From Biscogniauxia marginata (lineage: Eukaryota > Ascomycota > Sordariomycetes > Xylariales > Xylariaceae): a DNA stretch of 64,000 bases. The first letter of the stretch is position 1; each line of letters starts with the position of its first letter. Positions 1-64,000 of this stretch are shown here, piece after piece. The DNA lies in NCBI GenBank assembly GCA_022695795.1, contig MU404199.1:16252-80251 (forward strand), in the 5' to 3' direction. A program made the translations under genes and the position numbers. Under the pieces are notes generated by a model. It saw nothing but the letters and a program-made list of their open reading frames with translations. It made no database searches and was not told the origin of the DNA.

Positions 1-28
1 GCACGTTGAGATCCTTTTCTATACTTAC

Positions 29-390
29 AAATTCGCTGGCGTGTAGACGCCCCCGGGGCGATAGGATTCTAAGAGCCATATCGCATACGCAGGCCCGATG
101 TCAATCAAAAATGAGAACGTCTGCCACGAGCTGACGGGGTCATATCCAAGCGTAGATGGCGAGAAGGTTGCCGTCGTGCCGCGCCATAGCTGATCGAGAA
201 ATTCCACGTGGTGAAAGTGGTCTAGTATAGAGATCTTCCCGCCCTCCCACTCGATGATCCCGGAGTCGGCGAATGGCTGTTGGTTTGCTGCCAGCTTTTC
301 GACGTCCATGGTGCGGAGGCACCAGGCAGCGATGAAAAGAAATGGCACCGCCTGGATGGCACGTCGGATTCTGGCTCTTCCGAGTCCCAT
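29..390 (-). CDS. Partial membrane protein, first exon only (gene runs off the left edge)
   Basis: The first exon encodes about 120 residues starting MGLGRARIRRAIQAVPFLFI. It reads to a consensus 5' splice site (GTAAGTAT in minus-strand sense) just after base 29, so the rest of the gene lies left of the window. Two hydrophobic stretches are visible, near residues 11-26 and about 92-107 (FSFLIDIGPAYAIWLLES), followed by a short polar ESYRPGG turn. This layout suggests a multi-pass membrane protein. I do not recognise the family with confidence. Similar short membrane proteins occur in fungal secondary-metabolite loci, but that is only an impression. The start is the first ATG of the open frame. 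Confidence 0.5.
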
Positions 391-2640
391 TTCGATGAGG
401 GTTTATGTTATCAGGGGGAAATTGGAGGGAAAGGGGTCAGCGGGGGAAGTTGAACGAGATTGGAGGTCTAGGGAAGGGGGTCGAGAAGATTTATACGCTT
501 CGCTAATCTGATCAGTAATAATAATGACAGAAGTCAGCTGTGAAGAGTGACAGCCTCTTGGCATTGCGATCGAGACTAAACAAAGTATCGAAATATCCTA
601 GTTTCTTCCCTATCCGACTTACATAAAATTCCAGTACCCTCGAGCCCGCCAAAATTGTCTTTTTGGACAACTAGTGTTCCGCGTAGCTATAATTGCATCG
701 TGTAATACAAAGTGGCTGCGCAAAGATCGCCAATCCGTAAAGGATGATAGCATACATTAAAGCACAGCTGAAGGCCTTCGGGATTCGGGCTTAACAACCC
801 TCATTAAGGGATTGGGTGAAGGTTGTTGAGGTGCGGCACGGACAACAACAGTGGGACTGAATGTGGAATTATCACGTTGATACCCGGTTGATACCCGGCT
901 CAATGAATTTTTGTACGGACGATAAAATAGAACCATAACCAATAGAGCATTTTACCCTTCTATCTTACCATACATCTCTTATTTATTGGATACGATGGCG
1001 CCAAGAAAGCAGTCTGGTAAGGGTATCTATCAATGATGTAATTCACGACGGCCCTCCTACACGAGCTGGAGACGGAGTGCTGAGGGTACGTTCCTAGTAT
1101 ATAGTATTTATCACTTTTAAGATCTTTATAATGTAATTTCTATGGCCGCCTTGGCATAGGAAAATATGATTACTGCCTCTCTTCTTGTCATGTAAGTTCG
1201 CATTATTACCTCTAATAGGTAAAATTCCCCTGACATCCTATTCTTTACGCAGGTTATATACTTATTATATTGGTACCACGTCGTTAAAATTTCAGTACCG
1301 AATAGAGGTCAGGCCGATGCGTGGATCCTATAACCAACACTAGAGAAATCCTAATAGCCAGTCTATCATAATGCAGCGTGCTTGAATGTCGGGAAGCACT
1401 ATTTCTCCGGAGAATAACCTGTCATATATATATGTTGATATGGGACGAATATATGAGGATAGGATCAAGAGTATTAGTTCAAGGTCAGTCTTGTAGATGG
1501 GCAAAGCCCATTTCATATATCACGTGTCACGATGCACCTTTAGGATTAGGTAACTAGAACTAGGGATAACCTTGAACACGTCCCTTTTACATATTTACAA
1601 CCAAACTCTTTATTTTCTATTCGTGTATCCCATGTTGTTCTTCATGCCACCCCAAGTCTTTTCTAATACAAGTCACGCCAATGGCTGCGGTGTGGAGGGG
1701 ACCCAAGACCGACAGAAAGCTACGTTCAGCAGCCAGGGTGATGTATAGAGTTACCAGTAACTTCTCTCGGCATATATATTACGCATTATAAAGAGCAGTT
1801 CAGTTTAACCTTATCATTTCTTGGCTGTAAGAATCATATGATACACTTATCTCAGTTTGCTCAAAGTTGATTAGCGCTTGTTCGTGGCGTGTTCTTACCC
1901 TCTCGCACAGGCCACTGATTATAAATCTAGGATGACAGTAAGCTACCGAGAAAATAAGAGTAGGGTTGGGGGGAGTTAGGTTGAGTTGTATGTGCGTGGA
2001 AATAACCCGTGATACCGTCTGGAGTGATACAAGACAATGTCAAGGTACACTACAATTTGCATCATTCTCCATAACTAGTTCCAAGTTGTCGCACAGATGA
2101 TAGGTCAGCAGGCTCATTCAGTGTCGTAATGCTGCAGTGCTGAAGGAATCATCACTTATTTCTAGGTTCTAGTAGGAGGATTGTGGTATGCAAGGAGGAA
2201 AGAAAACCCATGATAATACTTCGGCTAGTCCTATCATAAGATGAAACATGATGAAAATCGAAAAGGTGTGTCCCATAGTTATCTATGAGTTTGTTCCCTA
2301 TCCACTTTCTTTTCTTTTCCGTTTTATTATAGAAGAGAAAAGGAAATCAAGGAAGAACGCCCACTACTCTATCGCCTTCTGGCTTGTCTGGTCTCAACTC
2401 TCCACTAGCCCAAATCACTGTTCCTGTGAGAGATAAACCCATCGAAAACACAGCTAAAAGCTAGGCCACTAGTAGCTCGACCAGCATATCCGTATGCTCT
2501 AGTAAATGTATCAAGAACTAACCATACACACGTTATCGGCCCTTGTCCTCCTAATCATGATCATCACGATTTTTATTATGCTGACTCAAGAGGAATACCC
2601 GACACACGAATTCCCACATACATGCTTTTAAGGAGGGCGG
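391..2640. other. Intergenic, 2.2 kb, no gene seen
   Basis: No reading frame here has plausible length, splice sites or domain signature. The sequence is moderately AT-rich and of mixed composition. I see no tRNA and no obvious terminal repeats. Confidence 0.5.
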
Positions 2641-3192
2641 CTAATAACGGACAGTAGCTTCGGTCTTGAAGGATTTGTGGGAGGCAATGGAAAGTTGAGT
2701 GAGGTTGTTGCTAATGTTGTCTTCCAGGCCGCCCGTGCTCTTGGGCGACAAGTTCAAATAAGCACGAATTGTGTTTAGAGACGTATTAGGGGCGCCTAGT
2801 GAGTCGTAATTGCCATCCGATGATTTATGCTTCTTGCCGTTGAACAATAACATGCAATAGTCTATCTGGTCCTCAGTCTTGGGTATTTTCTTCTGGATAT
2901 TTGTGCCATCCCCTTGTTCTATATTCGAGGGGATTACCGGAGACGGAAGAAGCAGCTCACGCAGTGAAATTTGCATTTGAGGCTTCAGAGAAACTTGATC
3001 GAATCTCAAGGTGCCTTTTTCGGTGCCTTGCGTTTTTGAGGCCGTCTCTGCGTCTTTGAGGCCGTCTAGAAGCGTGGGCTGATATACCTTACTCATATCA
3101 AGTTTCTCTCCTTTGATAGCCAGGTCTGAGAAAAATCGGTCTTCTAGCGTCTTGACCTCCTTGGTATCCTCTTTGTTTGACGGGGTTGACAT
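2641..3192 (-). CDS. Hypothetical protein, about 183 aa, unknown function
   Basis: A single open frame encodes a hydrophilic protein rich in Lys, Asp, Ser and Thr, starting MSTPSNKEDTKEVKTLEDRF. The same frame extends upstream to 3369, but those extra residues look like low-quality translated leader, so I chose the internal ATG at 3192. There is no signal peptide, membrane segment or recognised domain. Short Pro/Ser-containing stretches and an ends-in-Tyr terminus suggest a disordered small protein. No intron is needed. It could be a lineage-specific gene or a chance ORF. Confidence 0.33.
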   Translation of the reverse strand: MSTPSNKEDTKEVKTLEDRFFSDLAIKGEKLDMSKVYQPTLLDGLKDAETASKTQGTEKGTLRFDQVSLKPQMQISLRELLLPSPVIPSNIEQGDGTNIQKKIPKTEDQIDYCMLLFNGKKHKSSDGNYDSLGAPNTSLNTIRAYLNLSPKSTGGLEDNISNNLTQLSIASHKSFKTEATVRY

Positions 3193-4970
3193 GATTACGG
3201 ATTTTTGTTCGTATATAGTCGTATGTGTGTTGGAAAGCGTCGTTTGGCTTGATGGAGACTCAGTATGGATAGATTGAATACATAGGGTGGAACATGCGTT
3301 GGGTTCCACAGACCAACAAGGGACGGGGAAGGTCTTGTAGAAGAAATTCTCAGAGGTTAAGGTTTCCAATTCCAGAGAGGCTAGAATGCTGAACCTATTT
3401 ATATGTAGGATATGGTAGCATGATCCCGTGTAGGTTGCACAAACCGGGGGTGCTCTTGTGCATGTTCAAAAGCAAGGTTAGACAGGCAGGTAGAAAATCG
3501 GTCACGAAACATTAGATCTCAATGAAAAAATAGTGATATGACAATTCACCCCTTAGTAAGATCAATGTGGCTCTATCCTGTTCAACCCAGATTCTCGTGT
3601 AACCCATTTTTCCATCGAATAACTTCCAACACACCAACAAAAAACACAGGTGGTAGGTAACTTGGAGGTAAACCTGACCCTAATTAGCAAACAGCATTGT
3701 CCAAATATATATATTTAGGCTATCTCATTCAGCAGTCACATATAAAAGACCTCCATCACCTTCAACAACACACACTTGTTCGCCTACTTCAGCTACTATC
3801 TAGTCTACAATGTAACTTGCGTACACTTTATGTTACAGGTAAAATATCCCTGTTTGGTTCCTTGCATCATGCAGCATACACTTTTATGAAATCTTGGAAC
3901 TATGTAGGAAAATATTGTAGACGCATGGTCTACAGTGCTACATTGACATGCCGTCATAACGCAGGGCGATATGTCAACTGACATCGCGAGAACACTGGTC
4001 CCAGATTGATCATGGCACTTTTTTTAATGGAACAAGCTTCGGCTTATCGATGAAAATGCTCCGGACATATCACCCGAACGTAAAAACCAGTTGTCATGTG
4101 TCACCCACGTCAATCTGCTCTTCACCGGTTCTTGCACTTTAACTTATGGTCGATGCCCTACCGAGGCGCCACTTGCAAGCCGTTCACTCCCTCGGATATC
4201 CTACCATTTCTTTTCTACCCCGTTCTCTCAGCTTCCCATGACACGAAACTATTCCCACCCTTGCGCTCATTCCTCATGCAATCTATTCGGCCCACGGAAG
4301 TGACCGACTAACGGCCTATCACTATGCTAGAAGACAACGACTCGGCTTCTGGTATTGGAACACCATCGTTTCAAACTACGCTCCATCTCGATCATATTAC
4401 AGACCGACCCAAAACCAAATTAGATACCAGGCCTTTCAAAGAGGGCAATATACTACTCATACACAACTATACAGTGTATACTCCCGAGGACGGATAATAT
4501 CTGAATGTGTCGTGTTGGTACTTACAGGAAGTTAAAGGCTCTAAAAAATACCGTTGAGTTGACAAGAAGATATGACGGAACGACATACCAAGAGTGCAAG
4601 GTAAGATGGTAGATACCCAAAGATATACAGATAAAGCCATATAGTGTCGTATAGTTATGGATCTATCCCCATACTCCAGCCTGAACTACAGATACTATGA
4701 CTGTTATGATACCTAGAAAAGCGGTACAAACGAGACCAAGGATAGCGCGACGACCTTGGTGATAGTCATAATGAATCAACAGAAAGGTTCAAGGATTGAA
4801 ATAGGTCTTGCCCCCCCCTGCTGGTTCTTCAAATCCATGGTTGCCGAAGTTTAGGAGCTGGGACTAATGCCCAGGGGTCTGTAAACGATGGAATATGCTC
4901 ATATATTATATTTCACTTTATTTCCTAGAGTGTTCTATCTTCTATGGCACCTAGGCCTTACACTGATAAC
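3193..4970. other. Intergenic, 1.8 kb, no convincing gene
   Basis: Only short overlapping frames of ordinary composition occur, at 3697-3981 and 4091-4311. None has a domain signature or splice support. I see no repeat or RNA gene. Confidence 0.45.
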
Positions 4971-6575
4971 TCAACGATGGGACGCAGAAACATGCACTTG
5001 CCAATACTTTCGCCAATCGTACCACTGCCCCTGTTCGGCTGCATTTTCGCCCTGGCCCGGCTTCCAAATACCAAAACCTCTGCCCTCGTCGTATTCGGGA
5101 AATTCTGCCCTTTTGGCGAGTAGATTACGTTTCCTGCCATCCTCCAAAAACTGCAAAAAGTCTTCTGATACGTGCACGTATTGTCTCAGTCCTTCGTAGA
5201 CATCAATCTTGGCGCCAGTTGTCCAACTGAGCAAAAACGGCTCGAGGAGTGGCGCATCAGACACGGATGGGTGCGAAGTGCCAAGTGACGTCATGAACCA
5301 GGATGAGTGCCCGCGTTTGTTGTTGTCGTCGACGATTTCGCGGACGGTATCGAAATGAGCTCGGCCGTAGAATAAGCTGTATCGACTGCTCCATGAGTTG
5401 CTGTGGATGACCAACACCGGCACGTTGATATCGTCGTTCAACTTGCCGCTCTGCTTCCCTGGGTCTAGAATGATTGCCCCTTTAAATGGTCGCTTCGGAC
5501 TTGGGCCGCCTCTGAGGGCTTGAAGAGCGCCCGTTGCACCGTAACTATGTCCTGCTACGATCATTTCATCCGTGTTGAGACGTCCAGCCCAGTTAGAGAG
5601 GTCTGAACCCTCGCCACGAGTGTTCTGCTGGAAAACATCCCCGCCTCGGCCTGAGTTGATGAGCATCAAGACACGGGCAGCCTCCTCAATCTCAGCCTCG
5701 CGGAAATTGAGCTGAGCTCTCTTGAACTCGTCCACTTTCAGGCCCTTGCCATCGGCGGTTTCCACCTCGGACATCCTAAAGGTTAACCTCACTTGATCTG
5801 ATTCGCCATCTGTTACAAGGACAGAACCAGGACAGGATCCATCTCGATGCTCGAGCATGGCCACGACATAGCCCCGTGATGCTAGCTCTCCTGCATAATG
5901 GGTGTAATCCGTTCTACTGGAAGCCATGCCATGCGAAAAGATAATTACGGGGTAGGTACTGTTATCCTTCTCGTTTCGTAACACTTTCTCTGCCTCCGCC
6001 TCATCGTAGGAAGATTCTGAACTTGTGAATGATGCAGATGAGCCACTGGCTAGCGGCAAATCAGCTGTCGCCGGGATCTTAATGCCTCCTACGAGAGCAC
6101 GGAGTGCGCCGGTAAAGATAGCATTGGTTAGGAAACTGTTAATGTGCGCGAACTTGGCGTATCCCTCTGCGGTTGCCGAGATAGGTCTCGGTATCCAATA
6201 GTGCTGGCGTTTCCGACCGGCCTCGTGGCTGGCTGGATAATACAATGTGAACAGGACCGACTGGAGTTCGAATGCGTTCTCTCGCGTGGCCTTGAATCGT
6301 GCCGTGTCAACGATCCGCGATGACGGCAATGACGCCTCGACATCAATGGCGCCAACAGGGTATGAACCGCTGTATTTAGGCAAGCGGGTCGCGAACAGAG
6401 GCATGGAAAAGACAAAACAGTACAACACATAAAACACGATCAAGGAGCAGACAGTGTATCGCCATGTCAGCCTGGGTCGGAGCACAGCTGGTAGTTTTCG
6501 TCTCGTGGGGGGAAGCATGTCGTCTGTGTAGGGAGCTTCGGGAAACGGCCTCATCCTGAAACATGCGATATCCAA
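4971..6575 (-). CDS. Platelet-activating factor acetylhydrolase-like serine hydrolase
   Basis: An intronless ORF of 534 residues. After a short cytosolic N-terminus there is one hydrophobic segment at about residues 40-62 (signal anchor), then an alpha/beta-hydrolase fold. The nucleophile elbow is GHSYG with Ser at residue 344. The oxyanion strand reads VIIFSHGMASSRTDY. The likely acid lies in the ILDPGKQS strand, and the likely His in GTSHPSVSD. This order and spacing fit the PAF-AH isoform II family, which removes short or oxidised sn-2 acyl chains from phospholipids. The membrane anchor suggests it acts at the secretory pathway or the lumenal face. The start at 6575 is the longest; an ATG seven codons in (6554) is an alternative. 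The family call is confident; the true substrate is unknown. Confidence 0.85.
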   Translation of the reverse strand: MDIACFRMRPFPEAPYTDDMLPPTRRKLPAVLRPRLTWRYTVCSLIVFYVLYCFVFSMPLFATRLPKYSGSYPVGAIDVEASLPSSRIVDTARFKATRENAFELQSVLFTLYYPASHEAGRKRQHYWIPRPISATAEGYAKFAHINSFLTNAIFTGALRALVGGIKIPATADLPLASGSSASFTSSESSYDEAEAEKVLRNEKDNSTYPVIIFSHGMASSRTDYTHYAGELASRGYVVAMLEHRDGSCPGSVLVTDGESDQVRLTFRMSEVETADGKGLKVDEFKRAQLNFREAEIEEAARVLMLINSGRGGDVFQQNTRGEGSDLSNWAGRLNTDEMIVAGHSYGATGALQALRGGPSPKRPFKGAIILDPGKQSGKLNDDINVPVLVIHSNSWSSRYSLFYGRAHFDTVREIVDDNNKRGHSSWFMTSLGTSHPSVSDAPLLEPFLLSWTTGAKIDVYEGLRQYVHVSEDFLQFLEDGRKRNLLAKRAEFPEYDEGRGFGIWKPGQGENAAEQGQWYDWRKYWQVHVSASHR

Positions 6576-7678
6576 GGGTTGTATGTACCGAGAACGTAGG
6601 TGAGCTTGGTAGATGTCGAGTTGCAGTCGGCTGTGTAGCTGGATTGAGGAGGTACGTACCTACAACTATGATGCAATAGTCCGTACACCGAGCCTTGGCG
6701 GTGGCGACCTTGTGTAACTATACCTAGCACTTCAACTACCTAATATAAGCTATTTGAGGCATCTAAACTGTACAATTAGGTTAATCTAGATGCAATTAGG
6801 TACATAGGTACTGTCAACACACAGGGACAAGTTTAGGTACACTTCAATTTCTTATTTCTACGTACGGAAAATTCACTCTCGCGGTAAATAATTTCATTCA
6901 CCTGTAAGGTCCTCATTCAAGGTTGAAAGTGACAACTCGTAACTTGCGCAAGAGCTGACGTCATTAGTTCCCGACAGAGACCTAGGCTCGGATTGACCAG
7001 ACGTAATGTACCTAGATCGGATCGCGAAACTAAGACTGAAAGTGAGTCGGTTGATTATGCCAATACACTTGGCGTTTGCATTTGGCTTTTGCACTTGGCT
7101 TTCTCGCCCCTCGACTAATTGTGAGTTCACATGTGGGGAGACAAATGAGGGGAAGTTGGATTTGTAGTTCGATTACATTCCCAGTACATATAGAAGAAGA
7201 ATATTAAGAGTATTACTAGGGTGATCGATGTTGAAACTGTACAGATATATTCATGAATTGAAATGTGTTAGTTGCAACTAACACTAGCATAGGAAATCCA
7301 GATATGGCAAGTACCTGAATAGGTCAATGCAGGTAGGTGTATAAGCTTATAAGAATACATAGTTATGGGTCCACTAGCACACATCCAAATCAATGTATTG
7401 AGACGAGGTCACGTGCTTGCGCGCACCCCTTTCGTGTTGCCCCGCCAATTAAGGTGGAATGCAGACCCCCAGACCTCCCCCATCTGAAAATCCCCCGCGT
7501 CATTTTCCCTCCAATTGCATTTCCTACAATTCCAATTCCGAAGCGTTAATAGCGTCAAACATCTCAACCTAGCAGTACCCCAAAATCATTGTCAATCCCG
7601 GCCAAGGTCATTCCTATACTTCTATTGGTATTCCCCTACGTCCACTACTTCTAGGAATAATCATTAGTCGTAATCAAA
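6576..7678. other. Divergent intergenic region between the PAF-AH-like gene and POLD4
   Basis: About 1.1 kb between head-to-head genes, probably holding both promoters. Short TAGGTAC-type repeats occur near 6775-6840. A pyrimidine-rich stretch precedes the POLD4 start (7500-7650). No further gene is seen. Confidence 0.5.
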
Positions 7679-8471
7679 ATGCCCATACCCCGACGCACCA
7701 CTCGCTCGTCCGCCGGCGGCGCCAAGCAATCGACTCTGTCCTTCAACCACCGGGTCACGAAATCCTCCGTCCCCAAATCGGCCAAGGATCTCACGACATC
7801 TCCCACGAAGAAGCCGAGCCCGCTCGCGAAGCACGTCTCGGCGCAAGACGAAGAAGAAGAAGAGCCTACTGCTATTACTACTACGACTGCTGACGCCGAC
7901 GTCGACATCGACGTCGAAGCACTTCAAGATGATGATGACGACGACGAACCCGAACCGGTGCCGCAGAAGTCCGAGGCCGAGCTGCGTGCTGAGAAGGTGA
8001 CTGGCCGCCAAATCGACCAGTACTGGCGCCAGCTAGAGCGTGATCGCCTCACGCGGAGGGTGCACCAGGAGGACCTGAGCCTGGCGGAGAAGGTGCTGCG
8101 GTATTGGGACGTGAGCTCGCAGTATGGGGTACGTATACATACAACACACGCATGATAGGCGTCCTGTTCTTTGTCTTTTTCTTTCGGGTGGGGGATCCCT
8201 TGCAGTGCTGCGGTCTACGGAACATACCCTGTTTTCACTTATTTATGAAAAGAAAAAAAGAGAAAAAGAGAAAAAGAGAAAGCTAACGTAGCGACAACAG
8301 CCATGTGTAGGCATCAGCCGCATGAAGCGATGGCACCGAGCGGACCGCCTGGGCCTCAACCCGCCAGTCGAAGTCCTCGCCGTGCTGATGAAGGAGAGCG
8401 AGGGTGCTCTGGACCTCGAGAACGCGCATATGGATGAGATCCTCAACTCGACTGCTGTTGGGGCTTTTTAG
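7679..8471 (+). CDS. DNA polymerase delta subunit 4 (POLD4/Cdm1)
   Basis: Two exons, 7679-8128 and 8301-8471, encode about 206 residues. The intron has donor GTACGT, branch CTAAC at about 8283 and acceptor ACAG. The N-terminus carries a PCNA-interacting-peptide-like QSTLSF motif at residues 18-23. An acidic run (DDDDDDEPEP) follows. The C-terminal domain has the family signature: the exon junction creates QYGPCVGISR, followed by RWHRADRLGLNPPVEV. POLD4 is the small non-essential subunit that stabilises replicative polymerase delta and helps it bind PCNA. The second exon is necessary; reading through the intron gives a false C-terminus. The gene converges on the queuosine-salvage gene, leaving 345 bp between stop codons. 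Confidence 0.92.
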
Positions 8472-8816
8472 GCTGCTACTGCTACGAGGGGACTTGAGAG
8501 AGAAACAAGTAGTTATGAGGCATGTGTGTATGATGGACTGGAATATTACGGGTGCATTACGAGATTTGCTCGTTAGGCGTGCTTAACTTTGAAGAGGAAA
8601 TTCTTTTGTGGTGACGGCGTTGAAGGACTTTCATTTCTCGGGCTCATTTGCTGGAGTGACTTGGCTATTGAACATTCAGGATCATAGCCATTGGCTGATG
8701 GGTGCTTGCGCTCAGCACTATTCATCAGTTTGCCAGATTGACTAATGTAGTGATTGTGGACTCCTGCTAGAGCTGCATGCATTAAGTGGATAGCTATGAA
8801 CAAACTCCCCGATTGT

Positions 8817-10177
8817 TTAATACCAGATGCTCCTGGTCCGATGATGCGGCATCGTCTCCTTGCCCTGAGCCTCTAACTGCTTCATGGTATCATACAAGAA
8901 GAAGTCAATCAATATGGCGTTGACCTGTGTCTCTGGGTGCTGGCGCTTAATCTCCCGTCTCAGGAGCTCCACGCACCAGATGCTGCAGGCTATACAACTT
9001 GTTTTTAGCGCCGTAAATATCTTTAATCAGGGTCCAAGAGACGTACCTCTCAGCTGCATTTCATACTTGCTCCCACTCTCAAGTGCCTCTTTGTTAGATA
9101 CCATAGCTTGCAATGGCGGGCTATATCCTATGCACCCTAGGGTCGCCAATATCTGCGGCACTCGGTAATCGGCAAACATGGTGATCTTGTCGATATCCCG
9201 GAACGCACCGTAGCTCTCGCCATTAAAGCACGCCCAGATATCGGCCACGAGGATCTGGGCTCGCTTGAGGAAACGAACCGGCTTGCGCCGCCCCTCAAAG
9301 TGGAACTCGTCTCGGAAGCAGGTGAAATCCCGCGCAAGCAGGTTAACCAGCGCCGCGGCGGACCCGTTGGCGGCTTCAATGCACTTGGTGAAGCTACAGC
9401 TGTATTTCTGCAAGTTGCCGCGGCTGAGCGTTGGTGGTCACATTTACGAAGTGTCTGGGCGATCAAATACATACTTCGTAAAGGACCTGGCCTGCCTCTC
9501 GTAGACAGGCGAGTCGGGCCTCGAGGAGGGGCATCTCCTCCTCCGTGCACGACCTGAAGACGTACTTCAGGGACTCCAGATTGCACTCCCCCTCGTCTTG
9601 CCAGTAGTGGGGGTCGGTGATGGGGATATCTTGAGGCAGAGTTTACAATTAACCATGGCCATCCTTTCTAAGATTGTGAGAAACTGAAGCGAAGCGAGTA
9701 AAGAGAACACTCGGCCATGTGTATCTGTTCGTGCTTTTGCGGGGACAGGCTTCGCGATTACGCACCTTCGTCCAGAGCCCTCTGCAATGAAGCGACCAGG
9801 CTCCAGTATCCCGTCCAGTTCTTGTCTCGGTAGGAGATGGCGAAGCGTTCATCATCCGGGAGCAGGGACCAGAAGGAAAAGTTGAGCAGGTCCATGGTGA
9901 AGATGAAGGCGACGGTCGACTCGTCCTTGGCCTTCGGGTGCAGCTCGTGCTCCGACCAGTTCGCGGTGGAGAACTCTTTCTGCTGCATCTGCTGGTGGAT
10001 GAGAGCCGCGGCGTTTTTGGTCGCCCTCATGTCCACCGCTACATCGATGGAGTTGTCGTAGACATACTCGGCTCCTTCTAAGACACCCGTTTCGGGTTCG
10101 TCGTCTAGCGAGAGCTTCCCTTGCAGATGCTGCCTGAGTAGAGCAAGGAGCTCTGGATCTGCCTCATCATCAGACAT
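8817..10177 (-). CDS. Queuosine 5'-phosphate N-glycosylase/hydrolase (QNG1, DUF2419)
   Basis: Four exons (10177-9766, 9629-9475, 9407-9047, 8989-8817) keep frame and give 366 residues. Family landmarks are FTMDLLNFSFWS, WTGYWSLVASLQRALDEG, DIPITDPHYW, KYSCSFTKCIEAANGSA, FADYRVPQILATLGCIGYSP, and the terminal CSIWCVELLRREI and HHRTRSIWY. The family releases queuine from queuosine 5'-phosphate so the base can be salvaged for tRNA wobble modification. The exon 2 acceptor is AAG rather than CAG and the last acceptor is TATAG; both were chosen because they alone restore the conserved frame. The ATG at 10177 (MSDDEADPELLALLRQHL) is the natural start. Length matches the family. Confidence 0.9.
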
Positions 10178-10563
10178 GGCGAAGTGCGTCCCTCAACCGA
10201 AGCGATTGAAGTAAGGCGCGACCAGAAGTGTTTTCGGGCTACAATGGTCGACGATGAGATTGCAGGTTATATAACTCGAAGATGATGTGTAGAAGATACC
10301 TAGGTAAGAGTCCAAATATTGCCCATGTACCTACTCATAAGTATTAGGAGCCCCTACCTATGACGGGCATAAATAACAAACCCGATAGCTCTATAAGGGG
10401 TTCATGAAATATTAACCTAATGCACAGGTATGTAAGCGTTCTATGCATCGTCAATCGTCAAACATGAGCTGAACTGTTGCTACTACTAATAAATTATAAT
10501 TTTTTCAGCCAACCAAAGTGAGGCATCGGTGGTCCGAGCACAGGCCACCAAATGGCGTCACCT

Positions 10564-10608
10564 TAGGTAGGTACCTAGGTAGGTACCTAGATAGGTACCT
10601 AGATAGGT
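10564..10608. repeat. TAGGTACC tandem array
   Basis: About five imperfect copies of an 8-12 bp unit built from TAGGTACCTA. The unit is itself palindromic (GGTACC core). It is the clearest tandem example of a motif scattered through the intergenic DNA of this window. Confidence 0.8.
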
Positions 10609-10818
10609 TCAATTGGTGCTCTCCAGCCCCTGCACAACAACCGCCAACTGCGACGGCTTACACTACATGCTGTCGGGTATTCAATAGAACAGTTACCTGT
10701 GTCTACATCGAATATTGTGGCAGTATTCTCATTAATAGTAATATTATACCAACGGACGACAACTATGTGCTTTATAGCGAGTTCATTGGTGTTATTTCTA
10801 TGATGAACCAGTCCTTAG

Positions 10819-11112
10819 ATGATGATAACTTGGGAGCCTCAAAACAATCTTGACTATTTCAAACCAGCTCTTATCATCACGATCGATTCTCAACCTCAAA
10901 TCCGAGTTGGTGTAGCCTTTGCAGATAACGGCTCAGCTCCGATCAACGGATGCGTCATACCGCATGTTATGGTAAACAAGACGTTGGACTTTTCAAGCGT
11001 AAACACTGAGGATTGGGCCGGCAAGAACCTCGACGAGAACCTCGCCTACTGGAACGCCAACTTGCCCGAGTTTCTGGATCAGGCCATTACCGGCACATAC
11101 ACCCACAGATAG
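10819..11112 (+). CDS. Doubtful small ORF, 97 aa, unknown
   Basis: The open frame has protein-like composition, with stretches ALIITIDSQPQIRVGVAF and NLDENLAYWNANLPEFLDQA. There is no domain I recognise. The upstream frame is closed and the N-terminus is unconvincing, so it may be a fragment of a larger lost gene or a chance ORF. It lies about 860 bp upstream of UBA2 on the same strand. Confidence 0.25.
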   Translation: MMITWEPQNNLDYFKPALIITIDSQPQIRVGVAFADNGSAPINGCVIPHVMVNKTLDFSSVNTEDWAGKNLDENLAYWNANLPEFLDQAITGTYTHR

Positions 11113-11974
11113 ACAGGCACCAAAGGGTAAGAAGAAGGCAGGCGTAGTCAAAAAGATGGCAAGACGTTTAGGACTCTGTTTCAGAGCTGGCTCTCCACAT
11201 ACCAGACGGATAGATAGGTAGTTCATCTCCAAGACCTGACTGGAATCTTGGAGAACTAGAACCAGGCAACAAGTAGGTAGGTATCAACTGAATGTCGGAA
11301 CACGCGTCTAGATCTTGCGCAGCAATACCTCGCTGCGTCTTGCGTGACACAATAGAGGGCCTATTTAGGTAGTCTTTTGTTCAGCCTTCGCAATGCAAGC
11401 TATACTCCAGTAGCAATACTAGTAAATGCATAAATGGTTATCATGGGATAAATATGCACCTGATCGAAGATATTCATCGAGTGAGTAGATTCCGGCCCGT
11501 GCCCCGCGAGAAAGACCTGCCAAGGGATTTAAGCTTGCTCGCGCGGGTTAGGTAGGTACATAAAAGTACGAGAGTACCTCACACACCCACAACCTTCCGA
11601 CGCCAGTGACTTCAGCTAGCATCACTCCTAGGCACGTAGGTATGTTAACTAGCGGTCGGGTCCGATGTCCGAAGGCTGACGGCGCAACAACAACCCAGCA
11701 GCAGCAGCAGTAGTGTAGTAGGTAGTAGCATCACTAACACCACCACTACCACTGCTGTGCCTACTTGACCACCCACACTTACTCACAACTCTATTTTCAT
11801 CGAACATCGTCACCCCTACCATCTTTTTTCACCCGTCCCCGTCGCTTTTCTCGACTACCAAGCTCGTTCCCCCTGGATTAATTCCTCGTTTTTACCTTTA
11901 GTCCCTCTAAGGACTACATCATACATGCATCGGCGACCCAATTTCCCGTGACAACTGGACAGCAGCTGTTGACC

Positions 11975-14408
11975 ATGGCTATGGTTCGAGACAGAGACAG
12001 CTTCAATCGCCAATCACTTGGGCCGACGCTGAATGCGAACGTCAAAAAGGTGAGGCACCAATTCACATCGCACATGTCTTACAATGAACGCATCTGCGTT
12101 TGCCTTCCGTATTCGCTTCTCTCGCCCCCGTTCACGTTTGCGATCCAACACTGCAGCCTCACGCTACATTGCGCAACCACTTCTTCACTTGCATCTTCCA
12201 TCACCACCACAATCACCACCACAATCACCGCGTCCCGCCCCGCGGCCACCAACTCCGTCCTTCATCATTTGCGATTTCCTGCGAATACGCAGCAGCTTGC
12301 AAGATGCAGCCCTCATGCGTAGACGACCCGGCTTCCATACTAACCTTGGTCTCGCAGGCGCGCGTTTTGATGGTTGGCGCTGGCGGAATTGGTTGCGAAC
12401 TCCTCAAGAACCTCGTCTTGACCGGCTTCGGCGAAGTGCACATCGTTGATCTCGACACCATCGACCTAAGCAATCTGAACCGCCAATTCCTCTTCCGACA
12501 CGAGCACATCAAGAGGTCAAAAGCTCTGGTACGATGCGATCTGGCCCGCGAAGCAATGGTCTGCATACTACGAGATACTAATTTTGTCATAGATCGCAAA
12601 GGAGGCGGCGCAGAAATTCAACCCCGACGTGACGATCGTTGCACACCACGCGAACATCAAGGATGGGGAATTCAACGTCGAATGGTTCCGGGGCTTCAAG
12701 CTCGTATTCAATGCGCTAGACAATCTCGAAGCGCGACGCCACGTGAACAAGATGTGTTTAGCAGCCGACGTTCCTTTGATCGAGAGCGGAACTACGGGAT
12801 TCAATGGTCAAGTACAAGTCATCAAGAAGGGCGTAACCGCATGTTACGACTGTACTAGCAAGGAGGTTCCGAAGTCTTTTCCAGTCTGCACAATTCGAAG
12901 CACTCCTAGCCAGCCGATCCATTGCATAGTCTGGGGCAAGAGCTATCTTCTCAACGAGATATTCGGGACGAGCGAAGACCAGACCGTTTTCGATCACACG
13001 GACGATGCGGAAAATGCAGCAGAGATAGCAGAACTCAAGAAGGAGTCCGAGGCGCTAAGGAAAATTCGAGAGTCGGTCGGCACCGATAAGTTTGCTCAAA
13101 TGCTGTTTGACAAGGTCTTCGATACAGATATTTCCCGATTACTATCCATGGAGGACATGTGGAAGTCGAGAAAACCCCCTGAGCCTTTGAAGTACGAGAC
13201 AGCGATGGCACGGGCGTCCGAAACTATAGCCTCCAAGGATGCAGTAATCGAGGATGGCCAAAAGGTGTGGTCGCTAGAAGAGAACCTGGTCGTCTTCAAC
13301 GATAGCCTAAATCGTCTAAGCAAGCGTATTTTGGACCTAAGACAGAAATATGGCGAAAAATCGCCACAGGCTATAATCACCTTCGACAAGGATGACGAGG
13401 ACACACTCGATTTTGTCGCTGCGAGTGCCAACATTCGATCCCATGTGTTCGGCATTGATCGCAAGTCGCGTTTCGATATCAAGCAGATGGCTGGCAACAT
13501 CATTCCTGCTATTGCGACAACAAATGCGATCATCGCTGGCCTCTGCGTTCTTGAGTCCTTTAAAGTTCTCAGAGGGGAGTTTGATAAGGCGCAAGAGGTG
13601 AGTATCTCGAGGCGTCCCCGCGCGCATCATCTCACGGTCTCCCATGATGGATAGATACTGATCTTGCAGGTCTTCTTAACGCCGTTCACAAGCCAGAGAT
13701 TACTGGCTCCCGACCGTCCCCGAGCACCGAATCCGCAATGTCCAGTTTGTAGCAATTTCCAGACTAGCGTCTACGTTGACCTGTCAAAAGCGACTCTCAA
13801 CGACTTGGTAGAGGACTTTGTCAGGCTGCAGTTAGGATATGGCGAGCGCGAATTCGCAGTTAACAGCGAGGACGGCCTGCTCTACGACCCTGACGAGACA
13901 GACAACCTGGAGAAGAAGTTGACTGAATTGGGTATGTCATACTCTCATTTCTTCTAAAGCTAACTGTGTAGTTCTAATTATTTATAGGCATCAAACAAAA
14001 CAGCTTTGTTACTGTCGTTGACGAAGCGGACGAGGACACCTTTGTAAATGTGGTTCTTAATATCCAAGAAGCGTATGTTGACTGAGCAGCCATTCTTCCA
14101 TGTCTTGCTAATTAACCTGTGACCTTAGTACTGAGCCACTTGCGGAGAAGCCTATCAAGGGTCTTGAGCCGGATAGGGCACCGGAAATTCCGCGCAAGCC
14201 CAAGAAAGAGACTGCAGTAGAAAGCAATGGGATTGGCCAGCCAAACGGCAACCATGCCACCAATGGGGAAGCTTCCGGCAGGGATCTGAAACGATCGAGA
14301 ACAGACGACACCGACGCACCGAAGGCCAAGAAGGCCAAGAAGACAGTAACGGAGCACGAGGGTGTCATCGATTTAGATGCCGATACGCAACCTATTGAGC
14401 TTGACTAG
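11975..14408 (+). CDS. SUMO-activating enzyme E1 subunit UBA2
   Basis: Six exons (11975-12049, 12358-12528, 12593-13597, 13670-13931, 13988-14072, 14129-14408) keep frame and give 625 residues. The start ATG sits in a GACCATGG context and begins [17 protein letters not shown]. The nucleotide-binding motif GAGGIGCE is at residues 32-39, followed by [11 protein letters not shown]. The adenylation domain continues with [15 protein letters not shown]. Zinc-binding pairs are CYDC at 166-169 and CPVC in exon 4. The catalytic cysteine is C181 in PVCTIRSTP, the thioester site for SUMO. A ubiquitin-like fold follows, then a basic nuclear signal (KAKKAKK) and an acidic VIDLDAD end that may bind SUMO. 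UBA2 pairs with AOS1 in the nucleus. Intron 1 is unusually long, 308 nt, with a clear TACTAAC branch. Confidence 0.95.
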
Positions 14409-14447
14409 CACCTAGCGACTCGCTTTACTCGAATTGCGCCTGCTGGC

Positions 14448-15915
14448 CTACGTCGCACTTAAACCGCCATCTATGTTGAGCACACAATTGTGTGCGTATG
14501 GGTTTTTGGCAAGGAAGGTGGCTGCGTGTGCAACCTCCTCGACCAAACCTAGCCGACCCAGGGGGATCAGGGCGGAAAGTTCACCTTTCGCGTCCATATC
14601 TTGTGCAAGGGATTATGTATATTAGTAATGCTGTACGTTACGAGCAAGGGTTAGAAGGAAAAGGACCCCCGAGGCCGGTAACATTTGCTTGGAATAGGAA
14701 GAAAGGAAAGTAGCGGACGGCCCATTTGTAGGGATGAGAGAGATAGAGGCGAACGCACCTTTCGTCATATCGGTCTGGATATATCCAGGTAGGAGGACAT
14801 TTGCCCTGATACCAAATCGTCCCACTTCCCAGGCCAGAGATCGGGTTAGACCTGGATCTCGGGAGAATTAGATACATATTGCCAACAATAGCAAGGAAGA
14901 AGACAGTTCATGAGTTCAGAGGCTAGTTCATTATCGTACCCACAACGCCAGCCTTTGCAGCAGCATACACGCTTGCCCCCCGGCCTCCATGAGTCGCCAT
15001 CAGACTCGAGATGTTAATTATGCACCCTGAGGGAGACTGATTAGCTTTTATTATTAGAAACCGTAACCAAAACCACGCCACTTAAGAATTAAAAAAGGGT
15101 AGATTCTCAATGCAAATATTTCTACCAATGGACCTAGACGGATGGATGAATGAATTGGCCTTGTCTATGAAAAGGGGGGGAGGCAAAAAGGAGGAAAGGG
15201 GGAACGCTAGGTCTCCTGTTATATTGCGTTTACGTATGTTACCTACCACTCTTCTGCTGCTGCATCCGGGGTATGACGCTCCGGCAACCCCAGACGGTGC
15301 CGGTCAGGTTCGCGGCGAGCAGGCGGTCGACGTCGACAGCAGACGTCCGGAAGAGCAGCGACCGCTGGGCGATACCGGCCGCGTTGACGAGGACGTCGAT
15401 TCGTTGCTGCTAGATTTATTAATTTATTCTTATTTTTACTTTTACTTTCATTTTATATTTCAATGCTTTTGGTTTCTTAATGGTTTCATGGAGAGAACCT
15501 GGACAACTCTAGGTTCTCTTATAAAACACAGGAATGATGATATGGTTTTGCAAGGTTAAAAGTCTTGCCGATGATGCTGGGGGGGGGGTTTATAAAAAAA
15601 AAACCGGAGGTATAGGTTACTTACCCCTTTCATTTCCGCGATCAGGTCGTCCCAGCTGCTGGCAATGGATACGTCGAACGCGCGCGCGGAGTGTGTCGGA
15701 TGTTGTTGTTGCTGCTGCTGCTGCTGCTGGCCCTCTTTCCACGTGTCGACTCGGCTGTCCGATGGTAGGGACTGGACCGCGGCCGTCAGTGCTTTCTCGT
15801 CCCGGCCCACGAGCGTGCACGAGGCCCCCTCGGAAGCGAAGACCCGTGCGATGGCTAGGCCGATGCCTCGGCTGCCGCCGGTAATGATGCAGCGCTTGCC
15901 GGCGAGGGAGAGCAT
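14448..15915 (-). CDS. 3-oxoacyl-[ACP] reductase-like SDR (FabG/OAR1 type)
   Basis: Five exons (15915-15625, about 15409-15247, 15026-14940, 14851-14759, 14599-14448) give 261 residues. The cofactor loop is TGGSRGIGLA at residues 12-21. Then come IDVLVNAAGIAQRS, NLTGTVWGC, INISSLMATHGGRGASVYAAAKAG with the catalytic YxxxK, NVLLPGYIQTDMTK, and the terminal LNIDGGLSAT typical of FabG. This fits the mitochondrial type II fatty-acid-synthesis reductase that uses NADPH to reduce 3-oxoacyl-ACP; a general SDR role cannot be excluded. Intron 1 (about 215 nt) contains a G10 run. Its acceptor could be one CAG later. A run of nine Gln (residues 63-71) interrupts the domain, which is unusual for this enzyme. 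The stop lies 39 bp from the UBA2 stop on the other strand. Confidence 0.88.
15702..15729. repeat. CAG/CAA microsatellite in the reductase exon 1
   Basis: Read on the minus strand this is a CAG/CAA run coding for nine glutamines between the second and third beta-strand regions of the SDR fold. Confidence 0.85.
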
Positions 15916-16894
15916 TCTCGTACCCTTTCTTCTAGGTAGGTAGCTTTTGTGCTATAATGCAATTGCAATTGGTTGTAATTGAGGTCCTGGCGTTCCCCCG
16001 ATCTGAACATACCTAATCCCGTCTGTGTTGCAACTTTGGATTGAGAAGTACATACACGTACCTACTAAGGTTCATCTCTACCTGGGTACCTAAGTAGGAT
16101 GTACCTACTTACAGTAATTAATGGATGCGTCAGTTGATCGCGTTAATTGATCCCAGAGGTGTACGTACCGGTGTACCGTCGTATATGAAATTTAATTGGA
16201 CCCTCCCCCATTTTAACAACAAGATCTGATTAGCGGACACTCGAACCAATCTTTTCTTAGGCTCTTTTTATCCCCACCCCTTCACAGGCAATTAGCATCT
16301 GACCGCTGTTAACGCCATTACTGCGGAACAAAACTCAGAGATTCGCATTCGTGTCCCCTGCATGGAGTTTATGACGGGATGGTGGGGGGTTAATCGGATT
16401 GAGTTTCTGATTTGACGGGACTCGAGTTGTACATGTTGCATACTGCGTAAAACAACAACCTCCGACAACCGAGTGGAATCGCAATACATCTATCTACAAA
16501 CCTTGTCTTTTTCTTCTCTTTTCTATTTCTTATACGCTTCTCTCTCTCCCTCTCTCTCTCTTATCACGTCATCCCAATTAATCTTATTATACTGCCCAGG
16601 ACTTCGCACCAAGGGAGAATCAAGAAATGGACTTACTGCCGACCGTTGATCGTACCTAAATGCAACATAATTAGGCCTCAAGAGGGAAACGAAACGAACA
16701 ATCCCCCGTCAGTAGCAGAAAAGATCTACCTGTCGGTCTCTTTTATTGCGACCGCTAGCGAAACCAATACCGAAACCAATCCTACGTCACATATCGATGC
16801 GCCGCTATCTCGACTCTCCTCCACAACCTCCTCTGCATACTCTCCCTTATTCATGCTTATCATCGCGGCCCGGTAGAACGAGCGTTCGGATCCG
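15916..16894. other. Divergent promoter region, reductase / LCB3-like gene
   Basis: About 1 kb between head-to-head genes. It contains TAGGTACC-type motifs (16068-16110) and a CT-rich tract (16500-16562) typical of fungal core promoters. The last 250 bp before 16895 is probably the 5' leader of the LCB3-like gene. No other gene is seen. Confidence 0.5.
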
Positions 16895-18984
16895 ATGAAC
16901 AATACACCTTTCCCGCCCTTAGCCAATGGCTACAGCTCAGGCGCCGAGCTCTCCCAGGCGAACGACGATGCGAACGCGAGGGCGAGGGCGAAGGCGCTAA
17001 AGGTCGACACGACCGTCAATGGCGCCGCCAAGAAGGAGCCTGTTGTCGATGCCGGCCTGAGGAGCTTAGATCATTGTAGGTAAAGAAACTACGAGGACGG
17101 AGAACTCGCAATACATACCTATTCACACACATACACACATGTACACACATGTACACACACATATCCTCGAGGGTGTTGATTGTGCGAGGAGCCCACTGAC
17201 AATATGGCCCAACAGACAAGCGTGCTCTTCCGAAATGGCGATATGACATGCGACAGCGTGCGCTCCCTCTCATCAGATGGGAGACCCCCTACCTCGCCTG
17301 GATGCAGGCCAAGCTGCGCTCTCCTGCGCTCGACAGCTACTTTGCCATCACCGCGAACCTCGGCACCCACACCTTTTTCATGATCGGTCTCCCAATCATG
17401 TTCTGGTGCGGCTACGAGTCCTTCGGCAAAGGGTACAGCTCCAGACTGAGAAGCCCCAGTGATAAATGAGTGAGCGGCTGGCTGATGGTGACCTCTTGCA
17501 GCCTCGTACATATCCTCGCCTCGGGCGTCTTCTTTACCGGCTTTATTAAGGACTTCTTCTCCCTACCGCGACCCCTGTCCCCGCCGTTACATCGCATCAC
17601 CATGTCGGGCTCGGCCGCCCTCGAGTACGGGTTTCCTTCGACGCACTCGGCGAACGCCGTCTCCGTCGCAGTCTATGCGATACTGTGCCTCTGGTCGCCT
17701 GATAACCCCTTCCAGCCCAAAACTCGGTTCGCGCTCGAGGCACTGTCGTACTTCTACGCCGCGAGCATCGTATTCGGCCGCTTATACTGCGGTATGCACG
17801 GCTTTGTGGATGTCCTGGTGGGTTCTATAATGGGCGCCGCCATTTCCTTCATCGAATTTTACTATGGCCCAATATTAGATGCTTATTTATACGGGAATGA
17901 CTGGAGAGCCGTGTTCTCTGTCGTGTTAGCCATCATCGTCTTAATCAGAGTCCATCCCGAGCCCGCGGATGACTGTCCCTGTTTCGACGACAGCGTGGCA
18001 TTTGCCGGCGTCGTCATCGGCCTCGAGATAGGAACCTGGCACATTGGCGGGCCATCTTTCGGCAGAGTCCCGTTCAATCTCTCCGCTCTTGGCTGGCCCG
18101 CTGTCATTCTGCGGGTCTGTCTTGGCGTTCTCGTCGTGTTCGCCTGGCGCGAGGTAGCAAAGCCGATTTTGCTCAAGGGCCTTCCGCATGTGTTTCGGCT
18201 CATTGAAACCTGGGGGCTGAGCCTGCCGCGGCGTTTCTTCATGCCAGCATCCGAATATAAGAATATTCCGCTGCGTCTGCGCGTCGATAATGTGATGCCT
18301 AGCGTCAGCGACCTTCCGGGTCTAATCACGGCCGTCCGTGGCCCGGGGCGCGGTAGGTCCGTGTCGATCGGCCCGCAGAGCGCGGCCGACGCCTACGAGA
18401 CCCTCGCATACCGCGAGAGGAGGCGGAAAGAGAGTATCAGTAGTAATGCGGGCACCCTGCACCCCAAAAGTAGCGTGCAGGACTTCAATAGTAATAGTAA
18501 TAATGTCGTAAGCGAAGATCCGAAGGGACCAGGTTGGAGTTCTACTGTCAATGGCAGCGGTAGCGGTAGCGGACAGGGAAAACCAAGCGACTTCGAGAAG
18601 CTCATGGGCGAGGGCACCGTCGTCGTCTCGCCGGCCGAGATCAAGAAAGACGGCAGCGGCGACCCGGAGATGTACGTGGGTCAGCAGGACGAACTTGGCG
18701 AGAGGGAGGTCTTCTCCAAGCTGGTCAAACCGCGCGTTCGGTACGACGTCGAGGTCGTGGCCAAACTCGTCGTTTACGCGGGTACGTTTTATCTAATATT
18801 TCCCCACGCCCATTCTCTTTATCCCTATTCTCTTGGGGAATCATTGATCCGTACCATTTCCACTTAACCCAAACCTGCTGACATAACAAAACTGCCAGGC
18901 ATCGCTTGGTTTGCCGTCGAAGGTGTCCCCGTCCTATACGAGTTTATCCCCGGGTTGGGAACTGGTCAACTGCAACCGAGCTAA
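16895..18984 (+). CDS. Long-chain-base-1-phosphate phosphatase (LCB3/YSR3 type, PAP2 family)
   Basis: Four exons (16895-17075, 17216-17432, 17502-18781, 18899-18984) keep frame and give 587 residues. The three PAP2 phosphatase motifs are present: KDFFSLPRP (residues 149-157), PSTHSANAVS (178-187) with the catalytic His, and a third block reading FGRLYCGMHGFVDVLVG. Several hydrophobic segments follow, as expected for an ER membrane enzyme that dephosphorylates dihydrosphingosine-1-phosphate and phytosphingosine-1-phosphate. Upstream, exon 2 reads YKRALPKWRYDMRQRALPLI, a conserved block before motif 1. The C-terminal half has a Ser/Gly-rich loop of low complexity (NSNSNNVVSED, GSGSGSGQG) and a final hydrophobic segment completed by exon 4. 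Intron 1 holds a CA microsatellite. Confidence 0.92.
17123..17162. repeat. CA-rich microsatellite in intron 1
   Basis: Imperfect (CA)n run interrupted by ATG-containing units, lying inside the first intron of the LCB3-like gene. Confidence 0.8.
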
Positions 18985-20318
18985 GCCGAGCTTACATCGG
19001 TTTATTCAATCTCATTAACGCAAGATGAAATGAATGAACGAAAAAAAAAAAGGGGGGGGGGGGGGGGGTAGGATAATAATTGTCATCCTTGGGAAATTAG
19101 GCGACGAGATTCCGGGGGAAGGGAGCGTATATCCTCTACGCTGTCTAGCCTAGTCCTATATATTCCAAATATGGAGTATATATAGGCAGAGGTAGTTCCC
19201 TCTCTTCTCTTCCTATCGTTCCGCCGTTCAAGGAAATCTCAGGGCGTTTGGTGGCAAGGTGGCTGTCATTGGGGTATCCTGATTGAATTCGTCATTCCGA
19301 TTTGAAACTCTTAATTCCCAATTCCCGATCCCAACTACACACCTACCGACCTCGAAACAGGATTGAAACCAACTACAAAAGGGGATAAAAACTCAAGAAA
19401 ATCGGAACTGGTTCGGGGTAGGCAGGGGATATAGGAAGCTACCTCATTCGCCCTACTGGCTTGGGGGAGGGTTGACAGACAAAGGGGTTTCCTTGGAATG
19501 ATTACTTCACGAAATAAGCTACGGGATATTTCTTCGCTCGTGGCTAGGCGGCCTTTCTTGTATATAAATTTTCTCTTTTCTCTGGTCCTTTTTTCGCTTC
19601 TTATCTTAAGACATCGATAATTAATGAATCCTTCTATAACTCTTCAAAGTTCTATATCTTGTTACCGACCTTACTTAAGAACGTGTCGCGCAAAGGCGAT
19701 ACCGCTAAGTACGCTTAGTAATTAGACCCATATAGTCCGCGATGATAGAACAAGAGAAAGGTGCTGAGGAGCGGGTGGGAGAGAGAAGAAAACAATCAGG
19801 TAACTTCATTAAGAAGACCTGCTTCTATATCTCTCGGGTGGCGATAGGTATATGTAGATGCTGTAGGGGATAAGGAGGATCGAAGTCAAGTTTAGGAGGG
19901 TTCGTGCTTGAAGACCACTCTCCTCCCCTCTTTCCCCCTATACTCACCGACTTACACGATAATCCTGCAACATGAAAATCATTTCACTAAATTTATTACA
20001 ACGGATGGCATGGTTTTTTGTTTTGTTTTTATGTTGATATTGCTGGTATATTTAAAATGACCTAGTTATCTCAAAATCTAAATACGTGTAGGTACCACAC
20101 ATTCTATACCACTTTCAACTTCCGGGTTTCTAACTAACTAACCCCCTATTACTAGGTAAGGATCGGCGTCGTAGTTTTATTCTGCAAATATTCCACGTGT
20201 AAAAAGAAAAGACCGTTGTCTCGCGTATCGTAGTTGCATCTTTTTGCGCATCAACAACAACAATAATAGCAACTTTGTTATCCAGCTCATGAATGGCGTG
20301 AAGGCAGGCATCGTGATA
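18985..20318. other. Intergenic, 1.3 kb, with an A11G17 homopolymer tract
   Basis: The 3' region of the LCB3-like gene is followed by AT-rich spacer. At 19041-19068 an uninterrupted run of 11 A is followed by 17 G. No gene is seen. It ends at the stop of the prenyltransferase pseudogene. Confidence 0.55.
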
Positions 20319-21952
20319 TCAACCGACTATCGCCTCACATTCACTTAGCCTTCGGCTCGCTCGGGCTTTGTGGTCGTTGGTTCCGTTGGCTCCGTTTGCG
20401 CGGTGGCCATTAACCGCACCGCGATTGATCCGGCCCGGGGCGAAGGCCTCGGCGCCGATGTACGTCGTGATGTCGAGCTCGCCGTCCTTGGTGAAGAGAC
20501 AGCTGATAAACGCCTGCAGGCCCGTGCCGTGCTCGAGTTTCCGGTGCGACGCCAGGGCCTCGAGCATGGACAGGTAGCTCCCGGTGTAGGCGCCCCGGCC
20601 GTGCGACTCCATCCACCCCATGATGCCCCTGGCTATGCTCCGGTCGTCGCTCCCGTAGCGCCGTATCGTCGTGTAGAACTTGATATCGGGCAGCACGGCC
20701 CCCGGGGCGATGTCGAAGTAGTACTGGTACCCGGACAGCCAGAACTGGATCTCCTTGAAGTTGTCCTTCGACACCGGGTCGTATCCGGGGGGGCACGGGA
20801 TTTCCTGATCCGCGGGGTAGTCCTCGTCCAGGCCCGTGGCGGCGGCGATCAGGGACCGCAGGTCCTCCAGGTTCTTCTCCCGGACGGCGATGCGGCCCCC
20901 GAGGGTCATGATCTCGCGCACGGAGTCGAAGCTGGTGCGCGGGGTCTGGAAGTAAAACTTGAGCCGGGCTTTGGACGGCTTGACGTTGTCCACGGCCACC
21001 ATGCCATAGCAGAGTCAGTTTTATGTTCCTCGTAGCTTTAGTCGTGAACTAGGTGAACGTGTTTTTGTCCCTAATCAACTCAAAAAGGAGAGCGGGATGG
21101 GCGAAATGGAGAGGAAAGATCACTTACATGGGCTCTAGAAATTCGCCTTCGGAGTGACTGTTGAGGAACTCATGGAGAGTGGCCCGGGCCTGGTTGTTAG
21201 GGTCCAGCTTGGCCAGAGATTCTTCCCACTGGGCCATGGGAATCCGGCCCTCGGTTTGGCCTAATCGGCGCGGAAGGAAGTATGTCTTTATATTCACACC
21301 CTGCGGCACAAGCTCCGCAGCCGTCGCTGTGGTTGTAGTAAAGTGCGCGCCGGCAGCTGCTTCTTGTGTGTACTTGTGTCGGTCGTGGTCGTACAGCGTA
21401 GCGATGAAGTGGTTAGCCCAGGTGAGATCTACCGAGGGCACGGCTTGTTCAAGACGATGCAACATCTCGATTGAGGCTTGCTGGTTCAATGGATCTATGG
21501 CTGTATCGGTGAATTGGTTGATAGGCTCAATCGTGTAGCGTACAGCAGGATCGCTCTTAGCTGTGTTTCATTTCCACGAATATTCTATTGGCGAGCCCTC
21601 GACGCCCAGAAACGACTGCCACTTGAGGCTGCCGTCGTAACCTGGTTTCGGGCCCATATAAGGCACCTTTTTGCTACATTAGGCATGATGATACACGCCA
21701 GAGGCTCAAAGGTTGTATGGAACTGCTTACTATCTAATGATAGTGAAACAACAACGACTCATACTGTCGTTTAGGTGTATAGCCAGCGGCATCTAGCATT
21801 TTGGCCAGGTGCGGGCCCGTTAGATGCCACCACTAATCTTTATCTGGGCTCCGCGATGGAAGGCACCGCGATAGAGCAGCATATACCTTGTTTTCTGAGA
21901 CTTCAGCTATGATGCTTCTTGGTCAATTGGATTCTTTGTCGTCGTCCATCAT
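20319..21952 (-). pseudogene. Decayed aromatic (indole-type) prenyltransferase, DMATS family
   Basis: Four exons can be traced: 21952-21887, 21832-21731, 21666-21128 and about 21003-20319, about 463 codons in all, a normal DMATS length. Landmarks in order are WWHLTGPHLAKMLDAAGY, GSPIEYSW, the DPLNQ block, LTWANHFIATLY, NIKTYFLPRR, ARLKFYFQTPRTSF, DIKFYTTIRRYGSDD and LDITTYIGAEAF. The family transfers a dimethylallyl group to indole or other aromatic substrates. It is broken: in-frame stops lie at 21925-21923 (TGA), 21736-21734 (TAG) and 21570-21568 (TGA, at the conserved Trp after GSPIEYSWK). The donor at 21127 (GTAAGT) has no AG acceptor before the next exon. The last exon is GC-rich and open; the damage is in the 5' two thirds. 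A TAG just before the WW block is best read as the acceptor of intron 1. Confidence 0.85.
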
Positions 21953-22238
21953 AGATATCACAATGCTAGCCGTCACTGGGTCAATATATATAATATCGAC
22001 ATGTCGCCTTGAATATCACCTTTCTACCAGACAAATGACGGCATGGGCTCTGAAGAAAGGGTAAACCCGGCGTTTCGATGGCTTGTCGGGCACTCGGTAA
22101 TTGACTCTTCGTCATTGCAAAGGGGGTGCTCCAATATTGACACCAGTATCCATTCACTTGATCGCTTAGGTACATGTCGAGTCTTAGGCGGAATCATTAC
22201 TATCCGCCCCCTTATCCCTGACAAAGACATGATCCGAC
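21953..22238. promoter_or_regulatory. Former divergent promoter between prenyltransferase and dehydrogenase relics
   Basis: These 286 bp separate two head-to-head broken genes. Shared divergent promoters of this size are usual in fungal metabolic clusters. I see no specific factor-binding site that I can defend. Confidence 0.35.
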
Positions 22239-22461
22239 ATGACAACCACTGAGGCGTTATTGCTGATTACCGGTGCCATCTAGGGTATCAATTTCGAGAC
22301 GGCAAAAATTGCTCGACGTAGGAAAACACCACATTATACTAGGCTCCTACTTCGTGGCCGGCGCCGCTGCTACGGCCGAAGAACCGGGATTGAGCGACGT
22401 GACACCGGTGGCTAATGATACCACTACCAACGCTGCCATTGGGTATTTATGCATCGTATAG
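22239..22461 (+). pseudogene. Short-chain dehydrogenase remnant (Rossmann N-terminus only)
   Basis: An ATG at 22239 opens MTTTEALLLITGA, a typical SDR first strand leading into the glycine-rich cofactor loop. The loop is interrupted by a TAG at 22281-22283 and then reads GINFETAK. One base later in frame, the homology continues as KHHIILGS (second strand) and LSDVTPVAND (third-strand region), ending at a TAG near 22461. The catalytic YxxxK half is not recognisable downstream. It therefore has at least one nonsense change, one frameshift and loss of the C-terminal half. The gene is divergent from the prenyltransferase relic. Confidence 0.7.
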
Positions 22462-24069
22462 AGAAAAGTGCCAATAATTTGTTCGGCCTGATTACCGATG
22501 GTTCATTTTGGTGCTCCAGCGATCATTCAAGACTGGCCAGAGTTCCCGATTGGGTTCGCCGATCGTGTTCCCCGACATTTCAGAATACTTCGGTAACCAT
22601 AGAATGCCCCTGATCTCTTCACATAATCCTCACAAGCCTTACGTACAATTCGTGTGAGCTAGTTCGAGCTGTGACTATCTCTCACAGTCGCAAGTAATGT
22701 ATTTACTCCGTCTTTATTTCTTATGTTACTTTTTTCTTCTGAATTTAAAAGTAAGCAGTTTATCATCTTGAAGCCCTCAGGCAGTTCGTGATTCTTGTAA
22801 ATCGCGGTAGATGTTATGGGCGATCTACCTAGCTAAGGTATATGGCATTTTTGAGGATCCTATAATCTTTAATATCGAGGCCTAGGCCTAGGTCTCGCAA
22901 TTAATGTTACCAAGTTACATCTACAAATCAAGGTTGACAAATACTGAAATGCTTGAATCGTGTAACGACGGCTCAGGATGACGCCTCAAAATACCTCTCG
23001 CAGTATTCGGAGAGGTGTTATAGTTCAGATTCTCCATCCATCACTTCGCCATGTGCCCTCTCTGCTGGTGACATTGGACGTCCACTCGGCAGATTTTACT
23101 CCCTATAGATGTTAGAACATTTCGCCTGCCGTCAAACAGGCTAGAACAAGGAACGGACAATGTACCGGCACCAATGAACACAGCGAAGTCGCGGATCAGA
23201 AGTGCCACATTATGATCGTCTTTTTATTCCGGTCATTATGCAAATCCAGATTGGGAAAGTTAGGCCAGCTGATATGACGCGACTGAAGATTTTTAAGACA
23301 TGTCAGTTTTTGTCAGGGCCGAGGAGCACGTCAGAAATCGCTAATCTACCAAGTCGGAGAAAGGTTGCGCCCAAGACACCTACCCCAGAGATCGATCGAC
23401 TCGGATCTACAACCCCCTTCCCTGTTCATCTATAATACCCTAGTGCTGACGCATACTTCCCCGACAGGGTTCATGCACAATTAATATGCTGAAGGTGCAG
23501 AAGATCGATCGACAACCGCTGGTTTATCTCCGTATACAAATGCATCGACGCGGCTTCACGAGACGGCCCGACATTCGGGTGTGCGATAGATTTCACAATA
23601 CACTTATCAGGTTGGTCTTGGGCTTGATGGAGTGAATTGTAGGATCGGGATGGCGTTTTTGATGGCGTTTCTTTTTTAATTAATGGTGTGTTATATGACT
23701 CCTCTTTCTGAATTGAGATTGGCCTCTTTATAGGGGACTTGATAGTCTTATAGCTGTTTCTACAGTATTCTCCCTGAGGTGCCATAGGTTGGTCGTTCAT
23801 TGAGCCATGAATATCATCATTGTTATGTCAAAGCCTAGGGTAGCTCATGATTCACTCATGAGAATGAAAACAAACCTCCTGTATTTATACATACCAGATC
23901 CCTCTGAATTTCATATCTTGGTCTCGAAGCAAGTTAGACGCCGTGAAAGGCAATTTCGTACATAATACCAGCAATATCTTTCTCTCTGCTGAGGTTTGAA
24001 GTATGAACGCGTCTTACATTTGCATTATGAAGGAGACTCTCTTGACAAAAATATTGAATATCAATTTCC
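22462..24069. other. Intergenic, 1.6 kb, possible unrecognised debris
   Basis: No intact gene. A minus-strand frame at 23800-23471 (109 codons, MNDQPMAPQGEYCRNSYK...) is Lys/Ser/Pro-rich with no signal peptide or domain, and I do not count it as a gene. The rest may be decayed cluster DNA, since it lies between broken genes. Confidence 0.4.
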
Positions 24070-24557
24070 TTAGAAGGACTCAATACTTGTACCGATGGGA
24101 CCGCTGGTCATTTGCAGCAGCCACTCTCCGATAGCGATATCCATGACGCTGACGCCTACACTTTTGTACACGACGAACTTAGATTGAACCCATTCTCTAA
24201 CTCGGCTATAGTTTCCACACTTAGTGTATGATGAAGCTTACCGACCTCATGCATCTGATCTGAACCGATCCCGGCCTTTACCAATCCTCCGGCTTCTTGC
24301 AAACAACCACTAGCCGAGTCCACAACGACCCTGCCGTTCCAGACCTGGTCCGAGAAAACACCTTGAGGGTCTATGATCGTCTTTAAGAGTTCCGGGTCGA
24401 TTTCCGTCATGTCTAGACGGTAGGATCCGATGGCAGCGATGTATCGGGTCTTGCACCTAGCCTCTTCCGATGTCAGGTACCGGGCAGGGAAGAGGGCCTG
24501 CGTACTGGGAGTCGTGCAGAAGATGACGTCGGCCGCAGCACCTTTTATTCCCACCAT
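24070..24557 (-). pseudogene. 5'-truncated ornithine cyclodeaminase / mu-crystallin family gene
   Basis: Two exons give only the C-terminal half of the family. The first (from 24557) reads AAADVIFCTTPSTQALFPARYL, then RYIAAIGSYRLDMTEIDPELL, then GRVVVDSASGCLQEAGGL, all typical of the NAD(P)-binding domain. A short intron follows (donor GTAAGC after HEV, acceptor GAG near 24193). Exon 2 reads WVQSKFVVYKSVGVSVMDIA, the conserved family end, and stops at 24070. The N-terminal 150 or so residues are missing. The codon before the ATG is a stop, and the next gene's stop codon lies only 13 bp upstream. Members act as ornithine cyclodeaminases, ketimine reductases or imine-forming enzymes in natural-product pathways. 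Here it is probably non-functional or a domain remnant. Confidence 0.72.
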
Positions 24558-24570
24558 CTAGCGTGGTTCA

Positions 24571-25882
24571 TTACGATATGATGTTTTCGTCCGCGAACAG
24601 TGATGCCAGTATGCTATTCTGTAGCCCGCTCTTGTCTTTTGCCCAACCTTTGAGGATCAAGTCTCTCCCCGTAGTCAATGCAGCCAAGATTTTAGGTAAG
24701 GGATACGGCAACGGGGCATTCCGATCGCGTCGATAGTACCAGCATATCAGGTGCACTCCGGCGTGTATGGCGGCGCCAAAAGCCAGCTCCTCGCTGAGCT
24801 GGCCGTAGCCTTGGATGAGCCCTTCCATCGCAGGGAGACTCGCCGCAACGCCCTTGAAATGATAACGCTCGTAGAGATCGGCCAGGATGCCACCTACGTC
24901 TACGGCGCGGTGGCCGAACTGGATATTCTCCCAGTCGATGATAAAGAGCTTGTTGGAATCCTGCGAGTCTCTCCATGTGCCATTCGGGAGCAGGACACTA
25001 TTTTTATCGAATGTTAGTTAGTACCGAGCAAGTGATATTTTCAGTATTGATTTCTTTTCTTTTTTCTTTTGCTTTGTTATTTTTTTTGGTCGACGCTCTG
25101 GAGATGAAAGACTAAAGACAGGAGGGTCTGACTCACTTGCCACCCCAGAAATCTCCATGGATCAGACCACGGGTTGCATTACCTTCAACCGGTAATCGCT
25201 CGAACTCGTGTTTCATCGCCGCTTTCACTGCCTGCAGAGTGTCCCTATAGCCTTGAATCGTTTCAGGGTGACGTTCAAGGATCTCGATGAAGCTGTCGTA
25301 GGTGATGAGGCACTTGAGCTGGCGCATGCCCAGATTGGGTCCGACTTCGGCCAAGAGCGCGTTCTGTGCGGGCTCTGATGACCAGGTGTGAAAAGAACGG
25401 AGCCACGAACCGAGGGCGCGACCGATCGAGGTCGGGCTGGACCTGGGCAAGGAGAGATTGACGGAAGGTGACTCCAAGACAGTGGTCAGATCAGTCGTGT
25501 CGGGGAAGTACTCCAGGACCTGGATGTGCATCTCCTGGTCGAAGAAGTAGATGCGGGGGACCTTAACTAGAGCATCCCCGCTCGGGGTCGAGATGGTTCT
25601 GGGGAAGCCATCCAGAGCGCTGAGCATGGAGTTCTCAAAAGCGCAGCGCGTGACGTCGAGGGGAAAGTCGCGGTTGATGGCGACATAGTCGGTGGAGACC
25701 TTCACGATGACAGTGTCGGCGGCGCTAGAGGGAAGAGGCTGGGTTAGGTCGCCGCGGTAGAGGAAGTTGGCGGTGCCGCCGCTCAACTTGACCAGCGCCG
25801 AGCAGGCATACGGTGAGCCTGCCAATTGATGCAGCACCTGCTGGACGAGGGCCTGTTCCTCGGCTTGTGTCAGAGGCGCCAT
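24571..25882 (-). CDS. Aminoglycoside phosphotransferase-like kinase (APH/choline-kinase fold)
   Basis: Two exons (25882-25137 and 24997-24571) give 390 residues with no internal stop. The chosen start is the ATG at 25882 (MAPLTQAEEQALVQQVLHQL); the frame stays open up to 26080, but the extra residues look like leader and would leave almost no promoter. Visible kinase features are a Gly-rich segment KLSGGTANFLYRGDL, the VIVKVS lysine strand, the catalytic loop LIHGDFWGGN (the Asn is completed across the intron) and the metal-binding IIDWENIQFG. The C-terminal helical part follows. The family phosphorylates small-molecule hydroxyls; the substrate here is unknown. It is the only clearly intact enzyme in the decaying cluster and starts about 100 bp from a divergent UstYa-like gene. 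Confidence 0.85.
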
Positions 25883-25982
25883 TTTCTGTGGTGTTCGTAG
25901 GTGTCGATCTGTCGAAATAGACAACGATGGGCAAGCAGGCGTAAGACGAAATTCAAACCAATGTTGTAAGTACTGAGTACTG

Positions 25983-27170
25983 ATGGCCCCTCCTGTTAGA
26001 GGGGTCGAGAACCAGTCAGGAAGACGCAGAGGATAAGACTCTTCTGGGAACAGCGAGTGATTACCAAGCTTCTCGGCCACGAAAGAAGAGATCGGGTTTT
26101 TCTCGGTTGAACTTGACTTACTGTTTGTCTCTCAACCTTGTTCTTACAACGTTTAACCTCGCCATTTTACTCTGCTGGTCCATATTCTGGTGGAAGAGCC
26201 TGGCGCAGCACGAGTCCGGTAGTAGCGTATCATCGACATTATCTCTGCTGCCACCATGTATGCCCCCCCTTCTTCTTCTGTTCTGTCGTCGACACCCATG
26301 GGGAGAGAAGGTGGGAGCTGACCGATTTTTTTGCCTTCAGCACCGGCGATTAGTGCAATAGAGAGGGAACTTCGCCCATTTACCTTGTCGTCACCTTATA
26401 ATCAGCATCCGGGACCTAGGACAGACAAGCTATGGCACGATTTGGTCAACAGTATGTTCTCCATGGACTTGCCAACACAGACCTTGGACAACTGCTGACA
26501 CGCCCTGGACGCGTTACACAGCCGAAGCTGTGTTTCCGTTGACCGAGGAAGAGTTCCTCGAGGTCAACGACAGTCCCGAGACTGGTATCAAATTTACGCA
26601 TGATTCTCAGGGTCGATACCTGGGAACTTTGGCCTCAACCCATCAAATTCACTGCGTGGTAATAAGATTTCCTTCTAATCCTCCACCTTGTTTTTCATGC
26701 CAACACAGCGAGAACGATCAAAAGCGACTGACATATGACGGGCTGATTAGGACTCTCTGCGAAAAGGTCTCTGATTTCATTATAGGCATTACCAAGCCAT
26801 CAACGACGCCTTATTTTTGGACAATGACCCTCCCGAGGAGCATCTAAGTAAACCCCCCTCCCCCCTAACAAAAAAAAGAAACCACTGGGCCCCATGTCAG
26901 GGGCAAAGAGAGATATATGCGGCTCGGAGCGAAACGAGAATAGTTCTGCTAACGAGTTTTTCCAAACACAACTTAACAGTGCACTGTGTTGAGATGCTCC
27001 GCAACGCGGTCATGTGCTTCGGCGACGTCTCTGTCATCACCTACAACTGGAAGCAGGGCCACGAGGGGCCGAAGGCGAGCTTCAAGAGCATGCACTCTTG
27101 TCGGAAGTGGGACAAGATCGAGGAGTGGCGCTCCGCCCACGACGTCACCGGATACTCACCGCGACAGTAA
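25983..27170 (+). pseudogene. UstYa-like (DUF3328) oxidase gene, frameshifted start and one nonsense codon
   Basis: Exons traced: up to 26257, 26341-26451, 26522-26658, 26751-26847 and 26980-27170. Exon 1 encodes a basic cytosolic tail (RPRKKRSGFSRL) and one membrane segment (TTFNLAILLCWSIFWW). The family's two HxxHC copper/iron-site motifs are both present: HQIHC, with its Cys near 26655, and HLMHC, made across the last intron. Downstream come VEMLRNAVMCFGDVSVITYNW and MHSCRKWDKIEEW, the usual C-terminal end. Two defects are visible. The open frame of exon 1 contains no ATG; the only nearby ATG (25983) is in another frame, so an indel is likely. A TGA at 26772-26774 interrupts exon 4 after DSLRKGL. 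UstYa proteins oxidise and cyclise peptides in fungal RiPP and related pathways. Confidence 0.75.
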
Positions 27171-27267
27171 GATCTAGCCTGTGGGCCGAGATAGTACGTA
27201 TGTACCACACAACGCACAAAGAGTAGTTCGTGCTTCAACATAGACCACCGCTCTCCTTTCCATTCAG

Positions 27268-28591
27268 TCAGTGTCTGCAATATCGTGGTGTCGTGGAATT
27301 AGCGTCCATCTCCAAGGCGACAATTTCGTCACTCGGTATTATCATGTTCGCCTGAGATTCCTTCGTCGTTTGTATAATATTCTGAAACCAGCTAAAACGT
27401 CACGAGACCGACGTCGGCGTGGAACATGACGAACTGGCGAAGCATCTCCACGCAGTGATCTGTGACGCAGAATGGTGTTGTTTAAAAATTGAAGCAGGTA
27501 TGGAAAGCTCGCGCATAAAAAGACAGCATTGATTGAGGGCTTGTTGGTAGTACTTACCAAAATGAACTTTGAAAGTCTCGTCTTTATCCCTGAAATCTAG
27601 GTCGTGGAGCTTGTAGTAGTCATACTTGAAGTGGGACGCCTTTCGTAGTAGGTTCTAATAATTATGCCACATGGCGTGAGCCTTTCTCAAGCAAGAAGCA
27701 AAGGAAGCTTGAGCCCTTACCACACAATGCAACTAGTGATTACATAGAATGTCAGTTTCCAGAATGTCATCACTCCCTTTTCTTTCTTTCTTTCTGTTTT
27801 CTCGCGGAAATCATTTAATTACATACCTGGTGAGAGAACTCGGGCTGCAGAAAATATCCGCCTCCGGATTCCGGCGCGTTCTTGGCCGCCGTCTCAGGGC
27901 TTTTCCCGATCTTGAGAAACTCCTTGTCGGTCAAAGCGATGTCTAGTGGACGAACTTGATTTTTGTAAGAAAAAAATTTTGTCAGCCATTCCTATCATTC
28001 ATTCACTGGTGCGTTCTTGTATTATTCGCCCCTCATCTCTGCTCATCACATCGAAGATTTAAATGCTTGACTTACACATAGAAATCTCTTCCCAAGCCCG
28101 ATCGACCTCGCGCGATGGTGGTCCTCGGTAGGGAGACGGCCATCGTATAGAGCCGTTGCGCGTGCTGTCTATCAAGGGAAAGAGATTGTCAATCCAGCTC
28201 TGACGACAGCAGTTGTGTTGGGTGGAGAGAGAAAGGGGGAAATGGATTTCCTACAGTATGACGACACTTCTCGAAAACAGCGGCTTTGCAGCCCACGGTC
28301 TTGATACCATACCAACCAGATCAGTATAAATGTCAAAAAACCCGAAGAAGCCCATCCGCTATAGATCAGGTATGCACTGGCTCCACCTCTTGGCCGCGAC
28401 GTGACAGCTTTTCGCGAGCTGTCACAATGGGAGCATTCGTGAAGTTTCGCCTCATCGATGAGCTCGTCGTTGCTATATGTATGAACGAACTTGTAGTCGG
28501 TTTTGGACAGGCGGTTGTAGGTTATACGGAGGCTCGATCCCACCGTTCCGAGCATCACCTTGACACGAGAAAGACCCATGGGGATTGCCAT
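27268..28591 (-). pseudogene. Second UstYa-like (DUF3328) gene with a 12-nt micro-exon and a late frameshift
   Basis: Six exons: 28591-28268, 28199-28076, 27954-27827, 27732-27721 (12 nt), 27654-27558 and from 27459. Exon 1 encodes a cytosolic part and one membrane segment (about residues 72-96). Exon 2 holds SPYRGPPSREVDRAWEEIS, a family hallmark. Exon 3 ends in FSHQ, the micro-exon supplies LHCV, and exon 5 continues NLLRKASHFKYDYY, so the first HxxHC motif depends on the micro-exon. The second motif, HFDHC, forms across the last intron. The frame stops at 27394-27392 (TAG) after DVGLVTF. Shifting one base restores a family-like tail to a TGA near 27268, so a one-base insertion is likely. 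The exon 1 donor is weak (GTGTCG). The gene is convergent with the other UstYa-like gene. If the early stop is tolerated, the gene could still be expressed. Confidence 0.72.
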
Positions 28592-29535
28592 AACTGTGAT
28601 ATAAGAGTGGCAGTCTAAAGGGAAGAGACTCAGAGGAGAAACGAATCACAAATGTACGGTTCTAGGACGGAGGGTACTGGTGTTCCGGTCTGATTACGGC
28701 CCGCAACCTCGAAACAAAATGATGTGTAAATAGGTAGTGTGCCCTAAAACAACGAATAATGAATTAAGCTCTTTCTGTATCCATAGTTCGACACGTCTTC
28801 CAAGGATGGCTATAATCAGGGAAATAATGAGGGGCGTGGTTTTAGAAAGCTAGGGAATTAATTGGTTAGTTAGATCTCTGATATTACAATGTAGAGACAT
28901 ATCCCAGGTGAACATGCATTTAATGTGATCTAACTGTCCAAAGCACCTTGTTCGCTTATCAAATATTATTACACCAAACCTACGACTCAGGAAGGAGGTA
29001 TATAATACTAGGGAACTGGTGACATGCTAGGAGGTTTCAGATACTTAATGAGCTATATGCTTGCATTTATCAATATTTGGTCAGAGCCGTGTCCAGTATT
29101 ATAATGTGGACAATACTAAGGGCCATTTTGCCTAATTTGATTACCGGATCTCATTACTTAGGTACTTACTGATTACATGGTCATAAACTCGAATGGATCT
29201 GATTATTTTCGTTCGCTTCATCCCGGTTTGTTTGCTTACTGGGATTTGCATACTAGACTGTTCTTAGAAGAAACGGGTGAAAAAGAAAGGACGAACAAAA
29301 TGAAAAACCAAAGTCAAGGCAAAATTACAAGGGGGGCAAACCCCTAGAAAACGAGGGGGAAGCGAAGAAAAGTGGCTTTTACTCGCACGAAGAACCTCAT
29401 GGTACGTTGGAGGCACTTACCATATGTAGCAGTTATACGGTTAACTATAGCGGCGAAATGAAAAAAAACGATTTTTAGGTCTACGCCTTATATAAAATAA
29501 CTATAAACCTTATTTATTAGAATGTTAAACATAGT
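28592..29535. other. Intergenic, no gene seen; GC falls toward the RIP island
   Basis: Spacer upstream of the second UstYa-like gene, with its promoter presumably in the first few hundred bases. Composition becomes strongly AT-rich from about 29450. Confidence 0.5.
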
Positions 29536-29971
29536 AACATGTCTCATAAGCGAGTGGGCTACATAAGCGAGTAAGCCACTTAATTTCCTATATAAAATCG
29601 GCTTTTTCAAAAATTCATAACTTTACACGTAAAAATCGTAAAAGTCTCGAACCTTTTTTTTAGTTATATAATTATAAGGTTTAATTAAAAGTAAAATTAA
29701 AGAAATTAATTTTAAGAAACGTAAAAAGAAAACGTATAAAAACTAAAATTAAAATTAAACGCACGGACCTTTTTATATATTTCTTTATACATTTCACTTT
29801 TTATTTTTTCGATTTTATTTTTAATTAAACTTTGTAATTATATAATAAAAAAAAGATTCGAGATTTTTACGATTTTTATGTGTAAAGTTATAAATTTTTA
29901 AAAAAGCCGATTTTATATAAAAAATTAAGTGGCTCACTTATTTATATAACCCACTCACTTATAAGACACGT
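29536..29971. repeat. Fold-back (MITE-like) element with about 165-bp inverted arms
   Basis: The left arm (29536 to about 29705) and right arm (about 29806-29971) are near-perfect reverse complements around a spacer of about 100 bp. Outer ends read AACATGTCTCATAAGCGAG and, in reverse complement, AACGTGTCTTATAAGTGAG. Subterminal CATAAGCGAGT units occur twice in the left arm. No coding capacity remains. This fits a non-autonomous DNA transposon or fold-back element; I cannot assign the superfamily. Differences between arms are mostly C-to-T or G-to-A, as RIP would produce. Confidence 0.8.
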
Positions 29972-30252
29972 TAATTATTATAATTATAATTTAAAGTAGT
30001 TATATTATAAAAGTTTTTATTATATTAAAAAGATAAGTTATATATAATTAATATATTTTTATAAAAAAAGAATAAAATAAAACAAAGGCTTATTTTATCT
30101 TAGTTATTTTTAATAACTTAATAAATTCAATTCTTTATTTACTATATATACGAGCTCGACTTCTTTGATACGTTTCTAGGTATTAAAATAATAATAACAG
30201 GTAATATATGGTATTATTATCCAGCTCATTTAAGTATAAGGGTCTAGGGCTG

Positions 30253-30530
30253 TGTGACGAACCTCCCTGTGTGTTCTTGGTTAGCTAACTTCACAGGTAA
30301 GTACGTATTAGGTTTTCTTGATTTAAAGGTAATAATAGATCGAGGTTAGTTTAAGATATTCATAATACTTTATTCGTTAAAGAGATTTCAAGGTATTTTC
30401 ATTATAGTATTAAGGAGTGATTATAGTTTTAAATTAATAGTTAAAAAACTCGAATGAATAATTAGATATATAGGAAATCCCTTTCTTTTTATACTTATTC
30501 TTTTTAAAGAATAATGTTTAATATTCTTTT
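30253..30530 (-). repeat. Left LTR of the gypsy element (RIP-mutated; inner border uncertain)
   Basis: Starts TGTGACGAACCTCCCTGTG and follows the nested solo LTR base for base except for many C-to-T and G-to-A changes, at least as far as about 30510. Beyond that, similarity fades and I cannot fix the end. It would be the 3' LTR of the minus-strand element. Confidence 0.7.
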
Positions 30531-31980
30531 TACTTTTTTATAAGTATTTAAGACTTTTATAAATACGTCGTTATTTTATTCTTAAAAATATATATAATTT
30601 TAACTTTAAATGTTTATATATATTTAAGAGTTTTATAAATATGTTCTTAATTTCCGAAGATTATTTAAAACTAAGATAACTTAATATTTTTATTAGTTCG
30701 TAATATTATTTCCTTTTTTAAAAATCTTTATTTTTAAAGATAAAAAGTGCGTAATTTCCTTTTTAATTGGTTTTTATTTTTTTCTTATTATTAATTGTTA
30801 TTATGGTTAGTTATAAGGTTTTAAAATTAAGCGTTTAGTTTAAAACGTCATCCGAAAATTATTAAGGTTTTTTTTAGTTATTACAAGGTTTAGTTTTAAA
30901 ATTATACCTTGTTTTTATTGTTTTAATAAAAGCTTGTTTTGTAAAATGATAAAAAGTCGAAAAAGATATGATTAGTATATATCGTTAAACGTTTCTTATA
31001 ATGAAAACGGGATTTCTTTAAACTCTTTTTAGAATATTCGTCACGAAGATAACTATTTAATTAAAAAAAAAGAGAATGGCTTAGCAATAACTTTAAGAGG
31101 TTTTTATGCGTTAACGCGAGTTATTAACCTAATTAAAACGTTTAAACCGACAAAAGGAACTCTTTCGTTTTAAAGGCGTAGAAATAATATAATGAGGTTT
31201 TAAGAACTTAGACGAACTAGAAAAACAAGGGCAGTTAAAAAAAGAGGAACGACTTTAAGCTAAGTAATAATCTTTAATTAAATAAGTTAATGTTATTTAT
31301 AAGGCCTCTCTCGACTTTTTTAATTAGTTTTTACTGAACTAGGTTAACCTTTAAATAGTTTTAATTAATTTGGGTTTTGGCGGTAAAAGTTCGTAAGTTT
31401 ATTTGTTAGGTTTTTTAGGTAGTTAAGTGGTTTTTAAGTGTTTTTTAAGATATTATAACTAATTATTAATTTGTTTTAAATTTAGTATTTTTTTTATTTC
31501 GTACTTATTAGGGTTTTCTTTAAATTCTAATTAGTTTTTTAATAAGGCGTTTTTTAGTGCTAGTTTTAAAAGTAAAATATAAAATATAAAATATATTTTA
31601 AATCTTTTTTTTAAAAAAGTCTATAATTAACTTTTGAAATGACTTTTTTAATTTTATATAGTTTTAACTTTTTAAACTTAAGTTTTTTATTAAGCCGTTT
31701 TATTAATACGCTTTATCGTTAACGGAGTAAGTAAACTATATTTTCTTTTTTAAGAATTAGTCCCTTAATTTTTATTATTATAATACTTTATTATCTTGTT
31801 TTAAATGAATTGTAACTCTTTTTATAATTATAGTTGTATTATTTAGACTTTTTCGGATAATATTTCTACTTTCGAGGCTTTTATTTCGATTTTTGGTGTT
31901 TTTATAAGTTTAATTAATTATTTTTAAATTTCTGCTTTTTAATTATATATTACCTTGTGTGGAGATATCTTTATGTTCTC

Positions 31981-32145
31981 GTTAATTAAAGTGTTATACG
32001 TTATTTAGGCTATTAATAGCAATTCTATTTAGTTATTTATTTCTTAGTTAATATAGTTTCGAAGATATTATTTTATTATTTAATTTAGTTTTTTTTGTTT
32101 ATTCGTTTAATTAAGGATGATATATTATAAATAACTTTTGTTTAA
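31981..32145 (-). pseudogene. Gypsy integrase remnant
   Basis: The minus-strand frame reads TNKQKKLN, stop, IIK, stop, YLRNYIN, stop, then IELLLIA and YN. This is the conserved gypsy integrase stretch downstream of the catalytic core, with Gln and Trp positions turned into TAA. The upstream minus-strand sequence (to about 32210) also encodes KYKLPEYIV-like residues in a shifted frame. The gene is dead; the match is by eye. Confidence 0.75.
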
Positions 32146-33539
32146 TTTTTATTCGTTTTATTAAGTTAGTTTAAAACAATATATTCCGGTAATTTATATT
32201 TATTAACGTACTTTTTCAAGAAATTAAAAACTAGCTATTTTATTATACTTGACTTATTAAACGGTAAAAAATAAATATACTTTATAAGTCGGTTAATTAT
32301 TATTTATATATTGTTATAAAGTACTTTTATAATAAAATTTTTTAACTTAAGGAGTTTTATTATGAAATTCTATATAATTATATATTATGCTTTTTTAGGT
32401 ATTTAAGTTAATTATAATAATTTATATAGTTTATATCGTGATGCCTTAGCTTTATTATAAACATTATAACTTTTCATAATTCTTTTAATTATTTACCTTA
32501 TTCCTAGAAAGTCGAATTTTTTTTATAACCGTTTTAATGTCTTAAAGATTCTTTGGTAATTATGTAAAAAGTATTTATAAAATTCTTTAATAAACTTATT
32601 TTATACTTATTTTAGTATGTAGACTTTTTCTTTATACGAAAAAAGTTCGTTATTAGTTTCTTATTAAGATTATAATTGCTTTTCTTTTTAATTATAATTT
32701 TCCTTAAAACGTTATTTTTAGTTTTTTATATTAATTTATATATAAATTAATATAATTAATTCGTTATTTTATTATTTAAATATTTAAATATTTCTTTTGT
32801 TAATTTTTAATTTATAATCTCCTTTTTTACTAAAAAGATTTATTTAAATGTTTTCTTTTTTTAATGTAATAAATCTTAAAATTAAATTTAAACAAGAAAA
32901 TTATTTAACGTTTATATTTTTAATTAAGCGTTTATATTATTATAAATCATGTAAAGTTTTTATAATTTAAATAAATATCGATAGGTTTTTTGGTTTTGTT
33001 AAGTTATAATTCTTATTTTTTTAATGCTTTAATAATTATTAATAGTTTTTTGTTATAAATTTAATAATTTAATTTAGTATTATGTAGTGCCTTAGATAGG
33101 TATGTGACTAGGTACTATTTTTATTGTTTTTTAATTGCTTTAAAACTACTTTAATACCGAAATTTAAGGCGTTTATTTTTAATCGTTTCTTTTTATTTTC
33201 GTTTAGAAGTTAATATATAACTTTATTAGTTATAATTTCTTTTAATTATTAAAAAGCCTATTTAGCTTTTTATTATTATTAAAGTAATTAGTTTTATTAA
33301 TAATTTAACGATTCGCCCGAAATCTTGGATAAGTTGTTTAACGTAATTAATAAAACTAAGAAATGCGTATATGTTTATAACACTTTTAAGTTTTAGTTAA
33401 TCTTTAACTATTATTATTTTTCTTTTTTAAATTTAAATTTCTTTTAGATTTATTATAAACCTTAAATAATTTAGTTTTTTAATATATTATTTATTTTTAA
33501 TTAAATGAATAAATAGGTTTATTCTTTTTAAGGCTTTTA

Positions 33540-33680
33540 ATATTTGTTTTATATATTCTTTATACTTCTTTTCGCTTTTTAAGTAAATAAATATAAATTT
33601 ATTTAAAAACTTACGAAGGATTATTATAATTATATGTTGAAATGTAATAAGTGTGTTAATAAGCCTAAATAATATAACTT
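33540..33680 (-). pseudogene. Gypsy reverse-transcriptase remnant
   Basis: The minus strand reads FRLINTLITFQH, then ILRKFLNKFIFIYL, then KSEKKYKEYIKQI. This is the palm region of gypsy reverse transcriptase around the catalytic motif. The acidic catalytic residues expected right after IYL are absent: the reading passes straight from IYL to KSE, as if about seven codons were deleted in frame. Confidence 0.72.
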
Positions 33681-33886
33681 TATATTTATAATGTTTATAT
33701 ATCGTTTAGAAAGTGGTATATTATTCGTGTTTTTTAGTTATTTTGATTATATAATAACTATTACGGAGATTTAATGCTATGAAGATTTAAGCTTTATTAA
33801 TTTGCCTTTTTATAAGTTTTATTAGTAGTAACGAGTATTTTTTATTACTTTATTAAAGTATTAATAGTTAATTACTTGTCGCTACA

Positions 33887-34259
33887 TGTGACGAACCTCC
33901 CTGTGTATTCCTAGTCAGCTAACTTCACAAGTGAGTACGTACTGGGTTTTCTTGATTTGAAGGTAACAGTGGATCGAGATTGGTTCAGGTGATTTCCGAT
34001 GCCTTGTTCGTCAGAGAGATTTCAAGGTACTCTCACTATAGTATCAAAGAGTGACTGTAGTCTTAGATTGATAGCTAAGGAACTAGAATGAATGACTAGA
34101 CACATAGGAAATTCCAATCTACTTATACTTCATCCTTTAAGGAGTAACACCCATATTCTCTCTAATTCTCAAGAGAACAACAGAGAATTCCTTCTGGAGT
34201 CATGTGACCTCAGATCATATGACCAACTCAATTCCCTCTACCCTTGTTGGGTCGTAACA
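33887..34259. mobile_element. Solo LTR nested in the gypsy element, with target duplication CTACA
   Basis: A 373-bp sequence begins TGTGACGAACC and ends GGGTCGTAACA (TG...CA ends). It is flanked on both sides by the same 5 bp, CTACA (33882-33886 and 34260-34264). It has far more G+C than the DNA on either side and lacks most of the C-to-T changes of its relatives at 30253 and 37457. No internal region is present, so it is a solo LTR, probably left by LTR-LTR recombination of an element that landed after the host element had been mutated. Confidence 0.9.
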
Positions 34260-37200
34260 CTACACTAGATTTCCTTTTTTATTAATATATTGTTTTTTGT
34301 TTTTATCGATTTTTAGTATTATAATAACTAGGTATTTTAACGAGGATTTCGACTTTTAAATATATTCTTTATTAAGTTTTTTTTAAATTCCTTTTTATAA
34401 TGCTTTTTGTTTTTTTTTTATTTATAAGATATACTAAAAATAATTTTAATTGTTTTTTTTCTTTAAAATGGATTTAGTGATTTTATTAGTTATGTTTTAA
34501 TAATTCTTTTTTTATTTTGTCTTTAAATAATTTATAGAACCGGAAATACTTAGGTAGTACTTTTTTCGTTAGATTTTTAGGCTTAATTACTCGAATTATA
34601 TAAGTGATATGTTTCGTTTTTATATTCGTTTTTTTAGTGTCACTTATAATACTTATTTTATAACTCGTAATAATTAACTTTTTTTAATTTTAATTTTAAT
34701 AAAGTATGTTTATTTCGAAATTTATTTATAAATTACTTTTTTTAAGTTAATTCATTTTTAGGATTATATTGTGATTTAATATGTGTATAATATTAAAAAT
34801 GACTTACTTAAAATGTTTTTAAATAGTTATTAAGAGAGGAATTATCTCTTTTAGCACCTTATTATTTTTATAATTTATATAAACAAAGTTTATATACTTA
34901 TAATATATTGTTTTTTAAGTTACTTTAATTAAAATATTATTTTTATTTATTTTTAAGTTTATAAGGGCTTTATATTTCTTTTTATTATACTTAACTTTAA
35001 TTATAATAATATTATTAAGTTTTAATTAAACTTCGTATAAGGATTTACTATTTATAGCTTCTCGTTGTTTTATTAGCGAAAGCCTTTATCGTTTTTTAAT
35101 TTTTCACGTTTTTTCTTTTTTAGGTTTTTTTAGGTCGTTACGGCCTTAATATTTTTCTATTTTTAGGTTTTTATAAAAGCGTGTTTTTAATAATTATTAT
35201 TTTAATAGTTTTTTTAATTACTTTTTAAATAATAAGGAGTAAAAAGTCTATTTTTTATATAAAACCTTATACATTAAAATTTTAATTATTTTTCAAGGGC
35301 TTTTTTATAGCTTAAATCTATTTTTTTTTAATTCAAAGCTTTTTAAGGTTTTAAATTATTTTTAAATAAAGGGCATAATTCTCGGATTTACTTATTAGGA
35401 GTAACTTTATATCTCTTTATAGGTTTATATATTTTTTTATTTATTATTTTATTAAGTGTTTCTTTATAAAACTAAATAAATTAATGTCATATTTAGCTCG
35501 TTTTTCGAGTTAGCGTGGAAAATGTAGTTTTTTTTATAATTCCTATAATTCTTTTTTAATTTCGTTTTTTTTAAACCCGTTTTAAGTAAATCGTGTATAT
35601 TGTATAGTATTAAGGTATAATATATATAATTCTTAATAATTACTTTGTTGTTTTTTTCGGAATTTAAGTGAAAATAATATGATTTAAAATAATGTAGCTA
35701 TTATAAGACGTTATTATAAATATTTTTTTTGTGTTATTACTTTCCGGTTTTTAAGGATAATAACCGGCTTTATCTTTAAAGTTTTTATATATTTAATAAG
35801 CGTCGTTAATATAAAAGCTTTAATGTAGCGATATATATTCTTTTTATAATTTTGTTATTTTATTTTTATTAAAGTGAAATGTTTCGTTTTTTAGTTATTT
35901 TACTATTTTTAGCTTTAATTTAGGTTTTTCACTTAATAACTTATTAAGTTAACTAGTATTATTTAGGTTTTAATAAATATTATAATTATTATTTATATAA
36001 AACTTTTAATGTAAGTTATTATGTTTATTTTTTCCTTAATATATTTCGTATTTGTTATTATTATAATTTAATTTAACTTTTAAGTCGTATCTTAATTTAT
36101 AGATATTATACTTATATAGTAATTCGCTTTTATTATATTTTTGTTTAGCTTGTTTTGGCGTGAAATACCCTAGGTATAAGTAATTATGCTTTAAATAGTT
36201 TTAAAAGTTGATTTAATAATATTTATAACTCTCGTGAATTATAACGAGTAAGTAATAATACTTTAAATGATATTTATAAGCTTTTTTTTTTATAATTTTA
36301 ACGGATATTATAGCTTTTTTTTATTTTAATAGTAGTAATAATAAATACTTGGTTTACCTCTTTATTATCTTCGAAATGAATTCTTATTTTAAAGGTTTTT
36401 TTCTCGGGTTAAGAAATCCTTTTTATTTTTGGTTTTTATTTCTTGGGATTTTAGTATTTATTTTTATAATGTTTTTTTTATAGTTAAAATATTTAATGGT
36501 CGATTTGTTTTGTTTTTTTTGCTTCTTTTAAGTAGTATTGATTTTAATAGGGTTTAATTTAGTTTTAGTGCTTTTTCTTGTTTTAATACTATTTTTGTGA
36601 TTTTCTTTTTTCTGTTAATTGCCGTTTTTTCGTTATACCGTTTTTTTCTTTTTAAGGTATTGTTTAAAGTTTTTGTTATTAATAATAATTACTATTATAA
36701 CGTATTTATTAAACTTTTTTAAGTTCTTTTTTTATATAAATTTATTTTATATAACTTATTTTTTATATGGTTTTTTAATTTTTAATAAAATAAGTAATAT
36801 AGGTTTTTAATAAGTAATTGTGATTAACTTATAAGTTTTTTAAACTCTTTATAATCTTTAAAGACCTTTTTTATGTCTTTTTAGGCGTTTTATTTATTAT
36901 TTAAGTAATTTTTTAATATCGATTAAAACCAAGTTAAAATAGTTTTGACGAGGAGTTAAAATACCGTAAAAACCTTTTATTTTTTAGTGGTAATTATTTC
37001 GTAATAAAACTATAAATAAATTCTAGTTTAAATTAAAAATCTTTTTAAATTACTTAACTTATTATATTTACTAGGTATAATTAATTTAAAACTTTTTATA
37101 TCGAGGGTCGTTATATTATTTTCGTCTTTTAAGTTATTAAAGTCATTATCGTTTAAGAATAACTCCGGTTATTTATTTTTAGGAGATAAAGGTTATTTTG

Positions 37201-37456
37201 TTTGTTTATTTTCTTTTTTAAGTGCTTTTTTTTAGTTATAACTATAATTAACTTTTATATTAATTTTTTTAAACCCTTTTATTATATTGTAAAAGAATTT
37301 AAAGTTTTTGTTTAATAGTTTATTAATTATTTTTTTTTTACTTATTTCTTTTTTTGTTACTCTTTAGTCTTAAGGAGTATATTTATCTTGAAACAATTTA
37401 ATTAAGAGTCCTTTTTCTTAAACTAATATTAAGTATTAATTAAAAAGTTATCAAAA

Positions 37457-37927
37457 TGTAACGAACTTTCTTATATATTCTTAGTTAATTAACTTTATAA
37501 ATAAGTACGTATTAAGTTTTCTTAATTTAAAAGTAATAATGAATTAAGATTAATTTAAGAGATTTATTATGTCTTGTTTATTAAAAAGATTTCAAGGTAC
37601 TTTTATTATAATATTAAAGAGTAACTATAGTTTTAAATTAATAATTAAGGAACTAGAATAAATAACTAAATACATGAGAAATCCCGTTCTTTTTATATTT
37701 ATTCATTTTGTCTTTTATTCCTTATAATTGGTATGTTGGATATCTTTAGATCACCTTATTTATAGTGATTTATCTTACATTGCTAAATGGATACGTTTAG
37801 ATCACTCTATTTATTCTGATTTATGTCACGTGATGTTGTATCTAAATCCTCTATCCTATTAACATCCTTATGGTTCGTGTCTTAACACCCTTATAGGAAA
37901 CCCCTTTAACAGGTTGGGTTCGTAACA
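37457..37927 (-). repeat. Right LTR of the gypsy element (5' LTR in element sense)
   Basis: Begins TGTAACGAAC and ends GGTTCGTAACA, about 471 bp, roughly 100 bp longer than the nested solo LTR. The extra length includes an imperfect tandem duplication of a block containing TTTAGATCAC (near 37747 and 37797). A further copy of the end motif (CCCCTTTAACA ... GGTTCGTAATA) recurs just outside, at about 38008-38033. The half nearest the internal region is heavily RIP-mutated; the outer half is less so. Confidence 0.7.
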
Positions 37928-39447
37928 GTAACGTTATATTGCCTTTTTAACTCGAGTTATTCGTTCTTTGCATTCTTGGTCCGTGCTTTATACCCTTGTT
38001 AAAGACCCCTTTAACACTGTTGGTTCGTAATAGGTAGTTTAGTTGTCTAGAGGGGTGAGAGAATGCCTTGAACTGTACCAATCAAACTATGCATGTGATA
38101 CATAGTCCAACACCATAAACATGATACTTCATGTATATATACGAATAGTTAATGTTATTCATATTGTTGTAAGTTTAAGAAGGCCTGTCCAAGCACGCAT
38201 GAAAATGCTAATATATCCTCTTTTCAACTGCCCCCTTTCCCACATATTCACGTTGGATCCAAATAAGCCGTATATTAGCCTCTATTCTCGTCCAGGTAAT
38301 TGCCTACTAGATTAAAGAAGTTCCTTAGAACATCTCTGTCACAATGTCTGCTATGGTAGGGATATATATCAACGACGTTTTTGTGTGAAGAGTTGTAACT
38401 AATTAGAGTTACTTCTGAATCGGACTTTTTACATACTGTGAAACATTATCTTAATTAACAACTATCTTTGCATTTGTAGCTCTCCTGACCGCTCTCCAGC
38501 CTCCAATGTCTCGATATAAATGAGGTTCCTAGCAACCCCATTGTCGACAGCGAGACGAAAGAACGCCAGTTCAAGCCTCTATCTACTCACCTCCCAACCC
38601 AAAACACAAAGGGAATCGTTTAGAGTACAGATATCACTAATCGGAAACGCAACACAGGAACAGAAAGGTGGGAAATTTTATAACCGGAGCCATTGACGAT
38701 ATGACCTGGAAGAAAGCCCTTATCTCAAGTTTAACATATGGTGATGCCGGGACGAAACCCGAAGAGGTCGTGAAATCTTTAGAGTCTTGTGCTAGACCTC
38801 GTCACGATATAAGGCTATGTCACCCTACTTGACGAGGCGACGTCTTCTTCAAGTATAGATTCCGGAGCCTTAACCGGCTTCGAACGGAACACTCTCATAT
38901 TTGTGTTTTCTAGGGTCCTGGGAATAGCACGGGTAGATTGTAGTTAAATTCTATAACTCACACTACAGAGGTAAGGAGACAGAGGCTGGCCTAGAAGAGA
39001 CTGATGAAAAAGATTAAATACAGTACGCGAAAAATTGACATAGAATTCGGGTATATTATTGTTGCTACCTACCTTCGTAGCTATATATATGGAGAAGCAA
39101 CTTGGTGCGCAGGACCATCACTCTAAGCCGTGATGGCAACACCTGAATGTTCTATCCTGCCTCTCGCCTCTCAGAAGATTCCCGTTCCCGGAGTAGGCAG
39201 TAAAAAGGGCTTCTTAGTAGTAGTAGACCACATTGGTGTGGTGGAAAGATGACAGCCATGGCAGACCTGGCTAGAAATTACCCGAACCATTATCGGAAAC
39301 CATTAGGTTAGCACTGGCTTAATTTGCGGTGTAGGACTCAAGCCACCACCCATAAAAGGTAGAACGTGAACCAATACCAAAGCCAAATGTATGCGAACCC
39401 AGGGCACCACGCCATATCACGTTGTTTTGCTCAATAGCTAGCTCAGT
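37928..39447. other. Right edge of the RIP island and intergenic spacer
   Basis: AT-rich to about 38035, with a second copy of the LTR end motif; normal composition after that. No gene is supported. The short frame at 38121-38315 has no features. Confidence 0.5.
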
Positions 39448-40835
39448 TCAGTCGTCCGTAAGATCCACGACCTCGACCTCGCGACCCGATGAAAGTCGGG
39501 ACACCTTGGTGGGTCGTGGAGGCTCCAATGGAACTTCATCGTTATCCTTGGTCAAATCAAAGACCTCACCAAATTCACGTTTGATAACGTTTCTCTCCTT
39601 TTTGATTTTCGCTTGCTTTGAGGACGAAAAGCGAGAGGAAACAGAAGTTAGCATTACATAAGCAGGTGACTACTACCAGCAAGCAAGTCTGGTGGATAGG
39701 GGATGAAAAAGGTGGGGCTTACCTTGAGCTCTTCGAGTCGCTCGCGTGCAAGCCGGTCTCTCTCGGCATCGGTGAGGCCTTGGAGGGTGGGAGAAGGAGC
39801 AGGACTGCGAGGAATTATAAGTTCGCGCTTAAGTGCTTCTATAACGTCAAGCCAGAAGTTAGATGATGAAGTAATTAATCAGCTTCGAACTGAAGGATAG
39901 GTTTCAACTTACCCCGAGATCGATAGAGGAATCTATAGATGGCAATCGGACCGTTGTCCTCAGGGATGGTCCGGGTATCAACAAAACGTGGTGCACTTAT
40001 GGACTCGGCCTTGCTATAACTGTAAGAAGATATAATGTTAGGTCAAAGACGCATGTGCAATGGGCAAGAGCTATAGCTCTATAACAGGGATCTAGGGATC
40101 CAGCCAACATTAGAAGCAGGGGAGAGCATACGAGGTTCCGTGTGAGATAGCCTTGCCTTTCAGTGACTTCTCGGTAAGCTCAAACTTCCCAGTGCCGGGA
40201 TTTATACCAGACGCTCTCTGGCTGTAACCCGTTGGGCCGTGTTCAGTGACGCGCAAAAGCTTGACCTCGATGACACCCAGGTTCTTGGCGATCTTGATGT
40301 CCTCAGCAACACGCTCCTTGCGAGCCTCATCGACTGTCAAATGAATTCTTTAGCATATCTAATCGTACGAATATGAGTTGATCTAAACAAGCGATAGAAA
40401 ATCTCGAGGATTGATTGGCTGGCGATAAGGAGAGATGGGTATCATACCAGTGTCGACGGCAGCAAACTTGAATCGATGTACGGACCAACGTCCAGTCGCA
40501 CGATCGTATTTCTCCTCCCCTTGGACAGTGCAGGTGTATGGGCAGTACTGTTCGCACTTCAAAGACCGGATGAGGACGCCACGAATCCGTTTACCGTCGA
40601 CATAAGTCTCAGAGCTGAGTGCATGGTTGCGATATCCCCATTTGTAGCCAGTGATTTTTGTTTGGACGACAAACTCGGTGTCATCAGCGCACTCGATATA
40701 CTTGCACGCTACAGGACAAGCGGCCCCGGCCTGATCTTGCGCCTCAGAACTGTCGCCATCTTCATACTCGCGTGAAGGTTGACCACGGACAAGGATTGTC
40801 ACCTCGACGCCAGGCACATCCTCGACAATCGCCAT
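39448..40835 (-). CDS. DUF7918 domain protein
   Basis: Five exons (40835-40448, 40333-40132, 40019-39913, 39838-39723, about 39615-39448) keep frame and give about 326 residues. The N-terminal half starts MAIVEDVPGVEVTILVRGQ and continues with YIECADDTEFVVQTKI, YVDGKRIRGVLIRS and WSVHRFKFAAVDT, the beta-rich layout of the fungal DUF7918 family. The middle reads VDEARKERVAEDIKIAKNLG. The C-terminal part is charged and coiled-coil-like (LTDAERDRLARERLEEL), then basic (KIKKERNVIKRE), ending VEVVDLTDD, which resembles a SUMO-interaction motif. The function is not known. The exon 5 acceptor (AAAG) is the least certain junction. Confidence 0.78.
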
Positions 40836-41888
40836 CGAGCTCTGGGCAAGAGAGTCAACGTGGGAGAAGAAAACGAATGGATTGCGATTTACATATGATG
40901 GGATGCAACGGTGTTAGTGGTTGGTTGCAGGCAGTGTCGCATATCCAGTGGGTGGACTTGACGCTTGTAGTATGTACGAATGAAGGAGAGGAAAGGTTTA
41001 AGCTTCGAGGAGGCCGGCTCGTCCAATAGAAATATACAATGGAAATATACGGAAGTAACCCCTGTGCATACACACGTGCGTTACACGTTCGATGCATCAG
41101 ATGTGCTCCAGCAGCCAATCAGATTCCCCGCCGAGTTAATCACGAATCCAAAGTACACGCATGTACAGATGTACCTACCTCTGTGTGGCTATTGAAACCC
41201 ACGCCTGGCAGGGTGCCTGCCACATACATACCCGCTAAGATATGTACCTACTTATACTTGCCTAAGCAACTATAGAATATGTACCTAGTCAGCCCATTTC
41301 GAGTCTACACCCGCTTCAAGAATTGAGTTTGCTTCAATTGGCCATTAATCCATTGGCTGATATACTGCACTGCAAAACCGCCCAGTAACTATAAGCAAGG
41401 TAGCGTGACATCTGGCTTAATTCTCAATCTACCCAGGCTACCTTATCTGATCTACTTTTCAAGTTTTCTGCGTACCTAAGCTTCCGATGCTTCCTGAAGC
41501 TATCACTTATCTGCTGTAGTGGCATCACTACAGGTAGGTATCGTAACGGCCAAGCAACCAATCCTCAGTATTCTATGCCCGAATCACGTCCCTCTCTTGC
41601 TGCTTATAGCGATCTGCCCCTCAGAATATAGACCTAGAGCTATGGCGTATGGGGTAAAACACGAGATGGCATAAGTAATAGCCTGTGGATTGAAACCACG
41701 CGTTCGACTGCATTGACAACATTGACAACATTGACAATATAGGAATAAATCATCTGCGACCGTAACCTAGAATTGACGTAGGAACTACAGTATGCATTTA
41801 CTTGAGTTGCAGATGACGCGCAGCGTTGATCGACGGCTACTAGCTGGGCCGTTTGAAGACTGACGCTACGTGCCGGAAAGCTTCGGGT
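40836..41888. other. Intergenic, 1.05 kb, no gene
   Basis: Upstream region of the DUF7918 gene and downstream region of the cyclophilin gene. It contains TAGGTAC-type motifs (41225-41285, 41532) and a short (ACATTGACA)n repeat at about 41711-41740. No coding signal. Confidence 0.5.
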
Positions 41889-42453
41889 TCAACCAGCAAT
41901 GGGGTTTGCATGGATGGTGACCTTCTCGATGAACACCTTCTCCTTCGGTCGGTTCTTCTTGTCAATCTCAATCGCTTCTATTTTGGCTAGCGTCCTGAGG
42001 CTATCGTCGCCGATAAGCTTGCCAAAAACGGTGTTGAGTCCGTCCAGATGGGGCGCCTTGTCGAACAGGATAAAGAACTGCGACCCGTTGGTGGCCGGGC
42101 CCTTGTTGGCCATCGACACAATGCCACGCGCGTTGTGCTTCAGAGTCGAGCGAATCTCATCCTCAAAGGTCCCGCCCCATATCGATTGCCCGCCTTTGGG
42201 ATTCTCCGGCGTCGGGTTCGCCGGGCCGCCCGTCTGCACCATGAAGCTTGGAATCAAGCGGTGGAAAGGCGACTGGTCATAGTAGTTAGAGGCGCAGAGA
42301 GCAAGAAAGTTCTACGCAGACGTGTTAGCTCTCTTATACCGACGAGATGCGAGGATATGCGATAGGGAGGCGAACCTCGGCTGTCTTGGGCACGCTCTCG
42401 CAGAAGACCTCGATCTTGAGATCACCCTGATTTGTATGCAGGGTAACAGACAT
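41889..42453 (-). CDS. Peptidyl-prolyl cis-trans isomerase, PPIL3-type cyclophilin
   Basis: Two exons (42453-42376 and 42311-41889) give 166 residues, the usual single-domain length. Exon 1 reads MSVTLHTNQGDLKIEVFCES, exon 2 starts NFLALCASNYYDQSPFHRLI. Active-site residues are visible: the Arg in FHRLIPSFMVQTGG, the SQFF block in NGSQFFILFDKAPHLDGLNTVFG, and the WGGTFEDE loop of this subgroup. PPIL3-type cyclophilins associate with the spliceosome. The donor reads GTTCGC instead of GTANGT, but the junction GCCGAG/AACTTT restores the conserved frame, and a CTAAC branch is present. Confidence 0.92.
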
Positions 42454-43690
42454 GGTGAAGCTTTTTCTTAAGACAGCATGACTGGACAGCAATCAGGCCA
42501 CACAACACACTCGCGCCAGTCTAGCCCGAGCCCACCTGGATTACGAGGTCCTGGGCCGGCTGAGAGAGGGGAGAGGAAAGTCAGCTATAGGAGTTGTCGT
42601 CGAAAAAAAGTTAGCAGACAAATAGAAGTTGTGGAGTTTGGGTGGAGGGGATCCTTTTTAGCTGCGTGGATCGTCTCCCGACACCCAAGATGCTGCACCC
42701 TGCATCCAAGGGGCCAACAAGTCTTGCACGAGCAAAGCGGGTTGAGTAAGGCTGCGGGGGTGACTAGGTACATAAGGGGGAACAGATCGATCAACCAGGC
42801 AAAGGCATTCCATTCCCATTTGTAAGGTTGGGGTAATTCCGTGTATTGTCCTCTTATCTGCAGGAGAACAGCTGAGGCAACCCATGAAATTATTGCTTGA
42901 GCCATCGGAATGCATAATCAACACTAGGTGCTGTACCTAGCTGGCTATAAGTACATATATACATATATACATATATACTTACATGCCTACAGCACCTACC
43001 TACCGCTGTAGGTAAGCGCTAAACGCTGACATTGATTCAAAGCTGGAAAGGGCTGAACTGGCGGTTCCAGTGAACCCTGGATTGGGTGGGTAGGGTTTCC
43101 AGGGGGTTGGGACTTTGGGTAATCCGCATTTGAATCCCATCCACATCTTCCAATCTGCCCATATAAGCTCACCCAGTGGCCTTAGCTAGCACATAACCTA
43201 GTAGTCATAACGCTACCACCCTGCAATGCACCATGCAGGCAGGTCTCGTCTTCCTGTCCGCAAAAGACCCTTCAGATCGCAAGCTGGAAGGATCACACAA
43301 AGAGGCCGGCCAGCACATTTAACCCACAACCCTCCCCCCAGCACCACGTGTCTTTGACCCCTCCACAGCTAAGGTACCTGGCATCTTTTTCTTAATTGAC
43401 CCCCCTACTGGACCCTGACGGATTCGTAGCGGATGAGTAATGGGCTAACCTAGCGAATTGAACATTGCCGCAAGGATTTGAAGGACTGACAATTTATTAA
43501 ATGTACCTACCTATGTTTATATTTATCGTACATATATACAGTTTTGTATCGAGTTAAGTATCCTCTTGGAAACTAGATATAGGTGGTTATAGTGTTCTAT
43601 CAAATATATACTAACTACCTAGGTACCTCCATACCTAAGGTAAATGTTGATACAGCTTAGACATGTATTAGGTAAGGTACCTCCTACCAT

Positions 43691-43710
43691 TAGGTAGGTA
43701 GGTAGGTACC
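43691..43710. repeat. (TAGG)n run
   Basis: Four TAGG units leading into GTACC, one of many copies of the dispersed TAGGTACC motif. Confidence 0.75.
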
Positions 43711-44528
43711 TGAGGTATAGCTAGACTGTCTAACTAGGGGCGGGCCGTCTTTTTTGTTTTCAAATACAAATTGAGGCTTGACTGTCTACTCTGTCGTCAT
43801 TGATTACGCCATGCAATACTCGGTGTATTGCCATTATTAATGCTAACGAAGAATTTCGAGACCTCCTTGGTATAAAAGTCTGGCTGCATGATAATGAAGT
43901 AGTAAATAGGTGTACATAGGACTGGAAGTATAGTGGCAGAGTACACCTAAGATATATGCTTGGGTCGGTTAAGTTAATCTTACGTGGTTAACGGAGTAGG
44001 CATCTCGTCGTATTCTCGTCCAACCTCGGGCCTGAGGTCCTGACCGTCAGGTTTAAGTGGAAACATACCTAGGTTGGGCTAGGTACCTACCTACATTGCC
44101 TACCTTATTATGTACCTACCTAAGGTAGTCACCTAAAGTTGTGTAATTCTGGTGTTCTGAAAGGGTACCTTCCAGTTCGATCACCTAAAGTCCCCCGCCC
44201 GCACGCACGGTGCCTCCTGTATTGTGACCATAAAAAGGTGCGGGAAGTTGCGAAGGCTACAATTACGTATGTAGTTAGTTCGTTACGACTAGGTGCATAC
44301 ACGTATTTCCCCAACTTTCTCTCTTACTCCATGTCCCCCCAATTCTCCAGCCTTCTCTCAATCGATTCAGCTGAACATTTTACAACCACATCTTTTGGAA
44401 TATTCTGTTACCCATTCCCATCCCCCCTTCAAAGTATTAATCACCATCCTCACCACTACCTCCATATAATCAATATCTTGTGCACCACCCCAACCGTATT
44501 TAGTTGCTTCGTGTCTTTTCAACGTGTA

Positions 44529-44555
44529 GGTTGGTTGGTTGGTTGGTTGGTTGGT
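44529..44555. repeat. (GGTT)6 microsatellite
   Basis: Uninterrupted GGTT tetranucleotide repeat of about 27 bp. Confidence 0.85.
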
Positions 44556-44951
44556 ACCTATACTAGGTACATGCTAAGCATTCAATGCGTGCGAGCCCTA
44601 CTGGTGGGGAATTAGTTTGTTGATCCGCCCGATCGTCGTTTTAGGTAGGTTCAAACAGCCGTTCTATTGTTTTTTCTTCTTCTCTATATTCAAAAGCCGG
44701 GCATTGGTCCTACGGGAGAGGGGATTTTGTTTACCACTCTACCTATTTTCACCGACCCCTCCCCTTGCAGCCCTTGTTTAATTCGCAGTCTCTGTTAACC
44801 TGTATCACCGCTGCCAATTGCAGATAACAGGTACACGTATTCTATAACACAAAGTACGAGCAGGTAGGTCCAGTACTCATATCCTCTGCTCGGGCCTGGC
44901 TTTGACCTTTCCATCGACCCGCTTTGACACGGGCGGCTGCAGAAAGACCTG

Positions 44952-44989
44952 GCAGACAGATAGACAGACAGGCAGACAGGCAGACAGAC
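44952..44989. repeat. (CAGA)n microsatellite
   Basis: Nine near-perfect GACA/GGCA tetranucleotide units. Confidence 0.8.
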
Positions 44990-45549
44990 TAACCTACCTT
45001 TGCCTACAAAGTGCTTTAGTGTATGTAGGTAGGTATCTAGGTATGCACATATATTCAGCGTTCGACTAGCCAACTTATATTAGAGGTACGTACATACTTT
45101 GTCCAATCCTCAACCTTACATCAGCCACCCCCCCGGTCTCTAGGTAGCACCTAGGTATGTACCGTACGCACCCCCGGTGACTGACGACTCAGAGCAGCAC
45201 AGCACCGCAACTCTTATTTCCTGGAGCCTTGGACCCTCCCAAATCCTCTCCTCCCCCTCCGCTCGCCGCATTCACCTAAGCCTCGACAAAGAACCGACCA
45301 GCTTTATCGCCCCCAAAAAACACACCCGGTGTCAACGAGCCCACGTCCAAACAAGCAGCCATTCTCCCGACCGCTCCCTGATATGTGATGACCTCGATAT
45401 TATCCCCCATATTATCCGACCACCGCATCCCGCTACAAGGCTTCGGCGCACAGCCGTCGACGAGGAATAGATGCCGCCGCCTCAGCGCTGCTGCCGTCGC
45501 TGCTAATCACGACCCCTCTTCCACCACTCGACGCCCCGGCGCAACCACC

Positions 45550-47022
45550 ATGGCAGAACGGGCAGCTTTTGTCCGGGTTTCCGGCCCGCCAAACAGCAGT
45601 TTTCTCGTTGGCTATCCCGGCATTTCAGCAACGCTGGTAAGTGACCGTTAATCAATCGATTCGTCCATGTTGCCTGTTTGTCTGTTGTCTGCTCGTATTT
45701 ACATCGCTCCGTCATGTCGAGGATGCCGAGGCCCAGGGTTGGGGATTCGCGAGACGAACTCCCCTCTGCTCCAAATGCCCCGACTGCCCGACCTGATCAA
45801 ACCGGTCAGACCAGCTAACCGTCTCATGCAGCCGCGCATAGAGGGCAAAGTCGAGATCAGACCACTGAAAGGATTCAGCGCATCCGTTCCCATCTCCCTC
45901 GTCCGGATATGCCTGCAGCGGAGGGAAACAATCCACCCGGCCGCCGAGAGCGTGACCAAGCGGCACCTTGGCACGCCCCGACGCGAAACTACCGACCTCG
46001 TCGGTAAGGAGCTTCTGTTATACCGGTGCGCAACCGGGAAAGGATTCGAGAATGTTATGGCGATGGACTTGCCCTTCGTCTTGTTCATCCCCTTCGGGCG
46101 CGGGGGCGAGGAGACAAACAGGAGGATACCACCGGCGTCGTTAAGGCTTCCGAGTAGAACTGCAGAGACCTGCTACGAATTGGTCGTGACGGTGCAGCAA
46201 GGTCAGAGCGTGCAGAACAAGTATGCGTTTCCCGTGCCCTTGCAGCGATACGATACTTTATCGACCTTTGGGATGTACAATCGGCCCGAGACCAAAATCG
46301 CGTCTGTCGACAGCATAGTGAGCCTCGGTATTTCGTTACCGCGATGGAGCTATGGTCCCACAGACCCGATCACAGTATATATTAAGCTGGCCCCGAATCC
46401 AGACTGGTTGGCCAAGGCGAGGAAGGTCACCATACAGAAGATCACACTAACGATCGAGGAAGAGATCACTTATAATCCCGAGGGCGACGAACCGACCAAG
46501 AAGATCAACAGGCTGCAGAAACGGGTTCAAAATGTCGGTAGCAAGCTGCCAGAGAGTGGCTGGGTGACAAATATGGGTGTCGTTTTCCCACACAAGGATC
46601 TACGAGACCCTCAGGGGATTATTCGGAGAGGAGACCCATCATTTCCTAATTATGAGGTTACATCATTCACGACGGCATCAACTCTCTACAAGATTGAATT
46701 CTTTCTCGGAATTAAGGTAGGCGAGCTTTTCTAATAAGACTCGATGCTGTGGGTTAGTGCTGATAAAATTCACCCATAGGCATCTTTGACGTCTGCCCGT
46801 GATATCACCCTTCGACAACCTATAGTCATCTGTCCGTTAGACCACCAAGCATGTAAAGAGGAGATGGATGCTATTGAGCAGGCGGCTAAGGATGCTTCTT
46901 CTATCGACCAGAACAACCCAATGCTACCAGCAAGAAATATCGTATTAGCCAACGATCCAAATGCCCTAGCTACGATAGGGCTCTGTCTGGTAGGGGGTCA
47001 AAAGAAGCCGCTGATCGAATGA
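45550..47022 (+). CDS. Arrestin-like protein
   Basis: Three exons (45550-45636, 45832-46716, 46780-47022) keep frame and give 404 residues. The start MAERAAFVRVSGPPNSSF lies at a CACCATGG context. Intron 1 has GTAAGT, an AGCTAAC branch and GCAG. Exon 2 opens PRIEGKVEIRPLKGFSASVP, the first strands of an arrestin N-terminal sandwich, followed by a long insertion, LPFVLFIPFG and PPASLRLPS. The second half (LGISLPRWSYGPTDPITVYI, then KITLTIEEEITYN) fits an arrestin C-domain. Fungal arrestin-like proteins are adaptors for ubiquitination of membrane transporters. I see no clear PPxY motif, so the partner is unknown. Confidence 0.75.
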
Positions 47023-48206
47023 ACCATCACTCTGGCAAACTAATGATATAAGATACCGAAGCCCAAACTCGTTCTCGTTGCCACTTCAGACACGCTAGAA
47101 ACAATCGGCTTCTTCGATGCCAATGTCGGTTTTCTAGCTTCTTGCAGCCTTCTCCAGACCCCTGGGCTCGAGTAACTGAGAGCTTATCTTGATCGGCTGC
47201 GGCTGCGCATTAACGCGATCAAGGAAATAGATATCTTATTGACGCGCTAGCTCCGAAACGGGATAAAAAATATGTCAAGCGATTTTGGCTGAAAGAAGTC
47301 TCGAGTCAATCTACGGCCTCCGTTTCTTTGGCGGAAGTCGATATGCGAATGACCCAATTCCACTGCGCCAGGCAGAGAGAGGCCTTGTGAGGATGGCCTT
47401 ATTAGCATTGATCACTCGAGCAGAAACCGGCAGTGGGTCACCCCCAGAAAGCTGGCAATACATGCTCGAGGAAAGCAAATAATCTCGCAGTCATAATTCA
47501 TCGGGAGGAATATGTGGTATTATAGATGAGGTAAAAGGGAAGGAGTCGGAGTACGTGGTTTCATGCCCTCTTGGTTATTAATCTAGCGTCGATCATGACA
47601 ATCCACATGAAGGTCCCGCGGCGTTACGAGGGTAGATTTCGCAAAGCGAGCAGGATATCCACTGGAGGATGGGGTCTTCTTGGGGCGTTACGGAAAACTT
47701 TTGGCTTGAGTCGTAACTGGCGACCTTTTACTTCTCGAATATCTAACGGCCAGCACATTTTGTAGTTCACAGCACTACCAATACCGACTAATCTACGATC
47801 AAGCCGCATTTTTTTCCGTTCTACGCAATGCGAACGCACAGGATCACATGTCCCAGTGCACACGTTTATATACCTTACTCCAGGGTGAGACTTTAGTCAG
47901 TCGGATAGACGGCCATAACGTGACATACCTATGCACACAGGTGTTATATATATGGCACTATACGTTTTTCTAGCCTTTTCTGTCGAGGTGGAACAGATAT
48001 GAAGGGAAATATGGCAATGAAATATTCGATAATGACAGAGTTCCAAGTTGTATTATATAAAGTTTATTAAAAAGAAGCTTCTTTATATACTTACCTACCT
48101 ACCTAGCTTTTAATAATTTGTAAATAACAAATTAAAATGAATAGATCAAGAGGTTGAGAAGCAAAATGATGCTGAGACTAAAAAGCTCAAAAACAAAAGA
48201 TTATGT
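47023..48206. other. Intergenic, 1.2 kb; possible coding debris
   Basis: Two short frames (47285-47482, MAERSLESIYGLRFFGG; and 47571-47765) have protein-like composition but no domain and no joining splice sites. They may be relics of a lost gene. The 3' part is AT-rich up to the tRNA. Confidence 0.4.
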
Positions 48207-48316
48207 TGAGAGCTGCAGGATTCGAACCTGCGCGGTTTCCCATTGCGGTTTCAAGTACTCCCCTTTAGAAGGGGAATGACCTAAACACAACGCCTTAACC
48301 ACTCGGCCAAACTCCC
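48207..48316 (-). tRNA. tRNA-Leu (anticodon UAG), with intron
   Basis: The minus strand folds as a class II tRNA. Acceptor stem GGGAGTT pairs with AGCTCTC, followed by discriminator A. The D arm reads GCCGAGTGGTTAAGGC, the T arm GCAGGTTCGAATCCTGC. A long variable arm TGG-GAAA-CCG marks Leu/Ser class. The anticodon stem TTGTG pairs with CGCAA. The loop TTTAGG gives anticodon TAG, decoding CUA. An intron of about 32 nt starts after the base 3' to the anticodon and contains the hairpin CCCCTT/AAGGGG. T-rich sequence downstream can act as a Pol III terminator. Confidence 0.93.
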
Positions 48317-48612
48317 ATGAAGGCAAACAGATGTTACCAGTATAGATCTCGCTCATTTTAGGGCAAAGGAGGGGTAGAAATTGCATTGGTTGGCTGAGGT
48401 CCACTTGAGGCGGGAATACAAAGTGGGGAAGTCCTTGCAGGTTGGGCCCGTATTTAACTGTCACTTGAGGTGATCTGCAAGGCTGAGCGGCCGATCAGAG
48501 ACAAGAAAAGAGAAAAAGCGGCAGCCTCGTTAGAAATTTCCTGTGTCAGTCAGTTTATCACTGTTCAACATTTCTTGCCAATTGATTCAATTTCTCCATT
48601 TCACTCGCCGCC
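48317..48612. other. Short divergent spacer between tRNA-Leu and SEN54
   Basis: About 300 bp with no coding signal. It contains the SEN54 5' leader and promoter. Confidence 0.5.
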
Positions 48613-50157
48613 ATGCCCTCTGATGACGAAGACCCCGCGCCCGCCTCCTCCGTCAATGACCCCGCCGCCGCTACCGGCGAGAACGACGGCGGCGGCGACG
48701 TCCATCCTTCACTCGAAGATGACGACGATGCGCCCGCAGACGACAAGACGCAGGATTTCCGCCACTTTAACACGCTCTTCAACAAGCGCCAGGCCTTGGG
48801 CCGGACCGTGCGCCGCGGCGAGAAGGACTTCGAGTCGCACGGCACGCGCGCGCAGGAGGGACAGCTCGAGTCCAGCCGCGCCGCCATGCACGAGGTCCTA
48901 AGCTACACGCGCACCCATAAGTCTAAGGACTACCTGCGGGGCTGGTACTTCCCCGACCGCTGGGCCGACATGCCCGCCGGGGAGAAGGAGGACGGGGGCG
49001 CGGCGGGCTTGTTCGCGAGGGAGAGGGTCGTCGTGCTCGAATCGGACAAGGGCACAATGGCGCACACCACCGGCCGCGTCGTCACGGGCGCCGAGAAGCA
49101 CTCCCCCGGCTGGCTGAAGACGTGGCTGCTGCCTGAGGAGGCGCTGTACCTGGTCGAGAGAGGGTCGCTGGACCTGTGGTGGCCGGCAAGGGGGATCGAG
49201 GATGTGCTCGTCACGGCGGAGAAAGGAGGCGAGGATAGCAGCAATTTGGCTGAGAATGCCGCCGAGAGCGAGAATAGGACAGAACTCGCAGACTACGAAC
49301 TCGGGGTCCCGCTGAGTCTCCAGGGGGCGTATGCGCTGCTCGTCGGCCGCGACGGGGAGAGGGGCAAGGTCAGCCTCGAGAAGTACCAGGTCTACGCAAA
49401 CCTGCGGCGGTCGGGATACAGGGTCCTAAGAGCTACGTCTTCGATACCTCCACCGATGCCGACAACGACTGGAGTCGCGCCGGGGAAACCGCCGTTGCGC
49501 GCGCTGTGGGAGTGGCTGGTCTCGCTCACAGGGAAGACACATGATGACACGAGCACGCCCGTGACAAAAGGCCGTCCCAGATATGGCTACGGCCCACTCG
49601 TGAGACCCGGGCTCTACCGCTCCTACGGGCCCATCTACGCACAACTCGCGCTGATCCCGCGGCACAAACCCACTCCTACTCTCTTGCCCACAGCAGCAAT
49701 AGAACCCTTCCGGGTCCACTACCACGCCTGGAACAACACGTCAGCATTCACCAAGGCGCGCCCCCCACCGCCCGACTTCCGCATCGCCGTCGTCGACGCC
49801 CGGTCCTCCGGCGTCCCCACCCTCGAGGAGATGTCCGCGCTCCTGGAATCCGGGACCCCGCTCGAGCCTCCTCCGCCGCAACCCGAGCCGGGAGCACAGC
49901 AGGGCGGGGCGGGCCCTATGTACAGGCGCCTCAAGCACGCGTGGCGCAACGCCGTCGTGGCCGTCGTGGACACGGGGATGGTGAGCTACCTGCGCTTCGG
50001 CGAGATGGCGTTCGCGGAGGAGAGGCTGTACGAGAGGTTCGTGGGTGGTGGTAGCGGTGGGAGTGGTGGGGGGAAGGGGAAGAGGGGGGGACGAGGGGCG
50101 GGAAGGGGAAGGGGTGGGAGAGGCGGTAGGGGGAGAGGGAGCGGGCGGGGGGCTTGA
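48613..50157 (+). CDS. tRNA-splicing endonuclease subunit SEN54
   Basis: One uninterrupted ORF of 514 residues. An acidic N-terminus is followed by the conserved FRHFNTLFNKRQALGRTVRRG segment. The Sen54 core reads WLLPEEALYLVERGSLDLWW and LSLQGAYALLVGRDG, then KYQVYANLRRSGYRVLRA. The C-terminal part contains a Pro-rich linker, FRIAVVDARSSGVPTLEEM, and MYRRLKHAWRNAVVAVVDTG. SEN54 is a structural, non-catalytic subunit of the SEN complex that removes tRNA introns. The last 35 or so residues are a Gly/Arg tail ([19 protein letters not shown]), not usual for SEN54 and reminiscent of RNA-binding RGG boxes. Strong GC bias marks the whole ORF. Confidence 0.92.
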   Translation: MPSDDEDPAPASSVNDPAAATGENDGGGDVHPSLEDDDDAPADDKTQDFRHFNTLFNKRQALGRTVRRGEKDFESHGTRAQEGQLESSRAAMHEVLSYTRTHKSKDYLRGWYFPDRWADMPAGEKEDGGAAGLFARERVVVLESDKGTMAHTTGRVVTGAEKHSPGWLKTWLLPEEALYLVERGSLDLWWPARGIEDVLVTAEKGGEDSSNLAENAAESENRTELADYELGVPLSLQGAYALLVGRDGERGKVSLEKYQVYANLRRSGYRVLRATSSIPPPMPTTTGVAPGKPPLRALWEWLVSLTGKTHDDTSTPVTKGRPRYGYGPLVRPGLYRSYGPIYAQLALIPRHKPTPTLLPTAAIEPFRVHYHAWNNTSAFTKARPPPPDFRIAVVDARSSGVPTLEEMSALLESGTPLEPPPPQPEPGAQQGGAGPMYRRLKHAWRNAVVAVVDTGMVSYLRFGEMAFAEERLYERFVGGGSGGSGGGKGKRGGRGAGRGRGGRGGRGRGSGRGA

Positions 50158-53100
50158 GGAATGGGGGAAGTGTTTGGAGTAGGATGGGTTGATGGATTTG
50201 TTGGATATGGGATGAGAGGGTTGGTATGGATATATATGTATGTGGATACTGATATGGATACTGATGATGAATCATGATCATGACTTATTTGGATGGACGG
50301 GATGAGATACGACACAGGCTCTGGGTTTTATTATGTGACTAGCGGCTAGACGGTTGGTTCAAAGGGGTTATTCTTGGGGGGTTCGATGAGCAAAGAAGCC
50401 CCCCTCTCCCGAGAAGAAAAAGAAAAAAGAAAAGGGAGGGGCAAGGACTTTCCCTATCACCACAAGTAGTCACTAGAAGAAATGGAGGACCTATCTACAT
50501 TGGAGATGCCTTACCTACCTATGTAGTTTCTATTTACCAAAACCTGACGAGAATTCCCCTTGATTTGCGCTCCACGCTCCTTTTTTGCTATATACGGGAT
50601 AACCTGTGAGTCTATTCCCGTTATGATGCATGATCGTTACCAAGTGGATGGTAATGCCATTGCTCGCATGTTGAAGACATATGGTGGTAGGTGAGATGGG
50701 GGTTTGGGGTTGAGTATATAGGTAGGTACCTAAGTAGGTATGATTCGCCTTGTTACAGTCTCCTCTACACGAGAGCAAACAAGTTGGGCGACTGATTTGA
50801 CAGGCTTTCGATATCTCTTTTCTGTTCCATGACTTTTTTTAGTTAATTCTGTAGGATCTTTCATGATTGTATTTTGATCGAGTGGGCTGATTACCTTGGG
50901 TACTTAAAATTCAAAAACTAAAAAATCAGTCTCAACTCAAGCAGAAAACCTGGGGGTTTTTTTTTTAATTTTGATTTGCGTGTAAGATTCCAATTGTGTT
51001 AGTTAACGTTGAGTAGTATGTATGTAGCAAAGAATTGATAGATGGTACGGTATTTTACAGAAAAATGGAAATTAAACAGTAATATGTGTATTTTACCTCC
51101 GTTGAGGCTGGATACAGACGCGTAGAGAGAAGGAGAGGGGCTCAGGGGCAGGGCTCGGGATGACTGGACTACAAGGGGCGCTGTTGTAATCGAGCTGCTT
51201 GATGTGTGAAGATGTGTAATCTGGTGTTGATCTATCTCTACGGCATTGGAATGGATGGATGTAAGAAAAGAATAATAGCCACATGAGCAAGTACCTAGGG
51301 TACTTGCTGTAACATACCTAAGGTTAGGTATATAACGTTTTGATATACTTAAATACCTATCTACCTATCTTATATGTACGTATACAACCTTGGAGATAAG
51401 CTGGATATGAAGTGTATTAAAGGCGTGAATGATATTATTAGAAATAAAACAAGAAAAAAACGAAAAGAAGGATTTCAGGGTTTTTTTTTTTTTTTTGCAA
51501 TACTTTTATCGTGAAAGGCTTTAATCTTAAGAAGGTTCGCGCCAGGAAGCACTCCAGTATGTATATATAGTGTAGCAATGTAGTTGGTACACGACAGACT
51601 AGAACTACAGCTACGTAGAACCCAGTGTCCTTTTTATCCTTATATGCAAGCATGTGTGTAGATTACATGTATCATGTCCATTAATCTCCTTCTACACTGC
51701 AGCTCCAAGACCACTCCAGAGCTAACCTCACTAACCTCACTATAAAACGTGCCTTATACCTATCCATATATCCAGCTCCCTGTTTGGGTGTTATGGGGGA
51801 GGGAAGGGTTAACCCATACGGCATAGCCACCTCTCGGTACCTACGTACATGCATCTAGGTGGAGTGAAACGCCTGCTAGTAGGAAGAAGGGACTATTATC
51901 GGCCTTGTGTAGTGTTACTTTGGGTCTTAGTGTTGCTACTTAGGTAGGACTTTTCGTTTCGTGATTTGTGTTTAGGACTTCAGGGCTGGGGGCCTTAAGT
52001 CCTGGAGCTTGACATGTAGTACAACGTAGGAACTGCGACGTGAGAAGTAGATCGATGGATACGTTGCAGGCATTACTTGCTACGCAAGAGAAAGAAAGGA
52101 AGAATATTAACCCGTAAATCTTTTTTAAAAAACATTGTGTCCTAAGTAGTTGTAGTTCTAGTTCCTTAAATAATAACTACGCAGAAACGGAGGCTTTTAA
52201 CTGCTATGAGATTTGAAGGCAATTTTTACCTAAACGCTTCCCACACACGACTTCTGCTACGAAGCCCGGTATTAAAGTGGTTAATAAATTTTCAGGACTT
52301 AGAAATCGAATTTATACCCCATCATCTAGTATAAAGAATAAGCATATCTGACGACTGTTCGTATAAATGGTCATCACCGCTTCGTATTTCGTATTTCGCT
52401 CTTAAGCACTAGGTAGTTATGCTAATGAGAGGACGTGGAGTCAGAAGAGGGAAGGAAGAAGAGAGGGAGATAAGTCCAATATTTACACTTATAAGCATTC
52501 AGAATAGCCACTATCGTAGCGATAAGTGATCTGACTTAGTGGTATTCCCATTATCCTTTTGATACCAATTGTGCTGGTTGTTACTGTAGTCGATAGAACG
52601 GATATTGTACACGTATGGTGTTGCTCGAACGATTTCGTTCGAATATCTGTGTTTTATAGATTCATGGCAATGTTTTGCGCTATAAAGCATCCAGATATTA
52701 CCTCACAGTGCTTTCAAACCCATGCACCGACGGTTGAATGTAAAATAGACATATATAGCTGCCGGCACGAGTATATTGCCTATTATATTATCGACAATAT
52801 CCCTACACTCAAAGTTTTCTCCCTTTTCCACCTGTGGTATTTGGTAAGAGCTAATTGTGATGCTCATGTGAACCCATAAAAAGTAGATAGTGCAATACTA
52901 TCTACTATGTGTCTCCTTTGTCGAGTATCCGTGCATACCTAAGGTTGTAATCTAGGTATGTACTTATTCTTATACCTCCAATTTCTCGGGGTTACAAATA
53001 CGATAGCGATAACAGGCATCCTTGGTCCATACCTTGTATCTTATGTGCTGTACAACAAGAAAAAGAATGTTTCGGTTTTGATAGTCGGCCGCACATTCTG

Positions 53101-56100
53101 TTCTTTGAATACATATATGCAGGTCGATATGTTAAAAATAAGAGGATACCTTTCTGAAAAATGTCCTATATGTAAAGCTGTTACTCGATATGAAGTTGTT
53201 TGTATATAGTACACTTTCTCTCGCCTTGAATAGCTTGGCGAGGGGGGATGACGAAATACTCTCAATGGAGATATTTATATAGAAGCCCGAAGGTACCTAG
53301 TTATCGTTGTTGGTTAACTGACATGAATCCTGGATCAGCTCACAATCCTCACTTTTGCTAATAGTCCTTCGAGAGTAGCTTCGTCAGGATACATCACGCA
53401 GAAATATGCTGGTCTATAAGTAGCTTCTGGAACGTTACAATGGTGTCCCCCATCTCTCTATCTTTTTACCGCCCAAGGGTGCCTACATACCCGCATTGTC
53501 CGGACCAACAAACCAGACAGAGTGACCATTCATCCCAACCTCCGGCCTACCCCGGGGGGTTGGTAGTACAGCTACGGTCCCACGGCATTCAAACGAGGGA
53601 GAGAAAACCGGAGAGGAAACGAGAGGGCGCCACAAAGTGTGGAAAAATTGCGTAGAGATGAGCTATCATGTTGCAAGCTCGTGGCCGGTGATTGTTGTGA
53701 TACACCCTCTCCCCCAAAAAGAGCCGAGGCAGAGAGTATTCTTTTGGGGGTTGCTCCCACAATCCCCCCATTCTATTTGACTATCCATTGGAAGTGCCGG
53801 CCCTACCAAAGATAATAAATACCCAAGATTGCACAGACACACACAAGAGAGAAGGCCGTAGTCCCGCATTGTCCTTGTGCTACCTTGATTGATGAGGAAG
53901 GGTCCGAGTCACAGTAGCCACGATTGATATTGTCGATGAGCAATTTGTCGTTCGGTTACTTTATCACTATCTTACTTACACTATCTTACTTATTATCGTC
54001 GGATGAGTACTTATCTGTTGTCCGGACCGCCGGCGAACAAAAAAAATTCAAAAAAACAATATAAGTTCGCTAACATACCTTGCATACCTACTAATATTAG
54101 TTGGGTTTTGCAGATAGGAGCTATCGAGGGCGACGTAGCTGAATGGTTACCTTAGTCTTTGGGAATCAATCACATGATTCGTGATTGCGTGCAGCAGCAC
54201 TGCAACAGCAGATCTCGGGTAGGTCGGTGGCCTGACTGGGTCCAGCTAAGACTAGTTTGATCCGCAGGGATTTGTTTGTAGGAAAGTCTCGATGCCAGAT
54301 GCTTCGCCCGATCGGCCGATCATATCGTCAGGAGAATAAAAGATGGTATGGGAAAGAAAAAGAAAGAAAGAAAAAACTTAAAACTGTTCCTCTTGTCCAC
54401 ACTAACAAGTGGAAAAACACACACTGTCGGGATGTAGCGGTAATCCGGCTTGGATCCTGTAAACCATGTTATTGTTGGCTCTTCGATATCCTTCATTCAA
54501 CTCCAGTTCGGGTTCTCGGTATGAGAGTGGGAAATCTCAAATGCTAATCGTGCGACAGGGTACAATAGTAAGGACGGCAAAATAGGCACATAATGCAATC
54601 CTAAGGCTTATCTCTTGCGCGGTGTGGCTCGAGTTGGGTTTTGAGGCTTTTTGTATCTTAATTTATGTTCTTTGCTTACCAATACTGTATCTGTATGTCT
54701 AGTATTGGCGTACCGTGTTATAGACTCACTACGATCAGTGGCCTCGAGTGGTCGACAGAGAGGTAACCCGGGCAAGTATGGAATGGATGACATGTATAGA
54801 GAGAGAATGCATGTCGTAATTCTTCCTGTTGCCGAATGCCAATAAGTTTCTTAGGCTATCGCACACTCCGGTAAAGTAAACGCACCATGGCACTGATGAA
54901 AGTCAGACATGCAGCAGGTCTACCAGGAACAACTGTCTACGTGTTACGTCCATAGCCTCCAACAATTCATTCACCATGGATATATCGTTTAGCCCTGCAA
55001 CCCCCACTTTGTCACTTATTGCTCGATGAGACTCTGGGAGATCGGACACGAGGGATTCATTGGTGGCTTTTTTGCTTGGCGCATGTGTGGTGAATGGAGT
55101 CCAAGTCAATTGAATCAAGGCAACTCTGGGGGCGACTTGTAGATGGGGATTCCTGCCCTGCATTGAAGGCTATAAATATTCCCATCGTCTACAATTGCAG
55201 GGGGTGGGACAAGGTGTTAGCCCCATGTTTGAGAAGTGTTGGAGGTTTCCTGCTAATTGTTGCTGTATTACATTAGGGATTCCATGTCGCTATTATACGG
55301 GCTTAAAGATAGGTACTTGGGTACATACATCCGGCTAATAATGTACCTAAGTACAATACCGCATTCACTATAAACAGCATGTTCCCGGCCCCGTCGGTGT
55401 GCTCTGCATGTACATCAATATGTACGGTACAGCCGATCTAAGGAACCTACATTGGCACCAAGTAACTCGAGCAAGTAGGCATGTATAGCAAGAGACATAC
55501 GGATTGCAGTATTTATTTATCTTCACGTTGATAGATGACGGCATACGCGTCTATCAATTTTAATTTATCGAGTTCCTTCGGGATTGACTTGGAGGTACCT
55601 CGTACATGTATAGGTACCTACTCTGTTATTATCGAGTGGCGGCAGTCCCCGCGCCCTAAACGCAACCCGAAGAGGGAATCACCTAATCGCCGCAGGCGGC
55701 TGCTCATCATAGGCCGAGCAGGGCAACCAGCTGCATATTGATACTCGGGACAGCTTAACTCGGTAAACTAGAAATATAAACTTGGCTTGAACTGACTCTT
55801 CTCTTGCACAAAACAATAAGTCGAGCCGGGGCGGTGCTGTGTGTTGGCCATTGTCGCACAAGACTTAGAGTTAGGGCAAAGGCAGGTAAAAATGGAATTA
55901 GTTTGGTTTCTAGGCCTTGGCCTAATTGTAATATTCCCGAAGTCTATTCGTTCTGCGGCCAATCCGGAGATATTGCCATACCCATTTGGGCGCAAACGCA
56001 GGCGAGGATGGGGGAAAAAAATAAAATAAAACAGCTCTACCTTGCCAAAAATGCTCAAACCTCCCTCTGGTACTTCGAGGTACTTCAAGTTGAGACAAAC

Positions 56101-57973
56101 AACACCTGGAACAACAATTAAGAGGTGCATATCGTATCCATCGCGTCAGGTCGACAATACCGTGACATGCCGTATACTCGTATGGCACGGATATAGTCTT
56201 CCAGAGGGTTATTCAGCTGGATGCATATACAGTAAAAAAACAATTACGGCGCTGTCATCATTGTGTACCTGCAATACGTCCAGAGTTGAAACATGGGGTC
56301 CGAGGAACAATTAGTGACAATCTTAATGAACATGCTAATTACGACTTTGCAGACACGATTGACGTGGTATGATAAAACGCGGTACATACACAGTCGCAGG
56401 AGGAGGGTTAATTTTTTTCTTCTTAGTGTCCCACCCGCCATAGACATTAGGCCAATCAGCTCAACCGAGTGATTTCTCTTGGTCTCCCTTAAGTTGACAA
56501 GATTATTGAGGTTCCCTCCACCCCTGTCCGGGTTTCTTTTGGGTCAGACATAGGTTGATTGAAAATTGCTTACTTTTTGCCGGTTGGTCGCCCGAATTCT
56601 CTCTCAATCTATTATTGACTCTTAATCCCCCCCTTCCAACCTCGTCCCACCCACAATACACGCACATCTTGCATCTGCATACCTCTTCCCACTTCTCCAT
56701 TAACTTTTTCTTCTCTTCCCTGCCGGGGCTTTTACGAAGTTGGTCATTCTCATTGACATCACTCCGATCTCCATCAAGACTGCCACAACAACAAAAAAAA
56801 GAAAAAGAAAAAAAAAACACGGTCTTGTTAACGGTAATTAACACCTTCCACACCCCCCATCCCCCGGTCCCCTATCTCCCATCCCCCATCACACCCAGAA
56901 GTTTGGTTTCCACGCGTCTTGGGAACGTTTTTTCTTGTCGCATTGTCTTCCCGACCGAGGAAATCTACACCCCCGTCTCTACGTTGGAAGCTGATAAGTT
57001 TTATCTCCTGTAGGCCACCTTTGAGCACACTATAGTGCGCCGCTGCTTTCGGGTGTTTACCAAACGCCAAAGTAACCCTCAATTCACCTGAGACTGACTA
57101 CCTACGGCACTACCTCAGGTACTTATGTACCGCTGCCTCGAGGCATTCGTATTCAACCCTTGAAACCCAAGACAACTTGGCTTAGCCTTGACTCCCCCAT
57201 ACCGTCCATTCCGCGGGCATCGGCGATAGTTGTATAGTAAGTCGAGTTATATACCCTTGTTTATGCCTCTTGCTTTTCAACACCGATAAGTCCCCATTTT
57301 CCCCCAGGGTTTCCTATTTACGCTACTTGGGTTGTGGAGCATCGAGAAGAACAAGACCCCGCTTTTCTCATACAATACACCTCGAATAACTCTGAGCAAC
57401 TTGAGTCTCTCTCAATGCATCAATCTCACATACACTTGACCAAAAAAAGACCAAGGACTATTCACAACCCAACACGCCATGACAAAACAACAACGAATTG
57501 CTTGTGACTCCTCCCACCCCCACTGACTCTGGCTGCCTAGGCCGTTACTCCGCGTATACAAGTTTTGCCACAGGCCGGGGCGAATAGAAATACGTTTCGC
57601 ATCTCTGGTAGGTCAATTTTCTCTATCCAGCCTCTCAAGGTTCAATAGGCATCGCCCCACTCTTCAATGAAATCACATTCACTTGTCGCTCTCAATTCAT
57701 TGATTAAACACTTTGTTAACCTCAACATATTTTTTTCCCTAGGTCCTCAAGGGAGACAATTGATTTACCCTTCTTCAACCTTTCGCAAATACCTTGACGT
57801 CATATTGACATCTCGCCTGTTTCTACTTCCCGCATCACTCTCACTACACCACCACATTCTTCTCTCCTTGTAACCTACCCATTCTCGAGATAGTGTGGCT
57901 GCACACACACAACACTAGCAAACTGGATCCTTCAACAGACAACAAGACGGTTGACACCGGACCCTCATCCACG
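50158..57973. other. Gene desert, 7.8 kb
   Basis: No frame here shows a domain, plausible splice pattern or codon bias. The DNA has TAGGTACC-type motifs (50508-50745, 51290-51375, 51835-51960, 52937-52960, 55311-55345, 55593-55622), a T17 run near 51481, and short hairpins. From about 56590 the plus strand becomes C/T-rich up to 57970, typical of a long promoter and 5' leader for the gene at 57974. No tRNA, 5S rRNA or transposon ends were recognised. Confidence 0.5.
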
Positions 57974-60900
57974 ATGGGTGACAATATTGATTCCGACCAG
58001 CAGCCAGACCATCAGCTAGACCAGAAACCGGACCAGAAGCCGGACCAGAAGCCAGTCTCGCCAGTTAATGGCGAGAAGCGTGATGACGCCGAACCGCCTG
58101 TACCAAGGTACGTGGGTTTTGCTTTATTTATGCTTATTATCTGCTATTGATTTGCTTCACTGTCATCAACTCCCATTAGCCCAGTGCAATTTCTGGTTTC
58201 TATGCCATTTTTAGGGCGGTGATTTATTCCCGGACTATGGTATTGTGCATTCCCTCAGGCCTTTGTTCTCGATTTGTTTCCCTTCCACTGCATCACGATC
58301 TACCTGTGGAGTTTTCCAGGTGCCCATTTCGAATTTCGGAAAGGACATTTACTCTGTTGTGTTGTCTCCTAGGGCATACGAGTTACAGCTTTTTTATCCG
58401 CATCATCTCTGCTGATTGGTACAAGAACCAATCAATCTCTCCTACCATTCCAGTTTTCGCTTTCTCCCTTCAATACCTATGCAATCTCTATCATCTCACA
58501 ACTCACAACTCGTACCATCGTTCTTCCCCAAACCCAGTTCATTTGCCCCCAATAAGTTTGCCAACATTCCCATCCACCTTGACCTCCGACTATGGCGGGA
58601 CCAGGAAGTCGATACAACCTTCGACGGTAAGATCACATGACGCCCTCCGAACCCACCCCTGCACAAGTTCTATACCACACATTCTTCGAGTCTCGATTGA
58701 GTCCGTGTACTGCTATCATAAACTCGAATGACTAGTCGAGGTAAATGTTGCAGTCAAGATCTCGAGTCCCACGGCACTTACACAGTACACTTATCTACAT
58801 ATCAAGTCCCTTCCTCATTCCTTGTGGCTTATGCTCGGTCACTATCCAAAAAAACCACAGTCATCGCTGTTCCAGTCATGATTCACTTTTCATTCATTAT
58901 GATGTCCGATCTTTATAAGCAACTTCCCTGCCCAAGTCGCATTTCCTCCACGGCTTCTTTCCTGATTTGGTACTCCCTTCTACCATGCCGACTTGACGTA
59001 CCGGTCTATCTTCGTTCGATACCACATTAGGTGTCGATTGCAAGGCTCCCCCCTAGGACAAGTTGTCCTCGGCCATCAGTATACTATCTGCTCTACCACT
59101 CACTTGCTTCTAATTATCAACTCTGCCACCTGACAGTTATCAGACTGTCATGACACAGCATTATGTGTCTCTTGCCTGCTCCCATGGCCCCATTTTTCCT
59201 TTCTCGTTTTTACTACTTAGATGCAACTTTAGATGAATATCAGCTAACATCTCAAAGTCCTATTACTGCCCTCAAATCACCCAAGCGTCAGGACGATGAG
59301 GAGACAGCTAATGATGTGGACCTGAGTCCTCCACCCGATTCTAGTTCGGTATCTAGTGTCAACCCGGACATGCTGGGCGACGAGATAATTGTCGGCACTC
59401 GTGCAAACGGCAATAAAGCTTCGCCTCAGCGAGTCGTATCGGAGAGAGATGATGAAGAGGCTGCCGATAGTGAAGGCAATAAGCCTGCGACTCACTACCC
59501 CAAGCGCAAGCGCGCGTCCTTGTACGACGATCTGGGCGAAGACAAGATGGAGCCTGGCATAATTGAGGATGTAGAAGACGCGGAAGCTTCTCGACTAGGA
59601 GGAAAACAGCGTCACGGGCTTGCGGGTGCCAAAAACGTTGTTCTCGGCTATTGGCGCGACTCGCACGCCCCGACCGTGAAAGGAAAACATGCAGTTATTG
59701 GCTTCATGGATGTCCGAGATCGCCTTCGCACCCGAATTCAGAATGTGACGCGTGATGGGGTTTTGATCAACACCAGACTCTTCCCCGTCCCCCCCGGACC
59801 CGGTGGTAGCTGGGTCACCTTCGAGCGAGTCGTCTTTGAGCCTCACCTTGTTGGCCTCGACCACAATGAAATCAAAGAATATGTCAAGATTCGAACTCTT
59901 TCTCCCCCGGACCCTAGCCCTGAAGCTCGAGAGAAGGCGGAGCTGGCTGCTGTTGCTGAGGCACGAAGACGCCTCGAAGCTAATCCTCCTCCGGACACAG
60001 CCCAGCAACCGCCTATTGCTTATGGCCTTGAGATGCCCGAGATAAACCTCAATCGTCCTGAGGTGAAGCGTCGTCGCGTGGGCAGTGCAGTCGGAACTAT
60101 GGCGGAGCGTCCGGCACTGGTCCCCCAGCAACCACAAGCACAGACCCAGACACAGACACCAACGCAGACACCAACACAGGCACAGGCGCAGACACCGACA
60201 CCCGTCCCCCAACCTCAGCCTCAACTGCAACCTCTGGATAACCTTGCTGGCAAGCGACCTACTCGCATACTCGTTGGCTGCTGGGGTAAGTCTAGTGCTG
60301 AAGACCCTCGAGACAAGCACGCCGTTTACGGCATTCTCGGTGCGAATGATATGTTCCGCGTCAAGCTTGTGCGCGAGACAATGGATGGGCGCTTTCTTGA
60401 AGGAAACTTCCCTAATGGTGCTGGTGCCCTGTGGATCTCCTACGAGGATGTCGTCTTCCTACCCCATCTCACCAACCTCAGTCGACCCGAGATGAAGGAG
60501 TATGTTCGCGTTCGTCAGTTCCAGCTTGACAGTGGCGAGACAGAGGAGGACCGTGTCGCAAACGAGACCAAAGCAGTCTATGAGGCGCAAGCTCGTACCG
60601 CCGCGATCAACCGAGCACATGCTCCTGGGAATAACGAACTTGCTCTGCGCCAGTCCGTAGGCATTGAACGAGAACGAGACGACGGCCAAGACATTACCAA
60701 GTCCGAACCTCCTTCCGGAGGTCATGAATTGAGACATGCTCGCCGCGAAGTGCTACCTCGAAACGAAGGCCCGCCTCGCCTCTCGTTCCCCGAGGGTGAT
60801 GTTCGGCAAGGGAGCCGTCCTCCTAGCATCGATCCCCTGGAGCGTGTTCAAGGCCTTGCCACTCGCGAGGTCGCACGAATGGAGGCTGCTCAGCTACGAA

Positions 60901-61205
60901 ACGATCGACACGAGGCAAGCCGTGCCGCGGTCGTGCAGGCCGTAGATACCATGGAGTCCCGTCGACAGTTCCAGGAACACCGCGACCGAATGCAGCAGGT
61001 ATGGAATAACCAAGAACAGAACCGCATGCGGGCTGGTGTGGAGCGAGCTGGCTCAGATGACTCGAAGGTGCACATGGGCATAAAATATGAACGACGACAG
61101 AACGGTCCGTTTGTCGGCAAGCTTGTTAGCCAGGGTACCATTATCAGCATTGATGGTGAGGATTACGTGGAGTACCGCGTACTTACAAAGCCAACCTTCT
61201 TCTAG
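57974..61205 (+). CDS. Large protein with two copies of an unrecognised domain
   Basis: Proposed exons 57974-58107, 58538-58626 and 59221-61205 keep frame and give about 735 residues; the last exon is certain, the first two are tentative. The N-terminus has a DQKPDQKPDQKP repeat. Exon 3 encodes acidic and basic disordered parts, then two homologous blocks of about 85 residues separated by a Gln/Pro/Thr linker. The first runs from VVLGYWRDS (about residue 219) to EIKEYVKIR; the second from ILVGCWGKS to EMKEYVRVR. Both share the order GxW, KHAV, a glycine, D.R or MFRVK, DG, F, then W.(T/S)(F/Y)E.VVF.PHL. The C-terminus is charged. There is no signal peptide or membrane segment; a KRKR basic patch suggests nuclear location. 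I do not know the function. Confidence 0.8.
60139..60219. repeat. CAGACNCCNAC coding microsatellite (Q/T/P linker)
   Basis: Irregular hexanucleotide-like repeat coding for alternating Gln, Thr and Pro between the two homologous blocks. Confidence 0.75.
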
Positions 61206-63911
61206 AGCCTTTCGGCTCTTGATCATACGGCAGCACATTACAGCACATTGCAGCTCGGAATTCTCATGGATAGATTGTCCATCTCCCGATTGTTCTGGTT
61301 CAGCATCTCCTTCCCTTCTTGTTTCTTTGATTCGGTTTTTTTTTTCTGCATCGGAACGGTTTCATCGGCTGGCTTCACCGCCTCGGACCTCTACTCATTA
61401 TACCCCTTTTCCTTGTCTCTTCCACAGTCGACTACTTTGTTGCGTTTCTTTTCCATTCTACTCTATTTCACCACGATTCACTTCAACCGCAGATTCACTT
61501 CAACAGCACAAATTGACAAAGTGGATCCCACTCGATCAGTTTACTACAACGTTCGGCTATCCAACGAGGTTCTTTCCAAAGCAAAGCTTCCTACGATCAA
61601 ATTTCCACTGGAACTACGTCCAAGGAGCCGCACTTTGTTACGAACTGCAGAGGATTGAATCTTCGGGCTTGCTACCCACGCATCCAAATAAAGAAGTGGA
61701 AGTAATCCTATATACCAAGGATTCTCATCACATTCCCGCTTCGGATTGCATAAGCCTTGCCAAATAGATAGGTTCTGATCTATGTTGAATTCACTACGAA
61801 GACGCTAGGCAAGCAGGTTTTCATGTACGAATAAAAATCACGAACAGATGCGATGCTCTAGGCCTATTTGCTCGAGCCCACAAAATGTATGTTACTCTAT
61901 TTGGACGGCAGGGAGCGGAAGAGTGATCGAGGACAGGTGAACGTTGTTAAGTCCACCTTGAGATGACTCGTCTAGCTCAACTGTGACGATGAGAGGAAAA
62001 GGGTTGTTGTTCTGGAATCTCGGTCCCGCTACCTCTAGTATTCATCATTACGATGCAATACTCTTGGGGGGCTGAGTAAGACGGGATTAATACAGATCTG
62101 ATAAGAAACCTGCATATTTGACATGTTCTCCCCTCGTAGTGATTGATATTTAGTGTGGCCTGACGGGGTAGGTATGCCTGCCTGACATAAGACTATACCG
62201 CACTACATAGGTTTTTTTTCCCGATTATACATGAGATATGCGGGGGCCTACCTACCTACTGTCCGCAATTCCCTGCCTACTAGCAATTACTCGTCAACTA
62301 AACCTCAACCTCGTAGTTCAGCGCGTAGACTACTAGTCTTGAGATACTCTAGTTGTCGAGTACTAGGCTGATAAATTTACATATTCAGCTAGTACTTAGG
62401 TAATTATCTACATAATCGAACAGGCCTGCTTATATATAATGACGACAATGGTGGCCAGATGCTATGTATTATAATTATCTAACCCTAGTCAGCAATCCCT
62501 TGAATGCCTGTTTTCTGCGCTAGACGCGATGGCTATTTGTAAGCTTATGCCACGGCTAAGGATGCAAGATATTGGAATCAGATGGACGGATAAAATAGGG
62601 ATTAATTACATAGGAGAATAAGAATGGCTACCTGCATCTGCGTAGGGTACAGGGGTCCCATGGCCTTAGGCATTGCCTTATCTCTGAAAAGCTACAACAT
62701 CAGAACCCTATCTACGGACGAGACACAATGGGGAGAGCATACATGTTATGGATATATTGATAAATGAGGCCACTCGAAGTCAACATAAATTTCTTTCAAA
62801 GAAGAAAAGATGAAAAATAGCCCCCAAAAATAAGCCAATATCGTATCCTACGGAGCAGTAGCTGGATAACAATTAAGTGATGGCGTCAGCAATCGGCATC
62901 CCTCATGCTACCTATTACTCCCATTCCCTACCTGCGTTCACATATTGATCCGCATACAGTCTAGCCTGGGAATAGTAGGTATCGATTGCCTACAGAATAT
63001 TCCGAATTTACTCGGAGAGGGAGGAAGATAAAGAGATTAGAGCGTTTCTCTCCCCCACAGAAGCCCTTAGTGATGCGAAGTTCTTCTAGAGTCCCATCGT
63101 GCTGTTCCCATATGTCCCCTATGTCCCCTATCCATCAGCCCCGTGAACGATGATTATTCGCCTGCATGCGTCATCGCATGATTACAGACATACCCGCTCA
63201 GAAGTATCGTGATTGGTTTCATATTGCAATCTCATTATAAGAGGAGGTTGCAACTGTTTCTCCTATATTGCATTAGCAGCAGTAGGAGCACCGCTACCCT
63301 AAGGGCAAGTTCCTTAGACTGAAAATATTTTCCAAGCTCTTTACTAGTCCGATTGCCGATACTACATGGAACAGGAGCCTGCATACCTGCATGCCCATTA
63401 GCACGCAAATAACGAGGCCCATAGGACTGGGCCGGCGGGGTTTCAACGCAAGCACGCTGATCGTGGATTTCTTCCAGAACCGCACATTGCCAGGATGTTT
63501 TAAATCCTACTGTTAATTTATATAACTACTCATTAGTATTTCAGGGAATATCTAACGCGTTCTTAAGGTTATAGGGGAAGAATAAGGGCTATGGCCCCTA
63601 ACTCGCATCGGTCTTCTAAAACTATAATGATGAGTACTATACGCGCAAGTACGGCTACGACAAGTCGATAACGGCCATGGGGACAACAAACAGGGACATG
63701 GAGACTACCGAGGCGGTTAATCGCGGAGACGGTAGCGGCATATCAAGGAATGGCGACAAAACATACAAACGTGGTAACGACAGCGTTGAGGACGGCAAGG
63801 AATATAGAGTGGCCGTGTAATAAACGATAAAACAAATAATACGAGAACTAAATTTTGTTTTATCATAGCAATATCTAACGTCTTTGTGTCACTCACTAGA
63901 TGCCCTCGTGT
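61206..63911. other. Terminal intergenic region, no supported gene
   Basis: The first 550 bp is probably 3' untranslated sequence of the preceding gene. From 61800 onward I see only scattered short frames. A plus-strand frame at about 63617-63822 (ending SVEDGKEYRVAV) is open for 68 codons without a good start; it could be the end of an exon or chance. TAGGTA-type motifs occur at 62170 and 62250. Confidence 0.4.
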
Positions 63912-64000
63912 GGGGGGGGGGGGGGGGCGGGGCGGCGGGCCCCGCGCGGCGGGGCGGCGCGGCGGCGGCCGCCGGCCCCCCAGCGACCCGGGGCTATTGG
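63912..64000. other. Poly-G / GC-only tail, probable assembly artefact
   Basis: Sixteen G in a row, then about 70 bases almost without A or T, ending the window. Nothing else in the window resembles it. Such tails are typical of low-quality sequence at contig ends. Confidence 0.7.

Follow-up and report, generated by a model that had tools for sequence, protein, structure and literature searches.

A decaying accessory gene locus in Biscogniauxia marginata and the kinase and UstYa-type oxidase that may form its conserved kernel

Six accessory genes or gene pieces are packed into 8.3 kb of the genome of Biscogniauxia marginata (Xylariales), as seen by sequence reading, Pfam and tblastn (Table 1), and on balance we consider them to be what is left of an accessory biosynthetic locus whose conserved kernel would be a kinase and a UstYa-type oxidase, with the DMATS-type prenyltransferase a neighbour that relatives keep elsewhere. 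The window, by which we mean the whole stretch of 64,000 nucleotides that was analysed, covers bases 16252-80251 of contig C145, and the genome searched comprises 45.3 Mb in 229 contigs. The interest of the locus is that, in the midst of decay, a probably conserved pair (kinase and UstYa) can be told apart from DMATS, which is likely to be a local neighbour, and that a locus in Metarhizium acridum offers a concrete anchor toward the pathway.

Table 1. Features of the decaying locus, of the adjoining island and of the C21 locus in the same genome
Feature	Positions	Strand	Basis
DMATS-type aromatic prenyltransferase pseudogene, 3 exon pieces, 3 in-frame stops	20319..21910	-	Pfam PF11991 (2 pieces), genome search, tblastn, stops
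SDR-like fragment (call of the sequence-only reading), stop inside	22239..22460	+	Frame reading; no Pfam support
OCD/mu-crystallin-like gene, C-terminal part; last stretch in another frame, spotted by eye	24109..24557	-	Pfam, tblastn, structure match, frame reading
Predicted small-molecule kinase, APH/EcKL superfamily, intact, 2 exons, 390 aa	24571..25882	-	P0001, Pfam, structure model, stop check
UstYa-1 (DUF3328) relic, HQIHC and HCVEMLR, one in-frame stop, C-terminus shortened	25927..27170	+	Pfam, protein search, tblastn, motif and stop check
UstYa-2 (DUF3328) relic, stops directly past second HC motif	27392..28591	-	Pfam-profile scan, tblastn, motif and stop check
AT-rich island, RIP-like dinucleotide bias, adjoins locus	29500..38200	.	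Composition
C21 repeat gene	L048:4557-5442		Motif and repeat reading

The surroundings are much as a sequence-only reading of the same DNA had described them, with housekeeping genes on the flanks and a RIP island next door. Pfam finds ordinary families in 9 of the 10 large flanking ORFs scanned, including PAP2, ThiF/UBA E1, queuosine salvage, cyclophilin and Sen54; the same scan places another SDR in the flank at 15.6-16.0 kb, and an Rfam scan of the whole window returns one tRNA. The AT island has a GC content of 0.20 and a composite RIP index of 0.83. A genome search found no close second copy of the locus in B. marginata; the nearest three DMATS paralogues are 46-54% identical, a kinase paralogue on C47 is 36-42% identical, and the one other OCD gene, on C143, is ∼35% identical to the OCD relic.

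The kinase is today the sole unbroken gene of the locus at the level of sequence, as had been claimed. Exon 1 (25136-25882, minus strand) matches the B. marginata protein P0001 (NCBI) at 100% identity, exon 2 is identical to the same protein in a comparison by eye, and the frame runs without a stop before its end. P0001 belongs to the APH family by its score of 37.4 bits against PF01636 (cut-off 23.2), and the catalytic motifs are present: H242, D244, N249 and D270-W271 do not vary between P0001 and the 32 relatives aligned with it. A fold search with the AlphaFold2 model (pLDDT 90.3) placed the 4-hydroxytryptamine kinase PsiK on top (TMq 0.73 and 0.71) and methylthioribose kinases next, and a profile of 33 sequences compared with solved structures gave E values of 1.5e-25 for PsiK and 2e-4 for a methylthioribose kinase. 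The protein is thus predicted to be a small-molecule kinase resembling PsiK and methylthioribose kinase.

Both open pieces of the prenyltransferase are recognised by PF11991 (124 and 96.2 bits, cut-off 25) and are 62-67% identical per piece, by tblastn, to P0132 (Cytospora leucostoma) and P0134 (Whalleya microplaca). The frame is nevertheless broken by the three stops within exons, and the stretch from the upstream stop to the first conserved block contains no ATG. The membership of UstYa-1 rests on its last-exon piece, which scores 68.6 bits against PF11807 (cut-off 25; the middle piece, at 21.7 bits, lies below), and on the double HXXHC motif, the HQIHC being whole and the second motif being interrupted by a presumed intron with its HC part kept. 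Protein search and tblastn match UstYa-1 piecewise to relatives in Metarhizium acridum, Talaromyces atroroseus and Eutypa lata, all three of which extend further at the C-terminus.

The remaining pieces are less clear. UstYa-2 gives a short match to PF11807 of 26.1 bits, covering profile positions 166-193 (28 positions), and weak pieces by tblastn; its exons, traced by eye across presumed introns, are open with canonical-looking borders, its first motif is interrupted by a presumed intron and it ends right after HCVEMLR...VTF, so that to call it damaged is reasonable but falls short of proof. The open frame of the OCD relic starts 13 bases past the kinase stop codon and has lost ∼200 N-terminal residues, the match beginning at residue 210 of 344. 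Although its PF02423 score (12.7 bits) is under the cut-off of 24, homology stands because of its matches to the other OCD gene of B. marginata (34.7% identity over 101 columns, E 2e-14) and to a solved thiomorpholine-carboxylate dehydrogenase (E 1.4e-9). No Pfam match, to PF00106 or any other family, was obtained for the pieces of the SDR fragment that were tried. Of the six-gene set proposed from sequence, then, the DMATS, UstYa-1, OCD and kinase genes are borne out by Pfam or homology and UstYa-2 by short matches, and the SDR lacks such a match; of the five genes said to be damaged, three (DMATS, UstYa-1 and OCD) have demonstrably decayed and UstYa-2 has probably done so, with one stop seen in the SDR fragment.

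In order to decide which parts of the grouping are conserved we compared the protein-search lists for the kinase, UstYa-1 and DMATS, taking an identical size of the longest contig in two protein rows as the sign of co-location. Usable rows numbered 118 of the best 120 of 213 matches for the kinase, 118 of the best 120 of 131 for DMATS and all 7 matches (14 candidates) for UstYa-1; the test covers annotated proteins and the longest contig of each row, in assemblies that are fragmented and among which one species may appear as two. Besides the window's own, a single contig is shared by the kinase and UstYa-1 among the matches listed, a 2,337,527-base contig of Metarhizium acridum (Hypocreales) that carries J3458_019990 (63% identical to the kinase) and J3458_019987 (50% identical to UstYa-1), three locus tags apart, proximity being judged from the tag numbers. 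This is one of the three named species with a UstYa-1 match; no kinase was found for the other two, T. atroroseus and E. lata, among the best 120 of 213 kinase matches. Since a similar kinase sits near a UstYa-1 relative in so distant a fungus, part of the grouping looks real, and the proximity suggests a conserved pair.

The DMATS gene behaves differently. Among the matches listed, the kinase and DMATS (118 against 118 rows) have only the window's own contig in common, as do UstYa-1 and DMATS, and none of the 13 species other than B. marginata that occur in both the kinase and DMATS lists has the two together. Six of these (Nemania abortiva, Astrocystis sublimbata, Xylaria arbuscula, Xylariaceae FL1019 and FL1272, and Apiospora saccharicola) have a kinase of 62-67% identity; that of the remaining seven (five Aspergillus, Penicillium vulpinum and Whalleya microplaca) is 40-46% identical and may be a paralogue. 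DMATS may therefore be a mere local neighbour. The kinase may also exist without either partner, because its closest owners among the matches listed, Hypoxylon sp. NC1633 (88%) and Nemania sp. FL0916 (77%), are absent both from the UstYa-1 list and from the best 120 DMATS rows. The sequence-only reading had proposed a search of relatives for an intact syntenic cluster and had held that orthologues lying at unrelated loci would mark the grouping as accidental; among the matches listed, the kinase and UstYa-1 were found together in M. acridum, and the kinase and DMATS lie apart, so that within these lists the mark of accident is found for DMATS.

If the kernel is indeed the kinase and the UstYa-type oxidase, one or two membrane-bound UstYa-type oxidases would act on a scaffold made of peptide or derived from amino acids, oxidising or cross-linking it, the OCD/mu-crystallin-like enzyme would interconvert imine and amine, and the PsiK/methylthioribose-kinase-like enzyme would phosphorylate a hydroxyl group. 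Going further, and tentatively, the kinase and the oxidase could be the core of an undescribed module conserved between Xylariales and Hypocreales whose product, a peptide or amino-acid compound, is phosphorylated and modified by oxidation, the present locus being a dying copy. A set of UstYa, DMATS, OCD and phosphotransferase was not found in open-licence papers, nor was a pairing of UstYa with a cyclodeaminase, which does not by itself make it unpublished, and in the available text of the one paper that pairs UstYa with an aminoglycoside phosphotransferase the two lie on different scaffolds.

The alternative favoured from sequence was that all six genes form one lineage-special pathway, now decaying, to a prenylated cyclic peptide or alkaloid. 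The packing of six accessory genes or pieces into so short a stretch speaks for it, but we consider it unlikely. A single six-gene route to a prenylated cyclic peptide is unsupported because DMATS and the kinase are unlinked in the lists, no relative having DMATS on the kinase contig among the matches listed. One relative of the DMATS relic, the prenyltransferase GME11375 of Pestalotiopsis microspora (55% identical), belongs to what we take to be a polyketide cluster. Nor did the searches made in the window yield a precursor or NRPS, in agreement with the earlier failure to see either. Scanning the open frames of at least 60 residues for exact repeats of five residues, a method that a diverged or single-core precursor would escape, gave no candidate, nor did a tandem-repeat scan or a comparison with the repeat gene described below. 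Pfam found no megasynthase or precursor in 10 of the 61 window ORFs of at least 120 aa plus some of the rest, and none at 21.9-24.16 kb in 6 of 32 fragments plus one typed piece.

A further argument for a single pathway comes from the C21 locus of the same genome, where a DMATS gene 52-54% identical to the window pieces has within ∼12 kb a P450, a UstYa, an O-methyltransferase (two adjoining frames) and a repeat gene; a further methyltransferase-like ORF was recognised by eye, and the UstYa match holds two stops in the genome scan, possibly an intron. The repeat gene opens with a short exon resembling, by eye, a signal peptide; an open frame follows with three TNWYxDSAxG repeats, a dibasic pair coming after each (RK, RR, KR), and ends in a tail that carries two HXXHC motifs, HQYHC and HAIHC. 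The self-similarity of the repeat part exceeds that of all of 2000 shuffles, and no second match to the ORF was found in the B. marginata genome at E ≤0.001. The similarity of the tail to UstYa is weak (Pfam E 0.0046, 17.3 bits, cut-off 25; profile comparison with a probability of 64% over 45 columns), and the gene is possibly a precursor-cyclase fusion. DMATS and UstYa can thus adjoin a likely repeat precursor in B. marginata, so that the idea of a prenylated peptide stays viable, though it gains no support for the window.

Chance could also have gathered unrelated accessory genes and pieces beside the repeat-rich island, in which case the proximity in M. acridum would be accidental. Such a dump would fit the presence of only the C-terminal part of OCD so close to the kinase end, a DMATS that is unlinked elsewhere among the matches listed, and a kinase present in many genera with no UstYa-1 match found. 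However, with ∼6 neighbours among some ten thousand genes, the two best relatives would on a rough estimate seldom fall three tags apart by chance in another order, and we rate this explanation as quite unlikely.

As to the cause of the decay, leakage of RIP from the AT island is ruled out because the relics show no RIP bias: the composite index is -0.21 for DMATS, -0.33 for SDR, 0.01 for OCD, -0.30 for UstYa-1 and -0.51 for UstYa-2, with -0.62 for the kinase and -0.77 to -0.09 for three flanking control genes. All genes other than the kinase carry stops or truncations without such bias. We have counted deviations at positions otherwise invariant, using 22 relatives each for the kinase and DMATS, which we picked from the best 120 listed, and 3 relatives for UstYa-1, all small samples. 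Such deviations affect 1 of 62 sites in the first kinase piece and 2 of 48 in the second, C-terminal one; the two DMATS pieces have 4 of 51 and 1 of 31, and UstYa-1 has 1 of 26 in its first piece and 3 of 43 in its last exon. Relatives have 0-5 deviations of their own in either piece of DMATS and in the first of the kinase, and 0-3 in the second of the kinase; for UstYa-1 they have 0-5 in the first piece and 4, 2 and 1 in the last exon. Because the counts fall within these ranges, the decay is by this measure mild in the surviving sequence. The DMATS piece with 4 deviations may be under relaxed constraint, its count lying toward the upper end of the range and being reached by 1 of 22 relatives; the second kinase piece, with 2, is likewise high (3 of 22). 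Some of the broken genes seem to have been lost fairly recently, given that the UstYa-1 pieces and one of the two DMATS pieces deviate no more than intact relatives.

Stop-codon editing occurs in Sordariomycetes, and the near-normal conservation of the remaining codons of UstYa-1 and one DMATS piece, with the shortened proteins given by two deposited gene models, P0122 (206 aa) and P0130 (386 aa), might be read as a locus still in use through stops bypassed at the RNA level (editing, read-through) or functional shortened proteins; this is highly improbable in view of the three DMATS stops, the missing ATG, the lost C-terminal parts of UstYa-1 and UstYa-2 and the N-terminal residues missing from OCD.

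Among known systems, PsiK is the best solved relative of the kinase by profile and by fold, but the two are only 16-17% identical in the structural alignment, and psilocybin-type neighbours were not recognised beside the kinase. The DMATS relic belongs to the same enzyme family as GliD1 (PDB 9iia, E 1.9e-59) and GME11375, and differs from both in being broken and in lacking a recognised PKS or other core gene at its side; the available portion of PMC9695833 describes a Pestalotiopsis cluster with PKS8 and does not name GME11375. The OCD relic matches thiomorpholine-carboxylate dehydrogenase (PDB 8h8p) and the C143 paralogue in its C-terminal part, and differs from that family in its missing N-terminal part and sub-cut-off Pfam score.

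With the dikaritin-type RiPP clusters (ustiloxin, phomopsin, asperipin-2a) the window shares UstYa/DUF3328 proteins with HXXHC-type motifs, the double motif being the suspected active site according to the excerpted text of PMC12048977. It differs in having no detected Kex2-repeat precursor, the secreted precursor with dibasic-flanked repeats that marks a dikaritin not being found in the window by the repeat scans used, and in its kinase, OCD and DMATS, none of which is seen in the portions at hand of the cluster descriptions in PMC6514808 and PMC7329392. According to the accessible part of PMC12186524, UstY enzymes carry out oxidative transformations at a dicopper site, a chemistry that we infer by analogy for UstYa-1. 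DUF3328 genes adjoin repeat-precursor genes in PMC7329392, where the words fused and fusion are absent from the text available, and fused plant burpitide cyclases with their pathway are described in the excerpts of PMC12186524; if real, the fusion of precursor and UstYa-like tail at C21 would be a fungal parallel to these plant enzymes.

The AT island adjoining the relics carries a strong RIP-like dinucleotide bias. Across the whole B. marginata assembly (G000) PF11807 gave 34 UstYa matches at the exon level, spread over many contigs, and the sole OCD/mu-crystallin match above cut-off was found on contig C143, where there is a 371-codon open frame. Several of the UstYa matches are neighbours of one another on C4, C8 and C131.

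Features and their positions
Feature	Stretch	Position	GC
AT island		window 29500-38200	0.20
OCD/mu-crystallin match	L055	G000:C143:77481-78263	
Further DMATS locus	L049	G000:C17:1-9900	
Repeat gene with UstYa-like tail	L048:4557-5442	G000:C21:307457-308342	

The matched pieces of the C17 DMATS are without stops. Besides P450 exons, this locus has an SDR as well as the dimerisation domain of an O-methyltransferase. A DMATS, a P450, a UstYa and an O-methyltransferase lie near the C21 repeat gene. Its first exon resembles a signal peptide, a dibasic pair comes after every one of its three TNWYxDSAxG repeats, and its tail, only weakly UstYa-like, contains two HXXHC motifs. This single gene is possibly a RiPP precursor-cyclase fusion.
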